A model generated the notes under the pieces. That model saw nothing but the letters and a program-made list of their open reading frames with translations. It made no database searches and was not told where the DNA came from. This document shows positions 1-64,000 of a stretch of 64,000 bases of DNA, piece after piece. Position 1 is the first letter of the stretch. Every line of letters starts with the position of its first letter. The stretch spans positions 24,062,501-24,126,500 of the forward strand of contig NC_068561.1 in the NCBI RefSeq assembly GCF_022201045.2. The letters run 5' to 3'. The DNA is from Citrus sinensis (Eukaryota > Streptophyta > Magnoliopsida > Sapindales > Rutaceae). The position numbers were made by a program, and so were the translations under genes.

Positions 1-250
1 TGCTCTCATGAATTATGTATCATCATTTATGAGCTTTTTCCATTCTTTCTATACCTGTTTTTTGATAGTATTGTTTAAATATTGGTTATGAACTACATTT
101 TACATTTTGAAGAAAACATTTTTGGGGAAATTTCCTATATTTGTTTTGATTTTGTTTACAAACTGATGTGTATGTAAAAGTAGAAGTGACAACTAAATTG
201 CTTTCTCATGACCCTTGGAAGTTTTTGTTTTAACTTTTTTATTTTTTCAG

Positions 251-1386
251 GAAATGGATGAAATGGAAAACAATCTGGCATCTGAGCTGGACAAAGTGCA
301 AACTGCAATGAATACCAGCAAATCAGGAAAATTTACTGAATCCATTTTGGCTGATAAAGCTGGAGTGGATACAGATGCTTTGAGGTCAGATATAGCAGAA
401 AAATTAGAAGTCAAGAAAAAAGAATTGGTATGTTTCATCTTTCCTTTTGATTTTTTAATTTTCATTTTCCTTACTGTTATTGGGTCATTTTTGTTGTTGT
501 GTTTGGTGCTAAAAGATTGTTTAATGCTTTCAGAATTCAATGGAAGAGAGGGTTCAGGAATTGGAGAAAAAATGGGCACAAGTTCAGAACGATGCATTGA
601 AGCAGCCTTCCCCAGGTATCTTTCACCATTAATTTATTCTACGGCCTTTACTCCCAACTTGTGTTTTCTTGGCATGAGTTAATTATCTAGCTTAATACAT
701 ATCCTGACATTGATAACCATCTCTGCTGATATGGTTCACATCTCATAATGCTATGGGAACTTTGTGTATAGAATTCCAGCTCTTGTAAAATGAAATAGAA
801 AATGCACTTGTAACTCTGTACATCTCCATAAATATTTGGTAGTAATTGCATGTATTCATGATCTTGACAATAAGCAAATACTGTTGCACAGCTCAGCGAG
901 AAAAGATGTTAAACAAACAGCTTCACAGCCTCATTGAGCAATTAGAAGTGAAACAGGTCAGCTTTATAAACTTCTATGTGACATTTTAAGTTTTCTTTTG
1001 ACCCAATGGTTATGTTAATTATTTGCAATATTCTTTGTCAATTTCAGTATATTTATGAAAATTATAAAATATTTTGTTAGACACAAGCCGAAGGCCTTGT
1101 CGGTGAAATTCATTTGAAGGAGAAGGAATTGGAAACATTGAATGGTTTGCGGAGGAGAATTGAGGGGAGCAACGTAGAGGAAGATACTGCAAGAAACCGG
1201 CTTAGAAGAGTCACATCTGATAGGGGATCTGCTTCTACGGATTATCTTGTTGACGATTCTCAGAAGCTTCCTTATCACACTGGTGGCCGGAATGAAACCC
1301 TGTATAAGCTCATGCTACTCAGATCATCTTTTGTGCTCTACATTCTTGCTTTGCACATTGCCGTCTTCATCAAGATTTCATTTTGA
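251..1386 (+). CDS. Coiled-coil, C-terminal tail-anchored protein (3' part; golgin-like)
   Basis: This is the 3' end of a gene that begins before the window. Four exons fit in phase: 251-427, 534-615, 892-956 and 1081-1386, ending in TGA. They give about 209 residues. The first three exons are charged heptad-like sequence rich in E, K, L and Q (for example EKLEVKKKEL and LEKKWAQVQ), typical of a long coiled coil. The last exon has two basic clusters (LRRRIEG and RNRLRR) and then about 20 hydrophobic residues (SSFVLYILALHIAVFIKI) directly before the stop, as in a tail-anchored membrane protein. This build fits plant golgin-A-like proteins or nuclear-envelope coiled-coil proteins, and the visible part cannot decide between them. 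I lean to golgin-like because a gene so annotated lies, as I recall, beside TBL genes in Arabidopsis. A likely polyadenylation signal, AATAAAAG, follows the stop at about 1407. Confidence 0.75.
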
Positions 1387-1856
1387 ATAACGTCCTGATT
1401 CTGCACAATAAAAGATAAACTACTATCTGTGTATTTGATGTGTTGTAATTTTCTTTTCCACAATTATTATTACAACACTTCATACTCTGACAAAAAGTTG
1501 ATGTATATTTAAAGTAATCTGATGAATAGAAAATAAATCTTTATTAACGAAAATGATTCTTTTTGTCACATTATCTTATTCAATTTATTTTTTACTAACA
1601 GCACAATTGATGCATTTGCAAGTGCAAGGAATTGCAATTCAACCAATTAAGAAAGGTTAAATTTTCTGTCATTTTTTTCATCTTTGTACATGTAATTTCT
1701 CCAAACTGCTAGCTAGAAGCCAGCAAAAGAATCACAATTCTGCAAAGTGTGTTACAACTTTCATTCTTCTCGGTTATATATCATAAATGAGGGGGCTATG
1801 TTTTTACAGGTATCAAATACATAAACATAAATAGAAATCCCTGTAACTGTTTTACA
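1387..1856. other. Convergent 3' region between two genes
   Basis: AT-rich sequence between the stop of the coiled-coil gene (+) and the stop of the first TBL gene (-). It should hold both 3' UTRs. I see no ORF or repeat worth naming. Confidence 0.5.
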
Positions 1857-3250
1857 TTAGGCATTTTTTATCAGCTTCTCCACAACTGCTCTCTGTCTTT
1901 CAATCTTCAACATATAAAACAAGAACTCATTCCATGTGTCAATGGGGCCTGGCAAGCACCAGTGAACACAATCATTCACTGTCTTATTCTTATGCATGGA
2001 GTGTCCGTACTGATTAGGATGCCCATCTGGCCTTAACAACATAATTTCAGTAGTGTCAAGCAACGAAAATTTCAACCCCATATCCATCCCTTGCTTCTCT
2101 GCTGCTCTTAGTTCCTCTACTTGCGTCAAGTAAAACTCCATTGTATACCCATCTAACTCCACTTCTTGGCTTGTAAATGGCCTTGTTCTCCCACAGTTTC
2201 CTCCCTTGTCCCAATCACCATTCTCAAAATGAGACGGAGAAAATGTCCTTAAAAATGTGATACCCTTGTAGTTCTTAAGCCTCTGAAGAGTTCTAAATGC
2301 AGTTCGAAACGCCATCCTGTACGCATGGTACTTGGTTAAGGCTGTCATGTTGTTAATATTGCAGTTGTGGCAGCCAACAGGTTGACCATTTGCATAGTAT
2401 ACCAGAGGGCGAAAGAACCATTGTCCTGCTGAAATGATCACATAGTCGAAATTTTCAATCTGACTCACCCAGGATTCATCAGCTTCGTCTAAGTAGAGGT
2501 TCATCAGGTTGTTGCGAGAATGACCATTAGGGTCTGCATCACTTGATTTAACCAAGAAAGGAGACCATAATGTAGCTACTGTAAATTTATACTCTGTGTA
2601 ATACCATCGTTTGAAATAATCGGTTTCCGATGTGTACTTATGAGAGATGTCTTCGGGATTGGCCTCCTGTAACATGTACTTGATCTTTACTTTCTAGTGA
2701 TTATCATGAGAGCATGCTGAGCAAATTATCAAATTATGCAAAAGAAAGAAAATATGTGGTAATGAGGGATCAAAACACTTACACTGGCTAAGAGGCACAG
2801 CAAGGATTCCATTTGATTCCTTCCCACTGAGTCCCCGACAAATGCCAATGATTTCCCTCTAACAATCTCCAGGAACTGAACTGGATTGAACAAAGGAAGC
2901 TCACATTCATGTGGCTTCCACCTCCAGTTCATGAACTCTGTATCCGGTCTGCCAAACTTCATGCAGTTCTGCTGATCAATGATCAGACGGCAACTTTCGT
3001 TCGAGTAGTAAGGCCCTTTTGGATTCGGAACCCATTCTCCACTAAAAATGTCACAGTGCTTCTCTAATACCATGCTTCTCAATTCACCGACATTAATCCT
3101 AGCAGATGACAACGGTGACCGCCGAGTGTCCAAACAGAGAGGGATTACGGTGAGGAGACTCAAAATAATGGCGAGTAAAAGAACCATTTTCGGGGTGTTT
3201 TCAATTTGAAGTTTGGTTCGTCCATTGAGATCAGCGGCATGAGCCTTCAT
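1857..3250 (-). CDS. Trichome birefringence-like (TBL) polysaccharide O-acetyltransferase, copy a
   Basis: Two exons, 3250-2783 and 2666-1857, encode 425 residues. The 116-bp intron has GTAAGT...CAG ends. The protein is a type II Golgi membrane protein: a short basic N-terminus, a hydrophobic anchor at about residues 22-40, then the PMR5 N-terminal domain ([17 protein letters not shown]) and the PC-esterase/DUF231 domain. The catalytic signatures are present: the GDS motif as GDSVGRNQM just before the intron, and the DxxH motif as [14 protein letters not shown] near the C-terminus. TBL proteins transfer acetyl groups to hemicellulose or pectin in the Golgi. The sequence resembles the TBL19-TBL22/TBL27 group, which includes xyloglucan O-acetyltransferases; the exact substrate cannot be read here. 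It forms a tandem pair with the TBL gene at 6116-9316, with the same exon border. A TATA-like CCATATAAA lies at 3291-3299 on the minus strand. Confidence 0.93.
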
Positions 3251-3290
3251 GGTGTAGTGCCAAGTAAGAAACTTGTGCGTTTGGAGTTAA

Positions 3291-3299
3291 TTTATATGG
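3291..3299 (-). promoter_or_regulatory. TATA-like box of TBL copy a
   Basis: On the minus strand this reads CCATATAAA, about 40 bp upstream of the ATG of TBL copy a. The spacing leaves only a very short 5' UTR, so the real start site may differ. Confidence 0.35.
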
Positions 3300-4984
3300 C
3301 TGCAGTGGAGTTAATTTATTTGTTCTTTGAAACGTGGAGATTGTGATGCATCTTTCATTTAATTTGAAGTGAGGCATCATAATATAAGATTATGATTAAA
3401 TACTTTTTTAAAGATTTCATTAGTGTTGCCCTTTATCCATCTAAAACAGAGGAAATTAATGCTATCTTTTTAGATGGGTTTGATTAAGACTAGCAAACCA
3501 AATCGTCCACCGACAATTCGTTTTATGGCGCAAGCTTTACTGTTGAGTGTTGACCAACTCACTCTTGAGGTTTTTAACTAAAGAGTGAGTATGAAAGAAA
3601 CTGGACTTTTCGATTGCTTGCACGCGCGGAGGATTTTATAACTTTAATCATTGTCGAAATATTTACCGTTAAATTATTGTAAACTACTACTTTAAACAAT
3701 CAAAAGGACCATGATGATGGATATTGATTGGGAGCTTGCTGTGTTAAGGATTATGTAATATACACACCCAATGGTTGGCAGCCACGTGTCCTCAGGAGAG
3801 AGAAAAAACAAAAGCATTGAAATACAAGCCATGGGAGTTGGCAGCCACTGCATGGTCCGTAACTTAGCCAACTCCTGGATATTTTTGAGTCACATCTGGT
3901 TGTTAGTCTAAAGCAATCGTGAGCTGCAAGTAAATGGGAGCTTTGGCGGCAGCTTTTACTGCTCTGGCTTGCCTTAAGAGCCAAGGAATCGATGATTGAA
4001 AATTGCAATGACTTCATCATATAATTTTGCTTTAAAATGTTGGAGGCTTGTTATCATCTTATGGTTTAATAATCATCAATATATTCTGTTTTTTGGCACA
4101 TTAATTTAACGTATGGAGAGGGGAGTCTTTAATTTCCGTCTGTATGTCTCTGCTCATAAGGTGGAATTATTGATTTCTGTATAGATTAAATAATTAAATC
4201 GTAAGTTAAGGGCAACAATAAGATAAAAGATGATAATTAAAGGTTGAGACGGCGAATCTAGATGCTTCTTTGTCAATAGAGTTAGAATTTAATTCCACGG
4301 AAGTTAAAACTTTGAAATATTGTACGTATGCATGTTTTAGAATAATTCAATTTTTTTAAAAAAATACAAATAAATGTATAAAATAGAGAAGAGAGAGAGA
4401 GAGGATGTTATTTATAAAATTAATGTACGATTAAAACATTTTCAATAATTATAACGTACATTTATTTCATTTTTTAAAAAAAAAAACTAGTTAATGGATA
4501 TAAAACTAAACTACAAAGCCTAATCAAGAAATTAAAATTGCTTGGACGAAGCAAAAATGTGAGTAGTTTGGCTTAAATGAAGAAGCAGGCCATTTTGGCA
4601 GTTTTGTGGTGTGGTTGCTTTTGAAAGAGAGGCCTTCCAGTTACAGCCGCCGCATACAAAACTCTCAAAGTTGCCTCTATAAAATCGTATTAACGATCAT
4701 TCAAATTTGTCTCCACAATCATATTAACAATTTCCTCTGATCCTCTGGAGGGGTCAGGACCAAATTGGATTGATAAAAAAAAAAGAGAGAAAAGTTGATG
4801 TTTTCTTTAATGTCTATTATTATTATTATTTTCATAATCAAGTAGAATTCATAGGGACCTTTATTAATTAATTAATTAACCCAACAAACGAAGACACCTC
4901 TGCGGCTCTGCCTCTACTTCAAGCTACTCCACGGAAACTTCACAGCCGCCGCAACGTCAGCAAACCCTCCCTCCCTTCACCACT
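3300..4984. other. Intergenic DNA upstream of TBL copy a
   Basis: AT-rich sequence with short homopolymers, a GA-rich stretch near 4388-4404 and (ATT)n/(TTAA)n stretches near 4816-4880. A longer open frame near 3751-4020 (-) shows no family signature and has poor composition, so I do not call it a gene. Confidence 0.4.
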
Positions 4985-5248
4985 TGTTTGGCATCAAGCC
5001 AATGTTTCTTGCCCTCACCGCAAACAGATCCTGCCACAGCGGAAGCGGGTTCTTGGGGGTGACGTGACGTAAGCCTTCTTGTAATCGGGTTTCGCATTAA
5101 GCAATCCGCCCCATTTCTTCTTCTTGCCTCCCTTGTTGAGCGTGCGGGCTTCGTCGACTTCGAAGCCGTTTGATGGGATCGTCTTGGCTGCGATTTCTTT
5201 AATGTTTTGGAAAGTGTTGGGCATCAAGAGCTTGATTGGGAGGTTCCC
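4985..5248 (-). pseudogene. Mitochondrial ribosomal protein L23 (uL23m) pseudogene, likely retrocopy
   Basis: Minus-strand translation from about 5248 reads NLPIKLLMPNTFQNIKEIA, then GFEVDEARTLN, GGKKKKWGGLLNAKPDYKK and AYVT. This is clearly plant mitochondrial ribosomal protein L23, a large-subunit protein of the mitoribosome. Compared with the family as I remember it, about 13 residues are missing between KTIPS and GFEVD. After AYVT the homology continues in another frame (NPLPLWQDLFAVR), so there is a frameshift. The head of the protein and the C-terminal tail are not seen. No intron interrupts the match, which suggests a retrocopy, although I do not know the intron layout of the parent gene. 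Local GC content is well above the flanks. It sits between two TBL genes and is unlikely to be functional. Confidence 0.8.
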
Positions 5249-5264
5249 AGCTGCCTGCTTCCCA

Positions 5265-5345
5265 TTTTGTGCTTCTGTTATCTCGCTCCGTATTTCCCAT
5301 TCTGTGCTTCTCCTTTCTCGCTCGGTATTTTGTGCTTCTGTTTTC
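5265..5345. repeat. Short degenerate tandem repeat beside the L23 pseudogene
   Basis: The motif GTGCTTCT recurs at about 5269, 5304 and 5332 within similar sequence (TCTCGCTC and CCATTYTGTGCTTC), giving three imperfect units spaced 35 and 28 bp. On the minus strand it extends the open frame in front of the L23 homology, so that long ORF is partly repeat-derived. Confidence 0.55.
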
Positions 5346-6115
5346 TCGGGTGCGGTCCGTGCGGACCTGCGGTTGCGAAAATGTGATGAAAGTTGATTGA
5401 GGTTTCTGTGAAGTGTTTGTGCAGGGTGATGGGCTTGGGCCGGGCATTGTTCCAAGCCCACCAGTAGAATTCATAGCACTATATTAAATTTAAATTTCCA
5501 CCCATATTTTAACATTAATTGATATTAAACAAATTTTGAGAGAATATGACTTTTTTTTTTTTTAATTTTTCGAATGAAAATTATGAGAGGGTATAAAAGT
5601 ATAAAAGATGACTATACATCAAGATTTTAGTTGAACAAACAAACAATCAATATGACTTTTTAATTTATTAATATTTGAAAAAACTTACATAAGTTTATAG
5701 CATAGCAAAAGAAAATAACAATTTTATTGTGTTTTTGAGTTCATACATTTTGCATGTCTATTTTCACTAATAATTTTACATTCAATATATATATATACAT
5801 ATTGAAACTTTAACTTTGTTGAAAACTCATTTAATCAAATCTCTAAATAATTTGATCACCAGCTATACATCGTCAGTAATAAGCATGAAAATTTCGTCAT
5901 ATTACTCATAAAATAAATACCCACAAATTAAACAACTTTGATTTCTTATTATCTTCTTTCCTATATATATGCCAACTAAATTAAAATAAATTCAAACACA
6001 AATACACAACTACTAATTAATTCACAACAATTACAAATTAAAGAACCATACTAATAAACAGAAAAATCAAACAAAAAAAAAAACAAATTAACAAATTGAT
6101 CGAACCGAATCTTGT
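5346..6115. other. Intergenic, AT-rich
   Basis: Sequence downstream of TBL copy b (-). It should contain that gene's 3' UTR on the right-hand side and otherwise shows only AT-rich low-complexity DNA. Confidence 0.4.
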
Positions 6116-7494
6116 CTATCTAAACCTCATTTTCCTATCACTTGGATAAAGCTTATCCTCATACGATCTAATCCCCTCCATCTTCAACATCTCCAGCAGG
6201 AAATCACTCCACGTATCGATGGGCCCCGGCAAGCACCAGTGCACACAGTCATTGTACAATGTGACATTTTCATGTGGCCAGTGGCCGTATCTACTAGGGT
6301 GACCATCTGGTCTCAACAACATTGCCTGTGTGGTATCAAGTAACCTAAACTTTTTGCCCCTCCTTTGCCCTTCTTTCTCAGCAGCTTTAAATTCCTCTAT
6401 TTGAATCATGTAAAGCTCCAAATTGTCACCCTCCAGTGTTGTCTCATTGCTTTTGAATGGCCTTGTCCTCACACAGTTCCCACCTTGATTCCATAACCCA
6501 TTTTCGAAATGCGACGGTGCAAAAGTTCTCAAAAACGTTATGCCCTTGTAATTTTCCAGGCTATATATGGCCTTAAAAGCTGTTCTAAAGGCGCTTCTAT
6601 AGCCATAGAACATTTTCATGTCAGTCACATTGTCTAAGAGGCAGTACTTGCAGCCAACGATTTTGTTGTTTTCGTAATAAACCATTGGTCTAAAGAACCA
6701 ATGGCCTGCTGAAATGATTAGGAAATTAAAGTCATCAATTTGGGTGGTCCATTCTTCATCAAATTCGTCCAGATAAAGATTGAACAGTCCTGTGTTGGTG
6801 GGTCCGTCTGAGTCCGCCTCTTTGGACTTCACCAAATGGGGCGTCCAAAATGTTGCAAGAGTAAAGTTGTAAGATGTGTACCTCCATCGTTTGAATCTTT
6901 CCTCTGGTGTGTATGAAACGTCAACTGGGTATTCCACCTGAAAACGCAAGTAACAAGGAGTGAGAATTTGAATCTACTATTATGGCTCGTTTTCTATCAT
7001 ATCTATCTATCTATTCATGTAATTACATATAAATGTTGATCAATTGCGCTCTAAAATCTTTAATGTGACTAATGATTCCTGAAGCAATATGTGGGATTAA
7101 TACGACAAAGTTTTTAGGAGGGGTTAACAAATTAATTATGGAGTGGTAGAAGACAAGATCATGCATGGTTGGTAGAGTTTACAGAGACTCTGAACTGTAT
7201 CAGAAGACAAATGTTTGTAGATATAAGAATCTTTGATTAATTTTAATTGAGTGGGCAACGAGGCCATGCATGTTGCTAAGCTTGGACATGATCTTGTGGG
7301 CAACCAATCAATAGAATAATTGAGACCAAATCTGATAATAGTAAGTGGCTAACTGTTATCTAACCATGCATGCTTAACTTTATATGCAAGTGGGTTGGAA
7401 TGTCGAATTTAAAAAAATAAAGTGTGACATAAACGAATCTGTCGACAAGCAATGTGACATATTACAAATATTTAATTAATTCTACATCACAATT

Positions 7495-7527
<33 letters not shown>

Positions 7528-9316
7528 CCTTTCAACAATTTATAATTAATTTTGTTTATTATTATTTTCTGGACAGCTGGGTTGTTGAACCATATGGGAT
7601 TAGGTGCTATGGCTCCTTCACAACGTTTAAAAGTTCATCAATTAGAAGCTTTTAAAAAAAATGAAAAATGAAATTATAATTTTATTTCAGTATACCTTGG
7701 TCAAAATTATACATAAAAAAATATGTGTATCTTAATTTCGACTTCTAAAGGAGAGTCTTGGGAATCAATTTTTCCTTTTTAAAAAATATAACGAATTAAT
7801 GAAGGCAGAAATTGGTATTTTTCGCATTGAAATTTTTAGTAGAGGTATTTTTTAAAAAAAAAGAAAATTAAAATCAAATTAAAATGTTTAAAGATTGATA
7901 GATCGAAATAGCTAGTCGTGTTTGTGGGAATGAGTAGATGTAGCAAGTAAAGATTCCACAAACTGCCACCCCATAATTTTACCTAATCGTTCATTTAGTT
8001 GTTGGGTTAATTAGGTCAACTAACTCCCTTTTCTAATTCAAAATCATAGTACGGATCAGTTAAATTGCAGGTTATTAGATTTATAGAAAAAAAAAAAAAA
8101 ATCAACAGCGACCATAGTATAAATTTTTTAAAAAGTAATGTAAATAGTGAGCGTCCGTCTAACCCAAATTTAGAAATCAGAAGCAATTTAGTGTAAAAAA
8201 AAAAAAAAAAAAATTAAAAGACATTGAGCGGTAAAATATCTCACAACTATAGCTAGGTTATGGGGGGAAAAAGAAAAGAAAGTATGTCATGCTACATATG
8301 ATTATGTCGAGAAAAAATGACGTTAACACTGATTAAGATATATGCTTCTTTTTCTCACGCCAATAAAACTCAGCTCGTTATCAAGTTTAAAATGCTGATT
8401 AATATAGTTTCCACTAAAATTAAGCACCGTAAAAAATTAAGGTAAATTTTAAATTATCTTCTTATGACAGTCTTTAAATTATCTCCTTCCTTTTAAAAAT
8501 ATTTAAATACCTCTTTTTTTATTCAAAAGATAAGAAGAAAATGGAGGTGAGTAAAGAAAATATAGTGATAGCTCGAGATTTTTAAAAGTACAAAATAATT
8601 CGAAGATAGTAAATTAACGATGTGTAATTTAAAATTAACCCAAAACTATTTATGTAGTGTGCTATATAAGTTGCAAATGACGAAAAAACAAAGGAACAAA
8701 AAAAAAACAAAAAAACGGAAGTACCACAAAAATGGATAGAATTTAATTGGTTGATAATTAAAGAGAGAAAGAGAGAGAGCTTTACCCTAGATAGGAGGCA
8801 AATTAGCGACTGCATCTGATTTCTGGCCACAGAGTCACCAACAAAGGCCATTGATTTTCCTCTAACAATTTCAAGAAACTGAGACGGGTTAAAAATAGGC
8901 AACTCACACCCATCTGGCTTCCATCTCCATTTCATAAAATCAGTATCTGGCCTTCCATATTTCATGCAATTTTGATGCTCATGAATTGCCCAACATGTTG
9001 TGTTTGTGTAATATGGACCTTCAGGATTTGGCACCCACTCTCCTGAAAATATATCACATTTTTCTGAACCTTCGACTTCTTTTATCGAGCCTTGATCTGC
9101 GTCATTATTATTTAATGAAGAAGGCGATGATGGCTCGGGAGAAGGAGAAGAATAATATTTTGAAAAACCAAAAATAGGGTTTCCTGATAAAGGGTAGTGA
9201 AGAGAAATGATTGCAAGAATAATTAGGGTTATTGTTATAGTAAAAACTATTTTTGGGGTCCTAGGGCTTTGGCTAAAATGAAGCTCCATGGCTTGATGCT
9301 TCATCTTTGTTAGCAA
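6116..9316 (-). CDS. Trichome birefringence-like (TBL) polysaccharide O-acetyltransferase, copy b
   Basis: Two exons, 9316-8786 and 6937-6116, encode 450 residues. They are separated by a 1,848-bp intron (GTAAAG...TTTTCAG) at the same place as in copy a, just after the GDS block. Domains in order: basic N-terminus, membrane anchor at about residues 22-43 ([16 protein letters not shown]), a Ser/Pro-rich linker, the PMR5N domain ([19 protein letters not shown]), GDSVARNQM, and the C-terminal [14 protein letters not shown] carrying the DxxH motif. Both catalytic motifs are intact, so an active Golgi O-acetyltransferase is expected. Copy b resembles copy a along its whole length, which indicates tandem duplication. 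Its intron is sixteen times longer and holds only AT-rich DNA and a (GA)n run. The upstream ATG at 9316 was chosen; ATG codons at residues 5 and 10 are alternatives and would not affect the anchor. A TATA-like sequence lies near 9376-9388. Confidence 0.93.
7497..7527. repeat. (GA)n microsatellite in the TBL copy b intron
   Basis: About 15 uninterrupted GA units within the large intron. A likely polymorphic simple repeat. Confidence 0.9.
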
Positions 9317-9375
9317 GAAAGAAAATATATAAAAAGGATAAAGAGAGACACATGCAAAAGAAAGAGACCTTGTTG

Positions 9376-9388
9376 TTGTATATATAAA
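9376..9388 (-). promoter_or_regulatory. TATA box of TBL copy b
   Basis: On the minus strand the segment reads CTTTATATATAC, about 60 bp upstream of the chosen ATG. This is reasonable spacing for a plant promoter with a short 5' UTR. Confidence 0.45.
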
Positions 9389-9399
9389 GTTCGTAAGTT

Positions 9400-12300
9400 C
9401 AAAGAAACAATCAAGAGGTGAAATTAATTTTTATAATATCTTTTTGGGATGGTGGGGTAATATCGTCTCTTGATGCTAATTAAACAAAAGAAAATCACGA
9501 ATACTATTACTAGTACTACATTGAAAACAACAGCTAAAGAAAAAAAAAAAAAACAACTAAATAAATTAAAGGTTCTGTAGGTTTTGGTTTGTCGTGGAAG
9601 GCGGAATCTTCTTAAATTAAAATGCAATAATGGTGGTCACCCTCTCATTCATGTATATGCATGGCAAGCATTTTCTAAAAATGATTTTTGTATGTTTTCG
9701 GAAATTATTGAAGAACAATAAGTGAGGTGAGTTAATTAGATCAGTAGTAGAGTAATTGAATTAAAATGTTTGAATGCATAAGCAGTTAGTTATATTTAAA
9801 GAAGCATTTACCAAGTTGAAAGAAGCTTCTCACCTTCTATTTATAGATTGCTTGCTCAACATAGTTAGTAATTGGCTTGTGTAGGCTTTAATATTTGACG
9901 GAAGTTAGAATCTTCAATTCCAAGTAACGTTTATCAAGGGGTTTTTTTTTTTTTGTTTTGTTTTAAAATACTCATCTTTAATAATTAATCATCTATATGC
10001 TGAGATTTAATTTATATCAATTTTATTGTAACATAATAGGGATATCAGAGCCTATTTGCGTTGATTATATTTATACTTAAATATTAAATAAAATCTACTC
10101 TCATCAAATAAAAAGATATTGATTATTACGAGAATTATAAACCTCATTTATTACCAAAACTTATAAGTTAGATACAACTCATTTACATATTAACACATGT
10201 AAAAAAGTTGTGTTGAAAATGAGGAATTGTGGATGACATAAAAATTCTTAAAGTTAATTCGCAAACGATTACTTGGATATGACAATTAGGTATCAAAATC
10301 AGAGCTAGATATCAACTTTACAACTCATAAATCCTTATAGAATGCGCAATTCATTATAGCCGGCTCACTCAAATTGCGTATGGCATCTATAGATGGTCCA
10401 AAATTGTGTTAAAGTAAGCCGTTTATATTACTAGTGTTTTTTTGGAAAAAAAGAAAAAAGAAAAAAGAAAGGTCCAACAGTGTGATTAAATAGCTCTTAA
10501 GCTGTTGATTTTGATTGGAATTTCAAAATTTTTCGCTTTGTCTTTCCATGAGCTCAATGATTATTTGCTTTCCAACTCATTTCACCTTGGCATTTACTTC
10601 TTCTTAGCCTCAACTTTTTCTTCAAGCTTTTTGATAGCTAAAAAAAAAAAAAAATTGCCCGTGAATGAATAGGGTGATGTATCAGCATTTAATTTCGTTT
10701 AGCATTAATCTTTCCGTAAAAATTTTAATTTGACCGCAAGCACAATTATAAATTTGAATATCTAAATCTAAAATGATCAGTTGAATTTATTTCAAAGATT
10801 TGAAATGAAACCAAAGCAATGGACACGAAAAAATTGAAAATTCATAACCACTCATGTTAAATTACAATTATTTTTTTTAAAAAAAATGAGATTATAATAA
10901 TTAAATTAGATTTACTGTCCATTCATCATGAAGGGAGAGAAAGAATCTAATTTGTCACCAAAGTAATAATCGGATAGCAATTAAATATAGGTAATTCAAT
11001 GTGTCACAGTCAAAAAAATGGTCCCCAAAAATGAATTGATTATGGTACACAAATTGCCTCTACTAGAACTACAATAAATTAAGAAAGCTCCTTGTATATT
11101 CCAAACAGGCTATTATTTTCTATATAATAGCGACTGAATTGATTAATTGAATTCCCAAACAAGTAACCGACTCAAGTCCCATACCATCAACTAATTTAAT
11201 CTTTTCAAGCAAAGTCCCAACATATTCAACAATTACATGTTATATAACCCTTTTCTTTTCTGTTCTTTTTGAGCTTATTATAATGAATTATGATAATCAG
11301 CAGATAATGCCATGAAAAGTGGGATCCACATCCATAATTTAGAAAGAAAATAATATTCAATTTGCTCTCATCTTCATATGTGTATTATGTCCTTTGTTGT
11401 TATTACATTACAATCATACTTTCAAAGCTGAACAAAATCGAAATCGGTTGGCTTCTCATTATCATAACCACCAATATCTTCTTTTTCTGATTTTGTTAAA
11501 GCACTAAAAAATGATACAAATCTATCAAAGGTAATATCATTTACGGTGACATTTGTGTCTTGTACGTTGCCTGTTTAATTCTCATTTCACTGTTTAGAGT
11601 GTGCCATTTCTACAATTGGAAAAGGAATTTTGGCCAACAAAATCACTCATCTTAAAAATCACACTTGCATAAAAATTAATGTCATCGAACTTAGTTTAAT
11701 TAGAAAATTAATGATTCTGTGGCGGCCTTTCTTTTTAACTTTTTTCAATTTATTTTTTCAGTGTTCAAAGCAAGTACCAAAGTCTTATGCTCCTCCAGTG
11801 TGTATTATGCTATTTTTTTTTTTTTTTTTGGGTGCATGTGTGATGTGGCTATGAATTTTCTTAAAATTTTCGCCAAAAAAAATAAATAAATAAATTCTTG
11901 ACTCTCCAGCCTCAAGCCTAAAAACTCTACCTATACTTTAGGCAAGAGTCCAAACCTTATTAAATGCAGTTGATAATATCTACAAAGGCCCAATAAATCA
12001 TGGCCTGCGGTGCTTGGTTTACATTCAGAATCAGAAGAGTCGTGCCATGAAGGGCACGGCTGAAAGGACGGGCCTCCGTCCTCTGAAGATTCAAATTTCA
12101 CCGAGCCCAGCATGGCCCGTAAACTGCCAGGGCTAAAATGGGCTAAGCCCATCAAATTGAACTTGTGCCAATTGCTGATTGTCCTCGACAACCCTAGTCA
12201 CTGTGTTATCCGAGAATGCAGTCATGTCCAATGAGAAGGAATTTTTCATCATCTTTTAATTTTTTCTCTCATTCAATTGCATCCATAACTTATTCATGTC

Positions 12301-13100
12301 CATTAAATGATTCTGGTATAATATGGAATATTGTTAAAATAACAAAATTATCAAAAAGGAAAAGAGGGGAGGGAAAAAAAAAAAAAAGAGTGGGCGAGTT
12401 TTCATTATGAGGGGGGTTATTAGAGCTTTTCAGTTTAAATAACGAGTGGTCCTTCAATTTTATATTGATTTGACTCGAGATAATGACAAAATGGGATGGA
12501 ACTTATCACTACCTTAAAATTTTTCATAACACAGCCCAAAAATTTTGGTGCAATTACAAAGGATTATTGTTAACAAAAATATAAGCATAAACCCACACCG
12601 GCCACAAAAATTCATTTTAAGTCACTTGAGAAAAAAAAAAAAAAAAAACACATCTCTGTCGTATCATGTTATTTGTCTAAAAATTTAATAAAATTTTATT
12701 ATGTCAAGCATCGCCAATTGTATTTACTTTAAATATAATAATTAATAGTTTAGTGAACGACGTTAATGATATTATGATAAGCGACATTGTTATATATAGC
12801 TCTGTATGATTGCTCTATCAAATAAAATTATTTAGCGAATCATTTCAATATAATGTTACAATAAATCAATTACGAAAAATTTTCCCAGGGACTAAATTTT
12901 CTCAAAATATATATTAAAAAAGGGGGGCTTCTCTCTCTCATAAAAGAATTGCGTGGTTTGCCTTTCCGAACTTTCACTTAAAATGCTTTTATTCTGTGAC
13001 AACCAACCGTTATAATTCATTCATTTTCTCTTGTTCACTTGTTCTTCTCAAACTCTCTGCTACTCGTTCTCTGCCCAAGTAACTCCTCTCTCTTTCTCAA
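9400..13100. other. Long intergenic stretch, no gene recognised
   Basis: AT-rich DNA with poly-A and poly-T runs. The only less AT-rich patch is at about 11990-12190. There a minus-strand frame of 86 codons (11931-12191) has a plausible amino-acid mix but matches no family I know. No terminal repeats or RNA gene were recognised. Confidence 0.4.
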
Positions 13101-13110
13101 CTATATAAAC
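13101..13110 (+). promoter_or_regulatory. TATA box of the 65-residue protein gene
   Basis: CTATATAAAC, a near-ideal plant TATA box. It lies about 130 bp upstream of the ATG at 13242 and follows a CT-rich stretch. A possible 5' UTR intron ends at the CAACAG near 13200. Confidence 0.6.
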
Positions 13111-13241
13111 CCCCATAACTTTCAACACTTTCATTGAAGTTTGATTGATTATTGCTAAGTTGATTTACTCATCTGGGTTCTTGTTTATTTGTTCAACAGG
13201 CTTGTTACTTAGCAGTTGAATATCTACCTGGCGAGATAGCA

Positions 13242-13439
13242 ATGGTGATGATGGGATTGGAAAGGTTGGTAGTGAGCTTGAAGTCTAAAATAAGGTCACT
13301 GAAGATGAAGAAACCCTACGACAAGATTGAAAAGAGTGAGAGCATGAGAGTTGAAATAAGAAGCAGGAAAGCTCGGAAGCTTATTGAAAAGACCATGAAG
13401 ATTGCGGACTCTCCCAAGACCAAAACTTTTGCTTTCTGA
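13242..13439 (+). CDS. Small basic protein of 65 residues, function unknown
   Basis: An intact frame of 65 codons begins at 13242 and ends in TGA. The protein is very rich in K and R (MRVEIRSRKARKLIEKTMKI), has no cysteine, signal peptide or membrane segment, and ends KTKTFAF. I recall similar short plant proteins with the conserved core KPYDK-EKS-SMRVEIRSRKA-KLI, but no function or family name. Support for a real gene: a good TATA box at 13101, a CT-rich leader, even codon use, and higher GC than the flanks. Methionines at residues 3 and 4 are possible alternative starts. The gene stands alone, several kilobases from its neighbours. The strong basic charge would suit nucleic-acid or membrane binding, but that is only inference. 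Confidence 0.65.
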   Translation: MVMMGLERLVVSLKSKIRSLKMKKPYDKIEKSESMRVEIRSRKARKLIEKTMKIADSPKTKTFAF

Positions 13440-15753
13440 CATGTATACATTTACTTTTATACAATATATACATGAGTCTCTCAATATCAAATGATTTAAG
13501 AGACTATGAACAGAGCTACAACTTACCCTCTGCTTGCTGTTGATGTTATGGGGGAGAAAAAAAGATAAGGGTGTTTGTATTTACTTGTGTCCTTACTCTC
13601 TCTTTTTTTCCCCCCTTTTTTTTAATATTATATATCTAAGTTTCCATATCAACAACATATGGTCATCATGCTTCCTGGATTTAACCTTGCTTTATTATTC
13701 CTAGTTGGAATTTTGATTCTTAATTTCTCAACTCGAGAATTGTTAACATTTGATTACGTGATGATTCTAAATCTCACATAAGCTGCAAAAATATTAATTT
13801 AAATGAGTATTCATGAGTTCACGAACATATTTAACATTTATCTTACAATTAATTTTTGAGAGTGAGTTTTGCATGTGATTTTCTGTTCGTAAAAGATTAT
13901 TTTATTATCAATTTGCTTAATTTTTTTTCTTTTCTTTTGTTAACTAATTAACATCCTCTACTAGTTTGTTATCTCCTAGTCTCTCATGGTTTTTCAGAGA
14001 TAGAGAAAAAGGCTAGTTTAATTGTAAAAAAGAATGAAAAAACTAATTAATACTAAAATTCAAAACTTGATCTTGATCGATCATTAAACTAAGTATAGGT
14101 TAAAAGAAGGGAATATATATATATATATATATATTAGAAGAAGATCCTTGTCCGCAAGAGAAAGAGAAGGAGAATAGTCATAATAATAAGTGAGTAATTG
14201 TGGAGAATGAGAAAGTAATAGTTCCCATTTTTTTCTTTCTATTTTATGGTACTTTGGACCGTTAGTTTTTATTAGTGGTTATATTATTAGACACGAGTTG
14301 GCAAGCGATTGAACTATAAATGCTTACAAAATTGACTTGTCAATTATTCTTATCCGAATTTAAAGGCATAATCCAACGATTTAAGGTGCTTTATTGAGTA
14401 ACGCATGCTTATTACCTCACAGATTTGAAACTTAAAACTTTGATACTATAGGAGGTAATAATAAACGTCCGTAGTCCCAGCCATTTTCATATTTCCTCAA
14501 TACTATTTTTCTATCTTACTAGTTAACTTTGAAAAAGGAAAAAAAAAAAAAAACGTAAGTCATTTGCTAATCAATAGACATATCATGCGAACAATAAGAT
14601 CATGATCTACTGTGATAAGTGCCATGAGGTTATCAAAATCAACTGTTCCATTACTTGAAAATGAAAGAATTATTTAATAAATCAAAGCAGGATAAATCCT
14701 TTGTTTAAGTGATCTTTCATGTCAGCAGTTAGCTGGAAGTGATGAATGCTGAAATAAATCCAACTAGCAAAAGGAATGGCTGGATTACGTATTCCTTCAA
14801 ATTAAAGTTAAAATGATAGATGAGAGAGGCAGAGAAGGGAAGGCAAAAGAAGAAGAAAAGGTTGGTCATAATGTGGGCAGTTGTTTGTCTTTGCCTTCAC
14901 ATGAAAATGAAGCTTCGGTGGGCAACGTCACAGCTCAGCTTTTATATGAATGAGAAAAGACTTCCACCAAGTGTTCTGTGGCATGCAAAGAATATGCCAA
15001 AAGGGTTAAAACGACAAATATGCTTTTGAGAAACAATCTACTCAAGCTCCTCGTCATTCGAATCTTTCAAGTTTTATCCAGCTAGGCCTGAGATTAAATT
15101 AAACCTTTTAAAAAAAGTCCACGTTAGAAGGGGCTTCCTAAAGTCTACCCGATGGTAGAATCTTTTTATTTGACCAAAAGAGTTTCCGCTTTTGAGTCCC
15201 CAGATTAGCCTTAATTTGTTTCATCTCAGTTTCAAAGTGATAGCGCTCAAGAGACCCGACCCATTGGGTTTGGATCTTGATGAAGCACTTTTGTATCAAG
15301 TCATCCAAACTGAGATTTAACACAATGTAAAATTTAAAAATCCTACACTAATCTGAAATCTTGAGCCAATTACCACTAATTGAGGGTTCTGATCCTAGGT
15401 ACAAACTAGCAGGGTATATAAAAAGTATATGTATATATGTATGTATGCATGCATGTGTGTGTGTATGTATATATATAGAGGGTTGTTACAGAGTCATAGA
15501 AATTATCAAAGTTACATTGTTATTTGCTTGTACATATCAATTGGTGTAAAAATAGTGCTTGGTAAAATATCTTGTGAACAGGGAATCTAGTAACAGCTTC
15601 AGAACTGGTAATGCCAATTGCCAATTGTTTTTTTTATCGATATTGTTTATAGATCGAGAATGGGCCAAGAGTACAAAATATAAGCTAAAATCTTCCCAGT
15701 GATCTGTGCTGCATTAAAAGAATTTGCTCAATGTGGAATTGATAGATGAATAC
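13440..15753. other. Intergenic, AT-rich, with microsatellites
   Basis: Contains an (AT)n run at about 14112-14135 and a TATG/TGTG-rich stretch at about 15425-15475. Several short open frames (for example 14820-15029) look like chance. The right-hand part should include the 3' UTR of the BRCT-RING gene. Confidence 0.4.
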
Positions 15754-18700
15754 CTAAAAGTTGCTGCGATTGTAAAGCATTTGGAGATCCTTGCAGTGAA
15801 TGCATGTCCATGGATCCAAAGGAGGGTCCATACAGTAGCAATGGATGCATCTACTCTGGCAGAGATGGCATCTGATGAGAAGATCTTGTGGTTCCTGAGA
15901 ACGGCATTCGATACATGCTTCAAGTAATGACAGCTTCAAGAAGGAGAAGAGTTAGCCCCAAGATCAACCTCAACCTTACATTGAAATTTAATCGCATTGG
16001 AGAACGATATATGCTAGTATAAGCAGAAATTTTACCTGAACACTGGCACTATCTCCATCTGGAAGAATGAAAACATCCCTTGTTGACCAGGCACATGGAA
16101 TTGTTTGCGAGTAGATTTTTTGGTCAGAAGTGGCTGCATCCTCCACCTTTGTAATGCTCATAAAACTGGCTTTACACAGAGGACAAGTGGAGATCTTTCT
16201 CACTGAAGCCTGCATACATCATCACAAGAAACGGTAAAAGTTGCAATAATTTCAGGAGCATATGGTAGAACAGATAAAGAATAAATAATCTTAGTCACCA
16301 AATGCCATTTAAAATTACATACTTGGAAACTTCTATGTGTAACTGCATTTAAAAAAATAGTGGCAAACGCAAAGGCCAAATCAGGGGGAAAGTTTTCAAA
16401 ATCAGGGGTAAGGAGCCAAGTTAAACTGGTTTCCATAGTAGATAATAAATTTTATGCAAGAAGTGAAATTTATAAAGCCCAACAAATAGAGAGATTTGCA
16501 GGCTTTAAAACATCATTGTTCAAAACTCGAAAAACCAGAGGATACCATAAAGGCCAATCCCAAGTATGTTAAAGTATAACGTACAAGAGATAACATATAC
16601 ATATTAAGAAATGAAGAAACAAACTAAGGCACGTGCACATATTAAACATGAAATTTAAATAATTTGAAAAGAGATGCATAACTAGAAAAAGATGAGAATG
16701 TATACCATATGATCAGCCCAGTTTTGGATGCATGAATAACAAAATCGATGTCCGCATGCCAAAACCCCTCTGGTTGAACTAAATTCTGTCCAACATATTA
16801 CACATGATAATTCCCCTGAAGCAGATGATTGGTTAACGTGTTCAATTCGTTCAGTATTTTTTACCATTCCATTTGAGTTCTCAATACCAGAGCAACCATC
16901 TTGTGACTCTCTTTGCAGCAGAGCTGGAAAATCTCTTTCTTCTATTTCTTTAATATCTTCAGAGCCTTCATTTATTCCCCCATCTTTATGGAACCCATCA
17001 TCAGATGTTTCTGCAATTCTGATAACTGGGGCCCTGTCTTGGTCAGAATCCAAGAGCATAGACTCCAAACCATTTCTACCAATACACTTCGCAAGTCTCC
17101 GTCCCTTAGTAGAAGGTTTAGCAGAAGAGCTGCTGCCGATGCCCTTGGAAATCTTGGTCTTTTCTCTGAGTGACTGCAAAGAAGAATGAGTACTTGACTC
17201 TTCATGCTTTGAAATTTTCCTTTTCCCTCTCACAGAATGGATAGAAGAATCTGAACTTGACTCTTCATACTTCTCAAGCAAAAAGACATATTCATGGTAA
17301 CATATTCATAACTTCAGATGAGCAAACAAATCAAAAAATTAAACATCCAAGATAGATTTAATTATGAACAGAAGCTAGAGCATAATCTAGACTAGTAAAT
17401 TCAATCCTGAAATTTCAGAAAAACTAGAGCATGATCATATCAGTTGTGCCAAGTTTGTTGTAGAATTGTATTCATACCTCCATCCTAATTAATCCAGACA
17501 AAGGAGGATCCTGAAAACAATTTCTGGCACTAGACCTCTGTTCCTGCTTTGAAGCCCTTTTAAATGATTTTGACTTGCATTTATGAGAAGTATTCTCGCT
17601 TTTTCCAAACTTAGGTAACAGGTTCTGTCATAAAAATAACAGAAAAAGAAAGATAGACATTGAGTTTCAGATCATCAAATGTTAAACACACACTATTGAA
17701 CGAAACCGTAATACAGGTTTTGGATCTCCTAATAAGGCACCTAAGGTTCAAATTCTGAGTTATTAAATAAATTCAGAAAGTAATCAGAAACGTAAATTCC
17801 TATAAACCATAGAAACATAAAAGCTTAAGATGCATTCAGTAAGATTGTTAAAATAACACTGCTAAACTTATAAATTCAGCACAAAATCATGAAATCTTTT
17901 TTAGTTTACAGACAAAGATGGTGCCTATGTGATCATTTGATTGCCTTGTTAATAACAATTTACTGCATTAGATTATTCAATCTAATGGTTGTTTCTACTG
18001 AGCACACAACAACACCTAAAATTAATTTTTTAATGCCATTACCATCAGCTGAATTCCATTTAATCATCCCAATGCCATGACATCGTTGAAAGTTCTTGCC
18101 TACTATAGCTAGAAGATGCATCATTTATGTTTTCATATTACACATACACAGAGCAGAAGGAAGGAGTTTATTTGTATAAATAGTCACCTCGTTCAACAAA
18201 AAGGAACCCTTCCAACCAGCCAGCTCGGAAACTTCAAATCTCATATCAGTTTCTTCGTTCTTAGAGTTGTCATCAAGGTTGGACCTGTCAGAATTCATAT
18301 TGAAGAGTGGGACTTCCAGCAACAGAGGCCCTATCTCTTGTCCACTGCACATAATCAATGCATACGTGTTTAATGTGCATCAAAATTTACACAATTCAGT
18401 CGAAATCAGAGCACTAATGTTACCTTTGCAACATATAAGGGCGCTCAGGAAGACGTCTGTGTTGCTTTATGCAATCTTCCACCCACTGATGATTAACTAT
18501 AATCGTTCTAAACTTCTTAGCAAGACTGTGCTTCTCTCCTTCAAACTTCCAACACACCTAATCACCCAACCCATAACCATCCGTAATCATAATCTCTATA
18601 AAGCCTAAAAGCAATTTCACAAAAAGCACTTCAAGCACTAAATCTTTAAAAAGCGCTTCTCAAATAGAAACTGCTTTAATACTCCCACAAAAAAAAGCAT

Positions 18701-19084
18701 AATATATGAGGTTGCTAAGTGTGTTGTTGATAATGTACTTTCTAATACGTTAAAAATACAACTAAAGATAAAATGCAAATAATCCATAGGTTAGATTGAA
18801 AGCTTACTAAGTGTGTTGTTGATTTTGACATCGTACCGACGTAACTAGCTCCGGAATAAGATATGAGCTTGATGAGATTGAAGCGCTCCGTTCCATGGTA
18901 ACCGCTCACTGTCGCCACCACCGATTCCATGCCTTCGATGGATCGATCTATAAAACAATCAATAATATTTTTTTTTTAAATCAGAATTGAAATAATTCTT
19001 AGCTTCAAATTGCTTAAATAAATCAGAGAGATAAGATCTACTGTCGGATTGATCGATTTGAGAGGAGAGAGATTCAGCTTCCAT
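15754..19084 (-). CDS. BRCT-RING-zinc finger protein (Arabidopsis At1g67180-like)
   Basis: Eight exons join in frame to encode 513 residues: 19084-19042, 18947-18808, 18557-18424, 18344-18188, 17624-17478, 17272-16706, 16209-16036 and 15933-15754. Residues about 20-110 form a BRCT domain ([36 protein letters not shown]), a phosphopeptide-binding fold of DNA-damage proteins. A Ser- and Lys-rich linker follows (SSSDSSIHS repeated as SSTHSSLQS). Then comes a C3HC4 RING at about 365-410 ([22 protein letters not shown]), expected to act as an E3 ubiquitin ligase. The last exon adds a PHD-like Cys/His cluster (CIECR, RCHLC, CIHCYC, CIHC). A nuclear role in DNA damage or chromatin ubiquitination is inferred from the domains. 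As I recall, Arabidopsis At1g67180 has the same order and lies beside FLL2, which is also the next gene here. Confidence 0.88.
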
Positions 19085-19249
19085 TGGAGAACGAAATGCC
19101 GGGAACTTGAAAGGTTTTGAATCCTTTTCGAGAAAAAAATGAGCGCCACGGTTTATTATTTTAAATCGGACCGGACTGAAGAGGCTACCGGTTCATTTTT
19201 TTCCTCTCTCTTTTTTGCCTTTTTGAATATGTAAAATACTACATTAATG

Positions 19250-20069
19250 TTGTGTTTACTTGCTGGAGTGGGAGCGTTGATTGGGAGTCTCACTCCGTGG
19301 GCCCCACTCATTTTTGGAGTGGAGAGTGGGAGTGGGACTCCCATTGGGGGAGGTGGGAGTGGAAATCCACTCCCACCTCTTCCATTTCTACCCTTTTTTT
19401 ATTTTATGTTATATAATTAATAAAATAAAATAAATAATATTATATTTATTTAAATAATAATATTATATTTAACTAAATAATAATTTACATTGATTTTAAG
19501 TTAAAATTATTTTAAAATAATATTATTATATTAATAGAGAATTAATAAATATAATATTATTATATTTATTTTAAAAATAATAGTACTATATTTATTTAAT
19601 AATAATAATAAATACTTTATTCTAAGAAAATATTAATTTTGTACTAAATAATATTATATTATTATTTTATATAATAATAAATTTAATATAATTATATTAA
19701 ATAAAATAAAATAACATTTCATTTTATATTAAAATTACAATTAATAATTTATTGTTCATAATTAAGAATATTAATAATTATAATAAATTTACAAATATAA
19801 TAAAATAAATATTATTCATTAAATATATTTTTTATTAGTTTTGTAATTAAAAATTATAATTCTTTAAATAAGGATAAAATTGTAATTTGAAACTATTTAC
19901 TCCAATCCAAGACAAAGTAAACACATAAATTGGATTCTGATCTCCATTCCATACTTCCATTCCAGTGTAAGTAAACAACTTACTCTCACTTCCACTCCAC
20001 ACTCCTAATCCTAATATTCTCACTCCTCAGGATTCCCAATCCAATCCAAAAAGTAAACGCTACCTAAGT
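19250..20069. mobile_element. hAT-like non-autonomous DNA transposon (MITE), about 820 bp
   Basis: Imperfect inverted ends carry GTGTTTACTT on the left and AAGTAAACGC on the right, followed inward by arms rich in GGAGTGGGAG and CACTCCCAAT. The middle is almost pure A+T. An 8-bp direct repeat CATTAATG flanks the element (19242-19249 and 20070-20077), the target-site length of hAT elements. No transposase frame is present. The two termini align only with a few extra bases on the right side, so the exact ends may shift by several bases. Confidence 0.65.
19350..19379. repeat. Perfect 13-bp hairpin in the MITE arm
   Basis: GAGGTGGGAGTGG (19350-19362), a 4-base AAAT loop, then its exact reverse complement (19367-19379). 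It lies within the left arm of the hAT-like element. Confidence 0.85.
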
Positions 20070-20077
20070 CATTAATG

Positions 20078-21146
20078 ATAACAACAAAAAGGAGGTTATG
20101 TAAAATACTATTTTTTTCTCTCTTTTTGTCCTGTTAATCAAGTGATTTTTAACATTGTTGGTCCTCCCAAGTGTAAATAATATACTAAATGGTAATCTAT
20201 ATATTTTTAAAATATAATATACACAACCAAAAATTTCAAATAAACTTTCACGATAATGATCTAAGTATTTTTAAAAAAGTTAAAGTTAATTAACAAGTTT
20301 TTAAAATTAATTGTATTTTTATAAATTTATCATTTAGCAACAAAAAAAATAAAATTGAACTTGTATATTCTATATAAATTTTATCCAATTACCACATTGA
20401 ACATAATTTGTCTATTGTCAACTATTTTTCAACTTAATAGTTAACACATTCTTATCTTATTCTTACGATGTTGTGTGAGAATAAAATTTATCATAATTTA
20501 AGGGTCTGATTAAGGTGCTGTAGCTTTTATCGTTGTAATATAAAGTATAAATTGTATTGTATACAAAGAAAACATAACATGTCGGAAACTGAGAACTGTA
20601 TTGCATCGTCCTAAGCTTTGGACGATAAATGGATCCAAAATAAGCTGCTTGGGAGTTTTTGAATAACTTCCATTTTTTTTCACAGCACTTATTACATAAA
20701 AGATCGTACTATAAGTAAAATAAGAACCAGCTTATCATCGAATTTGGTTTTCAAGATGTAAATCAAGTATTACAGCAATTAACCAACCACGTTCTCCCAT
20801 TTTATGTGCATTCATTCCTAGATCAAAGTACATCCTCTGACATGATAGCTACAATTACTGACAGCCGATAAGTTTCTCTTCAATCATTTAAGCAAAATAG
20901 AAGCACCAAATGATTGCCAAAAAGGACTGGTGAGTGAAATATGAGGTATCAGTATACTGTTAAAAAAAAGATGGGGGCAGCAGTCAGCTTCATTTAAATG
21001 CTTCTCAAATGTGGGGATATTACTCTCTGCAAGGGCTGGATAAGAAAATAGATGAACCAGCAAAAGGGAAAATAGCTTCTGATTCCATACTTGCTCTTTG
21101 GGAAGATGTTGCATAATATCTGTTTTGCTGAGATGTCTAAAGAAAA
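20078..21146. other. Intergenic and 3' UTR of the FLX-like gene
   Basis: AT-rich on the left. From about 20,500 onward the composition is more transcript-like and probably represents the 3' UTR of the FLX-like gene (-). No separate gene was seen. Confidence 0.4.
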
Positions 21147-23673
21147 TCATCTTCGAGCAGGGTTCCCACCACGAGGTTGCCCGCTTCCAGATCGAGCAGG
21201 TGGTGTTGCAGATCCATAAGGCACATTGTTCAGAGGTGGCGGTACTTGTCCATGTGGGGCAGCACCTCTGGGTGCTCCATCAAAACCGGTTCCTCTTGAT
21301 GGATCATAACTAGGTGCTCTGCGCATATCATACCCTTGCCCTCTTTGTACATCATATCCAGGTCCTCTTTGCGGAATGTAACTGGGTGCTCTTTGTGCTT
21401 CATAGACAGGCCCTCTCTGTACATCATAGCCAGGAACTCGCTGTGTCTCATAACCTGGACCTCTCTGCATGTCATAACTAGGCCCTCTCTGCATGTCATA
21501 ACCGAGCCCTCTCTGTGGATCATAACTGGGTCCCCTGTGTATATCATAGTTAGGCCCTCTTTGTGCATCATATTTAGAACCTTTCTGTGCATCATAACCA
21601 GGTCCTTTTGTTGGATCATAGCCGGGTCCTTTGGCTGGATCATAACTGGGTCCTTTGGTTGGATCATAACTGGGTGCTTTGGATGCATCATAACCAGGTC
21701 CTTTGGATGCCTCATAACCAGGTCCTCTTGGTATGTCATAAGCAGCCCTCATAGGAGTTCCTGATTGAGTTGCCGCATAAGCACTGGTACTTGTATTAGG
21801 CCCAGCACCAACAACACCAGCAGTAGTAGCTGAAGGTGGAGGCCCATGCCCCTATGACAAAATTTCAAAGAGTGGCATCAGTCTTCGCAGCAGTTAAAAA
21901 AAAAAAAAAGAGCAATAGAATTTTCTTCTTCCAGTCTAGTACTGAAACATCACTCCTAGAACCATGCTTCAACGGGACCATCCTCTGAATAAGTTGAAAA
22001 GCAAGGTTAACCTATGTGATGAACAGATTTAGTTTGTCCCCTTAACAAACTTGTGACTGCCATTTTCTTTCCCCTAGAAAAAATTTATTTCACCATCCAC
22101 ATTATTCTTGTGACAATCAAACACCCATAATTGGTTTTACTAAAATGACTGTGATGGATAACCATCTGATCAAGGAAATCAAGTTTCTGATAGAAAATAC
22201 ATACACAAGGAAACCAAACAAGGGATGGCAAGATATATAGATATTAGCAAATAACATGGTCATCATTCTAAAAAGCACAACTTTGCAATGCAGATTTTGT
22301 CCAAGATTAACAACCATGAATGATGATAAAGCAACAGTTTACATAAAACCAAATCGAGGAAGACAACAGACCTGGGGAACACCATAACCATCTTCATAAG
22401 CATTTTGTCCCACAGGACGTCCAGAAGTCTCATTCTCACTGTTTCCAGTTGCACCACCATAAGATCCATCTGCTTATGTTTGCAAATGTGATACATTAGT
22501 AATATACAAAAATGAAAAAAGGAGCTCCAAAAGGGAAGGAGAAAAGAAATGGTAAGAATACCAGCCCTTCTGTCTACATTAGGAGCATTCATCAACTCAG
22601 CCCGTAGCTTTTCCACCTCTGTTGCCATGGTAATATAGTTCTTCTCCATCACCTGAAGTGATTCAAGATGGTCATTGTAAAATTTCTTCTCATATTCGTA
22701 AGTACCCCTGCACAAATGGAAGGTTATGGCATTTTTGGACCAAATTTTGAGGAAAATAGCGCAATAGCAATGTTGGAAAGCAAGATGAAGAAAATAATAT
22801 TGTGGACTAGAACTTTCACAGATCCAGGGATGTCCAAAATGTAATGCCTTGGAGTAAACTTGTCTGAAGAGGAAGTCCAGGGTACACGTGAAAATAAGTG
22901 TACATCTTATTTCCAGTTTGTGAGCTCCAACTTTAGGCATTGTCTAAGATGCTACAAGAAATAGATAAATAATGTCTGAACAATGAACATTTTGTCAATT
23001 CTACATGCTCAAGCAACAAGCATTAGCATTCACATTCACTAAACCAGATTTGTCAAGTCAATTTTTCTTTAAGTTGTTATTATGACAATATAAGAAGCTC
23101 AAAATTACACCTGCAGTGATGATATTCTTGTCTGAGGCTCTCGAGTTCTGACAGCAAAGCTGGTATCTGCTGCACGTCTGTGTGGGCCCTCTGAAGATCC
23201 TGGGTCAGTTGATGTACTTTGGCAATAAGTTCCTCCCTCGCTACAACCAAGTTCTGAGCTTCTGTCTTTGATTTCTGAAACTCTAGCTTAACGGGCTCTG
23301 CAGTTTTTAGTTCGGCTTCCATCTTGGCAATCTTTTCGGTAAGGTTCCTCATTTGTAGCTCTCTCTCAGACTTCATACCTCCTATCTGACCATGCAATAT
23401 CTGCAACTCATGCTGTGCAGCAGCAAGTTCTTGTCTCAATGTTCCATGGGTAGCAGCAAGCCTCTGATTCTCTGTTGCAAGCTTCTGCATCTCCACATGC
23501 TGCGAGGCAATCTTTTGTTCCATAACTTCAGGAGGAGGCATCATATCGAAAGGAGGAAAGGCACCTGGCATTGGGGGGCGCATACCAGAGACAAATGGAT
23601 CAGGATGCATCATGCCAGGGCCTGGAGGAGGACGCCTTAGATGAGGAGGTGGAATTCGACCCTTGCTTCCCAT
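21147..23673 (-). CDS. FLX-like coiled-coil protein (FLL2 type) with octapeptide array
   Basis: Four exons, 23673-23111, 22707-22562, 22469-22372 and 21851-21147, encode 503 residues. The start is ATG at 23673 (MGSKGRIPPPHLRRPPPGPG). The Pro-rich head is followed by a long coiled coil at about residues 55-235 (EVMEQKIASQHVEMQKLATE onward), the hallmark of FLOWERING LOCUS C EXPRESSOR (FLX) and FLX-like proteins, which help activate FLC and regulate flowering. The tail from about residue 311 to 462 is a tandem octapeptide array, then a G/P/R-rich end. Arabidopsis FLL2 (At1g67170) is known to promote phase separation of the RNA-binding protein FCA, and this gene has the FLL2 build and neighbour. 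It is longer than the Arabidopsis protein (about 360 residues as I recall), largely because of the array. A 5' UTR intron is likely, from the GTAAGA donor at 24489 to the acceptor just before 23693. Confidence 0.88.
21273..21728 (-). repeat. 24-bp tandem repeat coding 19 octapeptides in the FLX-like gene
   Basis: Nineteen consecutive 24-bp units encode R/K-G/A-P-G/S-Y-D/E-x-x, for example RGPGYDVQ, KGPSYDPA and RGPSYDMQ. No unit changes length. Eighteen units keep Tyr at position 5 and the last has Phe. Basic and acidic residues alternate along the array. Confidence 0.95.
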
Positions 23674-24720
23674 CTCAATCACTCAGTTATGACCTGATAC
23701 AAGAAATACCAACAATAAGCAAGCTGGTTCTAGCAGGGAAAATGAGAAATGTAATTATGAAAGCACTTGGTAAGTTCCAAAACTAGAAGCGGTACAGTGA
23801 CAAATCATACTCAACTACAGCAATAAAAAGATTGAAATTAAGATAAAATAAGAATGCAAAGTGCACATTTTTCCTAATTACAAAATCTTCTCGTCAGCGT
23901 ACAAATTATGTGAAGCACTCGAAAGCATATCAGTCAAGAGTTTGCAATTATCACACAGATTATGGGAAGTATTCACATATTCAAAGACTGATTAGGGAGG
24001 AATTCATATAGTTAAACAATTGAAATTAACCCATTTTCCACTTTCTAACAAATTGTAGTAAAATTCAGTAAGATATCAAAATCAAGAAACGTCAATGACA
24101 ATGCTGAAGTCAAATTCAAAACCCGAATAACTCCTGCATGTTACCATCACCTTACAGCAGGCAAGAAATGAAAGCTGTCTCCACAGCGATAGAAGTTACC
24201 AAATAACATTATAATCACTAAAAATTTCTTCTTCTTCTTCTTCTTCTTCTATTAATTAAGGTTTCAAATGCTTCACTAAACCCCAAGAATTCAAATAGAA
24301 ACTTAAGAAAAATAAAAAAGACAAAAAAAAATTAAATAACAATCATATGGTGGACTGCCAATTTACAAATGAAGATTTTGGAAGAAAACTGCTTGTAAAA
24401 AACTTTGAAATAACCCTAATTAAAGGATTTTATCTTTTCTTTAAAAAAAAAAAAAACCGCTGACAAGAGACGACGTAGTTTCTTCTTACTAGAATAGAGA
24501 TAGATGGCAGTAGCAAATCGTCAGTGAATGATGGAATAGCAGAGGCTTTAGCTGGCGAAACAGAGCCAAAGGCAGAGAAAGAGTATGCGAGCTCAATGTT
24601 CGTATCGTTGCCCCAAAAAAAAAAAAAAAAAAAAAAAAAGGAATAACACTGTATACTAAAAATGAAAATAATGTCTTCTTCTGCGTAGGAAATCGTAAGT
24701 TCATTAAAACGACGTCGTGT
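23674..24720 (-). promoter_or_regulatory. 5' UTR and promoter region of the FLX-like gene
   Basis: Minus-strand splice signals suggest a leader intron between a GTAAGAAG donor at 24489 and an acceptor CAG at 23694-23696, so transcription should start upstream of 24490. The intron holds a (GAA)n tract at 24227-24250. Upstream lie a poly-A run and a perfect palindrome ACGACGTCGT at 24709-24718. Its GACGTC core resembles a bZIP C-box. No TATA box is obvious. Confidence 0.45.
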
Positions 24721-24844
24721 AAACTGACCCGGCCTTCACGGCCCTTAAATCTTATTAGACTTTTTAATTTTTTTGGGTGGATAATTTAATTTAATAGCAT
24801 ATATTTTGAAGATTAAAGTGTAAAACTTGCTTTTTATATTTATA

Positions 24845-26703
24845 TTAGGAAATGGAACCGCACTTCGTGCGGCTTTTAAAAAAAAATTAGTATTATTTTT
24901 TTTATTACTTTACATTTGATGAAACTAATAAAAAATATGAATTATTTTTTTAAAAAGATGACGTAACCTTATAAAACTAATGTTATTTATGAAAGTTAAT
25001 TATTTTTTGTTAGCATTAAAAATATATATTAATGTGTATAGTTAAGTGTACACAACCTTTTCATCAATAAAAATTATGTTCACACTAATCAACTTTCTAT
25101 TTTTCTTGGTATTAACAGACTCCCACATCTTACAAAGTCTAACCCTTATCATCCAACTATCTTTATTATTGTTTAACTCGTGAAGAAAAGAGTACTCCAT
25201 GAAGCATACAATACTAAAAATTTAAATAAGTCAAAAAATAAAAACACAAGAACATTTCTAAAGAGGATGTTGGTTAAATAATAAAAAAATCCAAACATAA
25301 CAAATCTTAAATGCTTAATATTTATAGAGTTTTAAGAAACCAAAAGACACTAAATAAAAGGTTGCATAATTAAATATGTGATTATGACATTAAAATTAGA
25401 TCCTAGTGGCATTGGTGATGAAAGATGAACGAACCTTCCTTCCTATATTAATTAGTTGATGTATTTTAAACCACTAAAGTTTAGTTGTTGGCTTAATAAA
25501 ATAAATGAATGTTTCAAAACTTATAATTAATTTATTATTAATGGTTATATATTGTTGAATTTAAATAGAAAGAGGAAGAGACATGTAATTTTTTGTAATC
25601 TATTAATTATTTTCTATTTTTAATATTTTGTAATGTAATTATTTTTTAATCTCAACCAATAGATTAGATAATAGAAAATATAAAAGATGAGAAATAATAT
25701 ACCACAAATCTTAACTACTTAATATCTATAGAGTTTGAAGAAGAAGGTTGCATAATTAAATATGAGATTATAACATTAAAATTAGACTCTAATGACATTG
25801 TTGAGAGAATATGAAGGAACATTCCTTCCTATATTAATTAATTGATATATTTAAGCCACTAAAGTTTAATTATTGGCATAATAAAATAAATAAATATTTC
25901 AAGATTTATAATTAATTATTATTAATGGTTACATATTATTGAATTTAAATAGAAAGAGAAAGAGACATGTAATCTTTTATAATCTAATAATTATTTTTTA
26001 TTTTTAATATTTTGTAATGTAATTATTTTTTTAATATCAACCAATTTATTAGATAATAGAGAATACAAGAAGATAAGAAATAGTGATGCCACATCACATT
26101 CTCTAGTCCCAACTTTATATATATATATAGAGAGAGAGAGATTTTTAATATTTTGTAATGTAATTATTTTTTAATTTCAACCAATATATTAGATAATAGA
26201 GAATAAAAAAAGATGAGAAATAATGATGACACAAATCTTAAATATTTAATGTTTATGGAGTTTGAAGAAGCCAAAAGGCACTAAACAAAAGATTGAATAA
26301 TTAAATATGAGATTATGACATTAAAATTAGGTTCTAATAGTATTGTTGAGAGAAGATGAAGGAATCTTCCTTCCTATATTAATTAATTGATGTATTTTAA
26401 GTCACTAAAATTTAATTGTTAGCATAATAAAATAAATGAATGTTTCAAGACTTATAATTAATTATTATTAATGGTTACATATTGTTAAATTTTAATAGAA
26501 AGAGGAAAAGACATGTAATCATTTATAATCTAATAATTATTTTCTATTTTAATATTTTATAATGTAATTATTTTTTAATTTCAACCAATTTATTAGATAA
26601 TAAAGAATATGAAATGATGAGAAATGGTGATGCCACATCACCTCTTGTAATCCCAACTTTATATATATATATAGATATATAGATATAAATATAGATAGAT
26701 AGA
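24845..26703 (-). mobile_element. Non-autonomous Helitron with stacked 5' ends
   Basis: Read on the minus strand, the left border has a Helitron 3' end: stem CCGCAC, loop GAA, stem GTGCGG (24872-24858), nine bases, then CTAA followed by T. The right side has 5' ends of the form TC...TATATATAAAGTTGGGA, preceded by A, at about 26141 and again near 26703. Both thus show the A|TC...CTAA|T border of Helitrons, which insert between A and T. No Rep/helicase frame exists. The interior contains a unit of roughly 400 bp, starting at about 25301, 25705 and 26232, in direct repeat. This array arises by repeated 5'-end capture or unequal exchange. Confidence 0.72.
25301..26660. repeat. Three direct repeats of a ~400-bp unit inside the Helitron
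   Basis: Each unit begins CAAATCTTAA or close to it (25301, 25705 and 26232) and shares long near-identical blocks such as CTTCCTATATTAATT, AATAAAATAAATGAATG and AGACATGTAAT. Spacing is 404 and 527 bp; the second interval also holds an extra 5' terminus and a partial unit tail (about 26095-26231). Confidence 0.85.
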
Positions 26704-27062
26704 TTTGTAACATTTTACCCATTCCAATTATACAACAAATAGATTCCATATGTTACTATTAGATAGCCCTTTTGTGGTACTATATATCTCAAGTTTTAAA
26801 TAGTTCTAATTTTCATAATTAGAAATTTACTTCACTCAAAAAATAAAATAAAATAAAATTTTATTATATTTTATGTTATTACAAAACATTTACCACCAAT
26901 TTTATTATACCCATGCATTTGATTACGGAGCTTGGAATCTATTTTATTATACAAACTCCCCAAAGTTTCTCAGATAATGAACAACGGAAGTACAATGAGA
27001 AAAAAATATGATCTTTCTGTTCTGAATTTCATCCGACATTGTGCATCAGTCATTTCTTCACT
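26704..27062. other. AT-rich spacer downstream of the TrpB2 gene
   Basis: Probably carries the TrpB2 3' UTR on the right. No other feature seen. Confidence 0.4.
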
Positions 27063-29744
27063 TCATGCAATCACTTGAGGAATTTTGTCCAGAGCCTCTT
27101 GTATTTTCTTCTCGTCAAACGACAAGTCAACCATCTTTCCTTGCAAGTACTTCTCATAAGAAGCAAGGTCAAAATGGCCATGGCCACACATTGCCGTCAG
27201 AATAACCTTTGCTTCTCCAGTTTCCTTACAACGGAGGGCTTCCCTGATGGTGGCTGCAATTGCATGAGTCGGTTCTGGCGCTGGTATTATCCCTTCAGTT
27301 CTAGCAAATTGTATAGCACCTGCAATACAGAAAATGAACATCCCACATGAAACATGTCTGCTATTTTCTATATAACTAGCATCAGTTGATAAGTTGGGAA
27401 ACAGGGAAGTTAATTGCCTTGAAAGCACTCGGTCTGAGGAATTGAAATTGCTTCCATGAGACCTAATTCATAGACATGTGATAATAATGGTGCCATACCA
27501 TGGTAACGTAATCCTCCTGCAGCAACAAAGAATGCTAAGTAAACAACAAACGAATAAAATTTAGTTCATCATATCGATAACAAAACAGTATAATACCAGC
27601 ATGAATTGGATCAGGAATGAAGTCGTGCCCAAGTGTATGCATCTTCATCAATGGAGTCATCCCTGCGGTATCACCAAAATCATAAGCATACACGCCTTTT
27701 GTTAGAGAAGGACATGCAGTAGGTTCAACTGCTCTTATTACAGGGTTGATTTTTCCATTGAGTTTCTCTCGGATGAATGGGAAGCTGAGCCCGCCAAAAT
27801 TGGATCCACCACCAGTACACCCTATGATGATGTCTGGGGTTTCTCCTACAGCCTCCATCTGCTTTATACACTCTTCTCCTATGACAGTCTGGTGTAGCAA
27901 GACATGATTGAGGACGCTGCCCAGGCAATACTTTGTATCAGCATTTGTAGCAGCAACCTCTGCAGCTTCTGAAATGGCTATTCCTAAACTTCCCGGGCTT
28001 GATGGATCCATTTGCAGAATTTTCCTACCTGCTTCAGTGATGTCAGATGGAGATGGATGTACTTTTGCACCCCAAGTCTGCATCATTAATCTTCGATATG
28101 GTTTCTGATCATAAGAAGCACGGACCTGCCATACCTATACAAAGATTTCAAATTAAAATGTCACTAGCTCTACATGAATTCAGAAAACGAATTAAGTGCG
28201 GATATAATGCAACTTGGAATCAGTTCCCTGACTCAATTAACAGTTAATATGCTTACACTACAGAGGAAATAAGGATGTGTGGTTTCAAACGACTTGATCA
28301 AATGGCTAGCTGAAAAGGGGGAACATAAAACACTTGCTATCAACTTTGGCCATATGTTCTACGCATTTTTCTCCAAAATTGACAACATCACACAAGTATG
28401 CATTATGCAGAAGGGAATAATCTAAAGCTGTACAAATTGAGCTAACCACACTATAACATAAAATCCAATTTGGTTCAACCTACTTGAATGGACAGAACTG
28501 GATGCAAGATCTATGACTTTGCTTTAAATTGTCCTACCTCACAGTTGAGACCAAATAAGCTGCATGCGAAGGCCAGTGAACTCCCCCACTGGCCAGCACC
28601 GGTTTCAGTTACAACATTTTTGGTGCCTTCTTGTGCATTATAATACACTTGTGGAACTGCAGTGTTAGGTTTGTGAGATCCAGCTGGGCTGACACCTTCA
28701 TATTTGTAGTAAATTCTGGCGGGCGTATCTAGAATCTTCTCCAACCTCTTGGCTCTAAATGAAGTAAAGAACATAAGAGAATTCAAAAGATGGCACAGAA
28801 AGATATATCCAAAAAGATCATACATTATGTATTAGCAGAGCAAACCTTATTAGAGGCGTTGGACGCCAAAGCCTGTATATATCAAGAACTTCATCAGGGA
28901 TATCTATGAACCTGTCAGTGCTTGCCTCTTGCTTAATCAACTCATCAGGGAATAGAGGAGACAAATCTTCAGGTTTGACAGGTTCAAAAGTTTTGGGATG
29001 CAACGGAGGAGGAGGTTTCACTGATAGGTCTGCAATCACATTGTACCACTGACAAGGAATTTCAACCGGTAACGCAACAGCAGTCGCAGCTGCTCTTACT
29101 CTACAGCCATTTGAAAGCCTCGGGCGTGTAGTCTTTGCCTTCAATGGAAAAGACCCAAGAAATTGTTCCCCAGCTGAAAGTAATAGAGGTGGTTAAAAAA
29201 GGCAAATTCAAGCAACACATCAGAACAATAAAGAAACTTCTGTTCTAATCAAGGTTGCTGTGGCACATGATTTAGTCTAACATGATCTGCACTCATAAAA
29301 AATAACCCACTACAAGTATAATTGTCTGGTGAAAAATCCACTCAACCTACCAGTCAAACGAGGATGGCTTCATGTCATCAAAGTGCAGGGACATCAAGAA
29401 ACATGCCTTAAAACCCTACTACGGGCAGCACCATGTCTCTCTAAAGATTCATGCTTAATTTAGCCAGTGTATTAATCATAATTTACAACCACAGCCCACA
29501 AAGAGCGAATAATCGATAGCATTTCCAACAGCAAGAACCAATGATTGAACAACCTTAAAACAATCAAAGGAATCAACAAAACAGAAACATTGGAACTCAC
29601 TTTTGGCATCAGCTAAAGATTGATTAAATGCATGCAACAGATTAGAACAGTACAAGTGGAACAGTTACCTTTGATCTGGTTTCCTGTTGACCCGGAAATG
29701 AGCAGTGGGTTTAAATTTGCATATAAAAGTGATTGTGCAGCCAT
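27063..29744 (-). CDS. Tryptophan synthase beta chain, type 2 (TrpB2-like)
   Basis: Six exons, 29744-29669, 29173-28846, 28754-28538, 28134-27597, 27516-27418 and 27319-27063, encode 504 residues. The enzyme is a fold-type II PLP protein that condenses indole and serine to tryptophan. Key sites are visible: the PLP lysine in [14 protein letters not shown], the catalytic glutamate region [10 protein letters not shown], and the phosphate-binding loop [11 protein letters not shown]. The [24 protein letters not shown] and HTLGHDF blocks mark the type 2 (TrpB2) family, known in plants from Arabidopsis At5g38530 and distinct from the classical TSB1/TSB2. A Ser/Asn-rich head ([15 protein letters not shown]) could be a plastid transit peptide. 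Type 2 enzymes often lack the contacts for the alpha subunit, so it may act alone as an indole-salvage enzyme. Intron 5 uses a GC donor. The neighbours are unrelated. Confidence 0.93.
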
Positions 29745-30194
29745 TTTCAGAAAGTTTCTGCAGTTGTCCTGAGAAACTAGTAAGTGATGGTGTGACGATG
29801 CTGGTGCGGCGAGGTAAATTTCGTTGACCGCCGAGAACTTTTTTGTTCTTATCTTTAAGGCCAGGGCTATGCTACATTATATGTAACATCATACGTAGAC
29901 ATTACATCCAACAACTCAGAACAGTTTCAAGAGAAAGCAACATTTTAAATTTGTTGGGTGCAACATCTTGTTGATGCATGTTACGTTAAATGTAAAAAGC
30001 CATGTGGTAGCAGTGGAGAAATTGAATTTGCCTTGGACCATTTCAATTTGAATAACTGAAGCAATCAATACCTTTGAAAAAATTCACAGGGAAAGACTCT
30101 ATGATTGGTGCTTGGATTCGAAAGTATAAAGTAATCGAAGTACGCGCTTTGCCCTTATTAGCTGCTTTTCAACCTCTCCGACAAAGTTAATTAA
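29745..30194. other. Promoter side of the TrpB2 gene
   Basis: Sequence upstream of the TrpB2 ATG, ending at the Harbinger-like MITE. The first ~120 bp should include the 5' UTR. No clear TATA box or motif was identified. Confidence 0.35.
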
Positions 30195-30561
30195 GAGCAT
30201 CACCAAAATACTCTTTAAATAAGATTTTATTATTTATTTAAAGAGTTTTAAGACTCTAAAAGACATTTCAATTAAGATTCTTCAAATAAAAAATGATCCT
30301 CTCTCTTTAAATTTAAAGAGTTACTTTCTCTCTTTTCAATTTATATTTTATGACTTTTTGTTGAAGAAAAAGAGAAAGGTACTTTAATTATTATTGACTT
30401 TTTTTTAAAAAAAAATAGTTATTTAATTAAAATAATATTAACTCATTTCTATTTGAAGAGTCTTTTGGAGAACAATATCTTTTTTCACTCATCTATTTAC
30501 CACATAGGTAAGCAAATGAATATTTGAAGAGTAAAATTTATAGAGCCTTTTGGAGATGCTC
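30195..30561. mobile_element. Tourist/Harbinger-like MITE, 367 bp
   Basis: Inverted ends GAGCATCACCAAAATACTCT (left) and the reverse complement of the right end GAGCATCTCCAAAAGGCTCT match at about 16 of 20 positions. The element is flanked by the 3-bp direct repeat TAA (30192-30194 and 30562-30564), typical of PIF/Harbinger elements. The inside is AT-rich and has no coding frame. Confidence 0.75.
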
Positions 30562-31029
30562 TAACATGAAAAATTTACAAAAATAATCATAAAAGTTTTA
30601 TTATTTTCACAATTAACCCTCTTAATTTTTTTCTATCAACATTAGCCAAACACATGCTTTTCTCCCCAAATTACCCTTCTTTACAAACCAAAAGCAACAT
30701 TCTTTCTCAACTTTCGTCAAACAAAGGCAGCTTCCACTCTTGAATCATCAACCAACGGCAACGGCAAAAGGCAACGATAAAAAGTGAAATCCGATCATAA
30801 TTTATTCGGATCCAACACTAATCGACATCACATAGTGGTATGAGTTATTTTCTTGCTCGTGAGTTTGACTGAACTGCAAATGATTTCATAGGTGAATCTG
30901 GCGACAATCAGCCTGTCGCACCAAAAACCATATTCATTATAATTAACTATTAATTTGATAGGGCTGAAATAATTTATTTTTTTATAATTTAAGGCTTAAT
31001 GGATTCAGTTGTACTTGAATTGTGTTACG

Positions 31030-31400
31030 ATGGTTGCTGAGAGACATTAGAGGATGGGCGTATAGAGTATGTCAATGGTAAAAATAGAGCTTTTTTGGTT
31101 GGAAAAAATTATCTTTTTGATAAGTTATTGGCAAGAGTATACGATGTGTTATAAATTAATCCTAATGAATATAGTATCACAATGAAGACAACTTTGAGGT
31201 CTAGTAACACATTATATCGTGTATGTGCACTGCCCATGGATATATTTGATGATGAAATGGTGAGGGTTGTGTTACATATGGCATCCGACGTAGTTAATTT
31301 TGGATGTATTCCTATATTTGTTACCACATCACCTCGAGTTCCGAGTGGAGATATTGAGCCAATAGAAACAAGACCATTGAAGGCCAAACAAGTATTTTAA
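31030..31400 (+). mobile_element. Relic of a MuDR-type (MULE) transposase N-terminal region
   Basis: Plus-strand translation gives DGRIEYVNGKNRAFLVG, then LLARVYDVL, a stop, INPNEYSITMKTTLRSS, then DDEMVRVVLHMASDVVNFG and CIPIFVTTSPR. This is the N-terminal region that precedes the DDE domain in plant MuDR-family transposases. The downstream catalytic domain is absent and at least one in-frame stop is present. It is a short, dead DNA-transposon fragment. No terminal inverted repeats were found around it. Confidence 0.6.
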
Positions 31401-32182
31401 AATTTAAAGGATTATGTGGCTTGGGTCAAGCTTCAGAGTTGGATTATCTGATAATTAAATCTTTCTTAATCTTTATGGGATATTTTGACACAAAATAACT
31501 AAGTAATTTAATGGACAAAATTAAATGTATTCTTAACTTTCCTTTATAAGTACAAAACTCATTATTTTGGACTAATTAAAATTCCAAAACTAACAGCCAG
31601 CCACAAACAAATTGCCGTTAACTTCTTTTCATTTTCTTTAGTCGTTTTCGTTTTCCTTTTGCCCTTTCCTTCGGGCATTAATTTTTCTTTTCTTCGATAC
31701 TTTTCAGTCGTCGCTTTCCTTCTTTTTCTTTTGGACTCTTCTCTAAACTCTTTACGAAAAGCAGACAAAGACAAATCTTAAAGGAAAAAGATCTCAATAA
31801 GTAACTTTTTCTTTTTTAATTTAAAAGAAGATCATTTTAATCCAAAAACTGACAACTTGCAAATGGAGTGATAAGAACACATAAAATTCCTTCAATTATA
31901 TCGTTTGAGATTTAATTAATTATAAATTAGGAAATAGTACTTAGGTTGATTAATTAGCTTGTCTATGTCGCATAAAGAAATAAATGGTGAAAGCATATAA
32001 TATATATCCCTAATAATTCATATGTAAGACAAAACCAAATTGAAGTAGTTGTCAACAATACAACATAGGGTTACAAAATGATGATAAAAGAGATATTAAT
32101 ATACCCCCTTTGCCACTACCAACAAACATTTCAAAAATAAGAATGTGTACATCTCATTATATATGAGTACTAATTAATTGAT
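31401..32182. other. Spacer downstream of the DUF1262 gene
   Basis: AT-rich. The part adjoining 32182 should be the DUF1262 3' UTR. A minus-strand ORF at 31562-31774 is lysine-rich low complexity and not convincing. Confidence 0.4.
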
Positions 32183-33923
32183 TCATTCCCATTTGCATTG
32201 AACCCTATGTGTGTGCCTAAAATCACACCTTAATACCATACTACCATCCATTCTCCTCAACACAAAACTCTCAACCAAGACAAAGCAACCAAATCTTTGC
32301 CACCCGTTTTCACCAGCAATTTCTTCAACTCTCGAGACTCTCAATTCCTTTTCTCTCCCACGAACCCACCCTCCTTCCTCTTGCAACCACCTCATCTTCT
32401 CGTCAATGGCCAAACTCAACCCCACAACACCACCACCACCACCTCTACCCCACCTTCGCCGTCTACAGTTCCTATCACAAACCCTATAACCCACGAACCC
32501 TAAATGCCTACCCCTGTCATCCCTCTCACCTTGCTTGCCATAAACATAACTCACTTCCCTTTGTACATTCACATTCACATTCACTTCATTAGCATCATCC
32601 CCTCCATTGTTCACACATGAGAATATTTTCTCCCACCACTGCTGGAGGGTCATCTTATACAACACCGACTTTCTCATTTGGTGTCTGATTCTTGATTCTT
32701 CTCTAACGAAAACAAATGGGCAGTACCATTTCCCTACAATGCTAACACTCGAACGCTTGTTGGTGATGGGGAAGTTTAAGCTTGGGAGTTGTGTTCGAAG
32801 AGAGATATCGAGGCCCAGGGCTTCGCTGAGTTTATCATTATTCCATCGGCGTAGAAATGATCTTGATGATGAGGAGGAGCTGCGAAGCTCCCAGCCTTTC
32901 TTGCGGAGAAACTTTGGAGGAAGGCCGTCGGTGGTGGCTGCTGACGTGGCGAAGAACGAGTGTCGGTGGTAGCGGTGAATCTTGAACTGCTGGTATATGT
33001 TTCTGAAATCAAATGGCTTTGGTTTCATGTCTTTTACTACATTGCTGAAGCAACACATACCCACCTCTGTCTCCCTTGAACTTTTGCAAGTTTTCCTTCA
33101 GAAAAGGGGAAAAACAACCTTTAAACGTTTCTCAAAAACTGATAGCAAACAAGCGGTGTGTTTGTTTTTGAAAATGAGAATAACGTTTGTTTTCTAACTC
33201 AAAAACGTGTAATCTGAAAACAGAAACAATGTGCATGTGAAATATTGAAAAGAGGGTGTTAGAACAAGTAAAAATAGTAACAACCGAGTTTTGGTATATT
33301 TAATTTTCCTTTTACAAGAATTAAAAAGTACTATCACTTCTATTGATATATATATATGTTATAAAAAATAGTATTTATAAAATAATACTAAATATCCCAC
33401 AAATATTGAGAAAATTTATATGGTGCATACACTTTTTTTCTTGTCATGTGTATGCTTCAACTAATTATAAAAAAAATAAATACACGTTATAAGAATTAAA
33501 TAAAAATAAATTTGTATATTAAAAGTATGATGGACTCTCATGTAAATGTTTCCTTTTTATAATTTTATAGTTAATGTAAATGTTAAGAACGAGGACGTAC
33601 CCTTTGTATTTGCCTTTAGCTCTAATAACATAGTACCGATTGGATGACAACGGTTGATCGAGAACTGGGAGGAACCAAACTTTAGTAACACTAGTTTCTT
33701 GATAATCATTTGAATGAACAACTGTCAGCATCTTGTCTTGAGGAAACGGCAGTCTTTTTACTCTCCTAAGTTTACATGTTCCCCAGCAAAATGTATCTTC
33801 TGCTTCTGCTTCTTCATCTGTAATCAATAAAATACCCGAGTATGGACCCTCTTGTGGTGGTAGCTCTGCTGAAAGAGTGCTGGGCGATTTTCTGTACAAG
33901 GAAAGAGGCCTTGTAACATACAT
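32183..33923 (-). CDS. DUF1262 family protein
   Basis: Two exons, 33923-33601 and 33074-32183, encode 404 residues; the intron has GTACGT...CAAG borders. The protein matches the plant-specific DUF1262 family (PF06880) from end to end. It opens MYVTRPLSLYRKSP, then EGPYSGILLITDEEAE, LPFPQDKMLTV and VLDQPLSSNRYYVI. Exon 2 carries MCCFSNVVKDMKPKPFD, GKWYCPFVFV, and the C-terminal RMDGSMVLRCDF plus HTHRVQCKWE. The function of the family is unknown. It has no signal peptide or membrane span. A Gly- and Arg-rich insert (RRRRWGRGGGGG) precedes the C-terminal block. A long (CA)n repeat lies just upstream of the ATG and may sit in the leader or core promoter. Confidence 0.9.
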
Positions 33924-33953
33924 GGCTTAAAGCTTAAGTTAACATGTACCCTC

Positions 33954-33976
33954 GTGTGTGTGTGTGTGTGTGTGTT
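33954..33976. repeat. (TG)n microsatellite at the 5' end of the DUF1262 gene
   Basis: About eleven TG units start roughly 30 bp upstream of the DUF1262 ATG. On the gene's sense strand it reads (CA)n, within the 5' UTR or core promoter. Confidence 0.9.
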
Positions 33977-34494
33977 TGGTGCAGGAGAGAACAGGAGATG
34001 TGGTGTGTTTATGTGATGATTTGCTTAAGAATTAAGAAATGGGAATTGGGTTTGGCTTTTAGATATGATCAAACCTTTATGTCCATGATTGCCCCTTTAA
34101 TGCTGAGATGGGCAGATGGGGGGGGCCATGAAGCTTCAAGACTTTCGGTAGTGGAAGAAGATATAAAACGAGAATTAAAGATAAAGTGCGCTTTACTTCC
34201 TTTTTTTTAACTTTGCTTTTTTCTTGTGATTGTGTAATACATTAACCACGTAAAACGGTAAAAGGCAACGTATAGTAAATTTAACCACGTAATAGGGTTA
34301 AACTTTGAAAATGCCAAAAGAAAAAAAATAAAGTAAATTTCTTTTTATGTCAAAACATGCTTACCAAAATTTTGGTGATTAGAAATTTTAAGATCAGAGT
34401 TATATTCAATTTAGAATTATCTTATTCAAAACACCACACATTGGTACAGAGTATCCGAGCTTCCGGGAAGGAGGGGAAAAAAAAAAAAAAAAGC
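33977..34494. other. Promoter of DUF1262 and 3' UTR of the phosphoglycerate mutase gene
   Basis: Both flanking genes are on the minus strand, so this 0.5-kb gap must contain the end of one and the promoter of the other. A poly-A run sits at about 34478-34492. No clear TATA box was found. Confidence 0.4.
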
Positions 34495-36898
34495 TTATGC
34501 TTTTAGTTTAAGGTAGGTATTTATAATTCCCATCATCTCTCCACCCGGGAAACGCCCAAGACACCCCCTTGCTGCTGCAACCTCGTTGAACTCACAGACT
34601 GAATCACCACTGAATGCTTGAAGCTGTTCACTTCTTTCTTTTTCAATCTTTGTATCTTCTGTTAGGTCTTCACCAGCCTTAACAGTGGGTAGAGGAAATG
34701 GATCAAGGGGAATTTCCATGACAGCAGACTCCCCACCCACAGCACCCACAAAATCCTTTAGTTGGCACATTGCAAGTGGAACTGGTTCAAAGCTGTGGTC
34801 TCCATACTCAACTGGAGTCGAGTGGTCTCCTGTGACACAAAGGAAGTATTGGAACTTCCCAGATTTCTCAGCCTGCCAGAGCAGTCTTGCTAGCTGGCCT
34901 ATTGCTCGATCTACAGCTTCCAGAGCTTTAACTTTGAAAATGCTAGCCTTATCATGGCCAGCATCATCTACTGCCTGCAATACCAAATATCCATGTTCCG
35001 TTATCATCACAGTTCAGAAAGCCATTGACCCAAGATCATAGCTGTCAGAAGATTTAGACCTTAATGTGAAGAAAACCAAAATCATAGCCATCCGATCTGC
35101 CTGGTTTATGCTCATCCTCCCCCGGTACAAATACATTTGGGCAAGATTGCAAAGGAGCTGAGAGTGCCTTAGCTATGGCAGTTGCTTTGGAAGTTAAAAT
35201 TGTTCGATAATCTCCAGTAGCTCCAGGAGCTTCCAGGATATCAATATCAAGTGATAGGCCCAAACCAGCTATAATCTTAGTAGGAGCTACCATGCATGGC
35301 CATAATCCATGTTTCTTTTCAAATGAAGGTACCTGCAATATGCGATTTAGGGTAAAAAAAAAATCATATAACTAAGAATTCTTACTTGATATAAATTAAA
35401 AAACGCTCCAATTGGAAAATTTACATCTAGGAAGGTAATGCCACTTTCTAACACAAGGGAAGAAAAAGAAGAAAATAATTTCAAGAACCATGACAGTGAA
35501 ATCATACTACCAGACAGCGCATCCAATGATTGAGACATTAATGTTCAGTTTCTCTAAGCAAGGCCAGCTGCAATAAAGAAAGACAAACAGAAAAGTCAAG
35601 GATTACAACACACCTCTATTCGAATACCACAGCCTCGCAAAAGGACAACATTGGCGATGTTCTTCCCTTCGGCTGCCCGTTTTGCATTTAATGGGTGAGA
35701 AACCAGAATTTTTGATATTTCCCTGGATAACTCATTAACAACTGCTGCTGTGTGCTTTGCTTCATCAGTATCATCCAGTGCCTGAGCTTGAAATAGCAAG
35801 CGGTTGTCCTTCAATGGATCAGTCCCTGATATATTGCCACTTAAGTTTGGTCCTTTGACAACCACCCCACACCTGTGTTCCGTTGCATACCTGTGGTAGA
35901 AGATTGTTTGTTAAGCTTGTCCATGTCTAATTTCCAAAAAGTTGAAGTAGGTAAAAGCCAAGAACTAAGCTATTTATTGTAACTTTGATGGATGAGTTCT
36001 GTACTACTTGATTCATGGGAACAAATTTGCATTCATACAAACAAAGGTACCAAATTCAACTGCCTTTTTTTTTTCTTTTTTTTTTTTGGGAGAGAATCAT
36101 TGAATCATAAGCGTTAATGTTTTTTTTTTGGATATAATTATTGAATCATAGGACTTGGTCAACACATAATTTTAGGGTTCAAAGAACAGATTACATTTTA
36201 CATTGTATTGAATTTAACAAGAAACAGCTGAGCATGATATAAATGTTCAGTGAAGAGGAAACACTGCACCTGACTCTAACTTCATACTGCGGAAAAGACG
36301 GGAGCTTCATTCTATCCAATGCTGCACATAATCTGGGTCCTTCCTCTTCAAAATGCCTGTCAGCCCTCCTACTGGTAACTATTCCAGTTTTCTCATCCAA
36401 GGTCGCAAAATTTGACTGAAGATCAAACATAGGTAATTGGTCATGACATGTAACCACCAATCTAAAACACATTAACCAAATATTTAAATCAAAAGAAACT
36501 ACAAGAAGATGCTGATTATTGATTAGTCATGTGAGATCAATAACAGCAATAAGATTATAAAAGAATATGAAACAAGAAAATAAACCCACCTTGAAAGCAA
36601 TATCCCCAGGTGACATAGCCAGTCCAGCACCCATGGACTCAAAAGCACCACGTCCTCGGTAGTACACTCGCGGGTTGTAACCCAATAAAGAAAGATGAGC
36701 TGTGTCACTTCCGCAACCCAAACCCACTTCAACAGGATCCATGAGACCGTTCACTCCAGCAGATGCAATGGCATCCAGGTTCGGCACATAAGCAGCCTGC
36801 AAAGGAGTCTTGTACCCAAATCTTGGCAGTGACACATCTCCTAACCCATCAATCAGCACAAATGCTACTCTCCTCTTGGGCAGATGGGGACTACCCAT
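34495..36898 (-). CDS. Cofactor-independent phosphoglycerate mutase, archaeal (ApgM) type
   Basis: Five exons, 36898-36590, 36415-36270, 35890-35614, 35332-35060 and 34974-34495, encode 494 residues. The protein belongs to the alkaline-phosphatase-like ApgM family, which interconverts 3- and 2-phosphoglycerate without 2,3-bisphosphoglycerate. Metal-site motifs are in place: VLIDGLGD near the N-terminus, the region with the nucleophilic serine GCGSDTAHLSLLGYNP, DDAGHDK, and VTGDHSTPVEYGDH near the C-terminus. GVVVKGPNLSGNISGTDP is also typical. Arabidopsis has a similar gene (At4g09520) alongside the classical iPGAM1/2. No transit peptide is obvious, so it may be cytosolic. A 5' UTR intron is likely: a GTAAGA donor lies at 37672 (-), and the acceptor is just upstream of the ATG. 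Confidence 0.92.
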
Positions 36899-38247
36899 GC
36901 TTCTATATTCTATCTACCTTCACAGTAAGGTTAAAATTGAACACAGAAATGAACTTGTCAAAGCTGCTCACTTCCTTATCATGATAGACTATTTAACCCC
37001 TACAGAACGAGAATGGAAAAATAAATAAGAATATCACAGCAAAGACAAATTTCAACCAGAGACCATGTAAATTGTTTTTTCATACATTCTACAAAATATG
37101 ATTAAAATTTGGTGCATCCTAATTTTTTCAAAAACTAGTCTTAGTAGTCAACTAAGTCCAAGTTAGAGACATGGGCACCAAGAACAATATATGCATAAAA
37201 TGCAGACACCAATCATAACAAAAGCTCAGAATATCTGGCCATATGATTTTATTTCATTAAAACAATGGTTTGACAAAGAAATCATATGCAACAAAGAAAT
37301 CCAATGGAATCAGTAAAGCGCCAAAGCAAGCAGCAGTCCAGCAGATTACAAGCTTTAAATAAATATTCAGCAAAGTGAAACGAAATAGGCAATCCACTTG
37401 CATCAAGCTCGAAAACAACAGCACACAAAAGAAAACATTTTTCGTCATATTCATATCAAATTCCAAATGGGATCCTCTCATTATCAGCTAAATTGATCAA
37501 ACAAACAACCAAAAGCTAAGGAATCAAACAACAGCAACATCATTAACTGAAAACAGTTTAGTCCCAAGCTAAGAAAATGGAGCAAATCAAGTTAATCTCA
37601 ACCCATTAACAAGTGCATGCAAACAAATAAACTTTCCCAAAACAAAAAATGGTATCAGAAATCAATTCTTACCTTAAAAAGATGGGGAAAAAAAATCAAT
37701 TTTGATATTTCAGAGCTTATTTAATCTCGTACTGGTTCCTGGGAATTGATTAACATCGGGGAAACGAATCATTCAAGCACATTTTAATCAATTTGGTTTC
37801 TGTATCTGGCGTGAAGAAGATAAAAGTGGTTCGAACTTTTATGCAAATGAAATGATGTGTTTTTGCGTTTTTTAACGAATTTAATAGGTAAATGAAGTAA
37901 TAACATTAGGATCCCTATTGTTTACATTTTCTCAAATAAGAACATAGTATATCAATTTGTGTCAGATAGGTTACTGTCTCCCAAATCAAATGTCTAAATT
38001 ACCCTTCAGAATCGGAATTATCCGACATACATTTATATTGTGATTGTTGTTAAAATTCAAGATTATAGGACTAGTTTTATCATTACAGTAGGGTTTGGGA
38101 CTTATTCTAATAACAGTATAAACATCTCGTTATTTGAGCAAAAATGAAAATTTTGGGATCTAGATGCCATTTTCCTAAAAGCAACTGATTTAAATATATA
38201 TTTTGATTTGTATGAAATATTTTATACAAAATATATTGCTAAATAAT
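36899..38247. other. 5' leader intron and promoter of the phosphoglycerate mutase gene
   Basis: On the minus strand, CTTTTTAAG followed by GTAAGAA at 37672 is a good splice donor, so most of 36911-37672 is probably a leader intron. Upstream of 37,700 is promoter and AT-rich spacer up to the long-TIR element. No TATA box was identified. Confidence 0.45.
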
Positions 38248-39110
38248 CGGATCAGCCTGCAGTACCACAGTGGCACCATGCCACTTCCTTTTGTCTTTTG
38301 TAGTAAATTATCATATAACCCCTTTCACTCTTTTTTATTTAAACTTTACTTTACAAATATTAAATTAATTTCAACTGCATCCATGTGAACATTACCGAAA
38401 TACCCATGCTGACCAACGGTGACCGGATTTCAACTGACGGCGACGGAAAACTCGAGTTAGACACTTTTGGCCGAGCCGAGTCCAACGGTGGTGGTGGTGA
38501 CCTCTCATGCGTGGTGATGGCGCCGGATCGAGCTCCCAAAGCCGTGAATCCTTCAATGACCGATCAACGGCAAATAGGCTCCCCCCGGTGGCTGTGATTG
38601 GTCGGAAAATATAGAGGGAATCGTGGGGAGCAAAACTCAAGTGATAGCATCACCGAAAATCGGAGAAATCACGGCGAATTGAAGCGGCGGTTCTGCGGCT
38701 TTTTACGGCTTCAATCGGGAGCTTTCCGAACGCTTTTCGGCGACAAGATTGGCATGGAGATGACTGGCATTGCACGATCTTCCGATCGGTACCAACCTTG
38801 GCCGGTGAAGTGGCCGGAAATGGAAATAGCATCCGGGTCAGGTTGTGGGTTCGGCATGGGCATTTCGGTTCACAGAGGGGGTATTGTGATATAAGTGTAA
38901 TATATAATAAGAATTTGTAAATAATAAATAGTATAAGGTACTAACTAAAATGTCTATGTGGATGTAATACATATTAACTTAATATTTGTAAATTAAAATT
39001 TAAATAAAAACAAATAAAAGGGGATTATATGAAAATTTATAATATTGGAGCCATAAAAGACAAAGGATGTGCCACGGTACCACTGTGGTACCGTAGCCTG
39101 ATCCAAATCG
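38248..39110. mobile_element. Mutator-like element with long TIRs and GC-rich interior (possible Pack-MULE)
   Basis: The left end starts GGATCAGCCTGCAGTACCAC; the reverse complement of the right end starts GGATCAGGCTACGGTACCAC. Similarity continues inward for about 140 bp on each side (CATATAACCCCTTT against CATATAATCCCCTTT, then TTTACAAATATTAA in both, then CATCCATGTGAACATT against CATCCACATAGACATT). Such long TIRs are typical of Mutator-like elements. Flanks TGCTAAATAAT and TGCTAAATGAT (39111-39121) are a likely 11-bp target duplication with one mismatch, though a few bases separate the right TIR from it. The interior (about 38400-38880) is strikingly GC-rich with several short frames and no transposase. 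It may be captured genomic sequence, but I could not name a source gene. Confidence 0.65.
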
Positions 39111-39411
39111 TGCTAAATGATGCTATTTATATTTTATACATAATTTAAATTTTCAATTAAAATTGTAATCTCAATGAATAATAAAAAAAGGAAAATGTGT
39201 TAAGGACTTACTGTTACGTGGACTCGAGATTTTGCAACGACTTGTCACTATTACCCGCCATGTGTTCTCGTATATTTTGAACAGCTAGTTAAAGGTAAAA
39301 CATTTTAGCTAGATTTTAAACAAAATCTTAATCAATCAAGCAAACGCCAATTTTGATTCTTTATGCTGAAATCTCGAAGAAGAAACAAAGTGCACAACAC
39401 AACACTTCAAT
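39105..39411 (+). promoter_or_regulatory. Promoter and 5' UTR of the COQ11-like gene
   Basis: About 300 bp separate the long-TIR element from the ATG of the Rossmann protein. AT-rich, with no convincing TATA box. Confidence 0.35.
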
Positions 39412-42400
39412 ATGATGAAGAGGATTCTAATGTCACGTTTGCTCCATTCACAAACCTCCACTGCTAGACTCTTGTAAGTGCTTCTGTTTACTACATTTGT
39501 TAGGTTGTGTGAATTAGCTAAGTTTTCGTGACTCGTTTGTTGTTATGATGAGATTATGTGTTCTTATGTTGTGTCTCTGATGGTCTTGTCATCTGGGTTT
39601 TTATTTATTTCCAATTTTTGTTGGATTTAACTGTTATTTGTTGGAGAAAATGTTCCCTTAGCATGTTTATTTTCTTTGATATGGGTTTTTTTCTCATCTT
39701 TAATGAGATCCTGGACCATTATACGACAAAAGGCTCTCTCTTTTGGAATTTTCAGTATCTGCAATGTGTATCTTTGCCCTAATATGTCATTGTTTCTCGT
39801 ATTGCTGAGACAGTCCAATTCCTGTGTCCAGTAATGGGAGATCATTATCAACTGGTTCAAATAGGGTAGATGATCCCTTAAAGTCTGAGGGCACTGAGAC
39901 TCCAAATGTCAAGCCTCCTTCAAATGAGAAGGTAGTTTTGTTGTACTCATGAAGGGCTTCCTTGAATTCAGTTTCTCCATAGAGTCAGATTCTTCTCCTT
40001 CTGACCTTACATGCATTTTGGTTTAGGTACTTGTTTTAGGTGGAAACGGGTTTGTCGGTTCACATATCTGTAAAGAAGCTCTAGAGCGTGGTCTGACTGT
40101 TTCTAGCTTTAGCAGGTATCATATTGTATTTACTTGTGATCAAATAAACATCACATGGAAAATTCAGTACCTTTTCGTTTTCTTAGTTATCGTATAATTA
40201 TGCTTAGACACTGAACTATTTCTTTCTAGGTCTGGAAGATCATCTCTTAAGGATTCTTGGGCCGAAAGTGTGGTCTGGCATCAAGGTTCACTAAGATTCA
40301 GAATTTCAGATGCATATTTATTGCAAATAGTTGATTAAATGTAATACTGTCTTTCTTTTCGAACTACAGGAGATCTGCTCTCACCTGATTCATTAAAAGA
40401 TTCACTGATTGGAGTGAACTCTGTGGTATGATTAGTTCTGTTACCATAGGTCATTATAAGCCTATAACCACAAAACAAAATCCAGGAGAAAAATGAAGGG
40501 TAGAGATTTTATGAGGTCATTCATACTATCACCGTGGTGCAGATCAGTGCTTCTTTAATTTTTTTGCAAAGCACAATAGGTCAATTGGTAATAGTCCGTA
40601 GTTTGTTTTCAACAGAATATTCCTGTCTCCATCCAATGATTTGGCATGCTTTGATTGGTAGTTAGTTGGAAACTAGAGAATATAAAGGCACAATTCTGAA
40701 GAAGGCATATCAAAGTTGGACAATATCTTTTGGAGGATTGTAGAGTTTCCTATTGTGTTATGAACTTAATTTCTAGTTTGCTTATTGACTGCCATTGGTC
40801 TTCTTTATGTTAGTGCAACAAGATTCTCATATTTTCATAAACATCTGAAAACTCTCTCCCTCTTCTCCTATGTTTAACATGCTGAAATCTTTATGTTGAT
40901 GAACTCTTAATATGTAACTGGATGCTTAGCTTTTTGATTTGGAACTTATAGATCTCATGTGTTGGAGGTTTCGGCTCAAATTCATATATGTACAAAATTA
41001 ATGGGACCGCCAACATAAACGCTGTAAAAGCTGCTAAAGAGCAAGGTACGCCAAAATTCTTTGAGCAACTGCTTTAAGTATCTAAGCATTGCCTTCTATC
41101 ATTCTAGAATAATTTTTTATTTGAAGTTTTGTATTGCAATGTTACCGTGTGCTGAGAGTGACATGAAATACTTCCTTGCAAATCATTGTCTGTAGGTGTA
41201 AAAAGGTTTGTGTTTGTCTCTGCTGCTGACTTTGGTTTGGTAAATTATTTACTACGGGGATATTATGAGGGAAAGGTACTTTCTTGCTCTATGATGTTCA
41301 TCCACAAATTGAATATATGTAAAACACTAAATGTTCTGTGAATTGAAACAATGTAGTTTCTGTCCCTGCTTCTGTGTAACCAATTAAAATTCAAAATTGC
41401 AACTCTTTTTCTTTATCATGGCCGGGCATTTTTAGTTGGTGTTGCACTTTAATTTGTCATTTATCTGCTATGCTTAGAGAATTCTTTTTCCCCTTTAATC
41501 CTTTTTCTGATGATTGTTTCTGTCCATCTACTCTGATGCAGAGAGCCACTGAAAAAGAGTTAATGACAGAACTGCCACATGGAGGTCAGGTCTCATTCCT
41601 TGCTCTGATTCTAGACTTTTGTTTTGCTGCTAGGTGGTTTTTTAAAGTTAAGAACCATGAGTAATTAGAGGTCCTTTTGAATTATTTATTCAATGGCATG
41701 AGTACATCAATGAAATGATTTCTCATGGCTAGAGCAACTTAATGCTAAGAGGGAATACTTTTGTTCATTTTACGTAGGTGTGATCTTGAGGCCTGGCTTT
41801 ATACATGGGACTCGTCAGGTTGGAAGCATCAAGTTACCTCTAAGTGTCATTGGGGCTCCATTAGAGATGGTAAATTTTGGCATCTATATCTTCCCTCAAC
41901 AGATTCTTATCTTTACCCAGCAGTTCACTGAGTTTTGTGTCTCTGTTTCTAGAGAGCAGAGCCTATGGGTGGTAAAAGCACACATGGAAATAGATAGTCA
42001 TTGTTGAAGCCTTCCATCTATTTGCTGTTTCTTAAAACTCACTGATGTTCGCTCATCCATGGACCATTGAAATTATAGAACCAAGGAAATTTCCTAGCTG
42101 TCTGAATGTCTGATCTAGGGAACACAGGATAAAATGTGATGTATCAATAAACAATCCTTTTAAATGTTTTCTCGGTATATCTTTCTTATTCTTTTTGCAA
42201 TGTTGCATATTGTCCATACACTCTGAAAATAGTTCAATCAGAACGACTCTGTTTTGTTGGTAACGACAGATTTCATGCGGGTCTGGCAGAGGGCTATGTT
42301 ATTCAATTTTTATTTCTCCCTTTTCTTCAATTAAATTCATGTTTAATGCAGATGCTGAAACATGCAAAAGTGCTGACGGCAATTCCTCTCGTTGGTCCGC

Positions 42401-42531
42401 TGTTAATACCTCCAGTACGTGTGACTTCAGTGGCAAAGGTTGCTGTGAGTGCTGCAACAGATCCAACATTCCCCCACGGCATCATTGATGTATACAGTAT
42501 ACTACAGCATAGCCAACAAAAGTCAGCATAG
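39412..42531 (+). CDS. Mitochondrial NAD(P)-binding Rossmann protein (atypical SDR, COQ11-like)
   Basis: Ten exons encode 283 residues: 39412-39473, 39832-39931, 40027-40115, 40230-40285, 40370-40425, 40952-41045, 41196-41275, 41542-41584, 41778-41869 and 42352-42531. The head MMKRILMSRLLHSQTSTARL has the Arg/Ser/Leu-rich, acid-free make-up of a mitochondrial presequence. The Rossmann dinucleotide motif is VLVLGGNGFVGSHICKEAL, followed by ISCVGGFGSNSYMYKINGTA and RFVFVSAADFGL, as in atypical short-chain dehydrogenases related to NDUFA9 and yeast Coq11. The classical YxxxK is replaced by YYEGKRATE. Coq11 acts with the coenzyme Q synthesis complex, so a similar role is possible but not shown here. 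Arabidopsis At5g10730 and At5g15910 look like the orthologues from memory; the latter lies beside TBL19. Confidence 0.9.
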
Positions 42532-43160
42532 ACGTATGTTGAGTTCTTCCCTCTCTTGTCATTTAATTTTTTCTCAGTTACATGGGTCATGATGCAGCTA
42601 ATTTTCTTTGAGAGCAAAATTAAATCCTTACAACATGATGTTAGTGCCATTGTCCAGATCTTGTTTCTCTCCCAAATCAAAATAAGTGATTTGTTTGTTG
42701 GTAATTTTTACACCATACAAACTCAATAAAATGCATCAGTTCAATGACAAAATGCAGATCTGTTTGTCACTATTTCTTGCCTTAAACTCTCAGTTCATTA
42801 TTTTAAAACAAGAAAATTACTTGCAATTTAAAAATGATTGCAAAATGATAATTTCCCTCGCACTCCATTCAGAAGGCATCATGAAAAGAACATCAAATAA
42901 ATCTGTGAATAATTCGGTCACTGTTGCAGATAATTATGAAAATTGAATTATCACAATGGGTAGCAGCACTTTCTGTTGAATTGTTTCTCTCTTGCTTATA
43001 TGCCTAGCATTGTGCAGAACTTTTAGAGGCTATTTTTGTCCCCTCTTTAAAATTCTCATAGTTAACAATTGAAGCATCCAACTAATTTTTTTTTTTCTCA
43101 GTTTTAGATTTTTCCACCCTTCTCTCGGTTTCTAAATGCAATCGTCTGTCTTTGTTTTTT

Positions 43161-43191
<31 letters not shown>

Positions 43192-43533
43192 GGGGTGGGG
43201 GGGTGTGGCAACTACCTGTAATGTGTAAAAGATTTAACAGTCTGATTGGGAAATATCATCACTGATCAATCTTATTTAGTGGCAATTGCAAATAAAACTT
43301 ACAAAAACAAGCGAAAGATTGGAGAATTTAGAAGTAGTACTCTATTAATAAAGATCTCTACGTAGAGTTCAAAGTACCATAAAACAAAGAGATAAAGAAC
43401 ACAGCAACAAAATGTGCCTTAAAGTAGGGAAAAATAAACGAAACAAACTGATTCAACATCAAAACCTCGAAATTGATTTGGGAAAACAGAAGCAAAAACA
43501 AAGCAAGTGGAGTGGCAGCTATTAGCTTCAGCT
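42532..43533. other. Convergent 3' region between the COQ11-like gene and KIN copy a
   Basis: Contains the 3' UTR of the Rossmann gene on the left and that of the KIN-like gene on the right. It includes the T16/G25 homopolymer pair at 43155-43203. No gene recognised. Confidence 0.45.
43155..43203. repeat. Homopolymer junction: about 16 T followed by 25 G
   Basis: Sixteen T (43155-43170) are followed directly by twenty-five G (43171-43195), one T and seven more G. Such a G run is very rare in plant DNA and could fold as a G-quadruplex; it is also prone to sequencing and assembly error. Confidence 0.9.
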
Positions 43534-43926
43534 TCATTTGTTGGCTCCAACAGTGCTCTTCACGGCATCAGCAGCACTCTCAGCTTGAGCCTTCACCTGC
43601 TGTCCAGCCTGCAAACATCAATTACCGATATAGAGTTATCATATTCTCATATATTTGTAAATGATATTATTTTTTTAATTGTTTTAGTAACCTGGTTGCA
43701 TGAATCCTGGACAGAGTGGACAGCATTGCTAGCCTTATCCATCATCTGGCTGCCCTTTTCCTGGATGAAAGATACAAGCACATCATCAGCAACAAGTGAA
43801 ATATACAATTGATTCATGTAATGTAACAGCATGTAATTAATTAAACAAGCATAACGTGTCAGTATGACTCACCTGTGCTTGGCCCTTGGTCTGGCCAGCT
43901 TGGAAACTTGTATTCTGGGAGTCCAT
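43534..43926 (-). CDS. KIN1/KIN2-like stress-induced protein, copy a
   Basis: Three small exons, 43926-43873, 43760-43692 and 43608-43534, encode 65 residues: 18, 23 and 24 residues, all phase 0. The protein is hydrophilic and rich in A, Q, K, S and G. Recognisable blocks are SFQAGQTKGQAQ, EKGSQMMDKASNA and AESAADAVKSTVGANK. This is the layout of Arabidopsis KIN1 and KIN2/COR6.6 (about 66 residues), small LEA-like proteins induced by cold, drought and ABA. They are thought to protect cell structures. A second copy lies 3.8 kb upstream on the same strand with the same exon plan. A TATA-like CTATAAAC (-) lies at 44015-44022. I did not see a clear ABRE or DRE core nearby. Confidence 0.9.
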
Positions 43927-44014
43927 CTTCAGTTCTCTTAATTTGACTGAGCAACTAATTAAACTCAAAGGCTAATTAATCGGCTTTGGTGACTAAGGTT
44001 CCAGGATTTGTAAG

Positions 44015-44022
44015 TGTTTATA
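44015..44022 (-). promoter_or_regulatory. TATA box of KIN-like copy a
   Basis: CTATAAAC on the minus strand, about 90 bp upstream of the ATG. Good spacing for a short stress-gene leader. Confidence 0.5.
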
Positions 44023-44843
44023 GTGTGTTAATGGGGCATTTAGGTGATGCCATTTGTTGTAACAAATAGAAGAGGTTGAGAAATTTAGGCTTTGGTCCTT
44101 TAGACTAGGTAATTCTGTTGATGAAATAAAATCTGATTCTTGATTCAAAAAGTTGGTTGACATTTTTGAGACTTGGTAATAAAGGTTTTGTTCCTTGATT
44201 ATAGATATCGAGACATGACCCAATTGATGCCAAACCCTAGTACATTTTTAATCATATCATAATTGAAACATCATGAATAAAGATTATACATATAATATGA
44301 TGCATGAGCATGATTTTAAGCATAACGCTTTTAAGTTATCATGAAGGGTACAAAAAAATAAAAATTCTTGACATACTCAGGATCTTGAATTAACTTAATT
44401 AACAGGATCTGAAAAATTTACAATTGAAATGAATGATGGATGAACAATCATTATTAAATTGTTTACTTTGATTTTTAATATTTATTATTAGATTGTATGA
44501 AATCAATAACTTAAAATTTATGCTAAATTTTAAATAAAAAATTCAACTTGAAATAGTCTCAGGCTAATGATGTATACTCCTCGGACAAAATTTTTGAAAA
44601 GCCTTCTCACTGGTGTTTATTTTTTGATGTCACAATTCATTATGCTTAGGAGTGGACTAACTTACAAATCAATCTTTTAAATCTTCTTGTACCTCCCAAG
44701 ATTTGAATTGAAGTAACTAGTCTTATAAAAGTTTAAAGTAAAACCATTCAGCCAAGCCTCCGGAACAAGAATAGTAATAATAATAATAATTTTGGCCATT
44801 AATAAGCAATGTTGCACTAGCGCAGTAAGAATTAGGATACTAA
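44023..44843. other. Upstream region of KIN copy a
   Basis: AT-rich promoter-side DNA up to the next MITE. Apart from short low-complexity runs such as (AAT)n near 44773-44790, nothing specific was seen. Confidence 0.4.
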
Positions 44844-44844
44844 G

Positions 44845-45255
44845 GCTCCGTTTGGTATAATTTTTCAAGTAAAGTTTATTTAAATAGAGCTTTTAATAGT
44901 AGAGCTTTTACATAAAAAAAAAAAATTAGTTGTTTGGTTGTCAATAAGAGTTTTTATTAAAAATTTATGAAATTATTTTAATAGACAAGTTTTTTTAAGT
45001 TATATTATGAAAAGAATAAAATAATATTGTCAAATAAGTAGAAGATATTTTTGATATTTTAATACTTAAAAAAAACTTTTCAACCTCTACTCTCAAAAGT
45101 TTAAAATTTAAGCTCTTACTAGTAGAGGATAAATAACTTATTTAAACTCTAAAAACTCGATCAAAAAAAAAATCAAACAATAACAAAAATTATGATAAGT
45201 GTTTATATGATTAAATAAGCACTTATAACCATTAAATAAGTCATACCAAACAAGC
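44845..45255. mobile_element. MITE of hAT/Harbinger type, about 410 bp
   Basis: Inverted ends GCTCCGTTTGGTATAA (left) and, as reverse complement, GCTTGTTTGGTATGACTT (right) enclose AT-rich DNA without a frame. The hexamer ACTAAG flanks both sides (44839-44844 and 45256-45261) and may be a target duplication. If only TAA is counted, it would be Harbinger-like, so the superfamily is uncertain. Confidence 0.6.
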
Positions 45256-45854
45256 ACTAAGATTACTCGGAGCTAGAGATTCGAAACTCCATAAATTTTT
45301 TTGAGGGGTGTCTACGGGGTGTTTATTCGACTCATGTTTCTAAAGGAAAAAAATTATCTTCACTTAATTACGATATTCACTTAATTATATACCATAATTA
45401 AAAAAAAAATAAGTTTTTAAATATGTTGCGGGGGCTTGAACAACTACCCTCATAATTATAAAGATAAGGTTCTCACCACTGGAGGCGAAGTGATTGAAAC
45501 TCCATAAAATTTTAATAACGTTTTTCTTTTTTTAAATGGAAATTTTGTTTTGGGATCGATGGTAGGGTAGCTGAAAATTACTGATTGAGAGTTGAAACAT
45601 TTTGTATTGGCTTTCTTTTTCAGGACTGTTGTACGTCATGGAACTTTTGATAATGATGGTGTGTCTAATTGTTTCGAATTCAAATGTCTGCGATGGTACC
45701 CGAAGCCCTTTCTCAACTGTCAACATTTTTTCTTTGACATATCGATTTTTTATTTTTAAATATAGGCGTTTTTAAGTTACATTTATTATAATTTATTTAA
45801 AAATCGGGCTTCATAGTGAAAATAAGTTACAAAACAGTGAGATTAAGTGAATTA

Positions 45855-46127
45855 GGCTGTATTTGAGATTAAGGTTGATTAATTATAACTTAAAAGTTAC
45901 AACATTAAAGTGTTTAGTAAACACTACGTGCTATATCTTGAAAGCTATATTAATATGATTTTTTACTTGTATGATAAAAATCTATTATATCTTTAATAAT
46001 TTTTTCAAAAATATTATTTAAAATTTACATTTACTATATAATTATTAATTTTTATTTTATAATTATAATATTTTTTCCATAACAATAGTATCTTAAAAGT
46101 TACAACACCTCAATTCCAAACAGGACC
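45855..46127. mobile_element. Small MITE, Harbinger-like
   Basis: Left end GGCTGTATTTGAGATTAAGG pairs with the reverse complement of the right end, GGTCCTGTTTGGAATTGAGG. Inner segments also pair (AACTTAAAAGTTACAACA against TGTTGTAACTTTTAAG). TTA adjoins both ends, as expected for Tourist/Harbinger elements. No coding frame. Confidence 0.55.
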
Positions 46128-46649
46128 TTAATAAGTGAACTAACTTTGATTAATACAATAACGAGCACCTGTTAACCCAACTAGCTCATATAAGATACGT
46201 TCAACCTTTGCTACTTACTATTACTTAAATTCCAGTGTTCAAGTGCACAAAGCACATCAAACTACACTTGGGATCAGGCATAATTGAATGGAATTAAAAT
46301 TTTTTGTTTACATAGACAATCTAATAATATTTTTTTTTAATATAATGATATATTACAATTAAAACTCAATTAATATTTACAATCAAAAATATATATCTGG
46401 ACTCTTCTTAATAATTCTATTATAGTACAACTTAAAGTTCGACCTGAAGAAATATATAATCTAACCCAAATGATGGAAAAACAAGTAAATTCTTATTTAT
46501 TAAAAGGTTGGGATTCAAACCTTTGAATGCATGGATTGACCAATGGACTAATAATGAATTAAGAATAAGAAGAGATCACAATTTCTACTCAAGGCACGTT
46601 ATAATTAAGTTCACAAGACCATTTCAATAAAGTTAACGGAGTTAAGAGC

Positions 46650-46895
46650 TTATAAGAATGGGTGGAATTTTAAGATGGCAGCGGCCCCCACCTGCGGAGG
46701 CTGGCGCCGTCCTTGCGGCTGGGGTCAACGGTCAACCATACGCTGTATCACTATCAGTGCGTGGATTGCTGCAACCAATACTTTTGGTGGTCCAAGGCCT
46801 TGCATTAAAGTCCGTTGCTGCCGAAACTACGACAAATTTTAAAGAATTGATTGCGAAATCGCAATTAAACATCAATGAAGGAACGCCGCTGTAGA
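46650..46895 (+). other. GC-rich island with a 78-codon frame, origin unknown
   Basis: In the middle of AT-rich DNA, about 46670-46830 is GC-rich (CCCACCTGCGGAGGCTGGCG). A frame of 78 codons (46658-46894) opens MGGILRWQRPPPAEAGAVLA and has no recognised domain. The composition differs sharply from both sides, suggesting inserted or degraded foreign sequence. I do not call a gene. Confidence 0.35.
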
Positions 46896-46899
46896 AGAA

Positions 46900-47376
46900 A
46901 AGCATAAATTAAAATTTAAAAGTTTTTATTTATTTTTTCCAGATTCATTTATCTTTTTAGTGTTGTTATTATTACTCAACGTTTTACAAGAACTAATTAA
47001 AATTATTCGGAACTAATTAAAATTATTTGGATCAAACGTTTTCTCTGGGATTTAACGATATCTTTTTGGGGATTTATCCAAAAAAAAAAAAAAAATTCGA
47101 ATTTAGCTATTACAAATATTGAACTACTAATTAATTATTCGGGAAAAGAAAGGTCCATCTATTCTTATAAGAAAATTCAAAATAACATATTGACTGCAAA
47201 GAAAGAATGAAAAATAACCACAAAATTAATCAGCTCTTCACAAGCCCTGAAAACTTAAAGAAAAAAAAAATTTACAAATCCAAATTCAAATTGAAAACCA
47301 ATTAAGATAAAAAATTATTTTTGAGAAGAGCTAGCATGCATGCCGGTGGCTGTGGATTTATTGGGTAGCATGTGCT
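46900..47376. other. 3' side of KIN copy b
   Basis: AT-rich sequence holding the KIN copy b 3' UTR near 47,330-47,376. A short direct duplication, GGAACTAATTAAAATTATT-like, occurs at about 46990-47030. No gene. Confidence 0.4.
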
Positions 47377-47760
47377 TCACTTGTTCATTCCAACAGTGTT
47401 CTTCACAGAATCAGCAGCTCCTTGAGCCTTGGCCTTCATTTGGTTCCCAGCCTGCGTCAAAATTATATACATTGATCACAATTTCATTATTAATTATATT
47501 AACTGATCAATTGAATTAGCAGTAATTATAATTCACCTCTTGGACTGAATCCTTTGCAGATTGTGCAGCATTGCTGACCTTGTCCATCATCTGGTTGCCC
47601 TTTTCCTGAAAAAAAGATTAAAAAAAAAAAACGGGGTGTGCCTACGTATCAACCATTCTGCCCAATCAACGAAAATTGAATTTCATTCTTAGGCTAAACT
47701 CACCTGAGCCTGCCCCTTAGCTTGGCCAGCTTGGTAGCTTGTGTTCTCAGATGAATTCAT
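47377..47760 (-). CDS. KIN1/KIN2-like stress-induced protein, copy b
   Basis: Three exons, 47760-47704, 47605-47537 and 47451-47377, encode 66 residues (19, 23 and 24), all phase 0, exactly paralleling copy a. The protein reads SYQAGQAKGQAQ, EKGNQMMDKVSNAAQSAKDS and KAQGAADSVKNTVGMNK. It has no cysteine, no hydrophobic stretch, and the A/K/Q/G-rich composition of LEA-like KIN/COR6.6 proteins, which accumulate in cold, dehydration or ABA. Copies a and b differ at scattered positions but keep exon borders, so the duplication is not very recent. A TATA-like CGCTATAAA (-) lies near 47879-47887, and a CACGT half-site near 48117 could take part in ABA response. The latter is only suggestive. Confidence 0.9.
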
Positions 47761-49240
47761 GTTTACTTTTTCTCTTTCTTTCTTGAGAAACAAACACACA
47801 CTGGAAAAAATGAGAATGAAAATCGAAGTTCTCTACTTAATTTGGTGAGTTATGTCCCATGCATGATTGTGACTGAAATTTATAGCGTGTTAGCACCGTT
47901 CCTTTGCATGACAATTGGCACCAAAGTGGTTGCGGGTTTGAGGATTTTGGCCTTTGGACCCGGGATGCCGTGAAAAGTGTCAACAATCGTATACAATTTA
48001 AAAGGTTATTAACATTTTATTTAGGCCTTGAAAATTTGAACGACTGGAGAATTACAAAACATTAGCACGTTCGAAATTATTTTTGGTAATTGAATGCATG
48101 TATACTTCGTTATGATCACGTAATTAAAGCTTTGTGCTGTTTGAATTTCTACACGACAAGTGTGCTTTCACAAATTTGCTAGCCAGTGATTTAGAAAACA
48201 AAGACGTCGAATCACTGAAATATTTTGAACTATACGTAGTTGTTTTAGCAAGAAATTATTTATGAATGAAAATGAATAAAGGAGGCACCAAAATATGTGT
48301 AGTGGCGCTTATCCTTGTGCAGCTTTAGAACATGCAGCGTTTTACAAACCCATCCCTCGTGCACATGGATTGATTTTCAATTGTTTTTTTTTAAAAAAAA
48401 ATAAATAACTGTGGCTACATACATTTGAAAGCATTTTCCAAATTGTTTCTCATTTTTCAGAACCGAAAAATAGTAAAACACGGGCTTGGTTACATGTTTT
48501 TGTACACTTGCTTTACAAAACAGAAATACATTTTCTTTTTTATTTATAATCATTGATAAATTTTGAAAACAGTATTTTATTTATAAAAAAAAAAACTCAA
48601 TTTTTTTTTTTTTTTTGCATGACTCTTATTTTACTCATTTCAGAGAAACAATGTATGAACACGTTCTTGCTAATTTCAAGTTTAAGGGACCGCACTGCCA
48701 AACGCGTTTTCCATTTTAATGAAGAACATCATTTTAAAGATTCATCACGAGATTCACTCATATATAGACTAGTTAAGTTGGGTCATAAAATAATACCAAA
48801 CCAATCAAATCATTTTCTTAATATACAGATCAAATCAAATCAAATCCGCAAATTAAAATTATTGGCTTCTTTATGTAGTGATTGATTTTGATTGACTGAA
48901 TTTCTATTTTTACTCTTACACTATCAGAATGTGACGATTACCATAAATTATATTATTCCTTAAAGCATTAATTGACAGTTTTATTTCGTCGTTGATGTAA
49001 TATTTTATTTTTATTATTCATTGATGACATATTAAGGAACTTCTTAATCTGCCAAATAGTACACTTTAAATATTAAATAAATATACAGATTTTACTCCGT
49101 TTTACCAGTAACTATCTAATATATAACGGTCCCAAATCACCCCCTTAATTAGTTAGATTACAAAATGTAAAGATTTAAGTGACTTTACCAATTTCCAGTT
49201 ATCAATTATAATCATTTTCGAAACGATTCATTATACTTAA
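47761..49240. other. Upstream region of KIN copy b
   Basis: Promoter-side sequence with a TATA-like CGCTATAAA (-) near 47879-47887, then AT-rich intergenic DNA. ORFs such as 48553-48885 are low complexity and not supported. Confidence 0.4.
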
Positions 49241-49382
49241 GGGTCCAGTTATAGTATCACAGTGGTGCCATACCACAACTGGATCCAGTTATTAAATTCA
49301 GTTTTGGTGACAACTATAAGCTGGATCCAATAGTTGAATCCAGCTGTGGTATGGTACTACTGTAGTACCATAGTTTTACCCC
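49241..49382. mobile_element. 142-bp MITE with GTACCACAGTGG-type ends
   Basis: Left end GGGTCCAGTTATAGTATCAC and the reverse complement of the right end GGGGTAAAACTATGGTACTA continue into CAGTGGTGCCATACCACA and CAGTAGTACCATACCACA. The exact 8-bp repeat ATACTTAA flanks it (49233-49240 and 49383-49390). Its ends share the palindromic core seen in the long-TIR element at 38248-39110, so both probably belong to one Mutator-like group. Confidence 0.7.
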
Positions 49383-50868
49383 ATACTTAATATGTTAAAA
49401 AAAATAAAATCGAGATTGTAATAAAAAACTTAACATATTTGACTAACAACTTATAAATGCATAACCTAAAAAATTGAAGAGGTTACTTATGATATATAAC
49501 GGATGCGAGGTAATCTTACTCGCATCAAGAAATATAATCTACCCAAAATGAAAGCATAACAGCTCTCAATAATTATTACATTATTTTTTTTAAATTTCAT
49601 TATTAATACAAAAAGCTCATAACTTTTTACCGATGAGTGACAAGTGAAAATGGTACACGTTATATACAAATTATAACCTAATAAGAAGTCATTGATCTGG
49701 TTGTAAAATACTATTTCCCATCAGCAGGAGAAACAAAATATTTGGCCTCGACGGGGCCACAATATGGAAACCATAAACTTGAGAAATCTACAACATAAAA
49801 TTTGTAAAATTGAGAAGGCTGGCTAGTATAACGTTGAGGGCCAAATGAAGAAAATCATATAATTTAGTGGTCTGAAAGAAAATATGTAAAAATGAGGGGG
49901 CAATATGTAAGGTAGAATATCCATTGAGTTCTTTATTATTATTATTTTCAGCTTGGGGCGCCCCGACCGTACAATTTGGAGCAATGCTCAAGAGTGCTCC
50001 CCATTATGCTAAATTAAAACTTCATACAGACACCACCGATTGATAGTGACTCAGAAGATTATTTATGTATATAATATATATATATATATATAGAAACTAA
50101 ATATCATGTTACTTGCAAAAGTATGTAACTGTCGTGCTATTAAGTCGTTAGGTTACAAAATGTAAAACAGTATAGTAGTACAGTTGAAAATGACAAATTT
50201 GTCACCGACATCTTTATTAAACTTCCCCAAAAAAAACCCCAAACTGGCAAATATTAAATCAGCTGACTCAGATCCATGTCAGCACCCACCAAACTTCCCG
50301 GTGTCGTAAATTTTCTTCAGACCAGACTCCAGAGAGAGTTATTTCAAATTCTCCGTCCAATAATAAATTTAAAAAAAAAAAACTTATTTCATAATTTTTT
50401 AAAGAAAATGGGGAAAATTATAAAGAAAAAATTCCCCAACAAATACACGTTAATATACACACAATTATGAGTCATCCGATGAAGATGACTATTACTTGAT
50501 CAATGTTTATCTAGAAAGAATAAACGCCTCGGCTCTTATCCAACGGCCCACATTGAACTTTGCATTAAATCTCTCAACTAATGACTAAATCTTACATTAC
50601 GTTGATAAATTATTTTAATTTCCACGCAGGGCCAGCATGTTGTTGTAAAAGGAAGGTACCCAGAACACCAAAGTCACTTTACCGTTTTAGCCTCAGATAA
50701 GTAATGGAAATTTTCTTATAAAACCCCCCATAGGCGACACCTCAATTCAAGCTTTGCCATTGGTATTATAGCAATCCAAAAAAAAAAAAAATATAGTAGC
50801 AGCAGCAAAACCAAAGGGCAAAAACAAGAAAAAAAAACAAGGCCATCAAACTTTTCTCCCATAGTCAT
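49383..50868. promoter_or_regulatory. Intergenic region and promoter of the proline dehydrogenase gene
   Basis: Holds an (AT)n run at about 50066-50092. Nearer the gene are TGACTCA (50264-50270), TGAGTCA (50468-50474, overlapping ATGAGT, the reverse of ACTCAT) and a TATA-like CTTATAAAAC at about 50715-50724. ACTCAT is the known proline- and hypo-osmolarity-responsive bZIP site of Arabidopsis ProDH. Confidence 0.5.
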
Positions 50869-53264
50869 ATGGCCATTCGTTTCCAAGCACCAAAGCTTCT
50901 GAAAAACCTCCGTTACTTCACAAGAGCTCTTAACTCTGCTTCCACCACCTCAATCTCCGCCGTTTCGCCGTTGAATTTCGACGAAAAGCCTGAACCCACC
51001 ATCGAGAAACCGGCCGCGAACCGTCTTGGCTCGTCGGTTCTTGATATTAATGATCACGAAAAGCTGTTTTCTCTGCTTTCGACAACTAAGCTTATCCGTG
51101 CAGCTGCGAACCTTCACCTGGCGGCTGTTGAGCCGCTGGTTGATTTCGGCGTCTGGGTTATGAATTCCAGGTTGATGGATATTGACTTGGCACGTGAAGT
51201 TGTGATGTGCACCGTTAGACACAGTTTTTATGAACATTTTTGTGCAGGTGAGAACGCTCCTGAGGCCACAGATTGCGTCAGGAGAGTTAATGACGCAGGT
51301 TTAAGAGGCATGCTTGTGTATGCTGTTGAGCATACTGATGATGTCTCTGAGTGTGAGCAGAATTTGCAGGGATTTCTCCAAACTGTTCAATCTGCCAAGT
51401 CTCTGCCTCCGGAATCTGTAAGTTTTTTTCTACTCTTTAATTCCTTCATCACATACGCATTAACTTTTTAAGATCTTTGTTTTTTAAACTAAAATCTTGA
51501 GATCTTTTACTAATACCGCCTCATTAATCATGTTCCTTTAGGAAAATAGTTATCTGTTTTATCTCCTTTCATCCTTTCTTTAATATAAATTAGAAAATAA
51601 ATTTTAGCGGCTGAACAAACTGCCACGCTGAAAAAAAGAAACCAAACAAGGAACCAAAATGCAACTAGCTTAGTCTAGTGGCATTTTTCTTAAAAGTTTT
51701 GCATGCTTGCTGACGCTTGATGGTTGGTCCTACAACATAACAGCTGGGTTTGAATTTAATATTTAAAAAAAATTAATTTTCTCTTTAGAAAGATAGAGAA
51801 GCAATCACAATCCAACTTGAATATTCTCAAATAGGAAAAACAAAAATTGTTGTGAAAATTCAAAGAATCAAAGATTCCCCCCACGCGATTAGGAAAATGG
51901 GAAATTTCTTAGCACATCAAGTTTGAGTCATTTACACCGAGAGAGAGAGAGAGAGAGATTGAACCCGATACGTCTTTGTAACTCCTGTCCGCCCACCTCA
52001 TAATTAATAAAAATAAAAGAAAAAGTCCAAACCTTGCAGTTATTGCAAGCTGTGAATTCGTTGTCATTTGGTGTCAATTGCATGCCACAAAACGACGTTC
52101 CTAATTTTTTTTTTTTTTTTTTTTTGTAACAGGCTAGTTTTGTGATAGCGAAGATCTCAGCAATTTGTCCCATGAGCTTACTCCAGAGAGTGAGCGATTT
52201 GCTTAGATGGCAACAAAGAGACCCTTCATTTAATCTCCCGTGGAAGCTCAACAACTTCCCTCTTTTCTCGGATTGCAGCCCCTTATATCACACGTTGCAA
52301 AAACCTGAACCGTTGACATTACAAGAAGAAAATGAGCTCCAATCAGCCCACCAAAGGCTACAAAAGTTGTGCCAAGAATGCTTAGAGGCCAATGTGCCAC
52401 TAACAGTCGATGCAGAGGACACATTTGTGCAGCCTGCTATTGATTACTTGACATACAATGCAGCACTCTCGAACAACAAAGCCGGTAAGCCGATCGTGTA
52501 CAACACAATTCAGGCTTACTTGAAGGATGCCAAGGAAAGATTGTTTCTTGCAACAGAAGCTGCTGAGAAAATGGGAGTGCCTATGGGGTTTAAGCTTGTC
52601 AGGGGAGCTTATATGTCTAGTGAAAGTAAACTAGCTGCGTCCTTGGGATTTGACTCTCCTATTCACAATAGCATTCAAGAGACTCATGCCTGTTACAACG
52701 ATTGTGCTTCTTACATGCTGGAGAAGATTGCTGACGGCTCCGGTGCTGTTGTTCTTGCTACCCATAATGTGGAATCAGGTAAATACAAAATATTACTTAA
52801 GCACTTATTTTGATGTTAATGCTTGACGTGATAATGATGTGATGTTTGCTTGTGAATAGGGCAACTAGCCGCAGCAAAGGCGACTGATCTGGGGATCAAA
52901 GGGGACCAGAAGCTGGAATTTGCACAGCTTTACGGGATGGCGGAAGCTCTTTCTTATGGCTTAAGAAATGCAGGGTTTCAAGTTAGCAAGTACATGCCAT
53001 TTGGGCCTGTGGACAAAATCATACCGTATTTGCTGAGGAGGGCAGAGGAGAATAGGGGATTCTTATCTGCTTCAAATCTCGATAGGCAACTCATGAGGTA
53101 AAATTGAGTTTGGAAAAGTGCTTACTTGAATTTTTTTCTTTAAAAAAAAAAAAAACCACTTTTAATTTGATGATTTTGAAAGCAGAATGTAACTTTTTTT
53201 TCCTTTTTTGTCGGCGGTGCGCAGGAAGGAGTTGATGAGGAGAGTAAATGCTGCAGTGATGTAA
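50869..53264 (+). CDS. ProDH: Proline dehydrogenase, mitochondrial
   Basis: Four exons, 50869-51417, 52133-52778, 52860-53097 and 53225-53264, encode 490 residues. The enzyme (EC 1.5.5.2) oxidises proline to pyrroline-5-carboxylate with FAD, feeding electrons to ubiquinone in the inner mitochondrial membrane. It is the first step of proline breakdown after stress. The N-terminal ~45 residues (MAIRFQAPKLLKNLRYFTRA) look like a mitochondrial presequence. The barrel domain shows typical plant blocks: PLTVDAEDTF, KLVRGAYMSSE, VVLATHNVES, and the substrate-binding RRAEENRGFLSASN segment near the C-terminus. Length fits the family (Arabidopsis ProDH1 is 499). Intron 1 (715 bp) contains a (GA)n run at about 51941-51958 and a long T tract before the acceptor. 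The promoter carries bZIP-type sites. Confidence 0.95.
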
Positions 53265-53436
53265 GGTGAAGATGATGGGATCTGACTTGAATTGTGTTGT
53301 ATCAAGCATCATGGCTCATGATGATGCTAAAATAATGTACAAAAATAAAATTAGAAACATCTGTAATTTCGAATTTTCTCGTTTTAATGTACTGTTATTT
53401 CAAGAAATTCTACTTTGCTTTCTATCATGTTGCTTT

Positions 53437-53508
53437 TACTTCGAAAAAGGAGAATGTGGTGGAATGTGAATGGACTTCGTAAAAGGGGAATGTGGTGGAA
53501 TGTGAATG
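53437..53508. repeat. 36-bp tandem duplication downstream of ProDH
   Basis: ACTTCGAAAAAGGAGAATG (from 53438) and ACTTCGTAAAAGGGGAATG (from 53474) begin two adjacent 36-bp units with two or three mismatches. They directly abut the probable MITE that follows. Confidence 0.75.
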
Positions 53509-53927
53509 AATTTAGAATGAGAATGAAATTTTAATATTTACTTGGCAAAATAAATGGGAATGAAAATTAATTTATCAAAAGAGTCATAATATAAAATAAT
53601 GTAATTTTCATTAAATAGGTACATGTATAAATATTATTATAAAAATGATATTAGTTAAAAAACTAAAATTAATAATAATAATAATAAATGTTAATAATAA
53701 TAATATTAATAAAAATAAAAATAACAATAATTAGTAATAACTAAAATAATTAAGTTAATGACATTTAATAATAATAATAATATTTAAAATAATAAAATTA
53801 ATTGTGATTTGAATGAGGGTAATTCGAGAAATATGAAAAAATTATAGGGATACGAAAATCAGTTCAAGGAATGAGAATCTTCATTTCTAATTCCCATTGG
53901 AATGAGATTCTCATTCTTTATTCCCAA
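53490..53927. mobile_element. Probable MITE with GAATGAGAAT-type ends
   Basis: The left side has GAATTTAGAATGAGAATGAA and the reverse complement of the right side has GAATAAAGAATGAGAATCTC. The middle is almost pure A+T ((AAT)n). Exact ends and target duplication could not be fixed. Confidence 0.4.
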
Positions 53928-55787
53928 ATTATATGGAACCCACACATTTTATTCCATTTCTCAAATTACATTTACACACCATTAATTCGCAATAGTACTC
54001 CAACAAGAACCAGCAGGGCATCAATTAATTCTATCAACATGTTATATTCTCTAATTCTTAATTTCTGGCTTGAAAACCATACTCAAATTGACACACATAT
54101 TGTATGCCCATCAATTAAGCACGTGAACATTACGCTACACATATTAAAGATAATAACGCTATGTAATATGTACGCGATAGCGTTGCTTTATTATAAATTA
54201 TCACGGTGATCCCACTGACAACCACATGTTATATGTATGCCACTTGTAGCAACACTACAAAAAATATATGAAATTACATCAATGTTTATGATAACAAATA
54301 TAATGTTTATATATTTGTTAAACATGGTTTTGAAACAACGCTTTTAACAAAAATAATAAAGATATTATTATAGAGTCTTTTTATTTCATAATTTTCTCTA
54401 TTTTCACAAAATTTTTAAAAATAAATAGGTATGACTTTCTAATTTTCTATACATAATTTGTTAAATAAACCATCATACATTTTTGAAACTTCTATCATAT
54501 CTTTGATTTTAACCAAATATATATAATATATAATTATATCTTATTTTTTTCATAAACCATAATAGGCGAATAAAAGGTAATTTTAATTTATTTCTATTTT
54601 AATCATTATATAATAAAACAACACTTTTATAATAAAATTTAACAGATGCATTATTCGTAAATACAACAAAAAAATTATTAAATATCGAACTATTTTTTTA
54701 TCAACAAATTATTTTTTTCTGCACAACATATACAAAAGTAACTTATTTTATCAACTAATGTAATTTTAAACGGGTAACTTTAATTTTTGAACTACCACAA
54801 CAAGTGTTTGCTTTTGATGGCTGTGGTTAAAGTCCAAGAGGTGAATCAATTGTGTGAATTTAATATTCAAGATTCTGAGCGCAACTAATAAATAATTTTC
54901 AACGTACACGCCGTAGGAATCAGCTGCTGCCGAGCCGCAGAGCAGAAGACGCCAAAACAGTGGTACCAACCAAAAGTACCGCCACCACCACGGCATGTGA
55001 CAGGCAAAAGGGGTCCCAATTTGATGTACAGTGCATTTATGTTTGTTTTTCCAATCTCCGAAAGAAAAGGGCTCCCACATTTATTAACGCTTATGTGCTG
55101 TCGCTGTGCTTTCATAATTTTCTTCTCTCTCCAAGAGGAAAGGCAGCGCATTCTGATGCCAGAATGATGTGGAAGCATCCAGATTTACTAATTAATTGGC
55201 CGAGTGGGGACCAAAAGACCAGTTTCGGTCGGTGAAGCCATGACTCAACATGAGGTGGAGGCGAAATCCCATTATAATAAAAATTTAATAAAACCGAGTA
55301 CTTTTCGTAGCACCACTTTTAAAGATATCATATTTTTTTTGGTTTTGACTTTGACTCACATGGTTCAAATTTATCACGCAGCGAGCATCAAGAAATCTCG
55401 CACATTTTGCAGACATTAACACGAACACGATTGTTGATTCCGTCATATCTTATCTTATTATCACTTGAGGGGCGCGGGGGAATCTCTGGATCCCATTTGC
55501 CGAGATTCCAGTCCATCCCCGCTCAAGAAAAATGATATAATAATAAAAAAAGAATATATATAATAATTCGTGCGGAATGGATACAATGTCAACCAATTCC
55601 ATCAGAGAGCTGGACCCTGGATGCCTGGAACAGGGATTCAACCACAACCGCTATTTGCACCTTTTTTTTTTTTTTTTTTGTTCTCCATGGGGACATGTGC
55701 AAAGAACTTCGTACGACTCGGGACGATAATTAATTTTTAATTAGTCGTTAATATTAGTTTATATGAACAAAGCTTACAATAATATTA
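53928..55787. other. Intergenic, no gene recognised
   Basis: AT-rich to about 54,750, then mixed composition to 55,680. The less AT-rich part (54,880-55,240) has overlapping short frames on both strands without family signatures. CACTACAAAAAA at 54254 resembles one CACTA terminus but has no partner. Confidence 0.4.
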
Positions 55788-56178
55788 GGGTAATTTTTAA
55801 CTTGCCCCCAAATAAATTAATATTTTACAACCCGCACCCAAAAAAAATGATGTGTTGCACATCGCTCCCAATTTCATTAATTTTTCAGTTAAGCGGCTCC
55901 GTTTAACTTTTGATTGAATGACAAAAATGCTCCCTCTATACGAAAAAAAAAAAACAAAATTTTTAGCTCATTTAATTTTTTTTAAAAGGTTTTTATTTCA
56001 ATTGCAATAAAGAGAATTCCCATTAAAATTAATTTAAGGAATGAACTTCCAATTTTACCCCTCCACCGTTAAACTTAATTGAAAAATTAACGAAATTAGG
56101 GGCACGGTGCAACACGTCATTTTTTTTTGGTGCACGGTGCAAAGTATCAATTTATTTGGGGTAGGTTAAAAATTTCCC
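55788..56178. mobile_element. Mutator-like MITE with ~110-bp TIRs
   Basis: Left end GGGTAATTTTTAACTTGCCC pairs with the reverse complement of the right end GGGAAATTTTTAACCTACCC. The match continues inward for over 100 bp (CCAAATAAATTAATA against CCAAATAAATTGATA, AAAAAAATGATGTGTTGCAC against AAAAAAATGACGTGTTGCAC, then TTTCATTAATTTTTCA against TTTCGTTAATTTTTCA). The 9-bp flanks ATAATATTA (55779-55787) and ATAATGTTA (56179-56187) differ at one base. Long TIRs plus a 9-bp target repeat indicate a MULE-derived MITE. Confidence 0.8.
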
Positions 56179-56226
56179 ATAATGTTATGTTGAGAGCTAT
56201 GTATGTGGAACAAATATCGAAAAATA

Positions 56227-56534
56227 GAGGTGTGCAAATTTGGGTTCGGATCAATCCGATCGAATTTCAGGTTAATCGGGTTGAAAAAAATGTAAAACGA
56301 ACTCAACCCAAACATGTGATTCGAACCAATTAGATTCAAATATATTCCTATTGGATAGAATCAAAGATTTATGTTTGTTTTGGTTTTGATTTTTTTGAAT
56401 TTTTGAATCGGATCGAGTTGGCCAAAATTCAATCCGATTGGGTCAGAGCCTTCATTTGAATCCAATATGAACCCGAAATTTTTAGATCGAATCGGGTCAG
56501 ATCGATTCGGGTCGGGTCATTTGCCCACCCCTAC
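56227..56534. mobile_element. 308-bp MITE of the GGGGTGGGCAAA type
   Basis: Left end GAGGTGTGCAAATTTGGGTT; reverse complement of the right end GTAGGGGTGGGCAAATGACC. The inside is made of GGTT/CGGGTC/GATTCG-type words (GGGTTCGGATC, TCGGGTCGGGTC). An exact 9-bp direct repeat CGAAAAATA flanks it (56218-56226 and 56535-56543). This pattern is common among plant non-autonomous elements with 8-9 bp target duplications. Confidence 0.75.
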
Positions 56535-56543
56535 CGAAAAATA

Positions 56544-59033
56544 TTGTAGACTTTTGCCACTTGCTGAGGATGGTTTGGTTGGACGGATAGAGGTGGCTGG
56601 CATACATTAAGCTTGAAGAATAGCCATTGTGTGTGTGTGCACACACAAACATGCTATCTTCATTATTTTTACCTATATTTTATACTTGCTTAGAACAATT
56701 GATAGCATAACTCGAAAATGTACGTCTAATTAGAGCTGATCTGTTCTTAAATTTTTTTAAAAATTTATACTTCCAGCATAGGGAGAGTCTAACCCCATTC
56801 CCTAATGCGGAGAGGGAAAAGTGAAACCTATATGACTATATCATAATTTTTTTTATAAGTTGAAAAAACAATTAATACAATATATACATAGTTAATTTTT
56901 ATATCTAAGTTAATATAACAACTATTCTGTCATTTAATAACAGGTTTTACTGTATTAACATATCAATAATGAATAATAAAATTAATTAACAAATAGCACA
57001 TGATAGCTGATTATAGGCGACATATTAATTGAATTACAAATTTTATATTCCAACTACTGTTATTGATTTGAAAATTGTCGCAACTCCCTCCGTACTTCTT
57101 TCTGCCAATCTCCAAACACGATATCAAATCTCAAGTGCTTGAATGAAATTCAACTTTTAATGAAGTACATATAGTATAATTTGCAAAAGCTCCCAAAAAA
57201 AAAATCCCAATATTATAAATAAATCAAAGATAAGCTGGCAAAAGTCGTGTGCTAATGGCCATAAATACAAAGTGGGAGTCCAAATCACAGCAAGTGGGTA
57301 GTGGTACCTTAAATCTTTTAACCAACCAGCATGAGATAATTTGATCGAATGCACGCTGAGTGCTGACAAAAAAAAGCGCAGCATTTTCCGGAAAATGACA
57401 ATCATTGAAGAATCGGCCAACCATTTACAACTCATTTAATGAAAAAGAAAAAAGTAGAAAAATAGCTGTTTACCACTGATATTTTATCATCTTCTACTTC
57501 TTTGAAGGAGCTAGACTAGATAGATTCCAAAACTTCTGAAGCTGTTTCAGAATAGCAAAAATATATGAGTGTGTAACCCGGTGGGGGAGAAAAAGTGGGA
57601 AACAACAGAACAAGATTATAATGACAAACGACTTTTAAATTGATGTGACAACATTTTTTTTGATAGCAATTATCAACATTGGTTTATGAGTAGAAATTAC
57701 CCAATAATTGAAACTTCTATAATACTACCAACGAAAGTGAAAGCAAAAAGGATGTGAAATAGTTCAATTAGATGGTGCCGTGCCGGTGGTTATACTTCTT
57801 TCGTCACATGAAACAATGTCGCCATCATAAATTATTATATGAATGGAAAAGAAAACAAGAAGATGGAAGAAACAATGTCGCTAGATCCTTTGATTAATAC
57901 TAATATTGAGTCATTGGTGTTATTAGGTCTTGCGTGTTCATCCTTATTTCAATTAATTAAATACATATTAGTTTCTTTTTTTTTCTTTCTTAGTAGAATA
58001 TATATATCCATCTTCATTTCACTACTTATCAATTTGATTCACTTTGAGGTTATGACTTGACTTTAATTCTATATTGAATCCTAAACTTATCCAATATTCA
58101 TTAGATTTAATACTAATATTGAGTAACTGCTACGAGTTTAAGCTTCTTAGTCATTTTAAACTGAAAATTCTTTATCATATGTATCTAAAATTTTCTAGTA
58201 TTGTATTTTAGTCCAAATTAAGGTTTAGTCCTTGCCTTCTCCAAAGATTTAGACGTGGATCGTCAGCTAAATAAAATTACTTGAAACCACTTGGTGAAGC
58301 CTTAAAAGCTTGTGAAATGTATCAAACTGAATCAAACAAGGCAAATGATTTTCAACAAAAACCAAAAAACAAAATAACCAGAAAAAAAAAATGGCTAAGT
58401 GTCTGTTCAGATTGCAGGTGCATTGACTTTTTTGATCTAGAACTGTAATGGAATGAGATCATTAGTTGTCAAATATGAGTGGGTGAATAGTTTGTAAGCA
58501 TTAATTGGTAAGTATTCTCGCTCGCCGCCTTCCAAAATGGAAGAGAATCGAACGGATATACTAAATACAATCATTCATACTCAAAATGTAAAACTTCAAG
58601 TTCGGTGTACTTTTGCCAGTTCGTCATTTTGCAACCTTCAGACGAGACTCGAGAGCCTCTCAATTACCCAATAAGGTCTATTCGCATAGTTATTTTGGGC
58701 TCCCTGTGGTGAACTATGTAGAATGAAACCAAATTCATTTTTGGGCCGGCTTGCACAGAGTGGTAGACCAACAACACCCCAAAAGATATATTGGCATGAA
58801 ATGATGGCTTGCTTCCATTATTTGTATTTTATGATCATTAACTGAAGAGACTAAATAAGGATAACTAAAGTATTAAATCTGATAATCTTACTGAATTCAA
58901 TTGGTATATCACTTTTGAGCAAAAAGATTATAAACAGAAACAAAATTTCTTATACATTCAGATCTGTGAAAAACCTTAAGAATTGTGTGTCAATGATTGT
59001 GGGGGGAAAAAAAGGAGGAAGAAGAAGCACACA
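56544..59033. other. Intergenic, AT-rich
   Basis: No gene recognised. Short frames at 57157-57435 and 57839-58060 lack any domain. The right end, next to 59033, should include the FTSHI3-like 3' UTR. Confidence 0.4.
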
Positions 59034-61815
59034 TCAGCTTAGAGTTTGATAGCCCATGGGCCCTTGCAAACCATCTTGTTTTGTGTCATTTCTTCCCATG
59101 AGAGATGGCATCCATGGGAAGAGCTTTCCAAGCTCTTTGCTTATTGTATTCGGCCGCTGCTGTCTATCATTGATTCCAAACTTTGCTCTTTCTATAGCTT
59201 CCATTATATTTTCCCTTGTCACAGTTTCACTGCCTGCAACATTCAAAAGATATTATGTTACATTTAGTAGGTCACAGTTTTAATCTTCATTAGGAATTTC
59301 AGTAAAAAGATTGTTGTGTTTTACAAAACAATTGTAATAGAAAAGAATGGAAAGACAACTCTATGGAAACTACATGAAGAAAATTGTCACAAAAGGATGG
59401 TCATATTTGTTCCGGAAGATTAAAGACTACCATGTGCAGGAGATATTAAATGCAATTTGTAGGTAGAAATAGAGCAGGTAGCAATTTGAACATACTATAT
59501 ACTTCAAACTCACCTCCACGAGCAGCAAGCAAAGCAGCTTCATTAACAATATTTGCTAGATCAGCACCCACAAAGCCAGGGGTCAGAGAAGCAACTAGAT
59601 CGCAGATAAGCTGTGTATCTTCTTCTAGAGGAATTCCTCTCAAATGTACAGCCAAGATCTTTCTTCTTCCTTCCTCATCAGGTTCTCCTACAAGCACTTT
59701 TCTAGAGAAGCGACCAGGGCGACATAGGGCTGGATCCAATGCTTCTGGCCTGTTAGTTGCTGCAATAACAACCACTTTTGCATCTGACTCAAATCCATCC
59801 ATTTCTGTCAGCAACTGAAAGGCAGAAAATAATTTTTTTTAGATTAAAGGACATTGCTATTGAGACCATGAGGAAACATAAAATTCAGAATCATGCATAA
59901 GTAGATCAAATTTCTACGGAATTAGGTATGACAAAATATTTAATCTAAAACCAGATAACCTCTAGATTAAAAGGTTTCCTAAGAAAGAAGCAAGGCTTAA
60001 GAAGTAAATGGTGGAGTTAGATTTAACTGAGTAAGTTTTGCAATGACTCAACATTATCTAATAATTGATTACTATTTTCTGGATTACGAAGCATACTTGT
60101 AATGTGAAAAGTGACTTGTCAAAATTCAATCAAAATCAGTTAAATTAATGCAATATGTAAGAAATCGAATTAGATAACCTGATTTAGTGTTTGATCACGT
60201 TCATCATTGAAACTTCTACCACGCTTTCCTCCAACTGCGTCAAGTTCATCAATGAATATTATTGCTGGTGCACATTTTCGTGCTGCACTAAAGAGGTCTC
60301 TAATGCGAGCTGCCCCTCTTCCAACAAATAACTCCACAAATTCACTGGCAGAAACAGTAAAAAACGGCACTCCTGCTTCACCGGCCACTGCACGGGCAAG
60401 CAATGTTTTCCCAGTTCCAGGGGGACCCACAAGCAATACACCTCGAGGTAATTTTGCTCCTAATTTTTTGTAGTTTATAGCTCCTTGAAGACATGAAACT
60501 ATCTATAAACAAGAGTATGTCAATACACAGAAATGGAAGAAAATTACTTGGTTAATCATGATAGAGTAAGTGAACATGGGCTAAAACCTAAATGAGATCC
60601 TAAGATACTTTCAAGCAATATAAACAAAGGACACAAACTTATATTATTTGATGCAGTTTTGAAGGATTAGATGCATACCTCCATGAGCTCAACCTTAGCA
60701 GCATCAACACCCTCCACATCATCAAAGCCAACCATCTGTTTGTTAGGCCGGCGCTTTTTGGCTGGGCTATTAGCAGCAGAAAGCTGACGATAAAGAAGCC
60801 ACATTAAAGGAGACAAGGGAATCCACAAAGATATCACGGTTATTAAAATATTTCTCATCGATGCCAATGGAGATTGAGGAGCTGAGCTATATGTTATTCC
60901 CTTTTCCCTCATCAAACTAAGAAGAAATTTCTCATCATGATCTATTTTCCTGGTGGAAAATTGCCACTCTGGAATAGAAGACTGACTCCTTGAGAATTTC
61001 TTCCATACATTCACTGCCTGACCTGTTCTTGCACCACTGTTTTTGGCAACTGTATTGGCTACATCCTGAACTGGTTGATTTACTTCTACATTCTCAACTG
61101 GCTCACTTACTACAGGTGATTTTTCTTCTGCAATCTGAGTATCAGGGCCCTGCAAATTCGTGTTATAATATATACGACGAGACCCTTCCTCAAGTAAAAC
61201 TTTTGTAACAGAGCCACTCTGAAGGCTTGTTATCAAGTCCGAGTATGGAACAACCTTTGTCGATGGTGATGCTGTCAATTTCAGGAATAAATAGCACATC
61301 CCCAATACAAAGGATATCAAAGTGGACAAAGTCACCCTCCTTATATTCTTCCTCAAGAACATCACAACATCATTCAACACTGACCTCAACGAAACCCTCT
61401 TCAATCTCAGTGCTAATAACCGCAACCGTGGACGCAATCTTAATGAAGACCGCCTTCTCAACTTCCCATTACCTCTTTTCCCCAAATGGGTTTCTTTATC
61501 CCCACTGTTTCCACTCATTACCGGCCTAATTTCACTACTACAAGACGCCCCATTTCGAGACTTACAACAAACACTAAAGCTCAACAAGGGAGCTCCAACT
61601 ATTCCACCATTGAGAAACCTCCTAAACCTATTGTTACAACCTAACAAGCATTGTGAACTTTTGCAACAATTATAAAATCCCACTGAAGGAAAGCAAAATG
61701 AAGTATGACTACTGTAAGAATATCTCCGCAAAGACTTGATTTTTCCACTATAAACACCTAAGTTATGCTGAGTTGCCAAGAACCCACTATTGCAAACAAC
61801 AGAAAAAGAACTCAT
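59034..61815 (-). CDS. FTSHI3: Inactive FtsH-like AAA protein, plastid (FTSHI3 type)
   Basis: Four exons, 61815-60679, 60502-60179, 59814-59514 and 59233-59034, encode 653 residues. A Ser/Cys/Arg-rich N-terminus suits a chloroplast transit peptide. Two membrane segments lie at about 164-183 ([16 protein letters not shown]) and 329-349 ([20 protein letters not shown]). The AAA ATPase domain has Walker A GPPGTGKT, Walker [10 protein letters not shown] and the second region of homology [20 protein letters not shown], all intact. The protein then stops at [13 protein letters not shown] without the M41 protease domain, so the HEXXH zinc site is missing. That absence and the C-terminus match Arabidopsis FTSHI3 (At3g02450), one of the pseudo-proteases linked to the plastid 2-MD AAA motor or chloroplast biogenesis. 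It is divergent from the Rab-GAP gene. Confidence 0.93.
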
Positions 61816-62105
61816 CTTTCTTATTTAACAATAGCTATGAACTGTGTGCGTATATACATCAACAACATTCAAGAACAGCCATTAGTGATTAGTGATTGAA
61901 ATGTCGAAGGCCGTGAAGGAGCTCTGAAAATGATTTTTTTTTTTTTTTTGGTTGAAAGGACAACGATGGTATTACCTGCTTTGCTGTCAGCTGATGATTA
62001 TGAACATGGAAACTATAAGAAGTTGAGTTGAGTTTCAGTTTAGTCGCGGGTGAAGGGAAGAAACAAGATAAGTTTGACACAATCGATACGCAGCGTAGAG
62101 GTTTC

Positions 62106-62111
62106 CACGTG
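62106..62111. promoter_or_regulatory. G-box (CCACGTGG) upstream of FTSHI3
   Basis: Palindromic CCACGTGG context about 290 bp upstream of the FTSHI3 ATG. G-boxes bind bZIP and bHLH factors, including light regulators of plastid genes. Confidence 0.6.
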
Positions 62112-62179
62112 GCAAGTTATCACTGGGTAGTAGGTTGGGTGCACCGTAGCACAAGAGCAAATAATTGAGAGTTTCATTT

Positions 62180-62185
62180 CACGTG
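62180..62185. promoter_or_regulatory. Second G-box (CACGTG) in the divergent promoter
   Basis: CACGTG, 74 bp from the first G-box, in the 1.1-kb region between FTSHI3 (-) and the Rab-GAP gene (+). It could serve either gene. Confidence 0.55.
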
Positions 62186-62310
62186 CATTATCAATGACCG
62201 TTGATTTTATATTTAAGAATTGCAAATATTACTAAACTTGTAATTACGCTTGAATTATTTCTATTCCTTAAGCTTTGCAACATGAAATGATCAAAGTACA
62301 ATTTGACTCA

Positions 62311-62337
62311 AATATATATATATATATATATATATAT
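62311..62337. repeat. (AT)n microsatellite
   Basis: About 13 AT units in the divergent intergenic region. A related TATATA stretch occurs near 62683-62711. Confidence 0.9.
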
Positions 62338-63741
62338 TTTACCTACTCAAGTATTTATTTTAATCGCTTGTTGCTTAACTTCAAAACAACCAAAATATTC
62401 GCCACAATACAAGTAATTTTGCTATCAAAGTTATCATGTAATTATGATTATCAAATTCATAATTTTAGTTCAATTTTTAAAAAATATTTAGAAAATATAT
62501 TACTCAATTCCGTGTTAGTTTTAGAGAGGGTTTTGTTTGGGGTTAAGAAATGCTCTGACAGCTCTGTAATCCGTTACTAATTTCTTTTAGCTGCTACCTA
62601 AAAAATATATTTACCCCAAAAAAACAAATAATAAAAAACGGCATGTGTGTGTGTATTAAAGTCGCACAAATTATGACTTTAGTCCATATATATAAATAAA
62701 TATATATATAAAGTTCTTTTTTTTAAAAAAAATATTTTCGAGAAAATGTTTTGTCAATTTCAACAACCGGTCAGTGCAGATGAATTGATCTGATCATGCA
62801 CTTTTCGTATATGAATGTGCTTAGCTCTCCTATTGGTTTGGAGTTATTCAAATATTACCATTCTTAGATTCATTTTTGCTTAAAATAATAAAAACTAATA
62901 AGAAAATATAGATATTTTGATCAATAGAAGAGAGACCCATCGTTCATTTGCTCATAACTCCAAAATCCCAGGTTCGTTTTCTTGTTTATCTGGCGAATTT
63001 TTTTTTTTTTTTTTTTTTGCACATGGATTATTGATTTAATCTGATTTTATTCATTTTCCAATTCACAATAATCTCAATTGAATTAAGGAACGACCCATTT
63101 GTTATTGATGCAACAAAATTGGTGGTTTTTTTTTTTTCTTTCTTCTTTTTTCCTTTTTCTCACTTGCACTTTTCAGTTTCATGGTGTTCCTCTTGCTTTA
63201 CTTTCTTCAATATTTGATGTTTTAGGTTTTTCCTTATATGTTAGATTTTTTTTAAGCTAAATTTGTCATTTGTAAAGAGCGTTTTGTTTGTGCTCCAATG
63301 CTGAGGTTGCCTCGGAAGAAGTTGCTCAAGGGATGAAAATTTTTGGTTGTGTTGTCATGTCATAGCATAATTTCAGCACCTTTCATTTCGGATATTGGCA
63401 TCTGGTGTTGTTTTCTGTTTCCTGCATTTGCTCCAAACGATTATTTTGTTGTAATTCTATAGTGTCACTGCATTTTAATTTCCGTTGGCTGATGAAATGA
63501 GTTGTTACTGATCTGCTTGTTTGATTGTCTGCATTGGATGTGTTCACCATTCCAACTAAGTCGTATGCTTAAGAGTGTTTGCGAATGTTTTGATTGTGGT
63601 CGTTGCGTAATTTCACAGACAATATCATGATTTCATTTCTTTCCTTTCAGATATTGATTGTGTATGTGATCAAACTTTGGTTAGTGGGTCAATATGTTAA
63701 GTAAACAGAAGTTACATTGTTTGCCTTTTGGGATGCTATAG
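62338..63741 (+). promoter_or_regulatory. Promoter, 5' UTR and leader intron of the Rab-GAP gene
   Basis: A likely leader exon ends ...AAATCCCAG with a GT donor at 62972, and the leader intron ends CTATAG at 63741. The T-rich, AT-rich composition between these points fits a plant leader intron. Confidence 0.5.
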
Positions 63742-63748
63742 CTTGTTG

Positions 63749-63900
63749 ATGAGTGGAATGGAAAAGAGAAGAATAGATGACTGCGAACCTGGGCCGGTTC
63801 CTTCACCAAGACCAGTGGACAGATTTGGTTTTGTAAAGCAGGAACATGGTAGTCCTCATGAAGGTGTAATCAAGAGCAGGTCAGCCATTCAATTTGAAAG
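63749..63900 (+). CDS. TBC/Rab-GAP domain protein, first coding exon only
   Basis: The first coding exon begins at ATG 63749 (MSGMEKRRIDDCEPGPVPSP) and ends at a GT donor after 63900, giving 50 residues plus two bases. The rest lies beyond the window. The sequence PGPVPSPRPVDRFGFVKQEH followed by IKSRSAIQFER is the conserved head of plant Ypt/Rab GTPase-activating proteins with a gyp1-like TBC domain (Arabidopsis At3g02460 and PAM1/At5g15930). These proteins speed GTP hydrolysis by Rab GTPases in vesicle traffic. The TBC catalytic domain is not visible here, so the call rests on the head and on gene order: At3g02460 follows FTSHI3 in Arabidopsis as I recall. Met at residue 4 is an alternative start. 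The open frame past 63900 is intron. Confidence 0.78.
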
Positions 63901-64000
63901 GTATACTTCCTCCTTAGTAATAAGTTCAGAATTTGTTCTTGGTTGGGATGATCTTGAATTGACTGCAATCTTTGTTTCTTCACTGCTGATAATATAATAT

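Follow-up and report, generated by a model that had tools for sequence, protein, structure and literature searches.

Gene structure and position of the array

The window (the whole 64,000-nucleotide stretch of Citrus sinensis DNA that was analysed) contains a minus-strand gene of four coding exons, joined in frame to encode a 503-aa protein, whose last coding exon carries a tandem array of Tyr-containing octapeptides (Table 1). Splicing was inferred from sequence, with GT-AG introns and a reading frame kept across the inferred exon joins. A preliminary description had assigned the array to the C-terminal exon, and the gene model agrees. Because the array shares this exon with the stop codon, exon skipping would be expected not to remove it cleanly. 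The exon 1 body presumably forms a coiled coil, by likeness to FLL2, and the tail is presumably disordered. Pfam comparison of the 503-aa protein returned 17 families up to an E value of 1, with 0 above the cut-off.

Table 1. Features of the array gene, with positions in the window
Feature	Position	Strand	Basis
Coding exon 1 (inferred), Pro-rich N-terminus and FLX-family body	23111..23673	-	Translation; paralogues match here
Coding exon 2 (inferred), EKK...MEKN block of FLX family	22562..22707	-	Translation; family match
Coding exon 3 (inferred)	22372..22469	-	AG/GT borders, frame kept
Coding exon 4 (last), array and stop codon TGA	21147..21851	-	Translation
Degenerate unit (MRAAYDIP, unit 0) immediately before unit 1	21729..21752	-	Translation
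Array of 19 tandem 24-bp units, [RK]-[GA]-P-[GS]-[YF]-[DE]-x-x, residues 311-462	21273..21728	-	Unit list, column counts, phase test, Tandem Repeats Finder (TRF)
Lys-type block of array, units 2-7 (KxxxYDxx)	21561..21704	-	Unit list

Elsewhere in the window, two neighbouring look-alike genes occupy 1857-3286 and 6116-9430 on the minus strand, and they appear to resemble the trichome birefringence-like family. TRF also reported a near-pure run of about 33 G at 43171-43203 (plus strand) and two tandem 36-bp copies with a 94% match at 53438-53508. Two short ORFs near 18-19 kb were compared with Pfam and matched no family.

Unit composition and phase

The array is 456 bp long, or 19 x 24 bp, and its 19 octads are read in one frame with 0 indels. 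Column counts over the 19 units gave R13/K6 at position 1 (Arg starting unit 1 and units 8-19), G15/A3/V1 at position 2, P in 15 units and other residues in 4 at position 3, G10/S6/K1/N1/V1 at position 4, Y18/F1 at position 5 (aromatic in every unit) and D15/E3/I1 at position 6; positions 7 and 8 are variable, with Q10 at position 8. The array's 18 Tyr residues share a single phase; when the array residues were shuffled 20,000 times, no phase held more than 9. TRF detected the array independently (period 24, 18.8 copies, 71% matches). The 19-unit Tyr array had been correctly described in place, count and phase, with Tyr in 18 of 19 units. The octads had also been called perfectly phased, which holds for the phase itself; the units are well diverged, with a mean pairwise DNA identity of 0.653, 0.72 between neighbours and 22/24 bases in the best pairs. 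The Lys block and the Arg block (units 8-19, 21273-21560) differ at position 8, which is S/T/A/Q in the former and Q in 8 of the 12 units of the latter.

Residue fractions over the array are 0.118 for Tyr, 0.138 for Arg plus Lys, 0.118 for Asp plus Glu and 0.138 for Pro, with a net charge per residue of 0.02; Lys supplies 7 of the 21 basic residues. By composition and phase, aromatic and Arg residues are numerous and evenly mixed within a low-complexity stretch. Identity of the array as a prion-like Q/N-rich domain was considered and rejected (Q 0.072, N 0.007).

Family membership and origin of the array

Comparison with a provisional Arabidopsis FLL2 sequence matched the array gene at 60% over 272 aa (E 7e-110), and the five other family members found matched this provisional sequence in pieces at 31-58%. 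Judged against this reference, the array gene is probably, among the six found, the FLX-family member nearest Arabidopsis FLL2; it is a probable FLL2 orthologue, and the FLL2-type label originally given to it is supported to the same extent.

The family search covered a genome of ~300 Mb in 11 contigs, and its locus counts are lower bounds. At least five further loci match the protein body (E 1.1e-31 to 7.8e-17), and therefore, with the array gene, the genome holds at least six probable FLX-family members; the assignment of these five loci to the FLX family is provisional. The common body, encoded by a long first coding exon in the array gene, is matched in the five paralogues, and the EKK...MEKN block of the second exon was matched in 5/5. 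The array has no counterpart in the tails of these five (open frames, inferred exons), and searching the whole genome with the array sequence returned only itself at E < 0.1. A single C-terminal Y-D box ends three of the five paralogues (SWGAYDMQRAQGHR, VWGGSYDP and AWGHYDKHGPPRR) and is absent from the end of the other two. Such a box is a possible ancestral unit of the array, which probably grew in this member by repeated duplication of one C-terminal copy.

Two weak array-like matches on contig C3 (E 0.125) were set aside as likeness of composition rather than homology, being Arg-Ser-Pro-Tyr tails that adjoin an RRM. On the same contig, loci of 3,273 bases at C3:47572484 and C3:47829454, 257 kb apart and identical at 3,271 bases, appear to encode an RRM protein whose tail is rich in Arg, Ser, Pro, Tyr and Asp, presumably like an RS-type splicing factor; the pair is either a duplication of very recent date or a duplicate created in assembly. 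Relatives beyond the genome were sought with the first 242 residues among prokaryotic, viral and plasmid sequences, giving 45 + 5 pattern matches, of which 0 were confirmed.

The Arabidopsis protein had been described as shorter than the Citrus one, and the provisional reference is consistent with this, at 359 aa against 503 aa. By the same provisional sequence, the Arabidopsis tail would carry no more than one to three diverged units against 19 here, and the body and the protein end (NN-PY...NP-RR) would be alike in the two proteins. Since the functional Arabidopsis FLL2, in this provisional form, is without such an array, the array would not be essential to known FLL2 function. The same comparison favours reading the array as a tolerated disordered spacer or solubility tail, its core only mildly constrained, on a protein that would condense through its coiled coil and FCA; on all the evidence given here and below we regard that reading as rather unlikely.

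Age and constraint of the units

No two of the 19 units are identical. With every pair of units included, pS comes to 0.523 and pN to 0.296, and mean dS is 0.90, which at assumed plant substitution rates would correspond, roughly, to tens of millions of years. Units 2 and 6, which are not adjacent, share the longest exact repeat in the array (21 nt). Even 24-bp units had earlier been taken to suggest that copy number changes by slippage, and a recent, slippage-prone expansion in this species, differing among accessions, would fit units that are tandem and in register with neighbours slightly more alike than the mean (0.72 against 0.65). The lack of any identical pair, the pS of 0.52 overall and of 0.46 on average between adjacent units, and the position of the longest exact repeat all stand against such an expansion, which we consider very improbable; slippage-driven copy number is unsupported for this copy.

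At unit positions 1-6 pN/pS is 0.38 (bootstrap 0.28-0.51) and at positions 7-8 it is 1.16 (bootstrap 0.70-1.75), the intervals being approximate because unit pairs are not independent. The six-residue core appears to be constrained at the protein level, with positions 7-8 free, and the array is apparently old and maintained by selection. A spacer tail accords poorly with the value at positions 1-6 and with the retention of Tyr or Phe in 19/19 units despite a pS of 0.52. A constrained core with free variation only at positions 7-8 is also what would be expected of a docking motif, and the tail might act as a binding ladder in which every octad serves as a short linear motif recognised by a single partner (RNA, a protein of RNA 3' processing or some other protein) and the array adds avidity without itself driving condensation. 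Single Y-D boxes at the ends of three of the five paralogues found suggest an older single site of this kind; the alternation of R/K at position 1 and of G/S at position 4 is loose for a docking motif, and we know of no partner that binds the octads. We judge the binding ladder unlikely.

Coarse-grained simulations of the array

Array chains were simulated with a coarse-grained Langevin model using approximate CALVADOS-2-type parameter values, in a few short runs. Single-chain runs were of 3.6 million steps with the first 100 saved frames dropped; two-chain runs used a 16-nm box with the first 200 saved frames dropped, broken or truncated last records being discarded too, and were scored by the fraction of saved frames in which the chains lay within 4 nm. 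The single-chain radius of gyration was 3.31 nm in each of two array runs, 3.53 nm after Tyr-to-Ser, 3.54 nm after Arg-to-Lys and 3.15 nm after Lys-to-Arg substitution, 3.22 and 3.03 nm for the synthetic repeat (GRGDSPYS)19, and 3.44 nm for the synthetic repeat without Tyr, with standard errors of 0.04-0.09.

Two-chain fractions were 0.123 +/- 0.016 for the array (6 runs, range 0.052-0.156) against 0.065 for a uniform distribution, one of the six runs (0.052) being without attraction. The array was less sticky than (GRGDSPYS)19 (0.248 +/- 0.059, 4 runs), and the fraction fell to 0.058 +/- 0.006 after Tyr-to-Ser and to 0.041 +/- 0.003 after Arg-to-Lys substitution (4 runs each). These runs are suggestive of a weak self-attraction that depends on both Tyr and Arg. 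Lys-to-Arg substitution did not raise attraction (0.084 and 0.038), which runs counter to the simple view; the outcome, a more compact single chain (3.15 against 3.31 nm) that was not more attractive in pairs, probably reflects sampling.

Scrambled arrays gave 0.140 and 0.009 (scr1) and 0.139 and 0.176 (scr2). Regular spacing was rejected as the key property because these scrambles, with two runs each and a wide spread, overlapped the array, and the missing effect of spacing in the model is a point in favour of a spacer tail. A regular ladder of Tyr and Arg stickers had been proposed to tune phase separation; its sticker component is plausible, given the composition and the modelled dependence on Tyr and Arg, and its regularity brought no clear benefit in the model.

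FCA and FLL2 condensates

That FLL2 promotes FCA condensates, as the preliminary description held, is borne out in print for Arabidopsis, where FCA condensates depend on FLL2, an interactor of FCA (PMC11962161). A review states that FLL2 overexpression increases the size and number of FCA condensates and terms FLL2 prion-like with coiled coils (PMC11435361). For the FLL2 lesion described in the first source, sof78, the predicted effect is on a salt bridge between coiled coils rather than on the tail, and the foci of FCA and of FLL2 mostly form separate condensates, which meet in a few larger ones (PMC11962161). Both points count against the array as an aid to condensation, and the predicted site of the sof78 lesion speaks for a spacer tail.

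FCA itself was sought in the genome with a provisional FCA query for its RRM region; among the 50 matches listed, most were judged by place and identity to be other RRM proteins. Six FCA-like RRM pieces lie at C1:24203042-24208680 (minus strand): four follow one another along the query (87-181), and the remaining two (14-71 and 16-46) cover partly the same stretch of it. Two pieces matched by this provisional query lie at C3:46225628-46228736 (minus strand). A WW family search of the genome gave 13 matches, and a WW domain lies ~2 kb downstream of each FCA-like locus, scoring 31.3 and 30.4 bits against a Pfam cut-off of 26.9. The sequences by the C1 and C3 loci, SWTEHTSPDGYKYYYNC and CDWSEHTCPDGNKYYYNC, resemble the WW domain of FCA. 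Because FCA-like RRM pieces are followed by a WW domain at two loci, the FCA partner is probably present here, perhaps twice. The C1 and C3 loci are a possible duplicate pair of this FLL2 partner.

Proposed function of the array

On the best-supported reading, the array would be a multivalent auxiliary tail on a coiled-coil scaffold that assists FLL2/FCA condensation, and to this we give about an even chance of being correct. The array gene would represent FLL2 within the FLX family of plants, and its coiled-coil body (exons 1-2) would join FLL2 chains and bind partners. The tail, with 19 near-neutral octads whose average content is roughly one residue each of the aromatic, basic and acidic classes plus one proline, would supply many weak Tyr-Arg contacts, and these may help FLL2 to join the nuclear condensates of FCA that serve RNA 3'-end processing and to make them larger. 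Self-association of the array, condensation with its partner and an effect on flowering would be expected under this scheme.

In a bolder form, which we think improbable, the array would be a close natural parallel to the engineered resilin-like octapeptide and an FLL2 valence module in many eudicots, its unit number and Lys/Arg mix setting the FCA condensate threshold and hence flowering time, with Arabidopsis, the species of the FLL2 work cited here, nearly array-free. If FLL2 relatives do carry a countable, evenly mixed Tyr/Arg array, sticker number could be varied by whole units in a real gene, with condensate size and flowering time as the readout, and the Arabidopsis protein would not be representative. 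If the tail is inert, it would caution against taking sticker ladders for function.

Comparison with known repeat systems

In FLL2 and FLX-like searches of an open-access subset of the literature, Tyr octads of FLL2 appeared in none of the titles and abstract openings among the matches listed. Six octad peptide strings were also searched for in the open-access literature, and the one match listed was a paper on lymphoma autoantigens.

The RNA polymerase II C-terminal domain resembles the array in that tandem short Tyr-containing heptads end a nuclear protein; the array differs from those heptads in its unit and in being without their Ser-Pro pattern. The synthetic resilin-like (GRGDSPYS)n is, like the array, built of octads in which a Tyr, a Pro, a basic and an acidic residue stand among Gly/Ser spacers, so that in the synthetic repeat each of the four classes stands at 0.125, and its net charge is likewise near zero. 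The composition of the array overlaps with that of (GRGDSPYS)n by 0.67, or by 0.84 after alike residues are merged, and the overlap is 0.18-0.39 for windows of 152 residues taken from residues 1-310 of the array protein. The array has another residue order, diverged units, fewer Gly and Ser and some Lys, and the two are not homologous. In PMC10491311, (GRGDSPYS)n was made with 20 to 80 copies, and reversible phase separation below a 40 C cloud point is reported for the forms with 40 and 80 copies. The Tyr-to-Val form showed no phase separation at first and did so after 24-48 h at 80 C (PMC10491311), so Tyr is not the sole driver in (GRGDSPYS)n.

The closest natural likeness in print, among the matches found, is TAF15, which has about ten D(S)RGG(G)YGG repeats with 11 D and 10 Y in 82 residues (PMC9957100). 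Like the array, these repeats are roughly eight residues long and each hold a single Asp, Arg and Tyr; TAF15 is a nuclear RNA-binding protein. They differ from the array in being RGG-rich, in having no Pro in the printed segment and in belonging to an unrelated animal protein. In composition, the array resembles these condensate-forming sequences.
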